From Limnobacter thiooxidans (lineage in GTDB: Bacteria; Pseudomonadota; Gammaproteobacteria; Burkholderiales; Burkholderiaceae_B), in contig NZ_AP028947.1 in the NCBI RefSeq assembly GCF_036323495.1, forward strand, positions 1,178,001 through 1,242,000: a DNA stretch of 64,000 bases, read 5' to 3'. Position 1 is the stretch's first letter; each line of letters begins with the position of its first letter. Shown piece after piece: positions 1-64,000 of this stretch. The position numbers and the translations under genes were made by a program. The notes beneath the pieces were generated by a model that searched no databases, was not told where the DNA came from, and saw only the letters and a list, made by a program, of their open reading frames with translations.

Positions 1-48
1 CCTAAACCCTCAGCTGTTTTCTGAGCGCAAAAGCTGAGTTATAGAACT

Positions 49-196
49 GCGGGTATTGACTGAACGGGATGTTGAACTGTCTCACCGCAAGTGTTGATTG
101 AACTGGACGTTGAGCTGCGTCACTGCAGGTGTTGATTGGCTGGATCACTGCAAAGGTCACTGGTGAGTTTGTAAAACTGGATTTGCAAGTGTTCGC
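49..196. repeat. degenerate tandem repeat left of palindrome copy 0
   Basis: Three to four imperfect units of about 25-40 bp each start with a GCAaGTGTTgatt-like word (near 79-94, 126-137 and 185-193) followed by an AACTGGA-like word. The AACTGGATTTGCAaGTG word near 175-190 is the inverse of the words in the tandem units at 345-453, so the palindrome at 211-333 is flanked by inverted tandem arrays. I see no credible gene in 1-456: the reading frames crossing it are by-products of the palindrome. Confidence 0.55.
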
Positions 197-210
197 ACGC
201 TGCCCAATCA

Positions 211-333
211 GAAAACTTGCCGACTTTGTGCGCAGGGCCTTGCGGTCGCGAAGCGAAAGCCAGGACCCGACCATGTTTTTTGTCGGGACTGGCTTAGCGA
301 GGAACAAGCGCAAAGGCGAAATGCCAAGTTTTC
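211..333. repeat. family-1 long palindrome, copy 0
   Basis: The foot is GAAAACTTG (211-219) against CAAGTTTTC (325-333), extended outward by CTGCCC (200-205) / GGGCAG (334-339). The middle stem is CTTTGTGCGC (224-233) / GCGCAAAG (308-315). The apical stem 257-271 pairs with 282-295 with one bulge around a 10-nt loop (272-281, catgtttttt) closed by CCGAC/GTCGG. It has the same architecture as the copies near 8.0, 8.4, 38.8, 39.1 and 48.5 kb. It lies just 3' of the minus-strand regulator gene ending at 457; the gene on its other side is outside the window. Confidence 0.8.
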
Positions 334-344
334 GGGCAGTAGCG

Positions 345-453
345 ACACTGCAAATTCGGTTTTTAAAAACAGCTGCAGCGACCCTGCAAATCCAGTTCTA
401 AAAACAGCGGCAGCTACACTGCAAATCCAGTTCAACAAACCAGTCTGCAGCGC
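345..453. repeat. three tandem 36-bp units right of palindrome copy 0
   Basis: The units are 345-380, 381-415 and 416-453. Each begins ACnCTGCAAATyCrGTT and ends in a CAGCnGCAGC-like word. The unit sequence differs from the tails of the other family-1 copies, but the layout (palindrome followed by two or three units of 36-40 bp) is the same. Confidence 0.7.
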
Positions 454-456
454 CAG

Positions 457-1086
457 TTAAATCAACCCATTCTCCAGTGCGTATCTCGTCAGTTCACCAT
501 TGGTTTTCATCCGCATTTTTTCCAGAATCCTGGCCCTGTAAACACTCACGGTTTTTGGGCTCAGTGACAACTCATCCGCAATTTCGCTCAACTTTTTACC
601 CGACGCAATCATGCGGATTGTCTGAAACTCGCGGTCACTCAGCGTCGCGTGCAAAGGCTTTTCGGAGTCTTCCGTTAAATGGCTGGCTAGCGATTCGGCC
701 AGTTCCGCCGTAATGTATTTTCTTCCTGCTGCAATCACCTGGATTGCGTCGACCAATTTTTCGGGCGCCGTGTTTTTGGTAAGGTAGCCCGATGCACCTG
801 CCTTCAAACAGCGCACCGCGTATTGGTCTTCCGGGTGCATGGACAGCATAAGGATTTTCAGGGCAGGGTACTTGTCTTTCAAAATCTTGACAATGTCCAC
901 CCCATTCTTGCCCGGCATGGAAATGTCCAGAATGGCCACATCCACTGGCTGTGTCGTCATGGCTTTCATGATTTCGGAATATTCACCGGCCTGAGCAACC
1001 ACCTGCACAAAACCGGTCTCGTCCAGCAACTGCTTCAAGCTGCCCCGAAGCAATGCGTGGTCATCTGCCAGCAATACCTTAATCAT
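457..1086 (-). CDS. LuxR/NarL-type DNA-binding response regulator
   Basis: Output partner of the sensor kinase gene just upstream. Residues 1-120 form a receiver domain (LLADDH acidic pair near the N-terminus, phospho-acceptor Asp in VAILDISMPG). The C-terminus is a LuxR-type helix-turn-helix (LSDREFQTIRMIASGKKLSEIA...SPKTVSVYRARIL). I chose the ATG at 1086 because the protein then begins directly with MIKVLLADDH; a longer frame adds 43 residues unlike the family. The start overlaps the kinase stop by 8 bp, so the two are probably translationally coupled. At 209 residues it has normal NarL/FixJ length. The stimulus and target genes cannot be read from the sequence. Confidence 0.9.
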   Translation of the reverse strand: MIKVLLADDHALLRGSLKQLLDETGFVQVVAQAGEYSEIMKAMTTQPVDVAILDISMPGKNGVDIVKILKDKYPALKILMLSMHPEDQYAVRCLKAGASGYLTKNTAPEKLVDAIQVIAAGRKYITAELAESLASHLTEDSEKPLHATLSDREFQTIRMIASGKKLSEIADELSLSPKTVSVYRARILEKMRMKTNGELTRYALENGLI

Positions 1087-2617
1087 TTTCTGCCTCGTCT
1101 GTCTGATTGCCTCTTGGGATTGAAACCATGACCGTGGTTCCTGATCCCGTTGATCCACTGACATCGACCCAGCCGTCAAAAGCGGCAACCCGCTCCTGCA
1201 TGCCCCGAAGGCCAAATGAAGTGTCTTTTAATTTATCAGCATTCTCGATGCCGCGGCCATTATCTCGAACCTCTAACGATAGTTCATTTTCAGTGACAAA
1301 CAACTCCACATCAACCCTAGTGGCTTGTGCATGTTTCACAATATTGGTCAAAGCCTCTTGTAGGATGCGAAACAAGGCAGTGCTCAGCTCGGGATCCAGT
1401 TGTAATTCTTCCACATTGCTCTGAAATTCCCCCTGAATCTGGGTGCGCTTCTGAAAATCTTTCATCTGCCAGTCTAGCGCGGGAATCAAGCCGTAGTCCA
1501 AAATTCCGGGGCGCAGGTCTTTGGCAATCCGCTGACTGCTGGCCAGCAAATGTTCAATCAATTCCAGCATGTCGTCCAGCTTTTCTGCAGCGGGTGTGTC
1601 CAGACTCAAATTCTTGTTCAACCACGCTACGTCCGCTTTCAGTTTGGTGAGCGAGCCGCCCATGTCGTCGTGAATCTCACGAGCAATCGCACCGCGTTCC
1701 TGTTCTCGTCGTTTTTCGAATTCAGTGGTGACCCTTCTCAACTCGGTTTGCGCGTTCAGCAAATGGTTTTCTGCTTCCTTGCGGTCTGAAATATCCAGCA
1801 ATACGCCATCCCAGACAAACATGTTGCCCCGTGCCTTGGCCACTGCATTCATCAGCACCCAGCGCTCGGAATACTTCCCATGCGGCTTCAGACGACCTTC
1901 CCATGTCAGGTGGGCGCCTGCCTGTGGAGGCTCAAGCAACATCTCGAAAAGACTTGCAGCATCATCAGCTGCAAACTGCTCAAAAAAATAATTCGGATTT
2001 TCCAGAAAAAGGCGTGGCGGTACACCGAACAGTCGAATAACGCCCTCGCTGACAAAAGGCACTGTGGGGCGGGGCAGGGACGGCCCGGAATGCATCTGGA
2101 AAATAATGCCTGGAATGTTCTCTGCAATCGCTGCGAAACGTCGCTCGGACTCCCTTTGTGCCTGTTCAGCAGTGGCAAGGCTGCGGCGTTCATTTGCCGC
2201 CCGCAGCGACCTTTCAATGGCCGGTACCAGGCGGGCCATCTTGTCTTTCATCAGGTAATCATCTGCCCCGGCCCGCATGGCTTCAACCGCCACGTGTTCC
2301 CCAATGCTGCCCGACACAATGATGAAAGGAATATCCAGACCGGAATCCCGGACAATGCGCAACGCTTCTTCTGAACCAAAGCCTGGCAGGTTGTGGTCAG
2401 AAATGACCACCTGCCATTCCTCATGTTCCAGGCACCTGCGCAGGTCTTCGATCCGGTCGACCCGTGTGGCCGTGTATTTCAATCCCCCCTGTTTCAGGCG
2501 GTAGCACATCAACTCAAAGTCTGAATCATTGTCCTCAACCACCAGTACTTTCAAACCATCGTCCGAGTATTGACTGAGGTCAAGCAATGACGGGGGAAGT
2601 CCCTTGGGTTCACTCAT
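1079..2617 (-). CDS. hybrid sensor: receiver - PAS - NarX-type histidine kinase
   Basis: A soluble 512-residue protein without membrane segments. An N-terminal receiver domain (about 24-140; VLVVEDNDSD, phospho-acceptor in VVISDHNLPG) is followed by a PAS-like sensor region (about 160-285), a HisKA_3 dimerisation domain with the phospho-His in AREIHDDMGG (near 310) and a C-terminal HATPase (DNGRGIENADKL...FGLRGMQERV). HisKA_3 kinases normally pair with NarL-type regulators, which is what the overlapping downstream gene encodes. The N-terminal receiver suggests that another kinase feeds this protein. It is transcribed away from the cheRDB cluster. Confidence 0.88.
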   Translation of the reverse strand: MSEPKGLPPSLLDLSQYSDDGLKVLVVEDNDSDFELMCYRLKQGGLKYTATRVDRIEDLRRCLEHEEWQVVISDHNLPGFGSEEALRIVRDSGLDIPFIIVSGSIGEHVAVEAMRAGADDYLMKDKMARLVPAIERSLRAANERRSLATAEQAQRESERRFAAIAENIPGIIFQMHSGPSLPRPTVPFVSEGVIRLFGVPPRLFLENPNYFFEQFAADDAASLFEMLLEPPQAGAHLTWEGRLKPHGKYSERWVLMNAVAKARGNMFVWDGVLLDISDRKEAENHLLNAQTELRRVTTEFEKRREQERGAIAREIHDDMGGSLTKLKADVAWLNKNLSLDTPAAEKLDDMLELIEHLLASSQRIAKDLRPGILDYGLIPALDWQMKDFQKRTQIQGEFQSNVEELQLDPELSTALFRILQEALTNIVKHAQATRVDVELFVTENELSLEVRDNGRGIENADKLKDTSFGLRGMQERVAAFDGWVDVSGSTGSGTTVMVSIPRGNQTDEAEND

Positions 2618-2795
2618 TGTTTTTTCACTTTTTGCAGATGTTCAGTTGAGCCAATATCAAAGCGAGAGATAACGCCCTTTCAAGGTTTTAATCCTTCAAT
2701 GATTTCATCCATCTTATCGGAACATGACAAGGTATAGAACTCACACGCACAGGGCCACCCACCAAATTGTGTGGCCCCTGCGACAAAGGCCCTTG

Positions 2796-3788
2796 ATGAA
2801 CAAACCCGATCAGAAATTTGAATTTTCCAGAGTCACACCACGCAACAGCCTCGTGGCTGGTGCATCACAAGCCGCTGCTACAGTAAACCGGGCCTTGATG
2901 AACGACGACAGCAGTGATCGCGAATTCGAGTTCAATGACAAAGACTTTTCTCGAGTACGCGCGCTGATTCTCAAGATTGCGGGCATTTCACTGGCACCCA
3001 GCAAGCAAAGCATGGTGTACAGCCGACTTGCTCGCCGATTGCGCGCCTGCAACCACAGCCGGTTTTCCACTTATCTCGATGCACTGGAGTCCAATCCGGG
3101 CAGCCCGGAATGGGAACATTTCACCAATTCGCTGACCACCAATTTGACCTCGTTTTATCGCGAGGCGCATCACTTCGATTTGCTGAAAAAGCAGTTGCAG
3201 TCGTTGTCACGCAGTTCACGAATTGACCTGTGGTGTAGCGCAGCGTCCACTGGAGAAGAACCCTACACCATGGCTATCACGGCCATGGAGGCCTTTAACA
3301 GCATGACGCCGCCCGTGCGAATTCTGGCTACCGACATCGATACCAAAGTGCTGGACCACGCCAAAAAAGGTGTGTATCGCATGGACCAGGTTGACAAAAT
3401 TCCAGAGGACATTCTGCGCAAGTATTTTCTCAAAGGCAAAGGAGAAAGCGAAGGCCTGATCCGCGTGCGTCCTGAAGTTCAAGCCTTGTTGACCTTTCGC
3501 AAGCTCAACCTGATGGACAACGTGTGGTCACTGCGCCCGGGCTTCGACGCAATTTTTTGCCGCAACGTCATGATCTATTTTGAAAAAGACGTGCAGATGC
3601 AGATCCTCAAACGTTTTGCCCCATTGATGAATCCAAATGGCCTGCTGTATGCCGGTCACTCTGAAAACTTTGCCATGGCCCGAGATTACTTCAGCCTGCG
3701 TGGCAAAACCGTTTACACCGTCAACACCGACAAAGCCGCCAAGACCGGCCCCAGCGGTGAAAGCCAGCAACACATCATCACCGCATGA
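2796..3788 (+). CDS. cheR: chemotaxis protein methyltransferase CheR
   Basis: Transfers methyl groups from S-adenosylmethionine to glutamates of chemoreceptors. The all-alpha N-terminal domain is followed by the SAM-binding Rossmann domain (WCSAASTGEEPYTMAI, ILATDIDTKVLDHAKKGVY, FDAIFCRNVMIYF). I prefer the ATG at 2796 (AAAGG about 7 bases upstream) over an in-frame ATG at 2724 that adds 24 residues without family character. About 55 residues still precede the catalytic region, longer than the E. coli protein. The stop overlaps the cheD start by 4 bp (ATGA), so cheR-cheD-cheB form a tight operon. No cheA, cheW, cheY or receptor gene is present in the window. Confidence 0.93.
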   Translation: MNKPDQKFEFSRVTPRNSLVAGASQAAATVNRALMNDDSSDREFEFNDKDFSRVRALILKIAGISLAPSKQSMVYSRLARRLRACNHSRFSTYLDALESNPGSPEWEHFTNSLTTNLTSFYREAHHFDLLKKQLQSLSRSSRIDLWCSAASTGEEPYTMAITAMEAFNSMTPPVRILATDIDTKVLDHAKKGVYRMDQVDKIPEDILRKYFLKGKGESEGLIRVRPEVQALLTFRKLNLMDNVWSLRPGFDAIFCRNVMIYFEKDVQMQILKRFAPLMNPNGLLYAGHSENFAMARDYFSLRGKTVYTVNTDKAAKTGPSGESQQHIITA

Positions 3789-4387
3789 CCACCGGACTCA
3801 TGAGCCCTCAACCCCAAGTCAAGCCACCACTTCCGCTGGTGAACAAAATCGTCATGCCGGGTGAATACTATGTGTCCTGGGTACCAGCACAAATTTCCAC
3901 CTTGCTCGGATCTTGCGTTTCTGCTTGCTTGTGGGACAGTCGCCGGCGGATTGGGGGTCTGAACCATTTCATGTTGCCCGACTCGCCATCGGATAACCAT
4001 GGCCCCAGTGACAAAACCAAAACCCTGCTTTATGGCTTGTACTCCATGGAATGTCTGATCAACGACCTGCTGACCATGGGTGCAAAGCGCGAACACCTGG
4101 TGGCCAAAGTGTTTGGTGGTGCCAATATCACAGGCGCCTTGAACACACAGCACATCGGTCGGCGCAACGCAGAATTCGTAATCAACTTTTTATACAAAGA
4201 CAAAATCAAGGTCGTGGCATCAGACCTTGGCGGGCCACACAGCCGTCGAATTCGCTTTAACACCCAGACCAGCGCAGTGCGCGTGGAGCGAGTGGCGAGC
4301 GCCAATTCAGCCGCATTGAATCAAGAACGACGTTATTGCGACAAACTCAACAAAGACCCGGTCAATGGCGACATTGTATTTTTCTGA
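3785..4387 (+). CDS. cheD: chemoreceptor glutamine deamidase CheD
   Basis: Deamidates receptor glutamines so that CheR and CheB can act on them. The family signature is intact: catalytic Cys in [12 protein letters not shown] and His in [11 protein letters not shown], followed by KVFGGANI and the core around [12 protein letters not shown]. At 200 residues it has usual CheD length with a short tail. The ATG at 3785 overlaps the cheR stop; cheB begins 11 bp after the cheD stop. Confidence 0.94.
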
Positions 4388-4398
4388 GGCCCCTTGAA

Positions 4399-5538
4399 AT
4401 GAACAAGATCAAAGTATTGGTAGTGGATGACTCGGCACTGATCAGAAACCTGATGAGCAAGATCATCAACTCCCAGCAAGACATGGAAACCATCGCCACC
4501 GCGCCAGATCCGTTTATTGCCCGTGACCAGATCAAGAAATTCAATCCCGATGTCATTACCCTGGACATTGAAATGCCCAAAATGGACGGCATTGAGTTTC
4601 TTGAAAAAATCATGCGCTTGCGCCCTACGCCAGTGCTCATGGTATCCACCTTGACCGAGCGTGGCACCGATGTCACTTTCCGCGCATTGGAACTCGGGGC
4701 TGTGGATTTTGTGACCAAACCCAAACTGGATATCAGCCAGGGCATGATTGATTACGCAAACGAGATCACCGACAAAATTCGTGCGGCCCATGCAGCCCGT
4801 TATCGGTTGAACCGCCTGCCAGCCAAACCACCGGCTGGCACTGCCAGCTCGCAAGTGGACCCTGTCACAGGGCTAGTGGTGCCAGCACAGGCTGGCAAAG
4901 CCTTGCCTGTGAACAACGCCTTGGGTAATCGCTTCGCAGCCACAGAAAAGCTGGTGTTGATCGGTTCTTCAACTGGCGGCACCGAGGCGCTTCGCGTGAT
5001 TCTTGAGCAACTGCCCAAAGACAGCCCGGCCATCCTGATCACGCAGCACATGCCCGCGGGCTTTACGAAAAGTTTTGCGGACCGTTTGAATCAGGTGTGT
5101 GACATCACTGTCAAGGAAGCCACACATGGCGAGCGGATTCTGCCTGGACACGCCTACATTGCACCGGGTGACAAACACCTGATGCTGGGGCGAAACGGCG
5201 CCAATTACATTTGCCAGTTGTCGGATTCAGAACCCGTGAACCGCCATCGCCCTTCCGTCGAAGTGTTGTTCAAATCAGGTCAGGAAGTATCGCCCCGCAA
5301 CATTGTGGGCATCATGCTGACCGGTATGGGCAAAGACGGTGCTCAAGCCATGGCCGACATGAAAAAAGCCGGGGCTTACAACATTTGTCAGGACGAGGCC
5401 AGCTCGGTTGTGTTTGGCATGCCGCGAGAAGCGATTGCCCTTGGCGCGGCAGATGAAGTGGTTTCTTTGAATCAGATCGCGAAGCGTTTGCTTGAACATC
5501 TGTCCAAAATTGGCGGCCGTTCAGCGGTTCGCATTTAA
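4399..5538 (+). CDS. cheB: chemotaxis response regulator methylesterase CheB
   Basis: Removes methyl groups from chemoreceptors when phosphorylated. The receiver domain ([12 protein letters not shown]; phospho-acceptor in [12 protein letters not shown]) is joined by a linker to the methylesterase domain with catalytic Ser ([13 protein letters not shown]), His ([10 protein letters not shown]) and Asp ([10 protein letters not shown]). Start ATG 4399 ([12 protein letters not shown]) gives 379 residues; the longer frame from 4336 lies inside cheD. The last 18 bp overlap the 3' end of the convergent EAL-domain gene, so the two transcripts are antisense over their ends. Confidence 0.94.
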
Positions 5539-7257
5539 GGGTTGGGCTGGCGCTGGTTTCAGCCAGCCTTGCAATGCTTGCAGGTCCATTGGTTTTGAAA
5601 ACCAGTAGCCTTGCAAGCGGTCGCAACCCATTTGCAACAGGCTTTCCCGCTGCGCTGCCGTTTCAATGCCCTCGGCATGCACAGTCAGCCCAAGGGCGTG
5701 TGCCAAGTCAATCACTGCTTTCACAATCATGTGGCTGTTTTTGTCTTCCAGCAAATCCATCACAAAACTTTTGTCGATTTTAAGTACATCAACCGGCAGT
5801 TGTCGCAGGTAATTCAGCGATGCATAGCCAGTACCAAAATCATCCATCGCAATCTGAGAACCATTGGCTTTCAGTTTTTTCAAAGCGTCGATGGTTCTCG
5901 ACATGTCATCGATTGCAGCGGATTCCGTGACTTCAAACTCAATCCATTTTGGATCGAGGCCAGCTGCGCGGATGATCTGATCGGCCCGTGACGGGAAGTC
6001 TGGGTTCAGCAACTGCCCTGCGGCACAGTTCACCGCGCACCACACCATGTGGCCTTGTGCGTGCAACTCCAGCAACTTCCTGCTGCTCGATTCAATCACC
6101 CACTCGCCCAAGGCATCGATCAGCCCTGAATCCTCGGCCACCCCGATGAACTCGCAGGGCATGATCCGGCCCAACTCCGGGTGTGTCCAGCGCACCAGGG
6201 CTTCTACACCGCAAATTCGTCCTGTTTTCAAATCTTCAATGGGTTGAAAGTCCAGCACCAGCTCGTTGTTCTCGATGCCCTTGGCCAAACCCAGTTCAAT
6301 GGTTTTTCTACGTCGGGCCAGGTCATGTACCTCATCGTCCAGCACATTGAGCAGCTCCAGATTGTCTGACTCAATCACATTGGCCACAGACTGGGCATGT
6401 GTCACCAGTTCCGCTGCATGCTCACCATGCAGGCCTGGGCGAGCAAGACCCAACCTCATGTTGGGGCGTACTGCAATGTTGTCCACCTGAAACGGGCGGT
6501 TCAGGTCCGCCTCAATGCCACACAGTGCTTCCGTGATGTCAAAACGCGAGCCAGACCAATCCAGCTTGCTGGTGATCACCACGAACACGTTGTCTGACCA
6601 GCGGCACAAAATATCCTGCCGAAAAGTGTCCTTCAGGCGGTTGATTATCTTTTCCAGCATGTTGCGACGAACCCTGCGGTCCACCTCAGGGCGGCGCGCC
6701 TGATTGCGCGACACATTGATGCTGAGCAGGCAAAGCGACATGGTTTCGCCCGTTCTTTCGCGCAGGCCCGTCAAAGTTTTGACCAAACCCTGCCGGTTTA
6801 AAAACCCTGTGGATGTATCAAAGTAGACCGCGCGTCGATGGGCCTGCTCCAACAGCAACTTGTCGCGGTGCAGTCGATGGGTGTGAATTTCGCGGCGCAC
6901 AGCGGGCATCAGGCGTTCAAGTTTCGACTTTTCAACATAATCCCGCACGCCGGCGTGCATGGCTTGAACCCCCAGCGCATCCGAGGCCAGTCCAGACAGC
7001 AGGATTACCGGCGTATCCGGTCTCCGATCGCTCACCAGCTTGATGGTTTGGTCGTGGGTCAACTGCGGCATGGAATAGTCGCAAATCACCACGTCAGGTT
7101 CCAGCTCATCCAGGGCTTCGCGCAATGAATTCTCGCAGTGGGCGTGGCGTACAGTGGCTGCTTGCCAGGTTTTCAGAAGCTGGCGTTTGATCAATAGAAA
7201 GTCGTCCTCGCTGTCATCGACTACGATAATGATCGGCGCTTCCTGGTCAGTCATCAT
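5521..7257 (-). CDS. receiver - degenerate GGDEF - EAL protein (c-di-GMP phosphodiesterase)
   Basis: A 578-residue signalling protein. The receiver domain (1-125; [11 protein letters not shown], acceptor in [10 protein letters not shown]) is followed by a GGDEF-like domain whose active-site loop reads RWSDNVF instead of GGDEF, so no cyclase activity is expected. The C-terminal EAL domain keeps the catalytic set ([42 protein letters not shown]), so it probably hydrolyses c-di-GMP. I start at 7257 (MMTDQEAP) because the open frame to 7791 is antisense to greB and has no family character. Location next to cheRDB suggests a link between chemotaxis and c-di-GMP, by inference. Confidence 0.88.
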
Positions 7258-7359
7258 TGAGGGTCGTCTGAAGGTGTGATAAACAAGGAAATGGACAACT
7301 TCCTGTATCCTGCACACTTCTGCAGAGGCTGTCCAGTCGGGTAAATCACGAGATATGAC

Positions 7360-7917
7360 ATGAACAAGGCATTCACCAAGGAAAATGATTCGGATTTTGA
7401 TGATGACGGGGAAGACACAGCCACAGCCCTGCCTCAAGGCCTGAAGAATTACATCACACCTAAAGGTTATCGGCGCTTGCGCGACGAGTTGACACACCTG
7501 GTAAAAACCGAAAGACCCGAGGTGGTGGCGGTGGTCTCCTGGGCGGCATCCAACGGGGACAGGTCTGAAAATGGCGACTACCTGTACGGCAAGAAGCGTC
7601 TGCGGGAAATTGACAAGCGAATTCGCTTTCTGACCAAGCGCACCGAAATTGCGGAAATTGTTGATCCGGCTACTCAGCAGGCACTTGAAAACATCTTTTT
7701 CGGCGCAACAGTGACGTATATCAACGGCAAAGGCGAAGAGCTGACCGTGAAAATTGTGGGTGTGGACGAAGTGGATACCGCCAAAGGGCACATCAGTTGG
7801 ATATCTCCGGTTGCGCGCGCACTGCTGAAGGCCAAGGAAGGCGATGTGGTGCAGTTGATGACACCGGCTGGGCGGGATGAACTTGAAATTGTGCAGGTTG
7901 AATACATCGTCGATTGA
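7360..7917 (+). CDS. greB: transcription elongation factor GreB
   Basis: Rescues arrested RNA polymerase by stimulating cleavage of backtracked RNA. The N-terminal coiled coil (LRDELTHLVKTERPEVV...) and basic patch (SENGDYLYGKKRLREIDKRIRFL) are followed by the FKBP-like C-terminal domain (FFGATVTYI...GHISWISPVARALLKAKEGD). An acidic extension of about 25 residues (DSDFDDDGEDT) precedes the first helix. greB next to spoT is common in Burkholderiales, but here greB and spoT are convergent and separated by about 650 bp of palindromic repeats. Confidence 0.93.
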   Translation: MNKAFTKENDSDFDDDGEDTATALPQGLKNYITPKGYRRLRDELTHLVKTERPEVVAVVSWAASNGDRSENGDYLYGKKRLREIDKRIRFLTKRTEIAEIVDPATQQALENIFFGATVTYINGKGEELTVKIVGVDEVDTAKGHISWISPVARALLKAKEGDVVQLMTPAGRDELEIVQVEYIVD

Positions 7918-7973
7918 TTCAGCGCCTCCATCACAGCTTTAGCCAACCAGCGTGCCTTGCCCGATTCCGCACA

Positions 7974-8098
7974 GAAAACCGCTGATCCCTTTTTGAACGA
8001 AGGCTTTGCATTCACCGGAACCCGACAAAACAGATGGTCGGGTTCCGATGTCGCGCCACGCGCGAGCATGCAATCCTTGTTCAAACGGGGCTGTTTTC
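7974..8098. repeat. family-1 long palindrome, copy 1A
   Basis: The foot is GAAAACCG (7974-) against GTTTTC (8093-8098), with AAGG/CCTT and TGCAT/ATGCA in the middle. The apical stem is a perfect 11 bp: 8016-8026 CGGAACCCGAC against 8037-8047, around a 10-nt loop 8027-8036 (aaaacagatg). The loop is the exact reverse complement of the loop of copy 1B, so 1A and 1B are the same element in opposite orientation. The preceding 22 bp (from 7951) are also shared with copy 2A. It lies 56 bp after the greB stop. Confidence 0.85.
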
Positions 8099-8352
8099 CT
8101 GAATGTGCGGAACAGGCAAGTGCACTGCCGGGAAGGCCTTTCAGCAGCAGGTTCGTGCAGCCTGTTCGCACGTTCAACGGCGAGTTCAGGGTCACGCCAC
8201 TTGATGCATCACAGGAGCAGTCTATTTAACCCTGACTACCAACTTGTAGCAGGTGTCCAAGCAGTCACGGGATTGCTCACTCGTGCGTGCGATGAATCAC
8301 CGTCGGTTTCAAGCCCAATCGGCAGTGAGGTTCCAATCGCTTCGCCATTCAA

Positions 8353-8474
8353 GAAAACCTGCCCGTTTGAATTCACATGCAACGTTCGGCTGGATGCCGA
8401 CAACCCAATCGACCATCTGTTTTGTCGAGTGGGTTGAGTCAATGTGAATTTCAAAAAGGGATCAACAGGTTTTC
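8353..8474. repeat. family-1 long palindrome, copy 1B
   Basis: The foot is a perfect GAAAACCTG (8353-8361) / CAGGTTTTC (8466-8474). The middle stem has GTTTGAATTCACAT facing ATGTGAATTTCAAA. The apical stem is 8401-8413 CAACCCAATCGAC against 8424-8436 with one mismatch, around the 10-nt loop 8414-8423 (catctgtttt). About 250 bp separate it from the inverted copy 1A. The last 65 bp before 1B (from about 8275) are also recognisable before copies 2B and 3B. Confidence 0.85.
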
Positions 8475-8481
8475 AGGCGAA

Positions 8482-8560
8482 GGATTGGAATTTTCGCCGA
8501 GTGGGCAGTAAATACGATTGGCGATTTGAACTCCCGCCGAGTGGGCATCAAAAACACGTC
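8482..8560. repeat. tandem 40-bp tail units after palindrome 1B
   Basis: Two units share the core CGCCGAGTGGGCA at 8495-8507 and 8535-8547 (period 40), with a partial third unit (GTCGAGTGG) near 8558. The core can fold as a small GCC/GGGC hairpin. The array ends a few bases before the spoT stop codon at 8575. Confidence 0.65.
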
Positions 8561-8574
8561 GAGTGGAAGCGCGA

Positions 8575-10815
8575 TTAGTGCGCTGTTGTGCCCACCACTG
8601 GCAAGCGTGGCTTCGCAAACGCCCGACCTTTAACCCGCGTAACCCGTTCCACATACTCCAGCCGGCGTAGCGCCATCAGAATGCGTGCCAAATGCACACG
8701 GTCAGTTACCTGAATGGTGAAGTGAAGCAGCTTGCGGTAAGCGGTTTCATCGCTCATGGTCAGGTTGGTGATGTTGGCACCCGCATCAGACAAGGTGGCT
8801 GCAATGGTGGCCAAAGCGCCTTTCTCGTTGACTGCCTGCAAATCCACATTGACATCGAAGGGGCGGGTAATTTCAGGTGACCACTGCACATCCGTCCAAC
8901 GTTCAGGCTCTTTGCGAATCTGTTTGCGGGCTGTCTCACACTCATCGGTGTGAATGATCAAACCTGAGCCTTTTCGAACATAGCCTATGATGTTGTCACC
9001 GGGAATGGGCAAACAACACGGCGCCCGCTGAACCGACATGCCTTCTCCACCGTGAATCATGATGGGGGCACGTGCTTCACCAGTGTTGCCAGAAGGGGAA
9101 TCCACGCGGGCATCTGCACGGCCCATAGCAATCAGTACGCGGCGTGCCACCACTGGCGCCACTCGGCGCCCGGCGCCAATATCGGCAAGCAATTCGTCGC
9201 GGGTGCTGACTTGCGAGTCTTTTTGCAATCGGTCCCACACTTCATTGCTCAGGTTTTCCAGTTTGATCTGGTCAGCTTCCAGTGCCTGTTCAAGCAGCCG
9301 GCTACCCAAGCGAACGGTTTCTTCCAGGTTCATCGACTTCAGGTAATGCCGAATTTCCGACCTGGCCTTGCCTGACCGCACAAACCCAAGCCAAACCGGG
9401 TTGGGGCGGGAATGGGGTGCCGTGATAATTTCCACCACGTCGCCGCTTTTCAGCATGGTCCGCAATGGTTCGATCACCTGGTTCACCCGGGCTGCCACGC
9501 AGTGGTTGCCCACGTCGGTGTGCACGGCGTAGGCGAAGTCCACCACCGTGGCACCGCGCGGCAGGCTCATGATCTTGCCGTTGGGTGTGAACACATAAAC
9601 AGCATCGGGGAACAGGTCCACCTTGATGTGTTCAAGGAATTCAGCTGAATCGCCTGTCTGGTTCTGAATGTCCAGCAAACTTTGCAACAGGCGGTGGGTT
9701 TGGGTCTGAATGTTGTTCAGTGCCTCGCCTTCACCTTTGTACAGCCAGTGCGAAGCCACACCTTTTTCGGCCACCTTGTGCATTTCCTCGGTGCGAATCT
9801 GGAATTCAACCGGTGTGCCGTAAGGGCCAAGCAGCGTGGTGTGCAGGCTTTGATAGCCGTTCAGTTTGGGAATGGCAATGTAATCCTTGAATTTGCCAGG
9901 TACTGGCTTGAACAACTGGTGCAGCATACCCATCGCCATGTAGCAGCCGGGCATGTCTTTCACAACAACCCGGAAACCGTACACGTCCAGTACCTGTGAA
10001 AAGCTCAGGCGCTTTTCAATCATTTTGCGGTAAATGCCGTACAGCGCTTTTTCCCGACCGTAGACCTGGCATTCAATCTGTGCGTCGCTCAAGCACTTCT
10101 CGACCGCTTCCAAAATTTTTCCTACGACTTCGCGCCGGTTACCACGGGCCGCCAATACAGCTTTTTTTAACACCGCGTACCGCATGGGGTAAGCGTGCTG
10201 AAAGCTCAATTCCTGCAATTCGCGGAAAATTTCGTTCAGACCCAGGCGGTGGGCAATGGGAGCATAAATTTCGAGGGTTTCAAGGGCAATGCGGCGTTTC
10301 TTGGCGGGGCTCATGATGTCGAGCGTTCGCATATTGTGCAAACGGTCCGCCAGTTTCACCAGGATGACGCGCAAGTCGCGGGCCATGGCCAGCAGCATTT
10401 TTCGGAAGTTCTCAGCCTGCGCCTCTTCACGCGAGGAGAATTCCATTTTGTCCAGTTTGGACAGTCCGTCCACCAGGTCAGCCACCGAGGCGCCGAAGCG
10501 TTCAATGAGATCTTCCTTGGTGGTGCCGGAGTCCTCCATGACGTCGTGGAGCAGGGCGGCCTGCAAGGCTTGGCTGTCCAAACGCCAGGAGGCACACAAT
10601 TCAGCCACTGCAATTGGGTGGGTAACGTAAGGCTCACCTGTGGCTCGAAATTGCCCCAGGTGTGCAACGTCAGAAAACTTGTAAGCCTCGCGAACGCGCC
10701 GGATCTCGGCCTCCGGCAAGTAACTGGAGGCAAGTCCTATAAGCTGTGCGATAGAGACCACATCAGGTCTGTTTGGCTCAGGTTGAAGTTCTCTGGCTTG
10801 CATTGCCCCCCGCAT
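8575..10815 (-). CDS. spoT: bifunctional (p)ppGpp synthetase/hydrolase SpoT
   Basis: Controls the stringent-response alarmone. The N-terminal HD hydrolase site is intact (YVTHPI, H66; ALLHDVMED, H90-D91 and E94-D95). The synthetase domain follows (GREKALYGIYRKM...GYQSLHTTLLGP) and carries KFKD where bifunctional enzymes have the basic RxKD motif. TGS (AYAVHTDVGNHCVAARVN), helical, zinc-finger-like (RAPCCLPIPGD) and C-terminal ACT domains complete it. At 746 residues the length is normal. A start at ATG 10803 is an alternative. It probably shares transcription with minE upstream (38-bp gap) and lies downstream of gmk-rpoZ-minCDE. Confidence 0.95.
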   Translation of the reverse strand: MRGAMQARELQPEPNRPDVVSIAQLIGLASSYLPEAEIRRVREAYKFSDVAHLGQFRATGEPYVTHPIAVAELCASWRLDSQALQAALLHDVMEDSGTTKEDLIERFGASVADLVDGLSKLDKMEFSSREEAQAENFRKMLLAMARDLRVILVKLADRLHNMRTLDIMSPAKKRRIALETLEIYAPIAHRLGLNEIFRELQELSFQHAYPMRYAVLKKAVLAARGNRREVVGKILEAVEKCLSDAQIECQVYGREKALYGIYRKMIEKRLSFSQVLDVYGFRVVVKDMPGCYMAMGMLHQLFKPVPGKFKDYIAIPKLNGYQSLHTTLLGPYGTPVEFQIRTEEMHKVAEKGVASHWLYKGEGEALNNIQTQTHRLLQSLLDIQNQTGDSAEFLEHIKVDLFPDAVYVFTPNGKIMSLPRGATVVDFAYAVHTDVGNHCVAARVNQVIEPLRTMLKSGDVVEIITAPHSRPNPVWLGFVRSGKARSEIRHYLKSMNLEETVRLGSRLLEQALEADQIKLENLSNEVWDRLQKDSQVSTRDELLADIGAGRRVAPVVARRVLIAMGRADARVDSPSGNTGEARAPIMIHGGEGMSVQRAPCCLPIPGDNIIGYVRKGSGLIIHTDECETARKQIRKEPERWTDVQWSPEITRPFDVNVDLQAVNEKGALATIAATLSDAGANITNLTMSDETAYRKLLHFTIQVTDRVHLARILMALRRLEYVERVTRVKGRAFAKPRLPVVGTTAH

Positions 10816-10852
10816 TTTTACAACTGTTACTACGACCTTCTATTGTGCAGGC

Positions 10853-11107
10853 TTACTTCTGGTCCGGCAAGACGATATTGACTTCAAGCATTTCCATGTT
10901 GCCTTGCTTTTGAAGATTGAACTTGATGTCCTCTTGGTCAATTTTGACGTATTTGGCGATGACTTGCATCAATTCATCCCGCATTTGGGGCAAAAAGTCC
11001 GGGCCATCCTGATCTATCCGTTCCCGGGCAATAATCAGGGAAAGTCGTTCTTTTGCAACATTGGCTGATTTTTTCTTTTCGCCAAACAGCATGCTGAGTA
11101 GTGACAT
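10853..11107 (-). CDS. minE: cell division topological specificity factor MinE
   Basis: Drives the pole-to-pole oscillation of MinCD that places the division septum. The 84-residue protein has the N-terminal MinD-contact/membrane segment ([22 protein letters not shown]) and the C-terminal dimer domain ([18 protein letters not shown]...LEVNIVLPD). The ATG at 11107 has a strong GGAGG site upstream and follows the minD stop by 4 bp; an in-frame upstream ATG at 11122 lies inside minD. Confidence 0.95.
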
Positions 11108-11111
11108 GGCC

Positions 11112-11924
11112 TCAACCTCCAAACAGGCGCTTCAACAGACTGGGCTTCTCATAGTCTACGAATCGCAATGGTTTGGTTTCACCCAAAAAGCGTGAAATGC
11201 AGTCCTGGTAAGCCAGGGCAGCGTCGTTGTCTTCTGCGTGAATCACCGGCATGCCTTGGTTGGAAGCTTGCAACACGGTTTCTGATTCGGGAATCACCCC
11301 CAGCAATGGCACGCGAAGCAGGTCTGCCACGTCGGTGTAGCTCAGCATTTCACCGTCAGCAGCGCGTTTGGCTGAATAACGGGTTATTAGCAGGTGTTCC
11401 TTGACGGGTTCGCCACCTTCTTTGGCTCGCTTGCTTTTGGCTTGCAAAATACCAATGATGCGGTCGGAATCCCGAACCGAGGACACTTCCGGGTTGGTCA
11501 CCACAATGGCTTCATCCGCGAAGGTGAGTGCCATTACAGCTCCACGCTCAATGCCGGCCGGGCTGTCGCACACAATGTATTCAAAACCCATCTCGATCAA
11601 GTCTTTGATGACTTTTTCCACACCTTCTTCGGTCAGGGCGTCTTTGTCACGGGTTTGTGACGCCGGCAGGATCGATAGCATGGGGCAGTGTTTGTCTTTG
11701 ATCAGCGTTTGCTGCAGGGTGGCTTCCCCGTTGATCACGTTGACCAGGTCATAGACCACGCGGCGTTCACAGCCCATGATCAAGTCGAGGTTGCGCAGGC
11801 CCACATCAAAGTCGATAACGACTGTTTTAAAACCGCGCAGGGCCAGGCCCGCAGAGAAACTGGCGCTGGTCGTTGTTTTACCAACGCCACCCTTGCCGGA
11901 TGTAACAACAATGACTCGACTCAC
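11112..11924 (-). CDS. minD: septum site-determining ATPase MinD
   Basis: A membrane-cycling ATPase that recruits MinC. The deviant Walker A KGGVGKTT lies at residues 9-16, with [11 protein letters not shown] and [11 protein letters not shown] characteristic of the family, and a C-terminal amphipathic membrane-targeting helix (SLLKRLFGG). I use a GTG start at 11924 (protein [13 protein letters not shown]) because an AGGAG site sits 7 bases upstream and homologues begin there. The longer frame from 11990 overlaps the end of minC. Gene order is minC-minD-minE. Confidence 0.95.
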
Positions 11925-11934
11925 AAATGGTCTC

Positions 11935-12750
11935 CTAGCGGATGTTGATGGCCTTGAGTCGCAATACTGCCGGCTCGGTGCCATGGTCAAGATGAATTAA
12001 GGTGGGTTTTGAACGGTTTTCTTCTGGAAAACCACCCTCGAATGTTAAGTAGTAACCAGCCACGGCAACCAGTTCCGCCTCAAAGCAGGTGGAAATGATT
12101 CTGGCCTGTGTATCGCCGGCTGCCCCGGCCAGGGCACGACCGCGCAATACACCGTAAACGTGCACATTGCCGTCAGCGATGACCTCTGCGCCAGCAGACA
12201 CTTGTCCCATGACAATCAGATCTGCACCTTGGGCATAAATTTTCTGGCCGCTGCGCACGGGCTGGTCAATCACCAGGGTGCGACGCGCACTGTCAAATTC
12301 AGGAACGTGTGGGTGTTCAGCTTGGTTTGCTTCGGCTTGATCTGGCGAATTGTCTGTTTCGGGTAGCTTATCCACCGCGGCTTTGCTTTTGTCATCAATG
12401 CTCGTTTCAGCCAATGGCGCAGTTTCTTCAGGCTCGACTGATGTAGTGCTGTTTTCAAAACGCAAACCCAGTGCTTCAGCCTGCACCTCCAGATTGTCCG
12501 AATTGCCGCGCACTTCCACCAGGTGAACCCCGGCGGCTTCCAGCAACTGGGCATAGGCTTTCAGCTCGACCGCATGTTCAGTCAATTCATTTTCAGGCCA
12601 GCTGCCAAAGTCCAGCACTGCGGGCTCGGCCGAATACACGCCAGGTGTAGGGCCAAGCCGCTTTTTGAGTGCTTCAAGTGATTCTTTTTGGGGGGCGGGC
12701 CGCAACGCGAAAGTCACCGCCTTGATTCGGGCGAACTTGATGTCAAGCAT
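11935..12750 (-). CDS. minC: septum site-determining protein MinC
   Basis: Division inhibitor that blocks FtsZ assembly away from mid-cell. An N-terminal FtsZ-interaction domain (about 1-105; [21 protein letters not shown]) is joined by a roughly 60-residue acidic Ser/Glu/Asp-rich linker to the C-terminal beta-helix that binds MinD ([43 protein letters not shown]). ATG 12750 is my choice; a TTG at 12798 would add 16 residues. A terminator at 12815-12855 separates it from rpoZ, and its stop lies 10 bp before the minD start. Confidence 0.93.
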
Positions 12751-12814
12751 GGCGGAGCTGGGTTTGTTCAAGTGAGTCAAATTTCGGGAAATCAACAATA
12801 AAGACCTGTTTGAC

Positions 12815-12855
12815 GAACAAAGCCCGAGCCGTGTGCCGGTCTCGGGCTTTGTTTA
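12815..12855 (-). terminator. rho-independent terminator of gmk-rpoZ
   Basis: Perfect stem AGCCCGAG (12821-12828) / CTCGGGCT (12841-12848) with a 12-nt loop. On the minus strand it is followed by TTTGTT. It lies between the rpoZ stop (12874) and minC (12750), so the min genes probably have their own promoter. Confidence 0.7.
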
Positions 12856-12873
12856 AATGCATTTGCGCCCGGT

Positions 12874-13080
12874 TTAAATGGGCACGCGTTTCAGCATTTC
12901 GATGCCGATTTCGCCAGCAGCGATTTCACGTAGTGCTGTAACGGTGGGTTTGTCCTTGTCAGACTTTACCTTTGGAGTATGCCCTTGGGCCAGCATGCGT
13001 GCGCGGTAGGTGGCGCACAGGGCCATGTCGAAACGGTTAGGGATCTTTTTCAAGCAATCTTCAACGGTGATGCGGGCCAT
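12874..13080 (-). CDS. rpoZ: RNA polymerase omega subunit
   Basis: Small assembly and ppGpp-binding subunit of RNA polymerase, 68 residues. The family core is present: [19 protein letters not shown], then [11 protein letters not shown] and [13 protein letters not shown]. It follows gmk by 9 bp on the same strand, the classic gmk-rpoZ pair. In many proteobacteria spoT comes next; here a terminator and minCDE intervene. Confidence 0.96.
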
Positions 13081-13089
13081 CTGGTGTCC

Positions 13090-13737
13090 TTACAGTCCAA
13101 TACTTTTGAGTTGCGCCCCGTGGCGCGCCATTTGCTGATTGAAACGGCAACGGGATGCGAAGACGATCGATTTCAGCTCAAGCAAGGCCTGTGTGAAATC
13201 ATCGTTAAGGATAACATAATCGAAGCGTGTCGCCTGCTCGATCTCCCGTTGCGCGGCACCCATTCGCTTCAAAATCACCTCTTCGCTGTCAGTTCCCCGT
13301 CCACGCAGGCGTTTTTCCAGTTCTTCCATGCTAGGCGGCAAAATAAAAATGGACACTACATTGTCCACTTTTCGAACCACCTGTTCAGCGCCTTGCCAAT
13401 CAATCTCCAGCAGCACATCCCGGTCTATCGCCATTTGGTTTTCTACCCAGCTTCGTGATGTGCCGTAATAGTTGCCATGCACATGCGCCCATTCCAGAAA
13501 GCCGTCTTCATCCCGGATGGTTTCAAATTCGGTTTGAGAAATGAAGTGGTAATCCTTGCCGTCCACCTCACCGATTCTCGCTTTTCTGGTGGTGTTTGAA
13601 ATGGACAGCCCAACGCCCTGAACTTCGGCCAGCAGCGCTTTCACCAGAGATGATTTTCCAGCCCCAGACGGGGCGCTCACAATGAAAAGGCTGCCGGAGT
13701 AATGCGGCTTTCGTGCAGGTTGTTCGTGCTTGCTCAT
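13090..13737 (-). CDS. gmk: guanylate kinase
   Basis: Phosphorylates GMP to GDP. The P-loop is SAPSGAGKSSLV (residues 21-32). GMP-binding residues are in the SNTTRKARIGEVDGKDYHFI stretch, and ILEIDWQGAEQV-type and lid segments (IFILPPSMEELEKRLRGRGTD) follow. Start ATG 13737, 215 residues. The N-terminus carries about 15 extra residues before the first strand, not unusual in betaproteobacteria. Confidence 0.96.
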   Translation of the reverse strand: MSKHEQPARKPHYSGSLFIVSAPSGAGKSSLVKALLAEVQGVGLSISNTTRKARIGEVDGKDYHFISQTEFETIRDEDGFLEWAHVHGNYYGTSRSWVENQMAIDRDVLLEIDWQGAEQVVRKVDNVVSIFILPPSMEELEKRLRGRGTDSEEVILKRMGAAQREIEQATRFDYVILNDDFTQALLELKSIVFASRCRFNQQMARHGAQLKSIGL

Positions 13738-13911
13738 TCAGTTGACAACAAATTGATCTGCGAAGTCCCGATTCTATGCCAAATCACGCCCATTCAGTGC
13801 TTCTCGCCCAAATGGCGGGGGTTGAAGGGCAAAGCAGAACGGACATTCACTGAACCGCGAGCCCTTTGGAGCTACTTAGTCGTCCTCAACAGATTTCAAG
13901 GAGTTCGTGTC

Positions 13912-14739
13912 ATGCAGTTTCAGCCATTGGATCGCGGCACTCAATACAACATGCAGGGTGGGTTGTGGGGACTTGAAATTTCCCAACAACAAACAAGGTA
14001 TGAAGGGGAAGATTCCTGCGAGGAGTTCCGGCAGGCACCAATGCCGTCCATCCTGCCTTTGATGAGCGAGGCTGCCAGCAGTATCTGGTCTGGCACTTCA
14101 TTGGGAGGCCGTTGCAGCATCCTGAAAGGTATGCGGCATGATCTGGCCAGTGCTGTCAATCTGACGACTGGTGAAGCTTATCGATCTGATCTGCCCCACC
14201 GGCTAATGATTGAGGCCAATTCACCCCACGCCAATGAATCCAGTCAGCGAATTGTGGCCAGTCTGTTGGCCATGCAACTGATCGGGGCCGGTTACAAGGT
14301 GAATCATGGCTGCGCGCTCCGCATGGGCGAACCTGCTGGCAAACCCATTTTGGGGACAGTCGACGGATTTCAGGGCAACGGCCTTGCGGGGGTGGTGCTG
14401 CATGGGATGGACACCAGGCCGAACTCTGTCCAGAAAACAATCCGTTTCATGGAGGCTGTTCGGGGCTTGGCCCGTGAATACCTGGGAACCCACAAGTTGC
14501 TGTTTCACCCCCCAGCAAACTTGGGCGCCTCTGATCAACTGGCTCATCGGGCCCGTTTAACCCTGCTGGCCGCTACACCTCAGAGATTGCAGGCCAACAG
14601 ACAGTTGGTGACCGGCTTGCTGGACAAACTGGACCGGTTTGAGCAGAACGGTATTGCAGGCAATCCCGAGTTTTCCGAGGATCTGGTCAGTGAGGTGTCA
14701 GGGCTGGTCTATCTTGCGGATCAACTTTTAACAGGCTAG
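13912..14739 (+). CDS. uncharacterised protein (275 aa)
   Basis: No family recognised. The ATG at 13912 is supported by AAGGAG 8 bases upstream; the open frame from 13702 is antisense to gmk and discarded. The protein looks soluble and globular with no signal peptide or membrane segment. It is Met/Gln/Gly-rich at the start, with a central alpha/beta-like part (GKPILGTVDGFQGNGLAGVVLHGMD) and a helical C-terminal third (ARLTLLAATPQRLQANRQLVTGLLDKLDRFEQ). It sits between gmk and yicC on the opposite strand, a place usually without a gene in relatives, so it is a candidate lineage-specific acquisition. Confidence 0.7.
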   Translation: MQFQPLDRGTQYNMQGGLWGLEISQQQTRYEGEDSCEEFRQAPMPSILPLMSEAASSIWSGTSLGGRCSILKGMRHDLASAVNLTTGEAYRSDLPHRLMIEANSPHANESSQRIVASLLAMQLIGAGYKVNHGCALRMGEPAGKPILGTVDGFQGNGLAGVVLHGMDTRPNSVQKTIRFMEAVRGLAREYLGTHKLLFHPPANLGASDQLAHRARLTLLAATPQRLQANRQLVTGLLDKLDRFEQNGIAGNPEFSEDLVSEVSGLVYLADQLLTG

Positions 14740-14781
14740 CGGTTTTCCTGGTAAGCCTGCGAAAGAATGCGTGCGCTGGGT

Positions 14782-15711
14782 TTACTCAATGTTTTGCACC
14801 TGCTCCCGGAACTGCTCGACCAGTACCTTCAGATCAATACTGGCTTGTGTTTGAGCAATGGCGTGGGCCTTGCTGCCCAGGGTGTTGGCTTCCCTGTTCA
14901 GTTCCTGGGTCACGAAATCGAGCCGTTTGCCGATCACGCCGCCTTTTTTCAGGATGCGCCGTACCTCGGTGAAATGAGTCTGCAAGCGTTCCACTTCTTC
15001 TTTCACATCAATGCGCACACTGTGCAGTGCCACTTCGTGCTTGATCCGTTCTTCCAGGTCTTCCACCGTCAGGTGGCTGGCCTTGTCCGCAATGATTTTG
15101 TCGAAGGCTTCCGTCATGCGTTCCCGAATTTTGCCTTCGTAGTGGGCCAAAAACTGGGGCAGCATCGGCAACAGGCTGTTCACAATGGCTTCCATCCCAT
15201 CCACTTTTTCGAGCAACACGGCAGCCAGGCCAGCACCTTCCCGTTCCCGGCTTTGCTTGAGCGCCTCAATGGCTTGGTCGCACAAGGTGGCAATGGTTTC
15301 CTGAAGTTCTTCCCCGCTTAGGCTGTTGTCTTCCACCACGCCAGGCCAGCTGAGGACATCCGTAATCCGGAAACCCCCCGCCTTGGGCAAGGCGCTCTGT
15401 ATGGTTGATTCCAGTGCGGCCAGTTGGCGAACCTGTTCAAGGTCCACCTTCGGAATGCGTTTTTCACCTTCGGCCCGACCCCATGAAATGCGGCATTCCA
15501 CCTTGCCACGGCTGAGCGCATTCATCAGCTTTTCCCGAATCAGTGGTTCCAGCATGCGCAAGTCATCGGCCATGCGAAAGTTCAAGTCCAGAAAACGGGA
15601 ATTCACGCTGCGCAATTCCATGCTCAGGTTGCCGGCACGCGTGGTGCTCTGGGCGTTCGCAAAGCCTGTCATGCTGTGCACTGCTGCGGTGTTTTTACTG
15701 TCCTTGCTCAT
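14782..15711 (-). CDS. yicC: YicC-family endoribonuclease
   Basis: Members of this family are reported endoribonucleases involved in RNA decay. The N-terminal YicC_N signature HSMTGFANAQ and the RSVNSRFLDLNFRM segment are intact, as is the C-terminal DUF1732 region (EEVERLQTHFTEVRRIL...GKRLDFVTQELNREANTLGSKA). At 309 residues it is slightly long because of about ten extra N-terminal residues. It is convergent with the orphan gene ending 42 bp away and divergent from dinB. Confidence 0.93.
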   Translation of the reverse strand: MSKDSKNTAAVHSMTGFANAQSTTRAGNLSMELRSVNSRFLDLNFRMADDLRMLEPLIREKLMNALSRGKVECRISWGRAEGEKRIPKVDLEQVRQLAALESTIQSALPKAGGFRITDVLSWPGVVEDNSLSGEELQETIATLCDQAIEALKQSREREGAGLAAVLLEKVDGMEAIVNSLLPMLPQFLAHYEGKIRERMTEAFDKIIADKASHLTVEDLEERIKHEVALHSVRIDVKEEVERLQTHFTEVRRILKKGGVIGKRLDFVTQELNREANTLGSKAHAIAQTQASIDLKVLVEQFREQVQNIE

Positions 15712-15788
15712 TTGGGGCCTGTGCGTGTGTGTCGATGTTGCATGGATTGTAAACTCTGCGTTGTGGTGTGTTTTAGCTGAGGGTGCTT

Positions 15789-16991
15789 TTGTCGGGTCGA
15801 ATCATTGCCCATCTGGACATGGATGCGTTTTATGCCAATGCCGAACTGGTGCGCAACCCGGCCTTGAAAGGTCTGCCTGTGGCCGTGGGTGGTCGCCGGG
15901 GCATGCAGCCTTTGGCTGGCCAGCAATTTCCCACTTTGGCACAGTACGAAGGGCGTGGGGTGTTGACTACGGCCAATTACGAAGCACGCGCGCTGGGCTT
16001 GCATTCTGCCATGCCCACCATGAAAGCAGCCAAGCTGGCGCCCCACGCCATTCTGTTGCCTGCAGATTTTGACTGGTACAAAACCCTGTCGCGCCAGTTC
16101 AAAACAGCAGTTCGGGATTTGGCACCCAATGTGGAAGACCGTGGCATCGATGAAATCTACATCGATCTGACCGAGGAAACCGGCGGCAAATTTGATGCCG
16201 CCATCGACTTGGCTCTCAAGTTGAAGGCTGCTGTAACCCAGGCCACCGGCGGTATGACCTGTTCGGTGGGCTTGTCCGAGAACAAGCTGACCTCCAAGAT
16301 TTGTTCCGACCTGCAAAAGCCCAATGGCTTGAGTGTGGTCAGGCCCGAGCATTTTCAGGACATTATTTGGCCCTTGGCGGTGGGCAAAATCAATGGCGTG
16401 GGCCCCAAGGCGCAGGAAAAGCTCAACGCCATGGGTGTGAACACCATTGCCCAACTCGCAGCGCAGCCCCTCGAATTGCTTCGAGAGCGCTTTGGTGAAA
16501 GTTACGGGCTTTGGATGCACGAAAGTGCGCACGGCATCGACCGGCGTGAAGTCACCCTGTATTCCGAGCCCAAAAGCATCAGCCGCGAAACCACGTTTGA
16601 GCAGGACATGCACGTGCGCAGGCACAGGGACAATTTGACCCAAGTGCTGCTTCATCTTGCAGACCGCTTGTCTCAAGACCTGGCCCGCAAACAGCGCCTC
16701 GCCAAAACCATTGGGGTGAAGGTGCGCTTCGCCGATTTCAAATCCTTGACGCGAGACATTACGACGGGCGCAGTGGTGGGCAGTGCCGATGACATCTTGC
16801 AGGCGGCGCGGGCCTGTCTGAAAAAAATCCCGTTTGAGCAAAAGGGCGCCCATTCCACAATTCGCTTGTTGGGCATCAAGGCCAGCCACCTGATCAGCCC
16901 AGCCGATGCAGCGCTTGAACAGGCGGCCTTGGAAAGCCGCAAGTCCAAAGGGCAAGCCCAACTGTTTCTCGACCTTGAAGATGCGCCATAA
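15789..16991 (+). CDS. dinB: DNA polymerase IV
   Basis: Error-prone Y-family translesion polymerase. The metal-binding residues are visible in IIAHLDMDAFYANAE and the DE pair of RGIDEIYIDLT; the fingers/thumb helix-hairpin-helix is NGVGPKAQEKLNAMG and the little-finger domain begins near SRETTFEQDM. The start is uncertain: TTG 15789 has GAGGG at ideal spacing, GTG 15783 is the alternative. At about 400 residues it is longer than E. coli Pol IV because of a C-terminal tail (ESRKSKGQAQLFLDL) similar to a beta-clamp-binding peptide. No LexA box is obvious upstream. Confidence 0.9.
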   Translation: MSGRIIAHLDMDAFYANAELVRNPALKGLPVAVGGRRGMQPLAGQQFPTLAQYEGRGVLTTANYEARALGLHSAMPTMKAAKLAPHAILLPADFDWYKTLSRQFKTAVRDLAPNVEDRGIDEIYIDLTEETGGKFDAAIDLALKLKAAVTQATGGMTCSVGLSENKLTSKICSDLQKPNGLSVVRPEHFQDIIWPLAVGKINGVGPKAQEKLNAMGVNTIAQLAAQPLELLRERFGESYGLWMHESAHGIDRREVTLYSEPKSISRETTFEQDMHVRRHRDNLTQVLLHLADRLSQDLARKQRLAKTIGVKVRFADFKSLTRDITTGAVVGSADDILQAARACLKKIPFEQKGAHSTIRLLGIKASHLISPADAALEQAALESRKSKGQAQLFLDLEDAP

Positions 16992-17029
16992 TGCCGCACG
17001 ATGAATCGACATGCACTGGAGAGATTTGA

Positions 17030-17779
17030 ATGAGCAACACCCCCAGCCAAACCCCAAACGCCGCCCGCCCCGATGGTCGCACCCCCCAGAACCTTCGCAC
17101 AATCAGCCTTGAGCGCAATTACACCAAGCATGCGGAAGGCTCGGTCATGGTTCGTTTCGGTGACACCCACGTATTGTGTACCTGTTCGGTTGAAGACAAG
17201 GTGCCTGGTTTTCTGCGAGGTCAAAACCAGGGTTGGCTGACCGCTGAATACGGCATGTTGCCCCGTTCAACCCATTCCCGCATGGATCGCGAAGCGGCTC
17301 GCGGCAAGCAAAGCGGCCGCACGCAGGAAATCCAGCGCTTGATTGGCCGTGCCCTGCGCGCAGCCGTGGACTTGACCAAGTTGGGTGAACGCACTTTGAA
17401 AATTGACTGCGATGTGATTCAAGCCGATGGTGGCACACGCACTGCGTCCATTACCGGTGCCATGGTGGCGGTGGCCGATGCTGTGGGCAAGTTGATTGCC
17501 AGCGGTGCCTTGGTTGAAAACCCAATCAAGCAATTTGTGGCTGCGGTTTCTGTGGGTGTGGTCAACGGCCAGGTGGTGCTTGATTTGAACTACGATGAAG
17601 ACTCCACCTGCGAAACCGATTTGAATGTGGTGATGACCGAGAAAGGTGGTTTTGTGGAAGTGCAGGGCACAGCCGAAGGCGATGCATTCAGCCGCGAAGA
17701 ATTGAACGGGATGCTCGATTCCGCAGCCCAAGGCATAACTGAATTGGTGCGCTTGCAAAAAGCGGCCTTGCAAGCTTGA
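17030..17779 (+). CDS. rph: ribonuclease PH
   Basis: Phosphorolytic 3'-5' exonuclease that trims tRNA 3' ends. Core motifs are present: [24 protein letters not shown], then [32 protein letters not shown], the phosphate-binding [20 protein letters not shown] and [15 protein letters not shown]. At 249 residues it is slightly long owing to an N-terminal Thr/Pro-rich extension of about a dozen residues. It begins an rph-rdgB-hemW run on the plus strand (gaps of 9 and 18 bp). Confidence 0.95.
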
Positions 17780-17788
17780 GGAAATAAG

Positions 17789-18424
17789 ATGTCCCTGAAT
17801 TCGGAATGGGTATTGGCCAGTGGCAACAAGGGCAAGTTGCGTGAATTTCAGGACCTGTTCGCCCCTTGGGGGGTGAACTGGGTGGCCCAGGGCGAGCTGG
17901 GTGTACCTGACGCCGAGGAGCCCTTTCACACCTTTGTTGAAAATGCCTTGACCAAGGCCCGACACGCCAGCCGTTTGACTGGCAGGCCAGCCTTGGCCGA
18001 CGATTCGGGCCTTTGCGTGCCTGCCTTGCAGGGTGCCCCAGGTGTGTTGTCTGCCCGTTACGCCACCCTGTTTGGTCAGGAAAAGGGCGATGCGAACAAC
18101 AACGCCTGTTTGATTCAGCAGTTGAAGGGCATTGAAGACCGCCGTGCCTATTTTGTTTGCGCCATGGTTTGGGTGGCCCATGCCGACGACCCCACGCCCA
18201 CCATTGCCCAGAAAATGTGGTGGGGCGAAGTGATTGACACGCCCCAAGGTGAACATGGCTTTGGTTACGACCCCCATTTCTGGCTGCCTCAGTCCCAATG
18301 TACAGCAGCCCAAATGCCGAAGGAATTGAAAAACCAGTACAGTCACCGGGCGCAAGCCACGCAGGCCCTGCTGCTGGAATTGGAACAGCGTCTGGGTTTG
18401 AAAAGCCGGGCTGCGGGTCATTGA
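17789..18424 (+). CDS. rdgB: non-canonical purine NTP pyrophosphatase (RdgB/HAM1)
   Basis: Hydrolyses ITP, dITP and XTP to keep damaged purines out of nucleic acids. Signature motifs: LASGNKGKLREF at the N-terminus, FVENALTKARHASR, the catalytic LADDSGLCVPALQGAPGVLSARYA loop and GEHGFGYDPHFWLP. At 211 residues it has normal length. It begins 9 bp after rph. Confidence 0.95.
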   Translation: MSLNSEWVLASGNKGKLREFQDLFAPWGVNWVAQGELGVPDAEEPFHTFVENALTKARHASRLTGRPALADDSGLCVPALQGAPGVLSARYATLFGQEKGDANNNACLIQQLKGIEDRRAYFVCAMVWVAHADDPTPTIAQKMWWGEVIDTPQGEHGFGYDPHFWLPQSQCTAAQMPKELKNQYSHRAQATQALLLELEQRLGLKSRAAGH

Positions 18425-18442
18425 CTGAGTGAGCGCACGCCC

Positions 18443-19789
18443 GTGAGTCAACCTGTGGACCCAAGCAACAACGCCCCGGCCTTCATGGCCACATCCGCCA
18501 ACAACCTGGTGGGCCGTGTGTTCATGCCCAGTGAACTTCGTTTCGCCGCCATGCCGCCACTGGCTTTGTACATTCACCTGCCTTGGTGTGTGCGCAAGTG
18601 CCCGTATTGCGACTTCAACAGCCACCTGGCGCCAGAAAGCAAGCTCCGTGAAGTGGCAGTGCCAGTGCATTCCCTGAATGCGAAACCTGTGGAATCGACA
18701 GAGCCTGCGGAGCAGGGCTATGCAGCGTCTCTGCCTCTGGATTTACAGCGCCGTTACCTCAATGCATTGATTGCCGACCTGGACCAGCAGCTGCCCAAAA
18801 TTTGGGGGCGCAAGCTTTATTCCATTTTTATTGGCGGGGGGACTCCATCGCTGTTTGAGCCCTCGCTGATTGACGAGTTGATTGCGGCTGTACGCGCACG
18901 CCTTGGCATGCCACAAACCGGCGAAATCACGATGGAAGCCAACCCCGGCACTTTTGAGCAGGCCCGGTTCGAGGGCTACCGCAAGGCTGGTGTGAACCGG
19001 CTGTCAATCGGCGTGCAAAGTTTTTCTGATTCGCATTTGAAAGCACTGGGTCGTGTTCACAACGGTGGTCAGGCCATTGATGCAGTGCGCAGTGCCGTGG
19101 CCTTGTTTGATGAAGTCAATATCGATCTGATGTACGCCTTGCCCCATCAAAGCGTAGATCAGGCACTGGCCGACGTGAAACAGGCTTTGTCGCTGAACAC
19201 TACGCACCTTAGCCTGTACCAATTGACCATGGAGCCCAATACCCTGTTTGCTGCCAAACCGCCCCCTTTACCTGATGATGACACTTTGGTGGACATTGAA
19301 GAGGCAGTTCAGGGGGCTGCCAGGAATGCGGGTTTTGAGCACTACGAAATTTCTGCATTCGCCAAGCCTGGTCACCGTTCCCAGCACAACCTGAATTACT
19401 GGGGTTTTGGCGATTACCTGGGTATTGGCGCGGGCGCGCATGCAAAGATCAGCTACCCCAACCGCATTGAACGCGAAACCCGCCACCGCAACCCCATGGC
19501 TTACATGGATGAAATGGAAGGGGCAGCCCAACCGCTTGAAGTATCCACCGTGGCTGTTCGTGACCTGCCCTTCGAATTCATGCTCAATGCCATGCGTTTG
19601 CTGGACGGTGTTCCTGAAGCCTGGTTTGAAGAACGCTGTGGCCGCCCCTTGATTGACCTTCAAAAGGGCCTGAACCTCGCCTTGAAAAAAGGATTGCTGG
19701 ATTCAAGGCCTGGCACCTTGAAACCCACTGAAACGGGTTTGCGGTTCTTGAATGATTTGCAAATGATTTTCCTGCCCAAATCCGTTTGA
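18443..19789 (+). CDS. hemW: HemW-type radical SAM protein (heme chaperone)
   Basis: HemN-like radical SAM protein of the HemW subgroup, which hands heme to acceptor proteins rather than oxidising coproporphyrinogen. The 4Fe-4S motif CxxxCxxC is in PWCVRKCPYCDFN. SAM-binding GGGTPSLF, EANPGTF and the C-terminal HemN_C domain follow. Two oddities: about 40 extra N-terminal residues rich in Pro and Asn before the barrel, and an insertion of about 30 residues after the cluster loop (ESKLREVAVPVHSLNAKPVE). The start is GTG at 18443. Confidence 0.92.
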   Translation: MSQPVDPSNNAPAFMATSANNLVGRVFMPSELRFAAMPPLALYIHLPWCVRKCPYCDFNSHLAPESKLREVAVPVHSLNAKPVESTEPAEQGYAASLPLDLQRRYLNALIADLDQQLPKIWGRKLYSIFIGGGTPSLFEPSLIDELIAAVRARLGMPQTGEITMEANPGTFEQARFEGYRKAGVNRLSIGVQSFSDSHLKALGRVHNGGQAIDAVRSAVALFDEVNIDLMYALPHQSVDQALADVKQALSLNTTHLSLYQLTMEPNTLFAAKPPPLPDDDTLVDIEEAVQGAARNAGFEHYEISAFAKPGHRSQHNLNYWGFGDYLGIGAGAHAKISYPNRIERETRHRNPMAYMDEMEGAAQPLEVSTVAVRDLPFEFMLNAMRLLDGVPEAWFEERCGRPLIDLQKGLNLALKKGLLDSRPGTLKPTETGLRFLNDLQMIFLPKSV

Positions 19790-19848
19790 ATTGGAACCAC
19801 ATTTCTGCCATTGCAACTTAATCAGATTGTTGTAATGGGGGGAAACGG

Positions 19849-20715
19849 ATGAGAGCAGGCAAGAACAATCAGTCAATCGCAATTGTGTCGGTACCTTCCG
19901 AGGTCAGGAAAGATCGGGCTGGCAAGTTGAATGACCCCGCACCTTTCAAGGCTTCTGCAGAAAGTCTGGCCAAACGCCTGGCAGCCCGCGGAAACGTCAA
20001 AGTTCAAACATTCAGTACGCTGGGCAAGGCCAATCTTGAGGGTGTGCTCCATGAGGTGGCCCGGCAGACCAACAACGATTTTCAAAAGCTGTATCTGATG
20101 TTGCACGGCAATGACCAGGCGGTCGAATTGCACAACGGTCGAAGCGTGGGGCCAGAGGCTTTTGCGGACACACTGATTTCAGGATTGGGTTGGAAAAACA
20201 AATTAACCCACTACTTGAATACAACCAGACCTGGTGCAGGTGTGGCTCATAAGGTATCGCCCATGGTGTTGAATTTGCGCCTTCTGTCTTGTCTTACAGG
20301 CTGGCAGGCCCATGCGCAAGGTGGCCAAAGCCCTCAAAGTTTTGCACTGAACATGATCAATCACATGGCCCAGTGGTTAAAGGGTGAAGTGTCAGATTTT
20401 TCTTCCAGCGCAGGGCTGTCCAACTCCGAAAAAAAACAGTGGCAGTTCGACATTGAAGTCAGGATCAAGGCGCCAAGGGGTTGGAATGTGGTGTTGCAAG
20501 ACGGTCACAATATTTCTTATTGGGTGCCCAATTCACAGGCCGGCCGGGTTGATCGCCAGTTTGCCCGCAAGTTCGACACCATTCATTCCAAGAGCGATGC
20601 CCACCAGTTGCTGGGTGATGTGGTGCTGCCCGAAGAAGAAAAGTCCCAGGTGAATGTACTGTCTGTTTCAAAGTACGCCAATCAACGGGTGCAAGTGGAC
20701 ATTCAAACCCGTTGA
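19849..20715 (+). CDS. uncharacterised protein with a C80-like cysteine peptidase pattern
   Basis: No family assigned by direct recognition. A hydrophobic strand ending in His-Gly (LYLMLHGND, H86-G87) and a second ending in Ser-Cys (LRLLSCLTG, C148), each followed by a helix (PEAFADTLISGL; QSFALNMINHMAQWL), match the layout of clan-CD cysteine peptidases, closest to the self-cleaving C80 domain of MARTX and clostridial toxins. The N-terminal strand and helix (IAIVSVPSE...AESLAKRLAARGNVKVQTF) also fit that fold. No signal peptide or membrane segment. ATG 19849 follows a GGGGGGAAA site. Function as peptidase or effector is inference. Confidence 0.6.
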   Translation: MRAGKNNQSIAIVSVPSEVRKDRAGKLNDPAPFKASAESLAKRLAARGNVKVQTFSTLGKANLEGVLHEVARQTNNDFQKLYLMLHGNDQAVELHNGRSVGPEAFADTLISGLGWKNKLTHYLNTTRPGAGVAHKVSPMVLNLRLLSCLTGWQAHAQGGQSPQSFALNMINHMAQWLKGEVSDFSSSAGLSNSEKKQWQFDIEVRIKAPRGWNVVLQDGHNISYWVPNSQAGRVDRQFARKFDTIHSKSDAHQLLGDVVLPEEEKSQVNVLSVSKYANQRVQVDIQTR

Positions 20716-20725
20716 TTGCTTGAGT

Positions 20726-21250
20726 TCAATTCAAATGACGAGTTTCGGGCCTTTCAATGATGCTGGATGTACTTTTGAAATGCAGTCCCCAATCGGCCTG
20801 ACCGCAGGTTTTGATCAAAAGGTCTGCAAACCCATGCTGGAGTTGTTCAGCCATTCGCATCTCGAACCCTTTGCCAGTGCCTGCCACCAGCTTTAGCACC
20901 AGATCGGTGTTGTGCGCTTCGCCGCTGGGTCTCAATTCAATCTGGGTAATCAGCAGCGGGTCAGCACCCAGCGGTGTTGTGGTGTTCTTGTCTTGAAACG
21001 GGCTTTTGAAGTCGGCTGAATACAAAGACACTTCTCTGCTCATTTCCAATAGGGCTTTGCGTCCCTCGTCGTTCAGTGGGCGGTCACTGGCCAGCAATTT
21101 CTGCATCATTTCATCGAGGCTGGGAATCAGCATGCGGACCATTCTGCGCGTGAGCCACACACGAACTTCCTGATTCTCGGCTGAATTGATCCGCATTAAG
21201 ATTCGATCGTGTTCGGGTGCGTAAGCCACCTGAAGTTGTTTGATTTGCAT
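20726..21250 (-). CDS. uncharacterised protein
   Basis: Function not recognised. The protein starting at MQIKQLQVAYAPEHD (ATG 21250) has an N-terminal beta-rich part (DRILMRINSAENQEVRVWLTRRMVRML), a helical middle (SLDEMMQKLLAS...EGRKALLEMSREVSLYS) and a C-terminal beta part ending near GLHFKSTSSI. No membrane segment or signal peptide. ATG 21280 would add ten residues; the longest frame (21373) runs into the clpB promoter. It is convergent with the preceding gene (10-bp gap) and divergent from clpB. Confidence 0.65.
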   Translation of the reverse strand: MQIKQLQVAYAPEHDRILMRINSAENQEVRVWLTRRMVRMLIPSLDEMMQKLLASDRPLNDEGRKALLEMSREVSLYSADFKSPFQDKNTTTPLGADPLLITQIELRPSGEAHNTDLVLKLVAGTGKGFEMRMAEQLQHGFADLLIKTCGQADWGLHFKSTSSIIERPETRHLN

Positions 21251-21296
21251 GTTCAATTGCCAGGAAAGGGTACTTACCATTTGTGTTTGGGGCCAC

Positions 21297-21324
21297 CTTG
21301 AAAACTGGGTGTTCGTCCACACAT
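21297..21324 (+). promoter_or_regulatory. sigma-32-like heat-shock promoter of clpB
   Basis: A perfect CTTGAA -35 element (21297-21302), a 14-nt spacer and CCACACAT (21317-21324) resembling the CCCCATnT -10 element, about 50 bp before the clpB ATG. The match and the identity of the downstream gene support it; the -10 is imperfect. Confidence 0.55.
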
Positions 21325-21373
21325 ACATTGCAAGAGTATTGTGACTCAAAACTGTCAGGAAGGGTTTGCACAC

Positions 21374-23962
21374 ATGCGTTTAGATCGCCTCACCACCAAG
21401 TTTCAGGAAGCCTTGTCCGACGCGCAAAGTTTGGCCGTCGGCAAAGACAACCCCACCGTGGAGCCAGCGCACGTTCTCTTGGCCATGCTCAAGCAAGGCG
21501 AGGGGTCGGTGCGCGGTGTTATCAGCAAGGCGGGCGGCAATCCGCAGGTATTGATCAAGGGCGTGGAAGGCGAGGTCAACAACCTGCCGCAGGTGGCCAA
21601 CAATGCAGGCCAAATCCAGATTGGCAGCAAATTGCAGGCGGCACTGAATCTGACCGACAAGGAAGCGCAGAAGCGCGGTGATAAATTCATCGCCAGTGAA
21701 CTTTTTTTGCTGGCCTGCCTTCAGGAAAGCACTGGCTTGGCCAAGGTCATGAAAGAAGCCGGGCTGAATGCCCAATCCTTGAATAGCGCGATTGAACAGG
21801 TACGTGGTGGCGCAGCTGTAGACAGCGCCGAGGGCGAAAGCCAGCGTGAGTCCCTGAAAAAATACACCATTGACCTGACAGAACGGGCGCGCCTGGGCAA
21901 GTTGGACCCCGTGATTGGTCGAGACGATGAAATTCGCCGTGCCATTCAGATTTTGCAGCGCCGAACCAAGAACAACCCGGTGTTGATCGGCGAGCCCGGT
22001 GTGGGCAAAACGGCAATTGTGGAAGGCCTGGCCCAACGCATTGTGAATGGCGAGGTGCCCGAGAGTTTGAAAAACAAGCGTGTGCTGGTATTGGACATGG
22101 CCTTGTTGCTGGCCGGTGCGAAATACCGTGGCGAGTTTGAAGAGCGTCTGAAAGCCGTCTTGAAAGATGTGGCAGCTGATGAAGGCCAGACCATTGTGTT
22201 CATCGACGAAATTCACACCATGGTGGGTGCAGGAAAGGCCGAAGGTGCCATTGATGCAGGCAACATGTTGAAGCCTGCGCTGGCCCGCGGCGAGCTTCAC
22301 TGCATTGGTGCCACCACGCTGGACGAATACCGCAAATACATTGAAAAAGACGCTGCGCTTGAACGCCGTTTCCAGAAAGTGCTGGTGGGCGAACCTTCCG
22401 TGGAAAGCACCATTGCCATTTTGCGTGGCTTGCAGGAGCGCTATGAACTGCACCACGGCGTGGAGATTACCGACCCTGCCATTGTGGCCGCTGCCGAGCT
22501 TTCACACCGTTATATCACCGACCGTTTTTTGCCAGACAAAGCGATTGACCTGATCGACGAAGCGGCTGCACGGGTCAAAATGGAAATCGACTCAAAGCCC
22601 GAGGAAATGGACAGGCTGGATCGACGCATCATTCAACTCAAGATTGAACGTGAAGCGGTAAAACGCGAAAAAGACGACGCCTCGAAAAAGCGCCTGGCCC
22701 TGATTGAAGAAGAAATCACACGCCTTGAACGCGAGTACGCAGACCTGGACGAAATCTGGAAATCCGAGAAAGCAGCAGTGCAGGGCAGTGCCGCCATCAA
22801 GGAAGAAATTGATCACATTCGCGCTGAAATTGAGCAATGGAAGCGTAAAGGCGATTGGCAAAAAGTGTCAGAGCTGCAATACGGCCAGTTGCCAGCGCTT
22901 GAGAAAAAGCTCAACGATGTGAAGGAAAACGAGGGTGGTGTCCAGAAACCCAACCGTTTGCTGCGCACCCAGGTGGGCACTGAAGAAATTGCAGAAGTGG
23001 TCAGCCGTGCCACGGGTATTCCTGTTAGCAAGATGTTACAGGGTGAGCGTGACAAGTTGCTGCAAATGGAAGCGGCACTCCACATGCGTGTGGTTGGGCA
23101 GGACGAAGCAGTGACGCTGGTTTCAGACGCCATTCGCCGTTCACGCGCAGGGCTTTCCGACCCTAACAAGCCTTTGGGTTCTTTCCTTTTCCTGGGCCCA
23201 ACGGGTGTGGGTAAAACCGAGCTGTGCAAGGCACTGGCCGGATTCCTGTTTGATTCCGAAGACCATCTGATTCGCATCGATATGAGCGAATTCATGGAAA
23301 AGCACACGGTCAGCCGCCTGGTGGGTGCGCCCCCCGGTTATGTGGGTTACGACGAAGGCGGTTACTTGACCGAGGCTGTTCGCAGAAAACCTTACAGCGT
23401 GATTTTGCTGGACGAAGTGGAGAAAGCCCATCCAGATGTATTCAACGTATTGCTCCAGGTGCTGGACGATGGTCGTTTGACCGATGGGCAGGGCCGAACC
23501 GTGGACTTTAAAAACACAGTGATCGTGATGACATCCAATTTGGGTTCTCATGAAATTCAGCGTTTGTCAGGTCAAAGCGGTGAAGTCATCAAGGCGGCGG
23601 TCATGGAAGAAGTCAAAGTTCATTTCCGGCCTGAGTTCATTAACCGGGTGGATGAGCTTGTCGTTTTTCACGCGCTGGACAATGCGCACATTGCCAACAT
23701 TGCCCGAATCCAGTTGCAGCGTTTACAACAGCGTTTGATCAGCCGCGACATGCGGCTGGAAGTCAGCGATGCGGCCTTGGCCGAAATCGTCAAGTCCGGA
23801 TTTGATCCCTTGTATGGTGCGCGGCCGTTGAAGCGAGCCATTCAGCAAATCATTGAAAACCCGGTATCGAAAATGATACTGGAAGGCAAGTTTGGGCCGA
23901 ATGATGTGGTTCCGGTGGACTTCAAGGATGGGGCATTCACATTTGAACGCGTAGTGCATTAA
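21374..23962 (+). CDS. clpB: ATP-dependent disaggregase ClpB
   Basis: AAA+ hexamer that rescues aggregated proteins with DnaK. N-terminal domain ([18 protein letters not shown]); first AAA module with Walker [16 protein letters not shown] and Walker [15 protein letters not shown]; the long coiled-coil middle domain (about residues 400-530, rich in Glu/Lys, including [23 protein letters not shown]), which sets ClpB apart from ClpA; second AAA module with [14 protein letters not shown] and [14 protein letters not shown] 21374 follows GGAAGGG. At 862 residues it is full length. Family-2 palindrome sequence follows its stop. Confidence 0.97.
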
Positions 23963-23994
23963 GCGAAGTCACAATTGCTTCACTTCGGACTTTA

Positions 23995-24072
23995 AAGCCT
24001 CGCCATGTCACTTTGGCTTGCACATCGAAGCCTCGCCACGTCACTTATCCCGACGGCGTCGCTTCGTACTTC
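23995..24072. repeat. extra partial copies of the family-2 left arm
   Basis: The left arm word of the palindrome at 24073, GAAGCCTCGtCAtGTCACTTgtCCCGACa, is preceded by two degenerate partial copies: AAAGCCTCGCCATGTCACTTT (from 23995) and GAAGCCTCGCCACGTCACTTATCCCGACG (from 24027). This suggests repeated duplication of one arm. No gene is seen in 23963-24795. Confidence 0.65.
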
Positions 24073-24270
24073 GAAGCCTCGTCATGTCACTTGTCCCGAC
24101 AGCCCCGCCCAACGTGAAGGTTCAGGCGGTGGCCGTTCTTCTCCCACCTTGCAATGGATACCGCAAACGCTAACGCGTCTTGCGGAGCCGCTTCGCGTCT
24201 AATCCATTGCCAGGTGGAGAACGGCGGGCGGGCCTTGAATGTCGGGACCAAGTGACATTGGCAAGGCTTC
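24073..24270. repeat. family-2 giant palindrome, copy alpha
   Basis: A 198-bp hairpin. Foot GAAGCC (24073-24078) / GGCTTC (24265-24270). Outer stem TGTCACTTGtCCCGACA (24085-24101) / TGTCGGGACCAAGTGACA (24240-24257). Inner stem GCCGTTCT...CCACCTTGCAATGGAT (24132-24159) / ATCCATTGCcAGGTGG...AGAACGGC (24202-24225). The tip is CGCAAACGC / GCGTCTTGCG. It lies between the 3' ends of clpB (+) and the PF10118 gene (-). A second copy is at 63569-63767. Confidence 0.85.
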
Positions 24271-24366
24271 TCGCGCGAAGACAACAGTGACGTGCCACTG
24301 ACGGTGCTGTTGGCTGCCGACTGCTGCTGAGAGCTTGCATGCGAGACTGGATTTGATCAAGCTGCT

Positions 24367-24501
24367 GCGGACTTGGCGGACTTGGCGGACTTGGCGGACT
24401 TGGCGGACTTGGCGGACTTGGCGGACTTGGCGGACTTGGCGGACTTGGCGGACTTGGCGGACTTGGCGGACTTGGCGGACTTGGCGGACTTGGCGGACTT
24501 A
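24367..24501. repeat. 9-bp minisatellite, 15 units of GCGGACTTG
   Basis: Fourteen perfect tandem copies of GCGGACTTG and a fifteenth with a final A. Because the unit is a multiple of three, all frames stay open: plus strand ADL repeats, minus strand KSA repeats that end AAA-stop at the left side. Neither frame has a convincing start and ribosome site, so I treat it as a non-coding variable-number tandem repeat in the clpB/PF10118 convergent gap. Confidence 0.9.
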
Positions 24502-24666
24502 GCGCGTCGCCAGCGGTGTTGGCTCACTGTGCGGTGTTGCGATCATTCTGCCGATTCAGGTGGGCTTCCCGCTTGATGCGCAGTCGAGGGGCGATTCCGC
24601 AGGAAGCGATGCGAATACGCCCTTGGCGTTTCGCATGCCCCGAGCCAGCAATCAATAAGGGATTAG

Positions 24667-24782
24667 AGCCCGCCAAGGCGGGATGATGCGACACGCGCAG
24701 TGAGCAATAACAAGCTGCAGAGTAGCCCGCCAAGGCGGAATGACGCGACACGCACAATAAGCATCAACAAGCCGCGGTGAGC
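24667..24782. repeat. two tandem 57-bp units with small hairpin cores
   Basis: The word AGCCCGCCAAGGCGG occurs at 24667-24681 and 24724-24738 (period 57), and the following GATGCGACACGC and AAnAAGC words are also repeated with few changes. Each core can fold as CCGCC/GGCGG, resembling REP elements. A further hairpin, GATGCGAA...TTTCGCAT around ACGCC/GGCGT, lies just left at about 24608-24636. Confidence 0.65.
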
Positions 24783-24795
24783 ATCAGCAAATCGC

Positions 24796-25674
24796 TCAAT
24801 GCGCCGCAGCGTACATTGCCTCGCCAGCCTCAACCGGGTTCCCAGTCTTGTTGAACACTTCCAGCCAAACGCCGTAGTTGTGCACCGTTGGGTCTTGCCA
24901 GGGATGAAAACCCGGTTTGAAATAATTCAAAAGCTTGGGCAGCAAGCTGCTGTACAAGCCTTTTGGTCCAAGCAGCCAAACTAGGCCCTTGCTGTACATC
25001 TTGAAACGGGTCCAGCCTTTGAATCCATCAGTTCCCAGAATGATCCAGGTGAATACCAACGTGTGCAAAGTGAAATTGAACATGGCGTGTGCCATGGCCA
25101 GGCAGCGCTTGAAATAACCGACCTTGGCCACTTTTTGCAACACGTCAAACGCCACAGCTTTGTGTTCCATTTCTTCAATCGCATGCCAGGCCAGCATGGC
25201 GCGCACGCGGTGGTCGGCACCTGCCATTACCTCTTTTCGTGCAAAAAACATTTCTGCCATCATGGCGGTGAAATGTTCCAGCGCAGCAGTCACGGCCAGG
25301 TTGTATTCAGGCGACAGCACCTTCAGTCTGCGGTTCATGATCTTGGTGATCACATGCAACATCTTGTCCACTGGCACGCCTTGCTTCTTCAACCGCTGGT
25401 TGTAGTCGGTGTGCACCTTGCCGTGTTGGCCTTCCTGAAAAGAAAAATCTTTCACCGCTTTCAGCAATTCGGGGTCCGTGATCTTTTCTTTGAAGTTGCG
25501 CACGCTGGAGATGAAGTAGCGTTCGCCATCCGGAAAACTCATCTGCACCCCATCGATCACCCGGGTCTTGAAGGCATCGCCGTCCATCCAGTATTTGGGA
25601 ATGTCCGCATCCATGATGCCAAAGTCCAGGTCTTTGCGAACCACGATGTCTTCTTTGAACGATGTTGTTGTCAT
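24796..25674 (-). CDS. predicted metal-dependent hydrolase, PF10118-like
   Basis: Matches in my reading the PF10118/COG3687 family of uncharacterised proteins annotated as metal-dependent hydrolases. Candidate metal ligands lie in helical segments: FSFQEGQHGKVH, TAALEHFTAMMAEMFF and WHAIEEMEHKAVAFDV, an arrangement reminiscent of ferritin-like di-iron proteins. One hydrophobic stretch (AMFNFTLHTLVFTWIIL, near residue 205-225) could touch the membrane. ATG 25674 has AGGAG 6 bases upstream. It is divergent from an AraC-type gene starting 125 bp away, which is therefore its likely regulator. Confidence 0.75.
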   Translation of the reverse strand: MTTTSFKEDIVVRKDLDFGIMDADIPKYWMDGDAFKTRVIDGVQMSFPDGERYFISSVRNFKEKITDPELLKAVKDFSFQEGQHGKVHTDYNQRLKKQGVPVDKMLHVITKIMNRRLKVLSPEYNLAVTAALEHFTAMMAEMFFARKEVMAGADHRVRAMLAWHAIEEMEHKAVAFDVLQKVAKVGYFKRCLAMAHAMFNFTLHTLVFTWIILGTDGFKGWTRFKMYSKGLVWLLGPKGLYSSLLPKLLNYFKPGFHPWQDPTVHNYGVWLEVFNKTGNPVEAGEAMYAAAH

Positions 25675-25799
25675 TGCCGTCTCCTGCTGCATTGTGTGAT
25701 TAAAGATTACAGAAACAGCCCGGCACACGATATGATTTGAAATGACAAAAAAGGAAGAATTCGCGACATATTGTGCGAAAAGGGTGTCTGGAGACGACA

Positions 25800-26807
25800 G
25801 TGGAAACCATCAACTTTCAAATGCTTGCCAGCTTGGCCAATGCAGCGAGGCGGTGCGACATTGACCTCAATGGCGTCATGCAGGAACTCAAGCTTGAAAT
25901 TGACATGAGTGGCGACCCCCGAAGGCGAATGTCACTGTCCTGCTTTAATTCCCTGTTCAATGCAGTGAATGTTCGAAAGCCAAGCCACCACTTTCCCTTG
26001 GTGTTTGGCGATTCGTTCAACTTCGATGGGCTTCCCGAGTTGGCTACTTTTGTCACCAGCGCCTCTACCCCGCAAGAGGCCATGCGTGTACTGGATTGGT
26101 CGCCCAAACTGCTGCATCCCAACCTGTATTTCAAAACCCTGAATCTTGGTCAGGAATTGGCTCTGGAGGTTTCAGTTTCCGACCCTGCCGGTGTTCACAC
26201 TGACTTGCCAGGTTTTGTGGAGGCCTCCCTGTCTGCCGTCCTGAAGTTCATCCGCTTGCTAAGCCCACATGAACAGCTGATCAAGCGCGTGGAGTTCAAA
26301 CACACTGCATCGGCTAGTCTTGAGGAATATCAAGCCCTTTTGAAAACCAAGGTGCTCTTTGAGCAAGGTCACAACCGGCTGGTCGTTGATTCCTCGGCAT
26401 TAGACCGCCCCTTGCCGGGCGGCATACCCTCTGCCCATCACAAGGCGCAAGCGGTCATTCTGGATCGTCTGCTTCCGGATGTGGAGGAGCAGACCCTTGA
26501 TTGCCAAATTCGCCGCTTGTTGAAGTCTCGCCTCAGCTTATTGGGTTCTCCGCTGGAACATATCGCCGAAGCCCTGGATATTCACCCACGAACCCTGCAG
26601 CGCCGGTTAAAGACTGAAGGCAAATCGTATGCTGACCTCTTGAGTTCAGTGCGCCATGAGCTCGCCTGTGAAATGCTAAAGGGCTCGGTAATGGACATTG
26701 AAACCATTGCCGCCAATCTAGGCTATTCCGACCGTCGAAGCTTCACCAGTGCCTTTGTCAAGTGGCAAGGGTTATCGCCCCGGGAGTTCAGAAATCAGCA
26801 AACTTGA
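25800..26807 (+). CDS. AraC-family transcriptional regulator (OruR/ArgR-like)
   Basis: An N-terminal ligand domain of the type often labelled 'arabinose-binding domain of AraC' (residues about 15-200) is followed by a C-terminal AraC DNA-binding domain with two helix-turn-helices (HIAEALDIHPRTLQRRLKTEGKSYADLL and ETIAANLGYSDRRSFTSAFVKWQGLSPREFR). I choose GTG 25800, which has TGGAGA at good spacing, over GTG 25773. The shared upstream region holds an imperfect inverted repeat, CACACGATATG (25724-25734) against CATATTGTGCG (25767-25777), a possible operator. Confidence 0.85.
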   Translation: METINFQMLASLANAARRCDIDLNGVMQELKLEIDMSGDPRRRMSLSCFNSLFNAVNVRKPSHHFPLVFGDSFNFDGLPELATFVTSASTPQEAMRVLDWSPKLLHPNLYFKTLNLGQELALEVSVSDPAGVHTDLPGFVEASLSAVLKFIRLLSPHEQLIKRVEFKHTASASLEEYQALLKTKVLFEQGHNRLVVDSSALDRPLPGGIPSAHHKAQAVILDRLLPDVEEQTLDCQIRRLLKSRLSLLGSPLEHIAEALDIHPRTLQRRLKTEGKSYADLLSSVRHELACEMLKGSVMDIETIAANLGYSDRRSFTSAFVKWQGLSPREFRNQQT

Positions 26808-26879
26808 GGCGGTCGCCGGTTCAATCACACCCGAATTTCGTGGTTAAATTTTGAAATTCATTGTGATACGGAGTTTTGC

Positions 26880-27371
26880 ATGATCCCCACCACCGACATT
26901 TGCGACGCCAACGAAGACAAAATCGCAGCCGGCACCTTGCGTGTGGTTGCCCCTATATTCAAAAGCTGGGGAAAAAGTACCCAGTTCATGGGGCAGGCCC
27001 ACACCCTCAAAGTATTCGAAGACAATTCCCTGGTTCGCAGCGCGCTGGAAAAGGACGGACGGGGTAAAGTGCTGGTGGTGGATGGCGGCGGAAGTACCCG
27101 CTGTGCGCTTGTCGGTGGAAACCTTGGCCTGTTGGCAGACAAAAACAACTGGGCAGGTATCGTAGTTTATGGCTGTGTGCGTGACACCCTGGAACTGAAT
27201 TCATGCCAAGTGGGTATTCGTGCCTTGGCGGCCCACCCGATGAAAAGTCAGAAAAGGGGTGTCGGGCATGAAAATATTGATGTGGCGTTAGATTTCACAG
27301 TGGTTCGTCCTGGTGACTGGGTGTATGTCGATGAAGACGGTGTCCTGATTTCAGACACCAATCTGATCTGA
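26880..27371 (+). CDS. rraA: RraA-family protein (RNase E activity regulator A)
   Basis: A 163-residue protein of the RraA family, which inhibits RNase E in E. coli; related proteins are aldolases. Motifs are [12 protein letters not shown] at the N-terminus, [38 protein letters not shown] and the loop [34 protein letters not shown]. The Gly/Asp loop with an Arg two residues before Asp (CVRD) is shared by both activities, so aldolase activity is not excluded. Start ATG 26880. Confidence 0.9.
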
Positions 27372-27431
27372 TGGGCAATGTGCACTTGCATGGTTTAGAG
27401 CATGTCCTCTTTTTCATTTAGAGAAAATGTA

Positions 27432-27446
27432 TTTCGCATCGTGAAT
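27432..27446. promoter_or_regulatory. candidate operator upstream of aceA
   Basis: TTTCGCATCGTGAAT contains the inverted half-sites TTCGC/GTGAA (3-bp centre), a form seen for IclR-type regulators. In addition TTTCGCATCGT (27432-27442) is matched 10/11 by the inverted ACGATACGAAA at 27473-27483. The AT-rich stretch GTATAAGATATAACT (27493-27507) just downstream is the likely -10 area. Which regulator binds is unknown. Confidence 0.4.
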
Positions 27447-27658
27447 AAATAAGCCTAAGTTATTGATTATTAACGATACGAAAAAAAGTCTTGTATAAGA
27501 TATAACTCTTGTTGCTCTGCGAAATGATCTGTAAGATACGGTCATCACCTGATCGATACCACTTGCCTTAGTGATACCGCGGTAATAAACGCTGGCACGG
27601 CAAGATAACCATCAAGCGAACCGTTTTCTTTTTCTCTATTGCCTTTGAGGACATCACC

Positions 27659-28975
27659 ATGAAAACTTTTGACCAACAGGTTCAAGAACTGAACAAAGAC
27701 TGGGAAACCAACCCACGTTGGAAACTGGTAAAGCGCGGCTACAAGGCCGAAGACGTAGTACGTCTGCGCGGCTCACTGCAGCCTGAGTACACACTGGCCA
27801 AGCGCGGTGCGGAAAAGCTGTGGGAAAAAGTAAACGGTACAGCCAAGAAAGGCTATGTAAACGCGTTTGGCGCGATCACTGCTGGTCAAGCCATGCAGCA
27901 AGCCAAAGCCGGCTTGGAAGCTGTGTACCTGTCAGGCTGGCAAGTTGCTGCTGACGGCAACAGCTCCGAAACAATGTACCCAGACCAGTCTCTGTACGCA
28001 TACGATTCAGTGCCAAAAATGGTTCGTCGTATCAACAACACATTCCAGCGCGCTGACGAAATTCAGTGGAAGAACATTTGCGACGGCAAGATGAAGTCCG
28101 AAGACGCAATCGACTACTTCCTGCCTATCGTTGCTGACGGTGAAGCCGGTTTCGGTGGTGTTCTGAACGCCTACGAATTGATGAAGAACATGATCGCCGC
28201 TGGTGCAGCTGGTGTTCACTTCGAAGACCAATTGGCCGCTGTAAAGAAGTGTGGTCACATGGGTGGCAAGGTTCTGGTTCCAACTGCTGAAGCCATTCAA
28301 AAGCTGATTTCCGCACGTTTGGCCGCTGACGTAATGGGCGTTCCTTCAATCGTGTTGGCCCGTACCGATGCTGAAGCTGCAAACCTGTTGACTTCTGATT
28401 TCGATGCAAACGACCAGCCATTCCTGACTGGCGAGCGCACTCCTGAAGGCTTCTACCGCGTCAAGAACGGTCTGGAACAAGCGATTTCCCGTGGTATCGC
28501 CTACGCCCCTTACGCTGACTTGGTATGGTGTGAAACAGGTACCCCTGACATCGGTTTTGCCCGTGAATTCGCGCAAGCCGTTCTGGAAAAGAACCCAGGC
28601 AAGCTGTTGAGCTACAACTGCTCACCTTCTTTCAACTGGAAGAAAAACCTGAACGACAGCCAGATCGCTTCTTTCCAGGAAGACCTGTCAGCGCTGGGCT
28701 ACAAGTACCAGTTCATCACATTGGCCGGTATCCACGTCAACTGGTACAACACATTCAAGTTCGCAAATGCTTACGCACAAGGCGAAGGCATGAAGCATTA
28801 TGTAAATATGGTACAAGAACCTGAGTTCGCAGCACGCGAACAGGGTTATACTTTCGTATCACATCAGCAGGAAGTTGGCGCAGGTTACTTCGATGACGTA
28901 ACAACTGTGATCCAGGGTGGTGCCTCTTCAGTAACAGCCTTGAAAGGCTCTACAGAAGAAGAGCAGTTCCACTGA
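27659..28975 (+). CDS. aceA: isocitrate lyase
   Basis: First enzyme of the glyoxylate shunt: cleaves isocitrate to succinate and glyoxylate, allowing growth on acetate and fatty acids. The catalytic Cys is in the signature [42 protein letters not shown] and [12 protein letters not shown] line the active site. At 438 residues it matches the short bacterial form. Codons are strikingly selective compared with neighbouring genes (GGT, GCT, CGT, AAC favoured), pointing to high expression. A 287-bp upstream region and a structured 3' region surround it. Confidence 0.97.
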
Positions 28976-29017
28976 TCTGTTGGTTGAACTGAATTTGTCG
29001 GCAATCTTGGCAGTCTC

Positions 29018-29035
29018 CCACCCCAGGAGGGGTGG
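29018..29035 (+). other. hairpin in the aceA 3' region
   Basis: Perfect 7-bp stem CCACCCC (29018-29024) / GGGGTGG (29029-29035) with the loop AGGA, 43 bp after the aceA stop. It is the first of three hairpins before the terminator at 29140; see findings. Confidence 0.5.
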
Positions 29036-29103
29036 ATAGGTTGACCGACGGAGGGGGAGAGGAGACAAGCTCAATAATTCCAAATCAGAGTATTTTTCCC
29101 CTT

Positions 29104-29173
29104 GCTGGGCCTTTACAAAAGGCCCAACAGCGAGTGCTGAAGCCCGGTAAGAAACTTGCCGGGCTTTTTATTT
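29104..29173 (+). terminator. tandem hairpins and rho-independent terminator after aceA
   Basis: Hairpin 29104-29131 (GCTGGGCCTTT / AAGGCCCAaCAGC) is followed directly by a canonical terminator: AAGCCCGGtAAG (29140-29151) / CTTgCCGGGCTT (29155-29166) and then TTTATTT. It separates aceA from the convergent antiporter gene. Confidence 0.85.
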
Positions 29174-29181
29174 GGCTCGCG

Positions 29182-30867
29182 TCAATGCAATTTGTTCTTC
29201 AGGATGTCGTGCACCATGGCGTCACTCAGCGTGTCTTCCCAGCGATACACCCGCACATCTGAAATTGCATTCAGCAATTGTTTTTCTTCCTTTGAATAAG
29301 CCTGCACAAAAACGCGAATAGCCGGGTTCAGCATTTTCGCGTTTTCGATCATTTGTGTCAGCCCGGGCGTGTCCCCGGTCGCAATGACCAGGCAATCGGC
29401 ATTGCTCACGTGCGCCTGCACCAACGTAACGGGGTCCGCGTATTCGCCTGAAACAGCAGCAATCTCATTCTTGCGCAGCTTGGCCACTACTTCCCGACTG
29501 GTGTCGACAATGACATGGGGGACATCACGGCTTTTCAACGACTGCGCAATCCGTTTGCTCAACTCGGTGTGCCCCACCAGCACCACATGCCCGCCCAGAA
29601 AGCGTCCGTCAGTTTGCTGCGGCAGCTCTTCCATGGTGTGGCTTCTTGCATTCAGATTGCGCACCCATTGGAATTTCGAAACCATCAGGTCATTCAATTT
29701 GGGTACCATCGAAAACACAACCGGGTTCAGGGCAATCGACAGAATTGCCCCTGAGACGACAAGGCTTTGAACCTCAAGTGTGACAAGCCCCAGGTAAAGC
29801 CCAAGCCCGATCAGAATGAACGAGAATTCGCCGATTTGCGCCAGGCTTGCCGCAATAATGAGGGCGCTTTTCAACGGGTATTTGAACAATAGAACCAGTG
29901 CACCGGCAGCCAGTGACTTGCCCACCACGATAATGGCCACCACCGCCAGCACGCGCAGTGGGTGTTCAACAATCACGTCAAACTGAAACAGCATACCCAC
30001 AGACACAAAGAACAACACGGCAAAGGCGTCACGCAGCGGCAGGGATTCCTCAGCGGCGCGGTGACTCAATTCCGATTCCCGCATGACCATGCCTGCGAAA
30101 AATGCGCCCAAGGCGAACGACACATCAAATAGGCCTGCCGCCACAAAGGCCAGGCTGATTGCCAGTGCAATCACTGACAAGGTAAACAATTCACGAGAAC
30201 CGGTTTTGGCAATGTGCCAAAGCATCCAGGGAATCACCCGTTTGCCCACCACCAGCATCAGTCCTACAAACAGGGCAACCTTCACCAAGGTCAGGCCGAT
30301 GTCAAAAACCAGGTTGGTTTCCGGATCCAGCGTTCCGCCTTTCAAAATACCGGCCAGTGGGGGCAGCAGCACCAGAATCAGCACCATGGCGAGGTCTTCC
30401 ACAACCAGCCAGCCCACTGCAATTTGTCCATTCGCACTGGTCAGCATGCCACGTGCTTCAAGCGCCTTGAGCAACACCACCGTACTGGCCACCGACAAAG
30501 CCAAGCCAAAAACAAGGCTCTGGCCCATTGGCCAGCCCCAGAAGTGCGCCACGCCCATACCCAATAGGGTAGCTGCCCCCATTTGCACAATTGCACCAGG
30601 TACCGCAATTTTCTTCACGGCCAGCAGATCTTTCAATGAGAAGTGCATACCCACGCCAAACATCAGCAACATGACACCCACCTCAGCAAGCTGGTTGGTC
30701 AATGCCGGGTCAGCTACGAAGCCGGGGGTGGCCGGGCCAATCAGGAAGCCGGCAACCAGATAGCCGAGCAGGGCGGGTGCTTTCAACTTTTCAGCGATGA
30801 AACCGAAAATCAGCGCCAAGCCAAAACCAAAGGCAAGTGTGGCGATCAGGGAAACGTCATGTGGCAT
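29182..30867 (-). CDS. YbaL/KefB-like monovalent cation:proton antiporter (CPA2)
   Basis: An integral membrane transporter of the CPA2 type, about 12 transmembrane helices over residues 1-395 (GVMLLMFGVGMHFSLKDLL, SVASTVVLLKALEARGMLTSANGQIAVGWLVVEDLAMV with the VEDL motif). A cytoplasmic RCK-like domain follows (about 425-550; GGHVVLVGHTELSKRIAQSL...IVDTSREVV). The nucleotide-binding turn, GxGxxG in KefC/YbaL, reads GHTELS here, so NAD binding may be altered. Overall it is closest to YbaL. Substrate K+ or Na+ is not decided by sequence. Confidence 0.85.
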   Translation of the reverse strand: MPHDVSLIATLAFGFGLALIFGFIAEKLKAPALLGYLVAGFLIGPATPGFVADPALTNQLAEVGVMLLMFGVGMHFSLKDLLAVKKIAVPGAIVQMGAATLLGMGVAHFWGWPMGQSLVFGLALSVASTVVLLKALEARGMLTSANGQIAVGWLVVEDLAMVLILVLLPPLAGILKGGTLDPETNLVFDIGLTLVKVALFVGLMLVVGKRVIPWMLWHIAKTGSRELFTLSVIALAISLAFVAAGLFDVSFALGAFFAGMVMRESELSHRAAEESLPLRDAFAVLFFVSVGMLFQFDVIVEHPLRVLAVVAIIVVGKSLAAGALVLLFKYPLKSALIIAASLAQIGEFSFILIGLGLYLGLVTLEVQSLVVSGAILSIALNPVVFSMVPKLNDLMVSKFQWVRNLNARSHTMEELPQQTDGRFLGGHVVLVGHTELSKRIAQSLKSRDVPHVIVDTSREVVAKLRKNEIAAVSGEYADPVTLVQAHVSNADCLVIATGDTPGLTQMIENAKMLNPAIRVFVQAYSKEEKQLLNAISDVRVYRWEDTLSDAMVHDILKNKLH

Positions 30868-30994
30868 AGTGGGGGCGATCCTTTTGTTGTTTTTAATGAT
30901 AGCAAGTGCGTATTGCCCGTGCCCGCCCGATAGACTAATAACAAACCGTTAAGTTTCTTTAAATCTTGATCCTGGCTTCGCATTGCCCGAGTTT

Positions 30995-33900
30995 TCAGGC
31001 TGGATGCCCTTTGATATCCAGCAAGATCTGGATCAACGTTTCTTTCTTGAATGGCTTGATGACGTGCTCGCACATGCCAGCATTCAGGATTTCCAGCCTG
31101 TCCTGTTCGCTGGCAGAAGCGGTAACTGCCACAATGGGAGGTGCTTCGTTGCCTAGCAACTTCAAAATCTGGGCTGTAGCTTCATAACCATCCATTTCAG
31201 GCATTTGAAGGTCCATCAACACGATGTCGAATTTTTCCGCCAGGCAGGCCGTTACTGCTTCCTTGCCGTTCTCTGCCAAGGTCACGCGTGCCCCCCATTT
31301 TTTCAACATTTCCGAGGCCACCATGCGGTTCAGCTTGTGGTCATCTGCCACCAGCACATGCCGGTTCAACATGGGCGGTGTTTCTGGTCCATTTTGAATG
31401 GAGGCTGGCTGACTTAACAGCTTCAGGGCTTGTTGGTCTTCGGGTCGCACCTGGAAGTCGGGTTCAATGCAATTCACGGTGAAGTGGAAGGTGGTACCCA
31501 CGCCGACCGTGCTTTCAACCCAGATGGCGCCACCCATCAGTTCCAACAGATTTTTGCAGATGGACAAGCCCAGACCGGCTCCACCATAACGGCGCGATGA
31601 ACTGTCATCTACCTGGCTGAATGGCTTGAACAGTTCGGCGCATTGTTCCTTGCTCATGCCGATGCCTGTGTCCTTGACACTGAACTGCAGTTGCTTGCCT
31701 TGCTGCACGCTTTGAACCTGCAGGTGAATACGTCCTTTGTCAGTGAATTTCAGGGCGTTTGACAACAGATTGTTCAGGATTTGTGCCAAACGCAGCCTGT
31801 CACCTTTCAGGCTGACCGGGCAATTGGCGTCTTTCGTACAGTAAAGCTGAATCGCTTTTTCTTCTGCGCGGTAGGCGAAAAGGTCTGTGGCCTTGCTCAA
31901 GACGTGGTCCAGCAGGAATCGACTGGTGCTCAGTTCCAGCTTGTTGGCCTCAACCCGGGAAATGTCCAGAATGTCATTCAGTACATTCAACAGCACATCG
32001 GCAGCTGAGCCGATCTTGCTCAGGTAATCACGTTGCCTGGCCTGCAAATCTGTGTCTTCAAGAAGCTGGAGCAAGCCCATGATTGCATTCATTGGGGTGC
32101 GAATTTCATGGCTCATGTTGGCCAAAAACGCACCCTTGGCTTTGCTCGCCGCCTCGGCCTGAGCCGTTCTGTCGGTCAGCACCAGATTGATTCGTTCCAG
32201 CTCTCGCTGCTGGGCCTTGAAGTCGGTAATGTTGGTTGAGATCGAGAAGAACCCTTCGACTTTTCCGTAGAGCACGTCTGGAATCAAATGCACCAGCATG
32301 TCGGCATAGCCACCGGTCAGCAATGGCTTTCTGCGCTCGAACCGCTGTTTTTCCCCTTTTAGCACTCCAAGTACATAGTGATGGTCGTGCAGGAACAACT
32401 CTTCACCCAGCACCTTGCGCATGTGTTGACCACGCATTTTGTCGGCTGGAACACTGGACCATTTTTCGTGATTTTTGTTTGCAAAGTGGCAGCGAAGGTC
32501 CGTGCTCCAATAGGAAACCAAACCTGGCAAACATTCGGAGAGCGTGCGCAGAAAATGTTCCCGCTCAATCAGGGTTGCCTCATTGCGTTTGCGTTCGGTG
32601 ATGTCCTGTATCTGGGATATGAAGTAAATGACCCGATTCTTGTCATTTCGCACCGCTGAAACTGACAGGTACGCCCACACCACGTGACCATCCTTGTGAA
32701 TGTAGCGCTTTTCCAGCTGGTAGTTGTGTCGCCTGCCTTTCAGTACATCGCGAACCAGGTGGGTGTGTTGCCGGGTGTCCTGTGGGTGGGTAATCGCGTC
32801 GAAACTGAAGCCAAGCAGTTCAGATTCGCTGTAGCCCAGAATATCCGACAACGCCCTGTTGACCTGCAAAAATTTCCCGTTGCAGTTCAGCATGGCCATG
32901 CCAATCGCCGCCCATTCAAATGAGGTACGGAAGCGCTCTTCAGCATCTCGCAGTGCGTTCTCAAACTCTCGTTGAACGGTGACGTCCACATTCACGCCAA
33001 TCACGCGGTCGGGGGCTCCTTGGGCGTCTCGGTGTGTTTTGGCTCGCGCTTGAATGTGCCGAACGCGACCATCGCTGACCCTGCGGATACTGAAGTTGAA
33101 TTCCAGCCCGTTTTTGTTTTTTTCTGCGTCGGCCAGCACATTTTTCAGTTTGTCCACGTCTTCAGGCAACACGTGACCAAGCCATTCTTGAAAGGTGATC
33201 AACTCGCTTTCGTCGCCTACGCCATAAATAGTGCGCATGGCCTTGTCCCAACGAAGCAACCGGTCTTTGATCGTGTATTCCCACACGCCAATATCGGCAC
33301 TTTCCGTAGCCAACTGAAAACGCTCATCGTTGAACTGCTTTTCTTCCAGCGCTTTCTGTTTAGCTGCAAGTTGTCTTGCCTGGTGATTCACATTGGCTTT
33401 CACCAAGAGCAAGGCCAGTCCGCAAAAAGCGAGATAGGCCGTCAACATGCCCACGGTGTCGTCTTGCCACTGCGCGTGCAGTGGACTGGCGTCTGCCCAG
33501 GTCACCAGGTGAAGTGGAATCTGGATGTCCATTTCAGGTGGAACACTCAGCACTTCACTGGCAAAAAAGTGATCAGAGAATATCTCTGAATCAGTTTTCT
33601 GGGTGGGGTTGCCGAATTGGGTCACCTTTACATCCAGTACTTCCGCAAGCTTTGGCTCAATAATCAATATCGAACCGTCTTCAAAAGCCAGACCGGTTTT
33701 GATGTTTTCATTCAACTTCAGGTGCCGGAACTTTTCCTGCACATACACTGGATCGACACGCCCTTGAAGTACGCCAAGTACTTCCCCGCTGTTGCTTTTC
33801 ACTTGGTAGTTGAGCACGAGGACCAACTCTTGAGTCGAAGTGAACCGCTTGGAGAAGGAGACGAGTCTGGCGTTGTGGTCGTGTGTGGACTTGGGGGTGA

Positions 33901-34279
33901 AAACAGCTTGTGTGTCAATCAATTCGCGGTCTGCGCTGGTTTGTGCAAGCACCTGCCCTGAAATGTCTCGGGTCAGTATTGTTTTCATCCCTGGCAGGGC
34001 ACTATTGATCAGCTCAAGCCGTTTGCTGATTTCAAGATGATTTCCGGAAGAAATCTGATCGGCCATCTGAATGGATGCCGCGTCAAAAGATCGAATGACT
34101 GCAACCAGCTCATCATTGAGTATGTTGTGCAACAGGCGTAGCTGTGTTTGTGAACTGTCTTTGACCGACTGATCGATTCGACGCAGGTCTGTTAGTGCGA
34201 TTGCAAGCAACGCGAGGCCGAGCATGCACAGCAGCGCGCTTGCTAAAGTCCATTGGTAGCGGTTTTTGCGGATAGTCAC
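30995..34279 (-). CDS. membrane hybrid sensor histidine kinase with three PAS domains
   Basis: A 1094-residue receptor. TM1 is at about 12-30, followed by a periplasmic sensor region to about 275 (Cache-like by position) and TM2 ([20 protein letters not shown]). A coiled linker leads to three PAS/PAC modules (about 320-440, 445-565, 575-695; [22 protein letters not shown] and [20 protein letters not shown] segments). HisKA has the phospho-His in [20 protein letters not shown], HATPase has [10 protein letters not shown] and GGAGLGLSI, and the C-terminal receiver has its acceptor in [13 protein letters not shown]. No Hpt domain or partner regulator is nearby, so the phosphorelay partner is unknown. 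Confidence 0.9.
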
Positions 34280-34412
34280 ACGAAATAGCCTGCGGCAAAG
34301 GTAAAAGTTGTTGGTTCATCGGGCATAGCGACCCATCAACATTGTGGCCTACCAAATTTCGGGGGTATTCAAGGATAAAGGGGGCCTTTCCCCACCTTAT
34401 TGGAATCAAGTT

Positions 34413-35315
34413 TCACGCATCCCAATAGGATTCAACGCTGTAGCGGGTTTTGAGGAAGTCAATCCAGAGGCGAAGCCGCAGGGGAAGGTATTTCCTGTCC
34501 GGGAAAACGGCAAAGATTGCATTGGGTGGTGCCACAAAATCATCCAGCACGGACACAAGCCGACCACTTTTCAAATGTTGTTGCACTTCCCAACGACTTC
34601 GCCAGGCCAGCCCGGCATCGTTCAAAATCCAGTCCAGAATGGATGAACCATCGTTGCAAGCCAAGTTGCCGCTGACACGAATAGGCGTGGCTGCGCCGTC
34701 GATTGTAAACAGCCAGCCACTGGGTGCACCCGAGCTGACCAGATTAAGGCAGTTGTGGGCATTCAAGTCCTGGGGGTGCTTCGGTACCCCGTGTTGTCGA
34801 AGGTAATTCGGGCTGGCCACCACAAGCCGTTGATTCTCGGCCAATTTCACCCCGATCAGGCTGGAGTCGGGTAAAACCCCGATGCGCACGGCACAGTCCA
34901 TGTTTTCATTGAGCAGATCCACCACGCGATCGGACAGATCAAGCGACACCGTCACCTCCGGATGTTCACGTACAAATTCATGCACAAGGGGCGCCACATG
35001 TTGCCGACCAAACCCACCTGGTGCCGAAATACGCAAGTGTCCGCTGGCTTTGATTCCACCCAGGCTGACGCTGGCCTCAGCGTTGGACAGGTCATTCAGG
35101 ATCCGTTGACAGTCTTCAAGGAAAGCGGCGCCTTCGTGGGTCAGGCTCAGCGAGCGAGTGCTGCGCTGCAGCAATTTCACCCCCAGGCGAGCTTCCAATG
35201 CGTCAAGCCTGCGGCTAATGACTGCAGGCGCCACGCCTTCATCTCTGGCTGCTGAAGACAGGCTTCCTTTGCTGGCTACCGAAGCAAATGTCGTGATTTG
35301 TTTGAAATGATCCAT
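34413..35315 (-). CDS. LysR-family transcriptional regulator
   Basis: A 300-residue regulator. The N-terminal winged helix-turn-helix (ITTFASVASKGSLSSAARDEGVAPAVISRRLDALEARLGVKLLQRSTRSLSLT) is of the AaeR/DsdC-like LysR type; an effector domain follows (GHLRISAPGGFGRQHVAPLVHEF...). It is divergent from the 633-residue orphan gene, which it may regulate; 141 bp separate them. Target unknown. Confidence 0.9.
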   Translation of the reverse strand: MDHFKQITTFASVASKGSLSSAARDEGVAPAVISRRLDALEARLGVKLLQRSTRSLSLTHEGAAFLEDCQRILNDLSNAEASVSLGGIKASGHLRISAPGGFGRQHVAPLVHEFVREHPEVTVSLDLSDRVVDLLNENMDCAVRIGVLPDSSLIGVKLAENQRLVVASPNYLRQHGVPKHPQDLNAHNCLNLVSSGAPSGWLFTIDGAATPIRVSGNLACNDGSSILDWILNDAGLAWRSRWEVQQHLKSGRLVSVLDDFVAPPNAIFAVFPDRKYLPLRLRLWIDFLKTRYSVESYWDA

Positions 35316-35456
35316 CTTGAGTAGTGCTATCCCTCTATAGAGTTAGGTGAAACCACGTTTTTTGTCAATGTGACAGTTTCGTGGCAATTTAAGAAAAAAT
35401 ATAGACCTGTTTCTCCTTTGGCTTGACACATTGAAACAAGACAGAAGGATGTTGTA

Positions 35457-37358
35457 ATGGCCAATTGCCAATCAATTGCACCAAAAAATAGCGGTGGCGG
35501 TGGAGATGTTTTTTCACTGAACAGAACGACTGCGCACATCACACGCAGGGCCAATTTCAAGCAAATTGCCCCAGGCTTTGTAGCCAAAAAAACGGTAATG
35601 AACCGGATTCGCACTGTTATTGATGGCAATACTGCGGTAGATCGCTACCGACGTTGTGCCTTTGAGGGTAGTCAACGGGTTACGGCTGCAATATTGTCCG
35701 AGCAATACAGGGCAGATGTATCCAGCCCGGACGACTCCGTCGAACTGGATTTGACCAATAACGACCATGTCAAAAACCGTTTTTGGCGTCAAGACAATAT
35801 TCGGTTTAACAAGGCGGTACGCACTGATTCCAAAAACGGAACCTTGTCCAAACATGGTAAATGGGCCATGCGGTTTTCTCGCTGGGCTCACCATGCCAAT
35901 GGCATTACAGAGCTCGGTGCTGCGCCCACCGGCATGACTCAAAAGTGCATCAAAATAATGTCCAATCCAAAGTTTGACGACAAAACCGAGCGTGGTCATT
36001 GGCGAATTTTCGGCTCACTGTTTGCGGTTTTCACTACGGTGACACTAACGGGTAAATTTCTTAGCGAAACCTTGGGAAGAATGGGTACCTGGGCGTCAGC
36101 TTCTCTTCAAAAAGATGCGTCATTTTTGGCGGCATCGTTCAGTACAATCGCCGCCGCGGCTTCCTTGTTTTCTCTTGCTTTTGCTGGCTGCAGCGCGATT
36201 GCAGCGGCCAAAGCTCCGTTAGATAAAAGGCTCGTGGATAGCATTCAAGGTAACAAAAGCAAGCACATTGAAAGGCTTTACCTGATTTTGAACGATGCAA
36301 AGAACAAGCCCACGGCCCAAACATTGTTGATGAAAGCCATGAAACGCGGCGTAGGCAAAGACTATCGCCTGTCGGATAAAACCCCGATCCTGCTTCATCG
36401 ATTGATGTCTGATGTAAAAGCAGCAGACTCTCACACAGTTGCCATACAGGCCATGGAAAAAACAATTGGTTCGTACCTGACTGAGGTCGACCCCACAGGT
36501 TGCACCACTGGGGAATTGTTGGATCCCAAAACCAGCAACTCTGAGCTGTTACGGCGAGAAAATCATCTGGTTGCATTGACCAATCTGATTGAGCACTCTG
36601 CAATCGATGGCAACAAAGACGCCATTTTTCGGGATACTCGCAACTCCATCGAACGAGGTTTCGAAAAGCTGCACGAAGGAGCACCTGAGAAAAGATTGGG
36701 CTGCAAACTGCTGAAGTTCATTGGTGCTAATAAAATAGCCGAACGTGCGGCTTTGAAAGCAAGCCCGGAGTATCTGGAAATGAAAGAGGCGCGTCGAAAA
36801 AACCCGCTCTTTGCTCACAAGTACTATCGTTCAGCCCAGAACATTCTGGACAAGTCACATCAATATGGCCCTGTAACCGTATATCTCACCCGAGCTGCAG
36901 AATTTTGTAGGGTGGTTAATCACAGCATTTTGTTGTCGTTCAACTACCAGTTAACTCGCCCAATTGCGTGGCTTAGCGGTCGCATCACTGAAGGGGCACT
37001 GAAAATACCCAATTCCCGATGCACCAGTTTCAGCATTGGGCGTTTTTTATCAAGTGCAACTTGGGCAGTTGTGGAGGTTTTGGTGTTTATGAGCCTTGCG
37101 AGGGGCGACGGCATCGGTTTCAATGGCCGAGAGGCTGATACTGCCGTCAAGTTTCCTCTGCACATTCCTGTGGGCACCGTCAGTATTCCAATATCCATTA
37201 TCAGTACAGCAGCACAAATGTTGGTGGTGGCTGTTCCGGCATTGATATTCATGGGTGCTGCGAAAATTGCTTTGGAAATTGAGGGTTGGAAAGGAAATGT
37301 GGAAAGGTCGACCCAGAATCTTCATAAGAGGCGCCAAGTCATGGAAGGATGGTCATGA
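35457..37358 (+). CDS. orphan membrane protein (633 aa)
   Basis: No family recognised. There is no classical signal peptide; the N-terminus is polar with a GGGG run. Two hydrophobic stretches lie near residues 183-205 and 222-252 and two near the C-terminus (about 535-552 and 575-606). Between them is a large polar, mostly helical region (about 255-530) rich in Lys, Arg and Leu. The pattern of paired hydrophobic hairpins around a soluble core resembles pore-forming or membrane-inserting effectors, which is an inference. ATG 35457 has AAGGA upstream. The base composition looks more AT-rich than neighbouring genes. A bidirectional terminator follows. Confidence 0.7.
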   Translation: MANCQSIAPKNSGGGGDVFSLNRTTAHITRRANFKQIAPGFVAKKTVMNRIRTVIDGNTAVDRYRRCAFEGSQRVTAAILSEQYRADVSSPDDSVELDLTNNDHVKNRFWRQDNIRFNKAVRTDSKNGTLSKHGKWAMRFSRWAHHANGITELGAAPTGMTQKCIKIMSNPKFDDKTERGHWRIFGSLFAVFTTVTLTGKFLSETLGRMGTWASASLQKDASFLAASFSTIAAAASLFSLAFAGCSAIAAAKAPLDKRLVDSIQGNKSKHIERLYLILNDAKNKPTAQTLLMKAMKRGVGKDYRLSDKTPILLHRLMSDVKAADSHTVAIQAMEKTIGSYLTEVDPTGCTTGELLDPKTSNSELLRRENHLVALTNLIEHSAIDGNKDAIFRDTRNSIERGFEKLHEGAPEKRLGCKLLKFIGANKIAERAALKASPEYLEMKEARRKNPLFAHKYYRSAQNILDKSHQYGPVTVYLTRAAEFCRVVNHSILLSFNYQLTRPIAWLSGRITEGALKIPNSRCTSFSIGRFLSSATWAVVEVLVFMSLARGDGIGFNGREADTAVKFPLHIPVGTVSIPISIISTAAQMLVVAVPALIFMGAAKIALEIEGWKGNVERSTQNLHKRRQVMEGWS

Positions 37359-37374
37359 AACCGTTTAGGATATA

Positions 37375-37403
37375 AAAAAAGCCGCCCTAAGGCGGCTTTT
37401 TTT
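37375..37403. terminator. bidirectional rho-independent terminator
   Basis: A-run (37375-37380), GCCGCC (37381-37386) / GGCGGC (37391-37396) with loop CTAA, then seven T (37397-37403). It serves both the orphan gene (+) and the convergent cold-shock gene (-). Confidence 0.9.
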
Positions 37404-37417
37404 CACAGACGCGTGAA

Positions 37418-37627
37418 TTACAGCGCTGTTACGTTTTCAGCTTGTGGGCCTTTCTGACCTTGAGTCACAGTGAAAGACACTTTCTGGCCTTCAGCCAAGG
37501 TTTTGAAGCCGTTGCCCTGAATGGCGCTGAAGTGTACGAACACGTCAGGACCGTTTTCACGGGAAATGAAGCCAAAGCCTTTGGATTCGTTGAAAAATTT
37601 AACTTGACCGGTTACGGTATCAGACAT
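37418..37627 (-). CDS. cold-shock domain protein
   Basis: A 69-residue single-stranded nucleic-acid-binding protein of the CspA family. RNP1 is KGFGFI and RNP2 is VFVHFSAI; the strand order [21 protein letters not shown] is typical. ATG 37627 follows an AGGA site; the longer frame to 37744 is not family-like. The 5' region from 37628 to about 37800 is AT-rich and could be a long leader of the kind known for cold-shock mRNAs, but no conserved element is identifiable by eye. Confidence 0.95.
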
Positions 37628-37893
37628 AGCAATATCCTGGATTTCTGAATTGAACAAAATAGCTAAAAAACTGGGTGAAATTCGAGAAACAGAACTATTG
37701 CTTAAGCGGTTTGCCTGAATTGAACTGACCTGAAGTAGCGCCAAATTTTTTTTGCTGAAGTCAGTTTAGGCTTTTCCCACGCTATGTCAAGCACCATTTT
37801 CGATTCAGTCACTTTTTCTTCATATTTCTTTTATAGATCTGTCACGTCCAGTCCGTAGATTTCGTGTCATCGAAATGAAAAACGGATCAGGTT

Positions 37894-38682
37894 ATGGACG
37901 CAATCAAGCACGAACTCAGCAAACAAGACGCCTTGCGCAATGCGGTGTACCTTAGCAGCCCCGCTCGCGCACAGGGGCCGTCACTTGAGGTTTGCTTGGC
38001 TAAAACCGCTGCTGAAGTACTTGAGGCCCAGAAGCTGCGATTTAATATATTTTCTGAAGAATATGGTGCGGACTTGGGCACCAACGGCATTGATCACGAT
38101 GTGTTTGATGCGTATTGCGATCACTTGTTGGTCAGAAACAGCCAAACGGGTGAGGTGGTCGGCACGTACCGAATTCTTGCCCCAGAAAACGCCGCACGTT
38201 TGAAATGCTGGTATTCCGAAACCGAGTTTTTCATGAATCGCATTGAGCGTTTGCGCAAAAGCACCGTGGAAGTAGGGCGTTCCTGTGTGCACCCTGAATA
38301 CCGCAATGGTGCGGCCATCATGCTGCTGTGGAGCGGTATTGCCCAGTACATGAAGCATGGCGGCTACAAGCACTTGATCGGCTGTGCCAGCGTGAGCCTT
38401 CGCGACGGCGGCCATCAGGCTGCAAGCCTGTTCAAACAGCTTGAGCCCCATCTGGCTGAAGCCAGTTGTCAGGTTTTCCCCAAAAACCGCCTGCCGGTTG
38501 AGCGCTTGCGCTGTGATGTGGAAATTGAACCGCCTCCCTTGGTGAAAGGCTACTTGCGCCTGGGTGCGGTGGTGTGCGGCGAACCAGCTTGGGATCCGGA
38601 TTTCAATACAGCTGATTTCATGATGCTGCTTTCTATTGACCGCATGAGCCCGCGGTATGCGAGGCACTTCGGGTTCATCTAA
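37894..38682 (+). CDS. OlsB-like GNAT acyltransferase
   Basis: Belongs to the Acetyltransf_5 / OlsB-type proteins (COG3176), whose characterised members make lyso-ornithine lipid from acyl-ACP and ornithine. Visible core: RFNIFSEEYGADLG, DHLLVRNSQTGEVVGTYRIL, VEVGRSCVHPEYRNGAAIMLLWSGIAQYM and IGCASVSLRDGG. It lacks the partner acyltransferase OlsA in the window, so the lipid product is uncertain. At 262 residues the length is typical. It is followed by a family-1 palindrome pair. Confidence 0.82.
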   Translation: MDAIKHELSKQDALRNAVYLSSPARAQGPSLEVCLAKTAAEVLEAQKLRFNIFSEEYGADLGTNGIDHDVFDAYCDHLLVRNSQTGEVVGTYRILAPENAARLKCWYSETEFFMNRIERLRKSTVEVGRSCVHPEYRNGAAIMLLWSGIAQYMKHGGYKHLIGCASVSLRDGGHQAASLFKQLEPHLAEASCQVFPKNRLPVERLRCDVEIEPPPLVKGYLRLGAVVCGEPAWDPDFNTADFMMLLSIDRMSPRYARHFGFI

Positions 38683-38757
38683 GTCCGTTGGTTGTACCTG
38701 TCTTGGCATCTACGTGCGTGGTTTTGCCTCCTCGGCGTGCCTTGCCCGATTTGGCAC

Positions 38758-38883
38758 GAAAAGCCGCTGATCCCTTTTTGAACGACGGCTTTGCATTCAC
38801 CGAAACCCGACAAAAAAGACGGTCGGGTTTCGGCGTCGCGCTGCGCACGAGCTTTGAAGCCTTGTTCAACGGGACGGCTTTTC
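38758..38883. repeat. family-1 long palindrome, copy 2A
   Basis: Perfect foot GAAAAGCCG (38758-38766) / CGGCTTTTC (38875-38883), differing from copies 1A and 1B by compensating changes. The apical stem is perfect, CGAAACCCGAC (38801-38811) / 38822-38832, around the 10-nt loop 38812-38821 (aaaaaagacg). Orientation is as 1A. It lies 75 bp after the acyltransferase stop and is preceded by the same 22-bp word as copy 1A. Confidence 0.87.
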
Positions 38884-39050
38884 TGAATGTGCCGAACATG
38901 CAAGTGCACTGCAGTAAGGCCAGCAGCAGCGCCTCAGTGCGCAGCCTACTGGGGCTTAGTGAGCTTCATCGCCTGCTCACTTGCGTGCGATGAGTCATTA
39001 CCAGTTCCAAGCCCGCCCGGCAGCGAGGTTCCAGTCGTTTCGCCATTCAA

Positions 39051-39172
39051 GAAAACCTGCCCGTTCGAATTCACATGCAACGTTCGGCGTAAAGCCGACA
39101 ACAGACTCGACCATCCGTTTTGTCGAGTCTGTTGAGTCAATGTGGATTTCAAAAAGGGACTTACAGGTTTTC
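39051..39172. repeat. family-1 long palindrome, copy 2B
   Basis: Perfect foot GAAAACCTG (39051-39059) / CAGGTTTTC (39164-39172). Perfect 13-bp apical stem CAACAGACTCGAC (39099-39111) / GTCGAGTCTGTTG (39122-39134) around the 10-nt loop catccgtttt (39112-39121). The variable stem centre is AGA/TCT, versus CCC/GGG in 1B and ACA/TGT in 3B. It is inverted relative to 2A, 167 bp away. Confidence 0.88.
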
Positions 39173-39180
39173 TGGCGAGG

Positions 39181-39258
39181 GACTGGAATTCGCGCCGGGT
39201 GGGCGCAAAAACAGTATCTGACTGGAGCTCGCGCCGGTTGGGCGCAAAAACCGCATGT
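39181..39258. repeat. two tandem 39-bp tail units after palindrome 2B
   Basis: Units 39181-39219 and 39220-39258 share GACTGGAnnTCGCGCCGGnTGGGCGCAAAAAC with few differences. Each core can fold as GCGCC/GGCGC. It ends 8 bp before the ppx stop codon. Confidence 0.8.
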
Positions 39259-39266
39259 AACCGCAA

Positions 39267-40769
39267 TTACTGCCTGCGCGTGACCAGCTCCAGATTCAAC
39301 CCAATACGCTGCCATTGCTCAAACTCGGTTTCCAGGCTGTATTGGGTCAACGGGTGATCCAGCAACCAATTTTTGGGCACGCTAAGCTGTACCCCTTGCT
39401 CCTGCAGTTTCACCCTCAGTTCTGGCAAGGCTTCAACTTCGCGGCGACGAAGGAACAGTGCCGCCAGTCGCAAGCACATGGGTGCCGCCCACTGAATCGC
39501 TGTATTTGCAATTTCACTGACTTTGCCCAGCTTGCCGTTGTGGGCTAGCACCCAAGTAGACAGTAGCAACTGCTCGCGTTTCGAGAAGCCGGGCATGTCT
39601 GCATTACTTAGAATGTACGCGGCGTGCTTGTGGTGCCCGTTGTGGCCGATGGAAAGGCCAATTTCATGCAACATGGCAGCCCACCTCAACATGGGCAACT
39701 GTCTTTTCAACAAAGGTTGCTGTTTCAGCAGTTGACTGAACAGCATTTCTGCAAGAACTTTGACTTTCTCGGCGTGTTGCGTATCAATTTTGTAACGATG
39801 CAAAAATTGCGCAACGGTAATTTCCCGCATGTCGTCATTGTGTTGCCGGCCCAGCATGTCGTAAAGCAAACCTTGGCGCAATGCGCCGTCGGTCACATCC
39901 ATGTGTTCCAGTTCCAGTTCCTCGAACACGGCGCTCATCACAGCCAGCCCTCCGGGCATCATGGGCAGGCGGTCTGGCTTCAGGCCTTCCAGCGTTACTT
40001 GGTCCAAATGACCCGCCGCGGTGACGTGTTCTCGGATCAGCCGCAATCCTTCCGCCGAAATGCCATGTTCGGTGAATCCGTTGGCCACGCAGATTTCTGC
40101 CAAGGCACGGGCTGTACCCGATGAACCAATGGCATGGGTCCAACCCTTGTCAATCATTTGGCGACGCAGCACCGCCACTTCCTTGCGGGCTGCCATCACG
40201 GCATTTTTCATCGCCTTGGGTTGGATACTGCCATCTGCGAAATACTGTTGCGCCGTGCTCACACAACCGATGTATAGGCTTTCCATCACATCGGGTTCGT
40301 AGTCATCGCCAATGATGAATTCGGTGGAGCCACCACCGATGTCCACGACCAGGCGTTTGCCCTGGCCAATGGGCAATTGGTGTGCCACACCGCAGTACAC
40401 CAGGCGAGCTTCTTCAACGCCGGAAATGACGTCGATCGGAAATCCGAGGGCTTCTTCTGCTTTGGCAATGAATTCAGAGGCGTTGCGGGCCACCCGCACT
40501 GCGTTGGTGGCTACTGCCCTTACTTCGCTCGGCTTGAAGGAGCGCAGGCGTTCCCCAAAGCGGCTGAGGGCATTCAGTGCGCGTTCTTGGCTGGCTTCAT
40601 CCAGCTGCTTGTGCTCATTCAGGCCAGCCCCCAATCGGACGGGTTCCCTCAAGGAATCGATGATGTAAATTTGGGATTGCTTGTTCAGCTCTTCAACGCG
40701 GGCAACAATCATGCGAAAACTGCTGGAACCCATGTCGACGGCTGCAATTAACTGGCGAGGCTTGGACAT
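39267..40769 (-). CDS. ppx: exopolyphosphatase (Ppx/GppA family)
   Basis: Hydrolyses terminal phosphates of polyphosphate or pppGpp. The ASKHA fold shows the two phosphate loops, AAVDMGSSSFRMIVARVE at the N-terminus and VVDIGGGSTEFIIGDD near residue 140; PGGLAVMSAVFEELELEHM lies in domain 2. The C-terminal HD-like helical domain begins near residue 310 (HRYKIDTQHAEKVKVLAEML...WAAMLHEIGLSIGHNGHHKHAAYIL). At 500 residues it is the long Ppx form. It is divergent from ppk, so polyphosphate synthesis and breakdown share a 144-bp control region. Confidence 0.93.
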   Translation of the reverse strand: MSKPRQLIAAVDMGSSSFRMIVARVEELNKQSQIYIIDSLREPVRLGAGLNEHKQLDEASQERALNALSRFGERLRSFKPSEVRAVATNAVRVARNASEFIAKAEEALGFPIDVISGVEEARLVYCGVAHQLPIGQGKRLVVDIGGGSTEFIIGDDYEPDVMESLYIGCVSTAQQYFADGSIQPKAMKNAVMAARKEVAVLRRQMIDKGWTHAIGSSGTARALAEICVANGFTEHGISAEGLRLIREHVTAAGHLDQVTLEGLKPDRLPMMPGGLAVMSAVFEELELEHMDVTDGALRQGLLYDMLGRQHNDDMREITVAQFLHRYKIDTQHAEKVKVLAEMLFSQLLKQQPLLKRQLPMLRWAAMLHEIGLSIGHNGHHKHAAYILSNADMPGFSKREQLLLSTWVLAHNGKLGKVSEIANTAIQWAAPMCLRLAALFLRRREVEALPELRVKLQEQGVQLSVPKNWLLDHPLTQYSLETEFEQWQRIGLNLELVTRRQ

Positions 40770-40847
40770 TGTGTGTGCTGTGTTTCAGGTCAGGCGCTAG
40801 GATGCCACAAATGAGACCCCCTGGCTTTGTTTGTATCCATTTGAACA

Positions 40848-40881
40848 CTTTCAAATGTTTGTCACAATTTTGAAATACCAT
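40848..40881 (+). promoter_or_regulatory. candidate PhoB box and -10 of ppk
   Basis: CTTTCAA-ATGT-TTGTCAC (40848-40865) fits the pho-box layout of two 7-bp repeats separated by 4 bp; by my count it agrees with the E. coli consensus at 14 of 18 positions. A TACCAT hexamer (40876-40881) lies 10 nt further, where a PhoB-dependent -10 would be, 33 bp before the proposed ppk start. Confidence 0.5.
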
Positions 40882-40913
40882 CCACGGTATCTAATCCAAA
40901 CTTGGAGTTTTCC

Positions 40914-43052
40914 TTGAAAGTTGCCGCTGTCCTCGACGTTGCACCCAACAAAGACCTGTACCTGAACAGGGAACTGGGCGTATTGGCTTTTAACCGCCGC
41001 GTGCTGGCCATGGCCGAGGATGAAAGCGTACCTTTGCTGGAACGGCTTAAATACCTGTGTATTGTGTCCAGCAACATGGATGAGTTTTTCGAAATTCGTG
41101 TGTCGGGTCTGCAGGAGCAAATTCGTCAAAATCCCGATTTCAGGGACAAGGACGGATTGAGTGCACTTGAAACTCTCCACCGGGTTTCAGCTGTATCCCA
41201 GGAAATTGTGGAACTTCAGTATCGCCTTTTCAATGATTCCGTATTGCCTGCCATGCGGGAGCAGGGCATTGCACTAATGACCCTGGCCACCTGGAATGAA
41301 GAGCAGGCGCATTGGGCGCGGCAGTACTTCCGCAATGAAGTGCTGCCTGTGCTGACACCGATTGGCCTGGACCCCGCACATCCGTTCCCCCGCGTGTTGA
41401 ACAAGTCACTGAACTTCGCAGTGGAGTTGACTGGTCACGATGCGTTTGGTCGAGCATCCAATGTGGCCATTGTGCAGGCCCCACGCGCATTGCCACGCCT
41501 GATCCGGATGCCATCCAACCTGTCGGGCTATGAACATGGCTTCGTCATGTTGACCTCTATTCTGCAAGCCTTCATTCCCGAGTTGTTTCCCGGCATGGAA
41601 GTGCATGGTGTGTACCAGTTCCGGGTCACACGCAACAGCGACCTGTATGTGGATGAGGAGGAAATCACCAACTTGCGTGTGGCTTTGCAAGGTGAATTGT
41701 CGCAACGGCATTTCGGTGATGCAGTTCGCCTGGAGGTGTCTGACCAAACGTCGCCTGACATGACAGCGCGTTTGCTTAAGGAATTCGGCTTGCCCGAGCA
41801 GGCGCTGTACCGCGTAAACGGCCCAGTCAACCTGGTGCGTTTGATGCAATTGCCGGATTGGGTCGACCGCCCGGACCTGAAGTTCACGCCGTTTACGCCG
41901 GGCCTGCCAGACGCATTGGCCAAACAGTCCGACATCTTCAAGGCCATTCAAAAAGGCGATGTGCTGTTGCATCACCCTTACCAAAGTTTCAGCCCGGTGC
42001 TTGAGTTCATCAAACGGGCGGCAACTGATCCGGAGGTGGTAGCCATCAAGCAAACCATTTACCGCACAGGTACTGAATCGGTGCTGATGGAAAGCCTGCT
42101 TGCAGCAGCACGCAGCGGCAAGGAAGTGACCGTGGTGCTTGAGTTGATGGCGCGGTTTGACGAAGAGGCCAACATCAACTGGGCTTCGAAGCTGGAACGT
42201 GTTGGGGCCCACGTGGTGTACGGTGTAGTGGGGCAGAAAACCCACGCAAAAATGCTGATGGTTGTTCGCCGGGAGAAAACGGAAACAGGCAAGGTGGTGC
42301 TTCGCCGTTATGTGCACCTAGGTACAGGCAACTACCACCCGAAAACCGCGCGTTTGTACACCGACTTTGGTTTGTTCTCCTGTGATGAAGCGCTGGGGCA
42401 GGATGTGCACGAGGTTTTCAATCACCTTACCGGCCTTGGTCGTGCACGCAAGTTGAACAAGATCTGGAATTCACCGTTCAATCTTCACAGCAACGTGGTG
42501 CAGTCGGTTCGCAAGGAAGCGGAGCTGGCCAGGGCTGGCAAGAAGTGCCGCATCATGGCGCGCATGAACGCCTTGCTTGAACCGCATTTGATCAATGAGC
42601 TTTATGCCGCTTCGCAAGCGGGTGTGAAAATTGACCTGATTGTTCGAGGCGTGTGTGCCTTGCGCCCTGGTGTGGCAGGCCTGAGCGACAACATCACTGT
42701 GCGGTCAGTGGTGGGGCGTTTGCTGGAACACAGCCGGGTATTTTATTTCAGCAACGATGGTGAAGAAGAGGTGTTCATTTCCAGCGCCGACTGGATGGAC
42801 CGAAACTTCTTCCGCCGTGTTGAACTGGCCGTTCCCATCACCGATAAAAAGCTGAAAAAGCGTGTGATTGACGAGGGTTTGAAAGCCTTGCTGGCGGACA
42901 ACATTCTGGCTTGGGTGATGGATGCGCAAGGAAACTACACCCGTAAAAAGCCGACCGGCGCACGCCGGGTGAATTCGCAGGTTTACCTGTTGAGTTCTTT
43001 GTCTACCAACTTCAGCGGACAGAACGAACCCACTTCAACCAGTCTTCCCTGA
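40914..43052 (+). CDS. ppk: polyphosphate kinase 1
   Basis: Reversibly polymerises the gamma-phosphate of ATP into polyphosphate. N-terminal domain (LYLNRELGVLAFNRRVLAMA; SSNMDEFFEIRVSGLQEQ), head domain, and two C-terminal catalytic domains with the autophosphorylated His in VGQKTHAKMLMVVRRE and the RYVHLGTGNYHPKTARLYTDFG loop; RGVCALRPGVAGLSDNI is the second conserved block. No ATG is available at the right place: TTG 40914 has GGAG six bases upstream, and another in-frame TTG at 40902 is possible. About 712 residues, normal length. Confidence 0.95.
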   Translation: MKVAAVLDVAPNKDLYLNRELGVLAFNRRVLAMAEDESVPLLERLKYLCIVSSNMDEFFEIRVSGLQEQIRQNPDFRDKDGLSALETLHRVSAVSQEIVELQYRLFNDSVLPAMREQGIALMTLATWNEEQAHWARQYFRNEVLPVLTPIGLDPAHPFPRVLNKSLNFAVELTGHDAFGRASNVAIVQAPRALPRLIRMPSNLSGYEHGFVMLTSILQAFIPELFPGMEVHGVYQFRVTRNSDLYVDEEEITNLRVALQGELSQRHFGDAVRLEVSDQTSPDMTARLLKEFGLPEQALYRVNGPVNLVRLMQLPDWVDRPDLKFTPFTPGLPDALAKQSDIFKAIQKGDVLLHHPYQSFSPVLEFIKRAATDPEVVAIKQTIYRTGTESVLMESLLAAARSGKEVTVVLELMARFDEEANINWASKLERVGAHVVYGVVGQKTHAKMLMVVRREKTETGKVVLRRYVHLGTGNYHPKTARLYTDFGLFSCDEALGQDVHEVFNHLTGLGRARKLNKIWNSPFNLHSNVVQSVRKEAELARAGKKCRIMARMNALLEPHLINELYAASQAGVKIDLIVRGVCALRPGVAGLSDNITVRSVVGRLLEHSRVFYFSNDGEEEVFISSADWMDRNFFRRVELAVPITDKKLKKRVIDEGLKALLADNILAWVMDAQGNYTRKKPTGARRVNSQVYLLSSLSTNFSGQNEPTSTSLP

Positions 43053-43094
43053 ATCGGTGAAACAGTGGGAACTGTGTATTGATTGAGCGCAACT

Positions 43095-43128
43095 GAGGTT
43101 TCCTTTTGATACTGTTTAAGGAAACCTC
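43095..43128 (+). promoter_or_regulatory. perfect hairpin enclosing the ribosome site of the next gene
   Basis: GAGGTTTCCTT (43095-43105) pairs perfectly over 11 bp with AAGGAAACCTC (43118-43128), loop 12 nt. The right arm contains the AAGGA ribosome-binding site of the gene starting at 43130. No T-run follows, so it is not a simple terminator. It could act as a translational switch or RNA thermometer, by inference. Confidence 0.6.
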
Positions 43129-43129
43129 G

Positions 43130-43999
43130 ATGACAACCATTTCAAATGTTGGCGTGCAGTCTGTTAGCAACACCGATTCAAGCGCTTCATCCCGTCAGGG
43201 TTCGTCTCGTCATTCCGCGAGCCTTGGTCAAATTTTGAAAACAGCCGGTGTCTTGGCCTTGGCTTTGAGCGGCGGTGCGCAAGCCCGACCGATGGACAGT
43301 TTTTCCCACGCCCGAAATTTGAATCAGGATGGAAACGGTGGCGATTACCACTCACCGTATGGCTACAAAACGCTGTGCGAGTCCGGCATCATTGATCACT
43401 ATGCCAAAGGCATGAGTTATGAAGATTGCCTGGTCGAAGAAAATACCGCGATCGATAAGATAAAGGACAGCAAACCGCTCGCTCTGCTGAAACGGTGTTA
43501 CACCGGCAGCGGAAGCTTGTCCGGGGCATTGACGGGGGTCAGCCTGGCGTCGTTGATTGGATGCACAGGGCCTGGCGCAGTGATGTCGGCTATTTCTATT
43601 TCCCTGGCAGGGGTGGCTTTGCTGCCCACCACCATCTGTGGTGGTGTTTATGCCACCATCAGAAGTCGTATTCGTGACAGCCGCGAAGAGGCCGATGATT
43701 GCTGCAAGCACTTTCCGACACTGGCTGTAGTTCAGGCCAATGAAGCAAAAGCTGCCGCCAATAACACCGCCACTGGGGCTGGGCCAGCTGCTTCCAATAC
43801 CAGTCAGGCGCTTGTGCCCGCAGCGGCGGTTCAATCTTCAAACGAAACAGCAACCGTTCATCCAGTCGCATCAATAACGTTGCCTAAAATCCCCAACTCG
43901 ACCAGCACACAACAGGTTAAAACATTGTCGAATTCCACCACGGTTACCACGGTGACCACAGTGACCAACACCACGGTGAGCCATCACCCAAAACCTTGA
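43130..43999 (+). CDS. orphan secreted or membrane protein (289 aa)
   Basis: No family recognised. A Ser-rich, positively charged N-terminal stretch of about 32 residues precedes a hydrophobic segment with a signal-peptidase-like end (LGQILKTAGVLALALSGGAQA-RP), so an extended signal peptide is plausible. A Cys-containing region (LCESGIIDHYAKGMSYEDCLVEENTA), a Gly/Ala/Ser hydrophobic stretch (near 130-175) and a long low-complexity Ala/Asn/Ser/Thr tail ending in NSTTVTTVTTVTNTTV follow. ATG 43130 lies directly after a hairpin that contains its ribosome site. Convergent with relA. Confidence 0.7.
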   Translation: MTTISNVGVQSVSNTDSSASSRQGSSRHSASLGQILKTAGVLALALSGGAQARPMDSFSHARNLNQDGNGGDYHSPYGYKTLCESGIIDHYAKGMSYEDCLVEENTAIDKIKDSKPLALLKRCYTGSGSLSGALTGVSLASLIGCTGPGAVMSAISISLAGVALLPTTICGGVYATIRSRIRDSREEADDCCKHFPTLAVVQANEAKAAANNTATGAGPAASNTSQALVPAAAVQSSNETATVHPVASITLPKIPNSTSTQQVKTLSNSTTVTTVTTVTNTTVSHHPKP

Positions 44000-44058
44000 G
44001 TTCGGAGACTCCCCATGAAGAGCGTCCGTAACAATTAGTGATTGAATGAATCGGGGGG

Positions 44059-46353
44059 TTATCGCCTGCGGACTTCAAACACGCCGTTGATTTCCAGTAG
44101 GTGCGACAGTGCGGCGCGCAACTGCTCGCCGCTGCTGACCTCTGCGGTGAATTGCATTTTGGCCACGCCGCGCTGGGTTTCGGTTTGCACACCGATGACA
44201 TTGATTTTGTCTTTTGAAAACACTTCGGTGATGTCGCGCAGCAGGCCCTGCCTGTCATTGGCTGCCACTGAAATGTCCACAGGGTAATGAAGGCCTGACG
44301 ATTCTCCCCAAGTGGTTTCAATCAGTCTTTCAGGCTGGCGGCGCATGACTTCAGCCAGGTTTGAACAACCCAGACGGTGAATAGACACGCCTTTGCCTCG
44401 GGTGACAAATCCGATAATTGGATCGGGTGGGGCAGGGCGGCAGCAGCGTGCGAGGTTGGTCATCAGCGTACTGACGCCAACTACGAGCACACCTGATTCT
44501 TTTCCTGCCGTGTTACCCAACGAGCCAGGCCTGCGCTTGTTGAGAATTTCAATCTGTTCTTCTTCGGACAGGGGGCCGCCGGGCTGCTGTTCACTGCGCA
44601 GCGCATTCTCAATTACACGTGGGCGTATTTCTTCACGGGCCAGTGCCACGTAAAGGTCGTCGGGTTTTTCATACCCCAGTTTTTGAGCCAGTAATTCAAG
44701 ATTTTGCGCGGTTTGACCTATGCGTTGCAATTCGCGTTCGACGATTGCGCGGCCCCGCTCCAGCGTTTCCTTGCGTTCCTGTTGTGCAAACCACTGCTTG
44801 ACCTTTTGGCGAGCCCTGTGGCTGATGAGGTACTTCTGCGTGGGGTTCAACCAGTCACGCGATGGTCCGGTTGCAGCGTCGCCTCGTGCACTGACAATTT
44901 CAACGGTTTGGCCGTTGTCCAGCGCGGTATTCAACTGAACCATTTGCCCGTTCACTTTGGCGCCACGACAACGGTGACCAAGCTCGGTGTGTACGTGGTA
45001 AGCAAAATCAAGTGGTGTGCTTCCAGTAGGAAGTTCAACCACTTTGGCCTGGGGCGTGAACACGTACACCCGGTCATTCAGGGCGCTGGTTTTCATTTCC
45101 TGGGCCCAGTCGCTGGCCTCGCCCATGGTGTCGGTCACGTCTTTTTGCCAAGCCAACAATTGGCGCAGCAAGGCAATGCGTTCTTCAAACTCGCCTTCGG
45201 CGCGGCTTTCACCGGAATAGCCGTCTTTGCCTGATTCCTTGTAGCGCCAATGCGCAGCGACACCGTACTCGGCAAACTGGTGCATGCCTTCGGTTCGAAT
45301 TTGTACTTCCAGCGTTTTGCCTGTGCTGTCCTGCACCACGGTGTGCAGGCTTTGATATCCGTTGGGTTTGGGCTTGCTGATGTAGTCATCAAACTCATCG
45401 GGAATGGGGGTCCACAAATTGTGAACAATGCCCAAGGCGGTGTAGCAGTCATCGACCGAGTCTACGATGACGCGGCAGGCGCGGACGTCATACAACTTGT
45501 CAAAGCTCAAGCCCTTGCCGCGCATCTTGTTCCAGATGCTGTAAATGTGTTTGGGGCGCCCGCTGATTTCGCAGTGAATGCCGGCAAGCAACAGGTTTTC
45601 CTTGATGCTGGCCATGGCGGATTCAATAAACGCCTCACGCTCAATGCGTTTTTCATCCAACATTTTGGCCACGTTCTTGTACGTGTTGGGCTGCAAAATG
45701 CGGAACGACAAATCCTCAAGTTCCCATTTCAGTTGCCACAAGCCCAAACGATTGGCCAGCGGCGCGTACAGATCCAGTGTTTCCTGTGCATGCGACACTG
45801 CATAGGGCCAAAGCGGGCCTTTTTCGTTTTTGATGTCCTGGTGGCTCGTGAAATGCCGAAGTGTTTGAAGTCGCGAGCACAAACGGATCATGATGACGCG
45901 AATGTCTGTTGACATGGCCAACAGCATTTTGCGCAGGGTTTCAATCTGATCCGCCCAGCGCAATGTTTCAATGGTGGTGCGCGTGGCGCTGGGCCCCACC
46001 ATGGATCGCATCTTGAACAGCTTGCGCAAGCTGGCAAGCATGCGGCCCACTTCGTCGCCAAACTTTTTTTCCATTTGACTTTCAAGGTGCTTGTCAAAAA
46101 ACACCAAGGGGCCCAAGGCACCAGCAATTCGGGTGTTGGCGTCGGCACGCAATTCCGCCAGCAGGTCAGCAACAGCCAGCATGTGCTGAATGGCCGATTC
46201 CTGGGTGTCCAGAATGCGATCTGCGCCGTGAATGCGGGCGTAGTTCAGGGCCTCTTCAACGCGGGCCGCGTCAAACTTGTTGAGCAGCACCAACGCTGGC
46301 GCCGAGCCACTGCCTGTGTTCTCAGAACCCAATGTTGATGAAACTGAAACCAT
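44059..46353 (-). CDS. relA: GTP pyrophosphokinase RelA
   Basis: Ribosome-associated (p)ppGpp synthetase that responds to uncharged tRNA. The N-terminal HD region is degenerate (GALGPLVFFDKHLESQMEKKF where SpoT has HDxxED), so no hydrolysis. The synthetase domain is intact (GRPKHIYSIWNKMRGKG, DCYTALGIVHNLW, NGYQSLHTVVQDS) and carries the acidic EFDD motif typical of monofunctional RelA. TGS (DFAYHVHTELGHRCRGAKVNG), zinc-finger-like (LARCCRPAPPDPIIGFVTRGKG) and ACT domains follow. 764 residues. Together with SpoT at 8.6-10.8 kb it completes the two-enzyme system of this lineage. Confidence 0.96.
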   Translation of the reverse strand: MVSVSSTLGSENTGSGSAPALVLLNKFDAARVEEALNYARIHGADRILDTQESAIQHMLAVADLLAELRADANTRIAGALGPLVFFDKHLESQMEKKFGDEVGRMLASLRKLFKMRSMVGPSATRTTIETLRWADQIETLRKMLLAMSTDIRVIMIRLCSRLQTLRHFTSHQDIKNEKGPLWPYAVSHAQETLDLYAPLANRLGLWQLKWELEDLSFRILQPNTYKNVAKMLDEKRIEREAFIESAMASIKENLLLAGIHCEISGRPKHIYSIWNKMRGKGLSFDKLYDVRACRVIVDSVDDCYTALGIVHNLWTPIPDEFDDYISKPKPNGYQSLHTVVQDSTGKTLEVQIRTEGMHQFAEYGVAAHWRYKESGKDGYSGESRAEGEFEERIALLRQLLAWQKDVTDTMGEASDWAQEMKTSALNDRVYVFTPQAKVVELPTGSTPLDFAYHVHTELGHRCRGAKVNGQMVQLNTALDNGQTVEIVSARGDAATGPSRDWLNPTQKYLISHRARQKVKQWFAQQERKETLERGRAIVERELQRIGQTAQNLELLAQKLGYEKPDDLYVALAREEIRPRVIENALRSEQQPGGPLSEEEQIEILNKRRPGSLGNTAGKESGVLVVGVSTLMTNLARCCRPAPPDPIIGFVTRGKGVSIHRLGCSNLAEVMRRQPERLIETTWGESSGLHYPVDISVAANDRQGLLRDITEVFSKDKINVIGVQTETQRGVAKMQFTAEVSSGEQLRAALSHLLEINGVFEVRRR

Positions 46354-46383
46354 GTGTGCTTGGGTAACTTTGTTAAAGCCAGT

Positions 46384-47244
46384 TTAAAGCAAAAAATCAC
46401 GAACAAGATGAATTTGCTCGTTCTGCACAAAAGTGGGCGCATGTCCTACGCCTTGCACTTCCACAACGCGTGCTTTGGGACCGCGTTGACGCATGTTTTC
46501 AACAGTTAGGTGGTTCAACAAATCGGAATGTTCCCCGCGAACCACCAGCGTGTCAGCCTTGATTGCATCATAGGCTGCCCACAAGGCTGCTTCATGCATC
46601 AAGGTGGTGGATTCTGACAGATTCTGGAATGCCTGCCCAATGGCGGGGTCGTAGTGGGGTATCCAGTACTGGTCTTTTTGAACCAGCACTGAATCGGTCA
46701 GCGCACTCCATTGACTTTCGGTGTGGGGCCCAAAGGGTTGAGAAATGGTGCGTATGTAATTGCGTGCTTCGTCAAGGGTTTGAAATTGAACCGGTTTTCC
46801 GACGTATTCGCCGATGCGTTGCAATGCATTGAAGTTCAGGGTGGGACCGACATCGTTCAAGATCAGTTTTCGAATCGGGTTGTTGGGCAAGCAGGCGTAA
46901 CCCATGCCAATCAAGCCACCCATGGAGGTGCCAAACCAGTCCAGCACTTCAGGGTTCAAACGGGCGACCAGTGCCACGCAGGCGCTGACATAGGTGGATA
47001 CCGCATACAGGGCCGGGTCGGGCAGCCAGTCGGATGCACCGCGCCCCGGCATGTCTGCGGCCACCACTCGCAAATCCTTTCCAAGGTCTTGGGCCATAGC
47101 GTCGAAATCGGCACTGCTGCGGGTCAGACCATGTACGCACAACAACACATGTGGGTTGTCGGGGTCTCCCCATTCGCGGTAGGCTAGTTGATGTAGACCT
47201 TGTGGGCTTAACCATTGGACCTTGTGCAAGCGCGCTGTCAGCAT
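46384..47244 (-). CDS. alpha/beta-hydrolase fold protein
   Basis: A 286-residue hydrolase of the alpha/beta superfamily. Oxyanion region LLCVHGLTRSSADFD, nucleophile elbow DWFGTSMGGLIGMGYA (Ser), acid in VVRGEHSDLL and His in VEVQGVGHAPTF. Substrate unknown; the N-terminal WLSPQGLHQLAYREWGDPDNPHV form is common in Burkholderiales. ATG 47244 has GGAGG upstream. Divergent from the 3-hydroxybutyrate dehydrogenase gene. Confidence 0.85.
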   Translation of the reverse strand: MLTARLHKVQWLSPQGLHQLAYREWGDPDNPHVLLCVHGLTRSSADFDAMAQDLGKDLRVVAADMPGRGASDWLPDPALYAVSTYVSACVALVARLNPEVLDWFGTSMGGLIGMGYACLPNNPIRKLILNDVGPTLNFNALQRIGEYVGKPVQFQTLDEARNYIRTISQPFGPHTESQWSALTDSVLVQKDQYWIPHYDPAIGQAFQNLSESTTLMHEAALWAAYDAIKADTLVVRGEHSDLLNHLTVENMRQRGPKARVVEVQGVGHAPTFVQNEQIHLVRDFLL

Positions 47245-47313
47245 TGTTCAATACCCTCCGTTTAATTGTTGCTTTCAGTATTTCAGAGTTTATTCATTGA
47301 AAGAGGTTCATCT

Positions 47314-48096
47314 GTGGATTTTAAGAGCATGAATGCATTGGTCACCGGTTCGACCAGTGGGATTGGCTTGGGGATTGCCCAACGTCTGGCCGCCAAGGGC
47401 ATGAATGTCATGCTCAACGGTTTTGGTACACCGGAGCAAATTGAGGCGGCCAAGGAAAGTATTTCGTCTCTGGGTGTTCGTGTGGGTTATCACGGCGCAG
47501 ACCTGAGCAAACCTGCAGAAATTGAAGACCTTGTAAGAAGTACCGAAGAATTGTTTGGCCGCGTGGATGTGTTGGTGAACAACGCCGGCATTCAACATGT
47601 TTCGCCGGTAGAGAGTTTTGACCCCGCCAGGTGGGATGCTGTGATTGCAATCAACCTGAGTGCCGCATTTCACACCACGCGCCTGGTGCTGCCCAACATG
47701 CAATCCCGAAACTGGGGGCGCATTGTGAACATTGCTTCCGCGCATGGCTTGGTGGCGTCAGCCAACAAATCCGCCTATGTGGCTGCCAAGCACGGTGTGG
47801 TGGGTTTCACCAAAGTGGTGGCTTTGGAAAATGCCAAAACGGGTGTGACTTGCAATGCTGTATGCCCGGGTTGGGTACTGACCCCGCTAGTGCAGGCACA
47901 GGTTGATGCACGCGCGCACAAAGAGGGCATCACGATTGAAGAAGCCAAGATCAATTTGTTGAGTGAAAAGCAACCTTCCCAGGAATTTGTGACGCCTGAA
48001 CAGTTGGGAGGTTTGGTGGTGTTCCTTTGCTCGGAAGATGCAAATGAAGTGCGTGGTGTGGCGTGGAACATGGATGGTGGTTGGGTGGCGCAATAA
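47314..48096 (+). CDS. bdhA: 3-hydroxybutyrate dehydrogenase (SDR family)
   Basis: NAD-dependent oxidation of 3-hydroxybutyrate to acetoacetate, the usual route from polyhydroxybutyrate breakdown. Short-chain dehydrogenase motifs: NAD-binding TGSTSGIGLGIA, NNAGIQHVSPVE, catalytic Ser in NIASAHGLVAS and YVAAK. The C-terminal LSEKQPSQEFVTPEQLGGLVVFLCS and MDGGWVAQ are characteristic of the 3-hydroxybutyrate subgroup. GTG 47314 has AGAGG upstream; ATG 47329 is an alternative. No PHB genes are in the window. Confidence 0.88.
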   Translation: MDFKSMNALVTGSTSGIGLGIAQRLAAKGMNVMLNGFGTPEQIEAAKESISSLGVRVGYHGADLSKPAEIEDLVRSTEELFGRVDVLVNNAGIQHVSPVESFDPARWDAVIAINLSAAFHTTRLVLPNMQSRNWGRIVNIASAHGLVASANKSAYVAAKHGVVGFTKVVALENAKTGVTCNAVCPGWVLTPLVQAQVDARAHKEGITIEEAKINLLSEKQPSQEFVTPEQLGGLVVFLCSEDANEVRGVAWNMDGGWVAQ

Positions 48097-48146
48097 GCGG
48101 CTTGCTCGTTACGCGCAGTGTGTTTGCTTCTTGTTTAGCCTACCCA

Positions 48147-48225
48147 GCGTGGCTTACCCATTCCGCACTGCTGGGGAGGCCTTGAAGAAGCCTGTTCGGG
48201 CGCGTAGGAGGTATTTAAGCCACGC
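48147..48225. repeat. inverted repeat 3' of bdhA
   Basis: GCGTGGCTTA (48147-48156) is perfectly inverted at TAAGCCACGC (48216-48225). It occupies the place of the A-type palindrome in the other family-1 loci but lacks the GAC-loop-GTC tip, so it is either a decayed A copy or unrelated. Nothing else recognisable lies between here and 48360. Confidence 0.5.
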
Positions 48226-48424
48226 AATGGCGCACCAACTCAGCAGGTGTATCGACTCGCGTCGTGCACTGCGCATTTGCCACCATTTGGAGTCAGATCC
48301 AGATCTAGGTCCACCGCGCTGGTGTGCAGTCAACCACCACGGTTCGTCCATGCACACCCGCGCGATGATTCACTGTCAGGTTCAGCCCATTCAGCAGCGA
48401 TTTTCCAATCGTTCCGCCATTCAA

Positions 48425-48545
48425 GAAAACCTGCCCGTTTTAATTCACACGCCACGTTCGGCGATCAGCCGACAACACACTCGACCGTCTCTTTTGTCGA
48501 GTGTGTTGAGTCAGTGTGAATTCAAAAAGGGATTAACAGGTTTTC
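48425..48545. repeat. family-1 long palindrome, copy 3B
   Basis: Perfect foot GAAAACCTG (48425-48433) / CAGGTTTTC (48537-48545). Perfect 13-bp apical stem CAACACACTCGAC (48473-48485) / GTCGAGTGTGTTG (48496-48508) around the 10-nt loop cgtctctttt (48486-48495). Middle stem AATTCACAC / GTGTGAATT, covarying with CACAT/ATGTG in copy 1B. It lies between bdhA (+) and the transglutaminase gene (-). Confidence 0.88.
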
Positions 48546-48551
48546 AGGCGG

Positions 48552-48630
48552 GCGATTGGAATTCGCGCTAAATGAGCATCAAAACCGCTACAGTGACTGT
48601 ATTCGCGCTGAATGGGCACATGACAACTTG
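48552..48630. repeat. two tandem 40-bp tail units after palindrome 3B
   Basis: The word ATTCGCGCTnAATGnGCA recurs at 48561 and 48601 (period 40), in the same position as the tail arrays after copies 1B and 2B and with the same GCGC...GGGC core. It ends just before the stop codon of the transglutaminase gene. Confidence 0.65.
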
Positions 48631-48634
48631 GTGG

Positions 48635-49438
48635 TCAGTCCACGCGCTGAATGGTCACTGAAACTTCAAGGCTTTCCTGCCCACCCCCGGTTCGTATGCC
48701 ACGAACCGGCGACGCACCCGTGAAGTCTTTGCCCACAGCAAGCCTGCAATGGTTGCCCCGCACCAAGGCCTTGTGCGTGGCGTCCACCCCAAGCCATTGT
48801 CCCCGGTCTTTGTCAAACACTTCAACCCAGGCATGGCTGTCGTGCTGTTCAACATTCGGATTAAAAAAGTAGCCGCTGACATATCGGGCAGGAATTCCAT
48901 GGGCGCGCAGACAGGCCAGCATTACATGGGAGTGATCCTGACATACCCCTTGTCCGTTCTCGAAGGCCTCCAGCGCCGAGTCTGCCACTGTCGTGCTTCC
49001 CTTGGTATAGGCCACGCGGTCTGCCACAGCGTTGGCCAGTGTCAGCACACGGTGATCAAATGGGATATTTGTGTCGGTCACAAAACTGGCGAAGTCTTTC
49101 ATTTCGTCATTGAAGCCGGTCAGCGCGGTGGCGGGGGTGTAAACCAGCGGATTCAGTGTGTCGCTGACGGCTGGCAAGTAGCCACCTTGCAGTTCATCAA
49201 TTTCAACATGGCCACAGGACAGAACGCTGAGTTCCCGGTGTTGCTGATTCACCGAGAAGGTCAGAACCGTGTTGCCATAATGATCCTGTGCGCTGTGTTG
49301 CCGCGCAGGTGTTTTGACTTTCCAGTCCAGTATTCGCTGGCTGTAATCCTGTTGCGGTGTCAAACGCACGTGCTGAATGCTGTACAGCACGGGCCAGGTG
49401 TAGCTGTAGGCTGTGTGGTGTTGAATGCGCAGTCTCAT
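48635..49438 (-). CDS. transglutaminase-like cysteine peptidase family protein
   Basis: COG1305-type protein with the papain-like triad: Cys in GQGVCQDHSHVMLACLRAHGIPARYVSGY, His in DSHAWVEVFD and Asp in WLGVDATHK. The N-terminal beta domain (MRLRIQHHTAYSYTWPVLYSIQHVRLTPQ) is the usual partner in this family. Cytoplasmic by lack of a signal peptide. Third gene of an operon with a circularly permuted ATP-grasp protein and an alpha-E protein; it overlaps the latter by 4 bp. The system's product is not established. Confidence 0.88.
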   Translation of the reverse strand: MRLRIQHHTAYSYTWPVLYSIQHVRLTPQQDYSQRILDWKVKTPARQHSAQDHYGNTVLTFSVNQQHRELSVLSCGHVEIDELQGGYLPAVSDTLNPLVYTPATALTGFNDEMKDFASFVTDTNIPFDHRVLTLANAVADRVAYTKGSTTVADSALEAFENGQGVCQDHSHVMLACLRAHGIPARYVSGYFFNPNVEQHDSHAWVEVFDKDRGQWLGVDATHKALVRGNHCRLAVGKDFTGASPVRGIRTGGGQESLEVSVTIQRVD

Positions 49439-50394
49439 GCCTCAAGCGGCACCAGGAAGTCTTTGCTGATGCGGTTGCCCAGGTCATTGACGCGTTCCAG
49501 GAAATTGGTGAGGTATGCGTGCAAGCCCATTTGCAAAATGTCGTCAATCTGACTGTACAGCAACTCTGCTCGCAGCTTTCCGGCACGCCGCTCGGTGTTG
49601 GCCGAGTAGTCGTTGCTGATCATTTCGAGGTTGATGCACACTTCGTTCAATGAAGCCAGCAATGAACGTGGCATGTCGTCTCGAAGGATCAACAGTTCCG
49701 CAACACGATCTGGTGTAATCACATCCCGGTAAACTTTGCGGTAGGTTTCAAATGCTGACACGGAACGCAAAATTGCCGCCCAGTGGTAATAATCGGCATG
49801 TGGGTCGGCCGTACTTAAATTGGCCAGTGGACTGAATGGCATGCTGTGGAATTTCACATCCAGCAAGCGCGCGGTGTTGTCAGCGCGCTCCAGAAAGGTG
49901 CCCAAACGGATGAAGCGGAAGGCATCGTCTTTCAGCATGGTGCCAATGGTTACCCCGCGTGACAAATGGCTACGAAACTTTACCCATTCGAAAAACTCGG
50001 ACGGGTCGCGTTCAACCGTGCCGTCAGCCAACACCTTTTTCAATTCAAGCCAGGTGGTGTTGTTGGTTTCCCAAACTTCGGTCGTCAATGCGCCCCGCAC
50101 AGCCCGCGCGTTTTCACGTGCGCCTTGCAGGCAGCAATAAATGCTTGATGGGTTGGTGGGGTCTTTGACCATGAAATCGATCACCGCCTCGGCGCTCACA
50201 TCGTCGTGACGCTTTGCAAAGGCTTCGGTCAGTTCGCAGATCGACAACATGGCACGCCAGCCTTGTTCAGCATTTTCTGCATCCTGTGGAAGCAGGGCGG
50301 TTTGCACATTCACATCCAGCATGCGTGCGGTATTTTCGGCGCGTTCAATGTAACGGGCCATCCAGAACAAATGGTCAGCAGTTCTACTCAGCAT
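49435..50394 (-). CDS. alpha-E domain protein
   Basis: A mostly helical 319-residue protein of the alpha-E (COG2307) family, recognised by MLSRTADHLFWMARYIERAENTARMLDVN at the N-terminus and a repeated IRLGTFLERADNTARLLDVKF in the middle. Almost always encoded with a circularly permuted ATP-grasp enzyme and a transglutaminase-like protein, as here. Function unknown; it may act as a scaffold or carrier for the ligase, by inference. Confidence 0.88.
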   Translation of the reverse strand: MLSRTADHLFWMARYIERAENTARMLDVNVQTALLPQDAENAEQGWRAMLSICELTEAFAKRHDDVSAEAVIDFMVKDPTNPSSIYCCLQGARENARAVRGALTTEVWETNNTTWLELKKVLADGTVERDPSEFFEWVKFRSHLSRGVTIGTMLKDDAFRFIRLGTFLERADNTARLLDVKFHSMPFSPLANLSTADPHADYYHWAAILRSVSAFETYRKVYRDVITPDRVAELLILRDDMPRSLLASLNEVCINLEMISNDYSANTERRAGKLRAELLYSQIDDILQMGLHAYLTNFLERVNDLGNRISKDFLVPLEA

Positions 50395-50403
50395 ATTTGC
50401 TCC

Positions 50404-51819
50404 TTATCGTTCCAATACCCAGGTGTCTTTGGTGCCGCCACCCTGGCTGCTGTTCACCACCAGTGATCCTTCGCGCAAGGCCACGCGGCTCAAACCGCCC
50501 GGAATCAGGCTGACCTTGCTGCCTGATAACACAAAGGGCCGAAGGTCAATGTGGCGGGGTGCAAGCCCTGATTCCACAAAGGTGGGGCAGGTGGACAGCG
50601 CCAAAGTGGGTTGCGCGATGAATTTCGCCGGATCTGAAATCAGTTTTTGGCGGAAATCCTCGATTTGTTCTTTTGTTGAGGCAGGTCCAACCAGCATGCC
50701 GTAGCCGCCTGCACCATGCACTTCTTTCACTACCAGTTCAGGCAGTTTGGACAGCACCTCTTTCAAGTGCTCGGGCTTGCGACACTGCCAGGTAGGCACG
50801 TTCTTGATGATGGGCTCTTCACTCAGGTAAAAGCGGATCATGTCTGGCACGTAAGGGTAAATGGATTTGTCATCGGCCACACCGGTGCCAATTGCATTGG
50901 CCAGGGTCACGTTACCGGCGCGGTACACTGACAGCAAACCGGGAACGCCCAATTGGGAGTCTTCGCGGAATGCAAGCGGATCCAGGAAATCATCGTCGAG
51001 CCTGCGATAAATGACATCCACCCGTTTGGGGCCTTGAGTAGTGCGCATGTACAGCACTTCCTCATCCACAAACATGTCTTTGCCTTCCACCAGTTCGATG
51101 CCCATTTGCTGGGCCAGAAAGGCGTGTTCAAAATAGGCGGAGTTGTACATTCCGGGGGTCAGCAACACGACTGTGGGGTCGGTGCTGTTTTGCGGCGACA
51201 CCGAGCGCAGGTTTTCCAGCAGGTTATCGGGGTAATGTTCAACCGGTGCCACGCGATTGCGGGCAAACAATTCCGGGAAAAGGCGCATCATCATTTTGCG
51301 GTTTTCAAGCATGTAGCTCACACCAGAAGGCACGCGCAGGTTGTCTTCCAGCACGTAAAACTCGCCTTCACCAGCACGCACCACGTCCACACCGGCAATG
51401 TGGGCATAAATGTCGCCCGCCACTTTCACACCCTGCATTTCAGGGCGGTATTGTTCGTTGTTGAAAATCTGTTCGGGCGGAATCAGGCCAGTGGCCAGAA
51501 TTTTCTGCTCGTTGTAGATGTCTTTCAAAAACATGTTCAATGCTTGAACACGTTGGCGAAGGCCTGCTTCCAGTATTTTCCATTCGGCCGCAGTGATCAC
51601 GCGGGGCACGATGTCAAATGGAATCAGTCTTTCAGTTCCTGACTCCTCGCCATACACCGCAAAGGTAATTCCTACCCTGCGGAATATGAGGTCGGCTTCT
51701 GCGCGCTTGTTCTGCAAACGCTCCGGGGCCTGGTGTTCAAGCCAGCGTGAGAAATCCTGGTAGTGGTGGCGCACTTCGCCGCCAGAAGTGTTCATTTCAT
51801 CGAAGGGGATTGCTGACAT
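50404..51819 (-). CDS. circularly permuted ATP-grasp protein
   Basis: COG2308-type enzyme with an ATP-grasp fold in permuted order, expected to form amide or peptide bonds. Conserved segments: FDIVPRVITAAEWKILEAGLRQRVQALNMFLKDIY, FYVLEDNLRVPSGVSYMLENRKMM, VVLLTPGMYNSAYFEHAFLAQQMG, NAIGTGVADDKSIYPYVPDMI and ELVVKEVHGAGGYGMLVGP. 471 residues. First gene of the three-gene operon (9-bp gap to the alpha-E gene). Substrate unknown. Confidence 0.88.
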   Translation of the reverse strand: MSAIPFDEMNTSGGEVRHHYQDFSRWLEHQAPERLQNKRAEADLIFRRVGITFAVYGEESGTERLIPFDIVPRVITAAEWKILEAGLRQRVQALNMFLKDIYNEQKILATGLIPPEQIFNNEQYRPEMQGVKVAGDIYAHIAGVDVVRAGEGEFYVLEDNLRVPSGVSYMLENRKMMMRLFPELFARNRVAPVEHYPDNLLENLRSVSPQNSTDPTVVLLTPGMYNSAYFEHAFLAQQMGIELVEGKDMFVDEEVLYMRTTQGPKRVDVIYRRLDDDFLDPLAFREDSQLGVPGLLSVYRAGNVTLANAIGTGVADDKSIYPYVPDMIRFYLSEEPIIKNVPTWQCRKPEHLKEVLSKLPELVVKEVHGAGGYGMLVGPASTKEQIEDFRQKLISDPAKFIAQPTLALSTCPTFVESGLAPRHIDLRPFVLSGSKVSLIPGGLSRVALREGSLVVNSSQGGGTKDTWVLER

Positions 51820-51918
51820 AAGTTGATTGTTCCTGTTCTGTATGGGTTGTGAGTAACAAGAAGCATGCCAAGCCCCCGCAGATGGATTGTGACGCGCTTG
51901 AATGTAAAGTTAACAGTC

Positions 51919-54357
51919 TCAGGGTGCTTTCGCACTGTTTTCGTGCGTATGCCAGTAGCGTCGGCGGGTTTCCGCTGCGAGGGTCACACTGGGAGTGGCC
52001 TCTTTATACTGGAAATGCCATTTCATTGCACCATTTTGGGCCGTGTTGTACACATCAATGTCCATTGAATTAAATCGGGTGATCACTTGCAGGTGAGGAT
52101 GGCCAAACTGGTTTTGCCATCCGGCTTGAATAAGGGCGATTTCAGGTTGAACTGCTTCCAGAAATGGTTCAGTCGACGAAGTTTTTGAACCGTGGTGTGG
52201 TGCAACCAGCACCCTGGACTGAAGCAGATGGGCGCCGTGCGTAGTCAGCAATTGCATTTCCGAAATGGCCTCAATGTCACCGGTCAACAGCACACTGTGT
52301 GTTGCCGTGCTGATTTTCAATACGCAGCTTTGATTGTTTTTTGCCAGCAGTTTTGAGGGTGCATGTTGGTCCGCATTGATTGGAATGGGATCAAAGCGCA
52401 CTCCGTCCCAAATCCATCCTGTCATGTGGTGGCAATCATGCACTTTACTTTTCTGAAGCCTGGCCTGTTGATTCAATGGGTGCGTACTGACAACTGATGA
52501 TATGAATGTCACGGGCGGTGCCTTTAAAAGCATCAGGGGCGCTCCGCCTGAATGGTCTGCATCGTCATGCGACAGCATGAACACATCGGGCTTTTTGTAG
52601 CCATGGGCTGCAAGCCAGGGAAGCAACACTCGCCGGGCGGAATTGGAGCGGTCATTGAAGGCGGGCCCTGCATCGTAAATCAACAGGTGCCGGTGGGTTT
52701 GAATGGCGATGGCCGTGCCTTGGCCCACGTCCATCAATGTCATCCAGAAATCGTTTTCAGCAGGGCGGGGCGCCGGCCATGCCAGCATTGCAACCAGAGC
52801 CAAGCCAATCCATCGGCTGACAAGGCCCGGTGGCAAAAGCAGCACAAGGCAGCCCAGTGCAACCACTGTGTTGATCCACAATGGTTGATTGTGAACAGGC
52901 AGTGCAGCCCAGCTCAATTCATTGAGCACACCAAGCCATTTGCGTTGTACCTGCAGGCTGTCGGCTGCCAACTGTATTGCCCATGTGTGTTGGAACAGCC
53001 CGCCCAGCAATGCCAGTGGGGTGCTGACAAAACTCATCCAGGGAATCGAGAGGGCATTGGCCACCGGGCTGACTAACGATTGCTGGTTGAACAAGATGGC
53101 GCAAGGCAGAATAAGGCCCACAGTCACAGCGTATTGCGCCTTGATTGCATTCGCCACAAATTCATGCCGCGGCTTGATGAAGTAAACATGCCCTTGTGTG
53201 ACAAATATCAGAGTGGCCACGGCGCCAAATGACAACATGAAACCGGCGTCCAGCACGGCCCAGCTGTCAAAGGCCAGGGTCAGGAACAGTGCCAGGAAAA
53301 AAGTGTCCCAACTGCTTTGCAGCCCACCACGCAGTTGCCCTACGCAAAGCGCAAACAGCATGAACACCGTGCGTTGTGCAGGCACCCCCCAACCTGCTAC
53401 CAGCCCATAAAGTATCGCAAACAGCAAACCGAACAGGCTGCCAGCCAACGTCGCGGGAACCCGCAGGCAAAGCGAACTCGAGCGGCGCCAAAGGTTGCTA
53501 GCGAGTTTGCCGGCCAACATGGCAAACAAGGTGATGTGAAGGCCGGAAATTGCCACCAAGTGCGCGATGCCGGTGGTGTTGAACATGTCGCGGTCTTCTG
53601 GTGAAATCAACCCTTGATCACCCACAACCATGGCCAGTACCAATGCCTGTTCTGGGTGACCTTGCAGCGTGTCGATGATCCAGTTGGCAATGTGTAATCG
53701 AAGTTGCTCCATCCAGATCAAAGGGCTCCAGCTTGCAGGTGTGGGTATGAATTGAATACCGCCCTTGAGCTGCGCCGTGCCCGCAATTCGATTGGCAAAC
53801 CAATGCCGGTGTACATCAAAGCCTTCCAGTTGCAAGGTGCCTTTCGGTGGTTTGATGCGCAGTGCAGCTCGAAACTGTTGGCTCGGTGTGACTTCGCGAT
53901 AAAGATCAGCGTTTTCAACAAACAGTTGCAGACGCGCATCGGGTTTCAGGCATTTACTGGTTTTTTGTACATCGAAGGGCGTGTGCTCGATTAACCAGGT
54001 TTGCGCCCCTTTGTCCCGAAAGGTTTTTTCGACCAAGCGAAACTCAGACTCCATACTTTGCTTGTTGCAGTTCAATGGAACCTGTTGCTGTTGATGGGCT
54101 GCTGCCTGAATGCCAGCGGTGGTTTGCGCGCATGCAAAGGCGGCCAACAGGCAAATGGCTTGCTGTGTTCTGGAATGGCAAATGCCGCCTTGCTTCGCCA
54201 GCAGGGTCAGTGCGAGGGCCCAGCAGGCTATTAATGGAACGGTTGGCCCACCACTTACCTGGTTCAATGTGTGCCAAATGGCGGGCAGGTCAGTTTGGCT
54301 GTGAAACAACAACAAACTGAGCAGGTAAGCCAGGCTGAACAGGGATAGGGAGGGCAA
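51919..54357 (-). CDS. comEC: DNA internalization competence protein ComEC/Rec2
   Basis: Inner-membrane channel for uptake of single-stranded DNA. N-terminal hydrophobic DUF4131-type region, an OB-like periplasmic part (about 100-200), the Competence multi-helix domain (GDQGLISPEDRDMFNTTGIAHLVAISGLHITLFAMLAG; VPAQRTVFMLF) and a C-terminal metallo-beta-lactamase-like domain (MDVGQGTAIAIQ, MLSHDDADHSGG, LLTGDIEAISE, VLVAPHHGSKTS). 812 residues, all domains present. The start is a TTG at 54357, for lack of an ATG. It lies downstream of tatD on the same strand. Confidence 0.92.
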   Translation of the reverse strand: MPSLSLFSLAYLLSLLLFHSQTDLPAIWHTLNQVSGGPTVPLIACWALALTLLAKQGGICHSRTQQAICLLAAFACAQTTAGIQAAAHQQQQVPLNCNKQSMESEFRLVEKTFRDKGAQTWLIEHTPFDVQKTSKCLKPDARLQLFVENADLYREVTPSQQFRAALRIKPPKGTLQLEGFDVHRHWFANRIAGTAQLKGGIQFIPTPASWSPLIWMEQLRLHIANWIIDTLQGHPEQALVLAMVVGDQGLISPEDRDMFNTTGIAHLVAISGLHITLFAMLAGKLASNLWRRSSSLCLRVPATLAGSLFGLLFAILYGLVAGWGVPAQRTVFMLFALCVGQLRGGLQSSWDTFFLALFLTLAFDSWAVLDAGFMLSFGAVATLIFVTQGHVYFIKPRHEFVANAIKAQYAVTVGLILPCAILFNQQSLVSPVANALSIPWMSFVSTPLALLGGLFQHTWAIQLAADSLQVQRKWLGVLNELSWAALPVHNQPLWINTVVALGCLVLLLPPGLVSRWIGLALVAMLAWPAPRPAENDFWMTLMDVGQGTAIAIQTHRHLLIYDAGPAFNDRSNSARRVLLPWLAAHGYKKPDVFMLSHDDADHSGGAPLMLLKAPPVTFISSVVSTHPLNQQARLQKSKVHDCHHMTGWIWDGVRFDPIPINADQHAPSKLLAKNNQSCVLKISTATHSVLLTGDIEAISEMQLLTTHGAHLLQSRVLVAPHHGSKTSSTEPFLEAVQPEIALIQAGWQNQFGHPHLQVITRFNSMDIDVYNTAQNGAMKWHFQYKEATPSVTLAAETRRRYWHTHENSAKAP

Positions 54358-54462
54358 AGGCGAAGCAATTCAGTAACAGATAGCCTCGAAGAGTGCAGTA
54401 AGCCTTGCTGGAACACCAATGGTGATGGCCTGCGGGTGACTGGGCCGGTTAACTTGAGTGGA

Positions 54463-55248
54463 TTAGGTTGAGTGGATTAGGGCGGGCAAGGCTCGCACTG
54501 CGTTGGCTTGGCTAATTCTTGAAAGCTCGTTCAAAGAAACATTGCGAAGTTCTGCAATGGTTTGAGCGATGCGCGGCAAATGTTCAGGCGCGTTGCGCTG
54601 TTTGTTAATCCATTCCGGCGCGATATCGGGGCCATCGGTTTCCAATACTAGGGCGTGTTCAGGAAGGTCTTTGGCCAATCGCCGCAATTGCAGGGCGCGC
54701 GTGAAGGTGCAGGCCCCGCCAAACCCCATGCACATGTTAAGTTTCAAAAAATGTTCAGCCTGCTGAAAACTGCCGTTGAAGGCGTGTGCAATTCCACTGC
54801 GTGGTTTGTAGATGCGCAAGCTTTTCAATACGGGGTCCAGCGCCTTTCGCACATGCATGACCAAGGGCAAATCAAAGTCGCGGGCTATTTTCAGTTGGGC
54901 ATTGAAAAACATCACCTGCCTGTCCCAGTTCAAGCCAGGTACAAAGCCGTCCAGGCCGATTTCACCGATGCCGGCGAATTTCGGGTCGTTCAGTGATTCC
55001 CTGATTTTCTGTTGCAAGATTTGAAGATCATTGTCATGCGCCCGGTCCACAAACACCGGGTGTATGCCCAGGCAGTACACCGCCCCCGGTATGTCGTGGG
55101 CCAACCGCTTTACCGCATCAAAGTTGAATGCCCCTACGGCTGGTAACACAAAGCGGGTAACATTCAGAACTTGCGCACGTTGAACCACCTCCAGCCGGTC
55201 GCTGTCGTATTCAGAAGCATCAAGATGAAGGTGCGTGTCGGTCCACAT
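54463..55248 (-). CDS. TatD-family metal-dependent hydrolase
   Basis: TIM-barrel nuclease-type hydrolase. Metal ligands are visible in TDTHLHLDASEYD, GEIGLDGF (Glu), LVMHVRKALDP (His), IAHAFNGSFQQ (His) and LVLETDGPDIAP (Asp). 261 residues. The 3' end carries a 14-bp tandem duplication (TTGAGTGGATTAGG on the plus strand, 54454-54467 and 54468-54481) that includes the stop codon and sets the last residues. Confidence 0.92.
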   Translation of the reverse strand: MWTDTHLHLDASEYDSDRLEVVQRAQVLNVTRFVLPAVGAFNFDAVKRLAHDIPGAVYCLGIHPVFVDRAHDNDLQILQQKIRESLNDPKFAGIGEIGLDGFVPGLNWDRQVMFFNAQLKIARDFDLPLVMHVRKALDPVLKSLRIYKPRSGIAHAFNGSFQQAEHFLKLNMCMGFGGACTFTRALQLRRLAKDLPEHALVLETDGPDIAPEWINKQRNAPEHLPRIAQTIAELRNVSLNELSRISQANAVRALPALIHST

Positions 55249-55263
55249 ACTTTAAAGTTTGCC

Positions 55264-55821
55264 ATGTTTCGTCGCAAAATTCGCCAATACCTGCCAACGC
55301 CAGAACACTTTGACCAACTGGTTTGGGCAAGACCGTTCAAGCGGTTCCTTGCGCACCCCAATATTTGGGCTTTGAACCGAAAAAGCGTTGCAGGCGGCGT
55401 GGCGGCCGGGCTGTTCTGCGGCTTGATTCCCGGTCCGTTTCAAATATTGGGTGCCTTGATGTGGGTGCTGGTTGCCAAGGTCAACATGCCTGTGGCATTT
55501 GTGACCACCCTGTACACCAATCCCATCACGATTGTGCCCTTGTATTTGATCGCGGTCGCTTATGGACAGTTCTTGCTGGGTGAAATCGGCGAAGCTCGAG
55601 TCAGCGCTGTGCCCGACTGGAACTGGTCTGATTGGGGAGGCTCCACCCACGCCATGCTGGACTGGATGTGGTCCATGGGGCCTTCACTGGCGGTGGGATT
55701 GCCCGCTTTGATGGTTACATTGTCCGTGCTGGGTTACTGCAGCGTGCGCCTGGCCTGGAACATCGGGGTTCGAATTGCCGTGGCTCGCAGGCGCAAGCGG
55801 GTTTTTCAAAAACCCGCTTGA
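55264..55821 (+). CDS. DUF2062 membrane protein
   Basis: A short inner-membrane protein of the DUF2062 family: MFRRKIRQYLPTPE at the N-terminus, then AGGVAAGLFCGLIPGPFQILGALMWVLVAKVNMPVAFVTTLYTNPITIVPLYLIAVAYGQFLLG with three hydrophobic segments, and a fourth near VGLPALMVTLSVLGYCSV. Function unknown. ATG 55264 is chosen from family start; no clear ribosome site. It starts 15 bp from the divergent tatD gene, so promoters overlap the coding ends. Confidence 0.87.
   Translation: MFRRKIRQYLPTPEHFDQLVWARPFKRFLAHPNIWALNRKSVAGGVAAGLFCGLIPGPFQILGALMWVLVAKVNMPVAFVTTLYTNPITIVPLYLIAVAYGQFLLGEIGEARVSAVPDWNWSDWGGSTHAMLDWMWSMGPSLAVGLPALMVTLSVLGYCSVRLAWNIGVRIAVARRRKRVFQKPA
55794..55820. terminator. palindrome at the convergent gene ends
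   Basis: CAAGCGGGTTTTT (55794-55806) is a perfect inverted match of AAAAACCCGCTTG (55808-55820). It covers the last codons of the DUF2062 gene and touches the lolD stop (55823). The A/T blocks inside the stem make it resemble a compact bidirectional terminator, although no T-run follows outside it. Confidence 0.4.
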
Positions 55822-55822
55822 G

Positions 55823-56515
55823 TTAGTCACACTGAATCAATTCACCCTTTTCAAGGCGCAGCACCTTGCTGCACTTGTGCGCCAATTCCATGGAATGGGT
55901 CACGATGATCAGGGCAGACTTGTTGGCAGCCTTGCTGTGGATCAGGCTTTCAAACACTTGGTCGGCGGTGTCTTGGTCCAGGTTGCCCGTGGGTTCGTCG
56001 GCCAGAATTGCCTTTGGGTTGGTCACCATCGCGCGCGCAATGGCCACACGCTGGCGTTCACCGCCTGACAATTCAGCAGGGCGGTGATTCAAGCGGTGCT
56101 CCAGCCCAAACTGTTTCAGCAACACCGCACTTTTTTCCTGCGCAATTTTTTTGTTCTCACCTCCGATGCGCAACGCCATGGCCACATTGTCCAAGGCATT
56201 GAATTCGGGCAATAAATGGTGGAACTGGTAAATGAACCCCAGGGTTTTGTTGCGTTCCATGCCCAGTTTGCGGACCGACCACGGCTCGATGGCCTGGCCC
56301 GCCCACAGCACCGAACCGCTGTCGGCTTTTTCCAAGCCGCCCAGCACATGCAGCAGGGTGCTTTTGCCTGCACCTGAAGCACCCACAATCGCCACGGTTT
56401 CGCCTGCAAGTACTTGAAAGTTCAGGTTCTTGATTACTTGTGTGACCTTGTCATTGGCGGTGATGCCGCTGAATGCCTTGCTGAGGTTTTTGGTTTCCAG
56501 AACAACATTACTCAT
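55823..56515 (-). CDS. lolD: lipoprotein-releasing ABC transporter ATP-binding protein LolD
   Basis: ATPase of the LolCDE complex that extracts outer-membrane lipoproteins from the inner membrane. Walker [11 protein letters not shown]-loop [19 protein letters not shown], signature [12 protein letters not shown], Walker [12 protein letters not shown] and switch His [11 protein letters not shown] 56515 ([13 protein letters not shown]) overlaps the permease stop by 8 bp; the frame to 56581 is not family-like. 230 residues. Confidence 0.95.
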
Positions 56516-57764
56516 AGCGCAGGGCCTCCGCAGGTTCGGCACGCGAGGCACGCCAGCTTGGGTAAATGGTGCTGAGCACACTCAACACCAAGGCCACTGT
56601 CACAATGGTGACCACGTCGCTGGCGCGCGGGTCAGAGGGCAACTGGCTGATGAAATAAATGGATTTGGGTAAAAACTCAACCTGCAGGGCGCGTTCAATT
56701 GCGGGCACAATCACCCCCAGGTTAATGGCCAGCAACCAACCGGCGGTTACACCCAGAAAGGTACCAATCCAGCCCACCAAGGCACCTTGCAACATGAAAA
56801 TACGCTGAATGGCAAACGGGCTTGCACCCAATGTGCGCAGAATTGCAATTTCACCGCGCTTGTCTTTCACCGTCATCACCAGCATGGACACCAGGTTGAA
56901 AGCAGCCACCGCAATGATCAGCGTCAGAATGATGAACATCATTCGCTTTTCCGTTTGCACGGCTGCAAACCAGGTGCGGTTTTGTACCGACCAATCCCGT
57001 ACCCACACGGTGGGTGGCAGTTGGCGTTCAATGTCGCGTGCCACAAAAGGCGCCGCGTCCATGTCGTTCAGCTTCACACGAATACCCGTGGGGCCAATGC
57101 TGCGGTAGAAACGGGCTGCATCGTCAATGTTCATCAGCACCAGGCCGCTGTCATATTCATAGTGACCTGTGCTGACCAAGGCGGTGATCTCGAATGCTTT
57201 CAAGCGTGGAATCATGCCTGCCGGGGTCATTTGGCCGGAAGGAGCGATCAGGGTAATGCGGTCGCCCACACTCACCCCAATCTGCTTGGCCAACTCAATG
57301 CCTAACACCACCCTGAATTCACCGGCTTGCAGGTTTTCAAGACTTCCTGAAATCAGTTCCTTGAACTCTGACACCTGTTGCTCTTGGGCCGGGTCAATGC
57401 CGCGCACAATGGCTGGCCGAAGCAGGTCGCCGTGGGCCAGCATGCTTTCACCCGCCACATACGGGGCTGCACCAATTACCTTCGGGTTTGCACTTTTGAT
57501 GGCTTCAATCAAGGCTTCAGGGTTGTCAAAGCCTTCTTGCGGGGCTAGCACTTCGATGTGGGCAATCACGGACAACATGCGGTCTCGCACTTCCTTTTGA
57601 AAACCGTTCATGACCGACAGCACAACAATGAGTGCGGCCACGCCCAGTCCAATGCCCGCCATGGACAGGCCGGAAATGAAAGAAATGAACTTGTCCCGGC
57701 TTCTGTGGCCACCACCGCGCACATAGCGCAGTGCAATTTCAACATCAAAGGGTAAACTAATCAC
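56508..57764 (-). CDS. lolE: lipoprotein-releasing permease LolC/LolE
   Basis: FtsX-fold permease. N-terminal helix (IALRYVRGGGHRSRDKFISFISGLSMAGIGLGVAALIVVLSVMNGFQKEVRDRML), a large periplasmic domain (about 60-265) and three C-terminal helices ([92 protein letters not shown]). One permease with one ATPase suggests a LolF-like homodimer rather than separate LolC and LolE. GTG 57764 is my start; TTG 57785 would add seven residues. Confidence 0.9.
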   Translation of the reverse strand: MISLPFDVEIALRYVRGGGHRSRDKFISFISGLSMAGIGLGVAALIVVLSVMNGFQKEVRDRMLSVIAHIEVLAPQEGFDNPEALIEAIKSANPKVIGAAPYVAGESMLAHGDLLRPAIVRGIDPAQEQQVSEFKELISGSLENLQAGEFRVVLGIELAKQIGVSVGDRITLIAPSGQMTPAGMIPRLKAFEITALVSTGHYEYDSGLVLMNIDDAARFYRSIGPTGIRVKLNDMDAAPFVARDIERQLPPTVWVRDWSVQNRTWFAAVQTEKRMMFIILTLIIAVAAFNLVSMLVMTVKDKRGEIAILRTLGASPFAIQRIFMLQGALVGWIGTFLGVTAGWLLAINLGVIVPAIERALQVEFLPKSIYFISQLPSDPRASDVVTIVTVALVLSVLSTIYPSWRASRAEPAEALRYE

Positions 57765-57834
57765 AAATTGTCCCGAATTGTTCAATCGCGCTGTTGAAGT
57801 TTCAAAGCGCTCTCATTGTAGTGTGAATAAAACC

Positions 57835-59013
57835 GTGTCCAAACCTGTCAATGCGCCTTTGTGGGTGTTCGTTCCCAACATTCTCGTGCCCGAAATGGCA
57901 TTGGAAAGACTGTCTGCCGATGCGCGGGCCCGCTCTTTTTCGGTGCTGCCCGCTGGTTTGCTGCAAACCCTGGCCAGAAACCCCGAACCAACTTATGAGG
58001 CCAGCCTTGGTCTGGATCGAATCGAAGCCTGGCTGTTGCGCTACTTGGATCCACAAGCGCACGCAAAGTTCGATCAATACCCGGCGTGGGCCATGATGAG
58101 CCAGGAAGCCGATGAAGAACCGCAGTCTTTTACCCGTTTTTGGGGCACTGTGGGCTGTCTTGAAATTGAACGCGATGGTGTACGTTTTTCCCCACCCGAA
58201 GTGCTGCAGGTCAGTCAATCTGATTTACTGGAGTTCTGGGCCGTGGTTCAACCCCTGCTGCACAAACACGGCTGGGCCTTGAATTCACCGGAAAATTTTC
58301 ACACGCTGCTGAGTAATCCCACGCCAGTGCCCATGGAGCAAGCATCGCCTTGGTCGGTACAGGATATCCGCCTGACGGATTACCTGCCTATGAGCCATGA
58401 ATGCAGCGATTGGCGGCGCATGTGGCTGAACATGCAGGTGGAGTTGCACAATGCCGAGTTCAACAAGGCCCGTGAACAAAAAGGCCTCAAACCGCTGAAT
58501 GCATTGTGGTTTTGGGGGGGTGGGGAACCCTGGGAAGCAGAGGTGGTCTTGCCCCGCGTGAAGTCGGTGTCAGAAGACGGAGTTTTTGATGCTGTCAAAA
58601 TGACTGACGGCGCAGACGAAGCACTGAACCGCTTTGTGTTCTGGACCCAATTGCTTAAACCGCTGCAGGGTCCTGCAGACGAACATAGTATCAAGCCTGA
58701 CAACGTCTATTGCGTGAACTTCCAGGGCTGGGGTGGCAACGTGGGCGTATTCAATACATTGGAAACTGAGGTGTTGCAGCCCATGCGCCTGGCGGGTTTG
58801 GCATTCAACTGGGTGCTTTTAGGCAACAATGGCTGGAAAACTTTGAAAAGCAGCTGGATGAACCGATTCAAGTTTTGGCAAAACACTCCGAATTGGGCTG
58901 TGCTGGGCGAACCAGAGGCCCTGGCTGGCCCCACAGAAGAAGACTTGCAAGCTGCTTGGCAACAGGGGCAACGCGACCACGACAACATTCAAGCCGACTG
59001 GGATGGCCGCTAA
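57835..59013 (+). CDS. phosphoglycerate-mutase-related protein
   Basis: Resembles the uncharacterised betaproteobacterial proteins annotated as related to 2,3-bisphosphoglycerate-independent phosphoglycerate mutase. Recognisable segments are APLWVFVPNILVPE at the start, ARSFSVLPAGLLQTLARNP and the signature LNALWFWGGGEPWEAEV. The usual metal-binding DHG motifs are not evident, so mutase activity is doubtful. The start is uncertain (GTG 57835 or 57823; no clear ribosome site). The stop overlaps the recJ ATG (TAATG), suggesting coupling with recJ. Confidence 0.7.
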   Translation: MSKPVNAPLWVFVPNILVPEMALERLSADARARSFSVLPAGLLQTLARNPEPTYEASLGLDRIEAWLLRYLDPQAHAKFDQYPAWAMMSQEADEEPQSFTRFWGTVGCLEIERDGVRFSPPEVLQVSQSDLLEFWAVVQPLLHKHGWALNSPENFHTLLSNPTPVPMEQASPWSVQDIRLTDYLPMSHECSDWRRMWLNMQVELHNAEFNKAREQKGLKPLNALWFWGGGEPWEAEVVLPRVKSVSEDGVFDAVKMTDGADEALNRFVFWTQLLKPLQGPADEHSIKPDNVYCVNFQGWGGNVGVFNTLETEVLQPMRLAGLAFNWVLLGNNGWKTLKSSWMNRFKFWQNTPNWAVLGEPEALAGPTEEDLQAAWQQGQRDHDNIQADWDGR

Positions 59014-60773
59014 TGAGCACCGCTAATTCACCCCTGAACACCCCACTGATGCACCGCGTGAGAACCCCGCGCCCGCAAATTGAAGCCTTGCTGCGCGGGC
59101 AGGGCATGCACCCCTTGCTGGCTCGTCTGATGGCAGCCCGGGGCATAGATACCCACGCCGAAGCGGAAACAAAGCTGGCCGATTTGATTCCCCCTTCCGA
59201 ACTCAAGGGCATTGCCCAGGCTGCAGAAATTCTTGCGGATGCGCTGGAAGCGGGCGCTCGCATCGTGATTGTGGGCGATTACGATTGCGACGGTGCCACA
59301 GCCACGGCAGTGGGCGTGCGCGGCTTGCGCATGTTGCTGCAAAGCCTGGGTGCCGATGAAGAGGCCGCCAAGTACCACATCGATTTTTTGGTGCCCAACC
59401 GGTTTGAATACGGTTATGGCTTGAGCCCTGAAATTGTCCAGCTGGTTGCGCAACAGTTCGAGCCCGACCTGCTGGTGACCGTGGACAACGGCATCGCCAG
59501 CGTAGAAGGTGTGCAAGAAGCCAACGACCTGGGCATTGGTGTAGTGGTCACCGACCATCACCTGCCCGGCGACCAACTGCCCGCCGCCATGGCGATTGTG
59601 AACCCCAACCAGCCAGGCTGCACCTTCCCCAGCAAGTCGATTGCCGGCGTGGGCGTGATGTTCTATGTGCTGCTGGCGACACGTGCCGTATTGCGCGAAC
59701 GGGGTGCCTTTGACGCAGCAAGCCAGCCCCGAATTGATTCCTTGCTCGATCTTGTGGCCTTGGGCACGGTTGCTGACGTTGTGAAGCTTGACGCGAATAA
59801 CCGCCGCCTAGTTGCCCACGGTTTGCAGCGAATTCGCGCAGGCCGTGCCCAACCCGGTATTTTGGCCCTTTTCCATGAAGCAAGTCGTGACCCCCGCAAG
59901 GCCACGGCAGCCGATATGGGCTTTGCGTTGGGCCCACGCTTGAACGCTGCGGGCCGACTGGCCGATATGGCCATTGGCATTCGCACCTTGCTGGCCGATG
60001 ATGCCGCCGAGGCCAGTGCACTGGCAGCGCAACTGGGCAAAATGAATGAAGAGCGCAAGCGCATTGAAGCCGACATGAAACGCGATGCGCTGGAAGACAT
60101 TGAAAAATTCATCAGCCAAGATGAACCTGCTGCCGGCATTGTGGTGGCGCACAGCACCTGGCACCAAGGTGTCATCGGCATTCTGGCTTCACGCATCAAG
60201 GAAAGGCTGTACCGCCCCACCATTGCCCTGGCCCCCGGCGACGATGGCTTCTGGAAAGGCAGTGGCCGTTCTGTGCAGGGCGTGCATTTGCGCGATGTGC
60301 TGGACCTGGTGTGCAAGCGCCTGCCTGAAGGCAGCATGCCAAAGTTTGGCGGCCACGCCATGGCAGCTGGCCTGACGATTGCAGAGGGTGCAATTGAGCA
60401 ATTCAAGATTGAGTTTGCCCAGGCCATTGTGGATTTGAGCGACCCCAGCGCCTTGACCCAAGTGGTTGAAACAGACGGTTCAATTCCCGCAGACTACATT
60501 GCGGCCAGTACAGCCGACCTGCTGGAAACCCAGGTATGGGGCCAGGGCTTTCCCGCGCCCCTGTTTTGTGATGAATTTGAAGTGCTTGAACACCGCCTGC
60601 TCAAAAACGCCCACAGCAAGTTCACCTTGCGCCGCGACGGCAAAACCTTTGTGGCTTTGCGTTGGAGGGCAGTGGAGGCATTGCCGGCCAAAGTGAAACT
60701 GGCTTACCGCTTTGAAAGGGATACTTTCACTGGTGGCGATGCAGTGCAGATTATCGTAGAGCATATGCTTTAA
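59013..60773 (+). CDS. recJ: single-stranded-DNA-specific exonuclease RecJ
   Basis: 5'-3' exonuclease of recombination and mismatch repair. DHH-domain motifs: IVIVGDYDCDGATATAVGVRGL, TVDNGIASVEGVQEANDLGIGVVVTDHHLPGD, NPNQPGCTFPSKSIAGVGVMFY and DLVALGTVADVVKL. DHHA1 domain with GRSVQGVHLRDVLDLV and KFGGHAMAAGLTI. ATG 59013 overlaps the upstream stop by one base. 586 residues, usual length. Confidence 0.96.
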   Translation: MSTANSPLNTPLMHRVRTPRPQIEALLRGQGMHPLLARLMAARGIDTHAEAETKLADLIPPSELKGIAQAAEILADALEAGARIVIVGDYDCDGATATAVGVRGLRMLLQSLGADEEAAKYHIDFLVPNRFEYGYGLSPEIVQLVAQQFEPDLLVTVDNGIASVEGVQEANDLGIGVVVTDHHLPGDQLPAAMAIVNPNQPGCTFPSKSIAGVGVMFYVLLATRAVLRERGAFDAASQPRIDSLLDLVALGTVADVVKLDANNRRLVAHGLQRIRAGRAQPGILALFHEASRDPRKATAADMGFALGPRLNAAGRLADMAIGIRTLLADDAAEASALAAQLGKMNEERKRIEADMKRDALEDIEKFISQDEPAAGIVVAHSTWHQGVIGILASRIKERLYRPTIALAPGDDGFWKGSGRSVQGVHLRDVLDLVCKRLPEGSMPKFGGHAMAAGLTIAEGAIEQFKIEFAQAIVDLSDPSALTQVVETDGSIPADYIAASTADLLETQVWGQGFPAPLFCDEFEVLEHRLLKNAHSKFTLRRDGKTFVALRWRAVEALPAKVKLAYRFERDTFTGGDAVQIIVEHML

Positions 60774-60870
60774 ACAGGGGGCGTCGGGGACAGGTGTTAG
60801 GCCATCGCGCTGAAACCTGCTTGATTGCGCTACAATATTGGGTTACGCAAATTCAATAGCTTAGAGAGAC

Positions 60871-61975
60871 ATGGAAGCCGAACGCCTGAATGCCATCATC
60901 AACGCCCTGACTGACCTTGCCGACCGCGCAGGCCAGTTGCGGAGGTATCTTTGACGTCGACCGCAAGGCCGAACGACTCACGGTAGTTGACGCCGAACTG
61001 GAAGACCCCAATGTTTGGAACGACCCCAAACATGCGCAAGAGCTGGGCAAAGAGAAAAAGATGCTGGATGGCGTCGTGGTCACCATGAACACGGTGCAGT
61101 CCAACATCAGCGACGCACAGGAACTGGTTGAAATGGCGCAGGCCGAAAGCGACTTCGACACGCTTGAAGCCATTGAAGGCGATGTGGCTGAGTATGAAAA
61201 GGTCATTGCCGACCTTGAATTCCGCCGCATGTTCAGCAACCCGGCCGATCCGTCCAATTGCTTCATTGACATCACCGCCGGTGCGGGCGGTACTGAAGCG
61301 CAAGACTGGGCCAGCATCCTGTTGCGCCAGTACCTTCGCTATTGCGAACGCAAAGGCTTCAAGGTCGAAGTCATGGAACAATCCGACGGTGAAGTGGCCG
61401 GTGTCAAATCCGCCACCATCAAGGTGGAAGGCGACTACGCCTTCGGATACCTGCGCACGGAAACTGGCGTGCACCGCCTGGTTCGCAAGTCGCCGTTTGA
61501 TTCTTCCGGTGGTCGCCACACGTCATTTGCTTCCCTGTTTGTGTACCCGGAGGTGGATGATTCATTCGAGATTGAAATCAACCCAGCTGATGTGCGAACC
61601 GACACCTATCGCGCCAGCGGTGCGGGTGGTCAGCACATTAACAAAACCGATTCAGCCGTTCGCTTGACCCACATTCCGACCGGCATTGTGGTTCAGTGCC
61701 AGAACGACCGTTCCCAGCACCGTAACCGCGATGAAGCCTGGGGCATGCTGAAAGCCAAACTGTACGAGTATGAAATGCGCAAGCGCATGGTTGAACAACA
61801 AGCGCTTGAAGACACCAAGACCGATGTGGGCTGGGGTCACCAAATCCGCAGCTATGTTCTCGACAACAGCCGAATCAAGGACCTGCGCACCGGTGTTGAA
61901 ATTTCCAACACCCAGCGCGTACTCGACGGCGACCTCGACCCCTTTATTGAAGCCAGCTTGAAGCAAGGCATTTAA
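60871..61975 (+). CDS. prfB: peptide chain release factor 2 with programmed +1 frameshift
   Basis: Recognises UGA and UAA stop codons. The reading frame opens at ATG 60871, runs 27 codons to an in-frame TGA at 60952-60954, and continues in the +1 frame after CTT TGAC; a Shine-Dalgarno-like GGAGG lies just upstream of the slip site, the classical autoregulatory arrangement. Full product about 367 residues, with the stop-codon recognition motif SPF ([15 protein letters not shown]) and the catalytic GGQ ([15 protein letters not shown]). Followed by lysS after 3 bp. Confidence 0.96.
60943..60955 (+). other. prfB +1 frameshift site
   Basis: AGGTATCTTTGAC contains the slippery CTT followed by TGA C; with the upstream GGAGG it matches the bacterial prfB frameshift cassette. 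Termination at TGA occurs when RF2 is plentiful, frameshifting when it is scarce. Confidence 0.95.
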
Positions 61976-61978
61976 ATC

Positions 61979-63511
61979 ATGAACGACAAAACACAAGAAG
62001 CTGGCACCGAACTGCCCGTAGACGAGAACCAGATTATTGCCGAACGCCGCAGCAAGCTGGCCAAATTGCGCGAGAAGGGTCAGCCTTTCCCCAACAGCTT
62101 CAAGCCCGAGCACCGCGCTGCTGACCTGCATGCGCACTATGGTTTGTTGGACAAGGAAACACTGGACCCGCAAGGCATTGAGGTGTCGGTCTCCGGCCGC
62201 ATGATGCTTAAACGCGTGATGGGCAAGGCCAGTTTTGCAACTGTGCAGGACGGCACAGGCCGCATCCAGTTCTACATCAACAACGAAGGTGTGGGCGAAG
62301 ACGTTCACGGCGAATTCAAGCACTGGGATTTGGGCGACATCATTGCCGCCAAGGGCAAACTGTTCAAAACCAACAAGGGCGAATTGAGCGTGCATTGCAC
62401 GGAAATTCATTTGTTGGCGAAAAGCCTGCGCCCATTGCCAGACAAGTTTCACGGCCTGGCCGATCAGGAAATCAAGTACCGCCAGCGCTACGTGGATTTG
62501 ATCGTGACCGAGGAAACCCGCAACACCTTTGTTGCGCGTTCCAGGGCCATGTCCTCAATTCGCAATTTCATGAGCGACAACGGTTTTCTGGAAGTGGAAA
62601 CCCCGATGCTGCACCCCATTCCCGGTGGCGCATCGGCCAAGCCTTTCATTACCCATCACAATGCGCTGGACATGGAAATGTACCTGCGAATTGCGCCTGA
62701 ACTGTATTTGAAGCGCCTGATTGTGGGCGGCTTTGAGCGCGTGTTCGAGATCAACCGCAACTTCCGCAATGAAGGGGTCAGCCCGCGCCACAACCCTGAA
62801 TTCACCATGATGGAATTCTATGCGGCATACTGGAACTACCGCGACCTGATGGACTTCACCGAGCAGGTGATTCAGCATGCAGCCGTGACCGCCACTGGTA
62901 GCGCCAACCTGACTTACCAGGGCCGCGAGCTGGATTTGTCCAAGCCTTTTGCACGCCTGACCATTGTTGAAGCCATTCAGAAGTATTTCCCTGAATACGC
63001 CACGGACGATTTGAACAACATCGACTACCTGAAAAAGGCCTTGGCCAAGAAGGGTGTGCATGTGGACAAAGAGCCTGCCCTGAAAAATGCAGGCAAGGGC
63101 GCATTGCAATTGGCCCTGTTCGAGGAAACCTCTGAAAGCCTGTTGTGGGAACCTACTTTCATTGTGGACTATCCTGTTGAAGTGTCTCCCTTGGCTCGTG
63201 CGTCGGACGCTGATTCACAAATCACCGAACGTTTCGAGTTGTTTATTACCGGCCGCGAAATTGCCAACGGCTTTTCTGAATTGAACGATCCGGAAGACCA
63301 AGCCGACCGATTCAAGAAGCAGGTTGAAGCAAAAGAAGCGGGCGATGACGAAGCCATGTTCTTCGACGCCGACTTCATTCGTGCGTTGGAATATGGCATG
63401 CCACCCACCGGTGGTTGTGGTATCGGCATTGACCGTTTGATGATGCTGATCACTGACAGCCCTAATATTCGGGACGTCATTCTGTTTCCGCACTTGAGGC
63501 GCGAAGACTAA
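61979..63511 (+). CDS. lysS: lysyl-tRNA synthetase, class II
   Basis: Charges tRNA-Lys. N-terminal OB-fold anticodon domain ([33 protein letters not shown]), motif 1 region ([29 protein letters not shown]), motif 2 ([26 protein letters not shown]) and motif 3 ([27 protein letters not shown]). 510 residues. The prfB-lysS pair is conserved across proteobacteria. A family-2 palindrome begins 57 bp after the stop. Confidence 0.97.
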
Positions 63512-63568
63512 GTCGCATCAAGGTTCAGACCTAGAGGCGTCTTCATACGTTCGCTGCGCTTCGCTTTA

Positions 63569-63767
63569 GAAGCCTCGTCATGTCACTTGTCTCGACAGCC
63601 CCGCCCAACGTGAAAGTTGTGGCGGTGGCCGTTCCTCTTTCACCTTGCAATGGATGCCGCAAACGCTAAAGCGTCTTGCGGAGCCGCTTCGCGTCTAATC
63701 CATTGCAGAGTTGGGGAACGGCGGGCGGGTCTAGAATGTCGAGACCAAGTGATATTGGCAAGGCTTC
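63569..63767. repeat. family-2 giant palindrome, copy beta
   Basis: A 199-bp hairpin with the same layout as copy alpha. Foot GAAGCC (63569-63574) / GGCTTC (63762-63767); outer stem TGTCACTTGTCTCGACA (63581-63597) / 63737-63754; inner stem GCCGTTCC...TGCAATGGAT / ATCCATTGCA...GGAACGGC; tip CGCAAACGC / GCGTCTTGCG. Relative to alpha, CCC/GGG became CTC/GAG and TCT/AGA became TCC/GGA, so both arms changed together. It lies between lysS (+) and the partial gene (-). Confidence 0.87.
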
Positions 63768-63832
63768 TCGCGCGACAGCAGCGGCGATGCCAATGCTGAA
63801 GCCTGAATTGATCTCACCTGGGTTTGTCAGGT

Positions 63833-64000
63833 TCACGAAGGAAGGTCTTTCGATGATGCTGAAATCAGTTTGATTGCACCATGTGTGTCAACCTCAAAAC
63901 TGTACTCACCTTCAGTCAAGTTAATCAGGTAAAAAAAGCGGCCAGACAGGCCATACCTTGTTTTCCTTAACTCATAAAAGCATTTGGATTGTTCTGCGCA
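63833..64000 (-). CDS. 3' end of an unrecognised protein (cut by the window edge)
   Basis: An uninterrupted frame of 55 codons enters from the right edge and stops at 63833-63835. The visible C-terminus (CFYELRKTRYGLSGRFFYLIN, then LTEGEYSFEVDTHGAIKLIS) has protein-like composition, with alternating hydrophobic and charged residues suggesting beta strands. No family recognised. It is convergent with lysS, the palindrome lying between them. Confidence 0.55.
   Translation of the reverse strand, partial: CAEQSKCFYELRKTRYGLSGRFFYLINLTEGEYSFEVDTHGAIKLISASSKDLPS

Follow-up and report, generated by a model that had tools for sequence, protein, structure and literature searches.

Intergenic palindromic repeats are common, and it has long been asked in which form they are maintained: as RNA, as single-stranded DNA, or only as selfish double-stranded DNA. 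In a 64,000-nt stretch of the Limnobacter thiooxidans chromosome (NZ_AP028947.1, positions 1,178,001 to 1,242,000; hereafter the window, with positions counted from its first nucleotide), six hairpins had been predicted that share a GAAAAC/GTTTTC foot, compensating stem changes and a 10-nt loop. They raise the question of what unit they belong to, and in which of these forms it is kept.

All six hairpins are indeed present, at 211-333, 7974-8098, 8353-8474, 38758-38883, 39051-39172 and 48425-48545. Against dinucleotide shuffles they gave z values of -4.3 to -8.2, and none of 200 shuffles was as good for any of them. A scan of the window with our covariance model R1, which was built in part from those same copies, recovered 6/6 hairpins, five at 107–129 bits and the one at 211-333, the odd one among the six, at only 59 bits. 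The loop consensus CrTCygTTTT of the original prediction is correct on one strand, with the hairpins at 7974 and 38758 oriented opposite to the other four. The 10-nt loop is conserved and yet not invariant: across 64 copies conservation is about 90–100% at four A positions (read as T on the opposite strand), at a fifth A and at the terminal GG, while the remainder varies and a few loops have one additional base.

Two other parts of that prediction did not stand. The GAAAAC/GTTTTC foot is not the end of the hairpin, as the arms at 7974 and 8353 run about 40–60 nt further on each side, and the six hairpins are not independent units: 7974 is paired with 8353, 38758 with 39051, and 211 with a copy beyond the window. 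The features of the window are the following.

211..333, outward strand + (the R1 match lies on the - strand): diverged hairpin core, z -4.3; partner at genome positions 1177781-1177905.
7918..8574, no strand: composite element, filling the gap between ORF 7360-7917 (+) and ORF 8575-10815 (-); from ORFs and fold.
7936..8145, outward -: left hairpin of this composite with full arms, 210 nt; core 7974-8098; fold of 7925-8165.
8295..8526, outward +: right hairpin with full arms, 232 nt; core 8353-8474; fold of 8255-8530.
8483..8555, no strand: right-end outer arm in two copies, spacing 40, 79% alike; repeat family D1.
24107..24247, strand -: left hairpin, diverged class C; class C model R2 30 bits, E 1e-5; fold of 23990-24290 with z -7.7.
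24367..24504, no strand: centre of the 24107-24688 composite, 15.3 copies of the 9-nt tandem repeat GCGGACTTG; TRF.
24541..24688, strand +: class C hairpin, right-hand partner of 24107-24247; R2 98 bits, E 2.5e-23.
38683..39266, no strand: composite element between ORFs 37894-38682 (+) and 39267-40769 (-); from fold and ORFs.
38758..38883, outward -, and 39051..39172, outward +: left and right cores of the latter composite; from the fold.
48097..48634, no strand: composite element; right core 48425-48545, outward +, partnered by a core-less arm remnant at 48138-48181, all that is left of the left hairpin.

The product of ORF 7360-7917 is, judged by sight, presumably GreA/GreB-like. The 24107-24688 composite sits between ORFs ending at 23962 (+) and 24796 (-). 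Beside the hairpin at 211-333 lies a 35-nt tandem repeat of the outer arm (341-440, 2.8 copies), and a weak R2 match at 63623-63723 (-; 21 bits, E 0.0024) is possibly a further hairpin.

The unit is thus larger than the reported cores: it is a composite of two long hairpins that face outward around a shared centre. With 90 R1 places and 27 class C places (out of 29) taken together, 49 of the 50 neighbouring hairpin pairs (less than 700 nt apart) proved to be outward-outward (R1/R1 29, R1/C 12, C/R1 8), with one exception. The elements are dispersed and non-coding, and their hairpins fall into classes A, B, B' and C plus rarer ones. Each long hairpin bears a side hairpin at a three-way junction. 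Hairpins of class B' that seemed to stand alone are paired with class C, which we modelled over 153 positions with a three-way junction of its own (R2; alignment A5 with 17 of 18 copies, a perfect palindrome being omitted). At some loci the centre contains 7–9-nt tandem repeats, and the outer arm is often repeated toward the flanking gene at intervals that we estimate by eye at about 25 nt in class B' and at about 40–60 nt in classes A and B. One extra hairpin class, whose foot resembles GGAAATCTG/CAGATTTCC, was seen together with class C at locus L211 and with class B at locus L252.

Copies were found well beyond the window. Blastn of two hairpins against their own genome gave 26 and 37 matches, and a profile search of 38 further stretches plus the window gave 67 copies, of which 64 (alignment A2; three incomplete or odd copies were left out) furnished R1. 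With this model the 3.5-Mb chromosome gives 90 matches at E <= 1e-3, of which the two weakest score 39 and 35 bits; many further copies thus exist, in favour of the original prediction. Among 60 genomes, searched with filters that lose weak matches, R1 matched in 12, all of them within the 16 of the same genus, and in 0 of the 44 outside; G002 (85% complete), G010 (65% complete), G014 and G015 are the genus members without a match, and G004 has one. The near relative G009 alone gave 91 R1 hits. R2 behaved in the same way, with 29 matches in the own genome and carriers in 12 of the 60 genomes, all of the same genus. A wider spread was considered because a scan with a consensus pattern returned at least 120 stretches, some among the matches listed in other phyla; genus-level names among these listed matches were mainly Limnobacter, beside Burkholderiales and Gammaproteobacteria bins. 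In a set of 97 loci, made up of 74 of those 120 stretches and 23 loci from the genome search, R1 gave 132 hits, none of them at the 18 loci titled as other genera or phyla, which look like chance pattern matches. In the material searched the family is confined to the genus Limnobacter.

The family also matched nothing that we could find described. Rfam gave nothing over its cut-off at any of the six hairpins, the only match in the window being a cspA thermoregulator at 37372-37766 (-; 116.8 bits). Eight further loci gave three matches at E <= 1, all far below cut-off (28.7 against 50, 28.1 against 114 and 24.5 against 32 bits); those to sR60 (28.7 bits) and BSnc120 (28.1 bits) lie at or beside class C, at L044 1304-1351 (-) and L043 2018-2098 (+), and are taken as chance. 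A phage or plasmid origin was rejected, as the 7918-8574 composite had no BLAST match in plasmids or phages and two exact patterns had none in viral contigs. Among open-licence papers on Limnobacter repeats or ncRNA and on convergent, palindromic, structured-RNA or ERIC elements, none concerned this family by title or abstract. The family is real and not found described; its general kind, dispersed intergenic palindromes, is known, and what is unusual is its architecture, which is modular, paired outward and favours one strand.

We next turn to the compensating stem changes, which are real. In 64 cores both partners have changed in 15 of the 17 predicted pairs. For 35 B-type cores, picked from the 90 by motif and by eye (alignment A4), the full structure has 44 pairs, of which 21 are changed on both sides, and 96.2% of the cells are paired. 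The significance of this covariation was judged by shuffles and slid structures: none of 500 shuffles matched the B-type cores in any of five measures, and pairing dropped to 33–49% when the structure was slid, a control biased in favour of the structure because it was drawn from the tested sequences. The same constraint is visible between species. For the 29 of 90 hairpins that have a counterpart among 30 loci of G009, substitutions reach 6.8% at paired and 16.4% at unpaired sites, 34 pairs are altered on both sides against about 9 expected if the sides were independent, and 27 are compensatory Watson–Crick doubles against about 3. The claim that what is conserved is the pairing and not the sequence, to a degree that recent duplication does not explain, is accordingly borne out by paralogues and by orthologues of a second species, with one strand favoured overall.

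Such covariation could also arise if the elements were functionless intergenic repeats whose arms are held complementary by template switching during replication. Indeed, at L204 (1857-2009) the class C partner hairpin is now a perfect palindrome, an apparent quasi-palindrome correction and the expected product of such a switch, so that part of the covariation may be mutational; moreover, arms and centre hold slippage-prone repeats. However, loop, bulges and side hairpin persist in the 64 aligned cores, substitutions between the two species are less frequent in stems than at unpaired sites, and correction that is neutral to the strand does not predict a strand bias. We therefore regard this explanation as very unlikely.

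A strand bias was in fact observed. A palindrome that acts as double-stranded DNA should show about equal numbers of G.T and A.C mismatches. Read inward, isolated mismatches stood at A.C:G.T 103:50 in the 90 own copies and 114:34 in 108 copies of relatives, and one-sided changes between the orthologues ended in A.C 70 times and in G.T 44 times. The excess of A.C on the inward reading means that it is the outward strand that bears the tolerated G.U. In class C, read outward, we counted G.T 26 and A.C 4, in agreement with what the symmetry of the composite leads one to expect, an expectation not recorded before the count. The mismatch counts are alignment-free and were preceded by an alignment-based first look; the alignment-based count in relatives, from poor alignments with few pairs, gave no clear preference (28:19 cells, 10:11 columns). 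Folding energy points the same way, with the outward strand more stable in 72/90, 81/108 and 16/18 hairpins. Related copies share mismatches, so the strand counts overstate significance, and the agreement between classes that have no sequence likeness is the stronger point. The preference is not present in every class: in the own genome the inward A.C:G.T ratio is 49:11 in A and 17:6 in unclassified copies, 29:26 in Bo and 8:7 in B'. If outward transcription biased mutation, the counts would lean in the same direction, and this would itself imply outward transcription. Mismatches and folding energy, which mostly favour the outward strand, speak for a folded single strand, RNA or DNA, rather than for a plain double-stranded palindrome.

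Among 59 loci, called with a gene caller of our own making, 39 lie between convergent genes, 19 between tandem genes and one between divergent genes. An exclusively convergent location, as suggested by the first gene calling, was given up after the improved caller and after open frames at nine doubtful pairs showed several to be tandem. In the window 11 of 50 gene adjacencies are convergent and three of these contain R1 hairpins. A convergent intergenic region holding a composite measures 653 nt in the median.

The reading that we tentatively favour, with less than even confidence, is that the outward strand is a folded RNA that forms a distal structured 3' end, while the family itself spreads as a non-autonomous repeat. 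A transcript running on from the far-side gene would cross the centre of the composite and fold the distal hairpin; the resulting stable, structured 3' end would keep neighbouring transcription units apart, and propagation would depend on separate machinery. Covariation, orthologue constraint, strand bias, outward pairing and the 39 of 59 convergent loci all count for such a read-through model. Against it count the 19 tandem loci, where read-through reaches only one outward strand, the strand bias that is weak in Bo and absent in B', the lack of a clear preference in the alignment-based count, and the decayed or undetected copies of several species downstream of ORF 7360-7917. Of ten tandem pairs, seven had the higher R1 score in the hairpin that read-through can reach, a difference that is confounded with class and not significant. 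The original prediction of a functional structured element thus holds for the structure, which is kept; the function is what we infer. The more far-reaching version, in which modular double hairpins with exchangeable outward classes form a new kind of intergenic element and, at dozens of gene pairs, supply overlapping mRNAs with their far 3' ends as strand-specific RNA folds, is unlikely as a whole.

RNA could also be made outward from the composite itself, as two divergent small RNAs with promoters in the centre. The predicted strands would be the favoured ones. Moreover, at 6 of 21 loci inspected by eye, hairpin C is separated from the flanking gene by a stem whose inner side carries an A run. 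Such a stem probably terminates that gene ahead of the composite, which argues against read-through from that side; three of these six loci also bear a T run on the other side that could end an outward RNA. A scan of two composites gave no sigma-70-like promoter (one unlike the sigma-70 consensus would escape it), and read-through fits this better than a central promoter does. The middle of the centre is, in addition, poorly conserved in the 22 A/B composites compared (3 of 25 pairs were left out), and convergent neighbours are not needed by promoters of this kind. Small RNAs from the centre are therefore decidedly unlikely. A search for an intrinsic terminator (a stem followed directly by a T run) in 7850-8650, around one composite, gave one terminator-like site, no more than the shuffle mean of 1.3.

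Single-stranded DNA remains as the other form. Folded single strands serve as DNA substrates of recombinases or transposases at attC sites and at the ends of IS200/IS605. The hairpins could accordingly be selfish mobile elements on whose folded DNA strand a strand-specific recombinase or transposase acts, so that only copies that fold can move and placement at gene ends reflects tolerance. The kept structure with its free sequence, the favoured strand and the dispersal would all suit this, as would the single divergent locus among the 59; tolerated repeats such as REPs likewise avoid divergent regions. The presence and state of composites also differ between species at the two loci that we compared. 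Downstream of the orthologues of ORF 7360-7917, profiles detect two hairpins in the own genome (G000), G009 and G005, one in G013 (at a contig end), one strong and one weak in G011 and G012, and weak or partial ones in G006, G008 and G003; none was found in G001, G004, G007, G014 and G015. With copies decayed or undetected in several species, the composite at this locus is not essential. At the 38.7-kb site, among 14 orthologous loci, both hairpins occur only in G000 and G009, one occurs in G003 and a short fragment in G007, and profiles find no hairpin in the other ten; G001 has, as judged by eye, a remnant of an arm, and at several of the empty sites the intergenic region is just some tens of bases long. 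The same place can thus be filled in one species and empty in another, the sites being too diverged for a target duplication to be read and the element ends blurred by arm repeats. No locus with an element where the window has none was seen among those compared. At one locus, moreover, the class of the left hairpin differs between G000 (L196) and G009 (L252).

Neither of two enzymes that might drive such movement turned up in the own genome. The Y1 transposase domain PF01797 is absent from all 13 good genus genomes, its only two matches being in G009, a genome with 6% contamination, and a RAYT-driven REPIN was rejected on this ground. A retro-element with a resident reverse transcriptase was likewise rejected, since none was found in G000; the enzyme is present in 5 of 16 genus genomes, namely four carriers and G002. 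In addition, the two hairpins of a composite are favoured on opposite strands, which is awkward for one single-stranded intermediate, and the structural constraint is visible at orthologous sites. Mobile hairpins of this type are a possible explanation, and a rather unlikely one.

Some loci have changed in other ways. Two composites of G000 hold about 1.1 and 1.4 kb more between their hairpins than in G009, with small genes (ORFs at L039 1848-2799 (+) and L196 1726-2888 (-), absent in G009), one of which we take by sight to be NlpC/P60-like and one YiiX-like. The G009 contig L261 joins the flanks of two B' loci that are separate in G000 (L208 and L040), by recombination between copies or by misassembly.

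How does the family compare with known systems? Integron attC sites are folded single strands recognised by structure, with variable sequence; the Limnobacter hairpins differ in being paired outward, and no cassette array was seen. REPs of the REPIN/RAYT type are, as far as described, short (20–40 bp) with a GTAG or CGTC tag, unlike our hairpins of about 150–230 nt, which also come without a RAYT-type transposase. Escherichia coli genomes contain ERIC. The prediction that the repeats are not ERIC agrees with a blastn search in which the 7918-8574 composite found no match in 20,395 E. coli records at E <= 1e-3. ERIC (also IRU or RU-1) of enterobacteria is similarly a dispersed non-coding palindrome of about 125 nt; in Limnobacter, by contrast, 125 nt are a mere core of a longer hairpin that stands in outward pairs with other classes. 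ERIC is described, in the sections of the source available to us, as having a terminal inverted repeat, 5'TA3' ends and a target site duplication, and as co-transcribed with its neighbours with orientation-dependent effects on mRNA (PMC2229807). REPINs or BIMEs resemble our composites as inverted doublets in extragenic space with compensatory changes, as far as the available sections tell (PMC3116915). Repeated pairs of adjacent stem-loops are reported in the available part of the source for Pae-1 and Efa-1 (PMC2267715), and repeated pairs of stem-loops in a table note for CIR of Caulobacter and Brucella (PMC2229807). These are alike in their paired stem-loops, compared here by description only, and the partial descriptions at hand make no mention of a strand bias, exchangeable classes or arm arrays.

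The family coincides with gene gain and apparent rearrangement at a few loci. With 59 loci, 12 carrier genomes, a one-strand signal and orthologous sites that are filled, decayed or empty, it offers material for the question of RNA versus DNA, open to ordinary RNA-seq in an environmental genus that is not known to be pathogenic. If the read-through reading is true, RNA folds would shape transcript ends at dozens of gene pairs within one genus.
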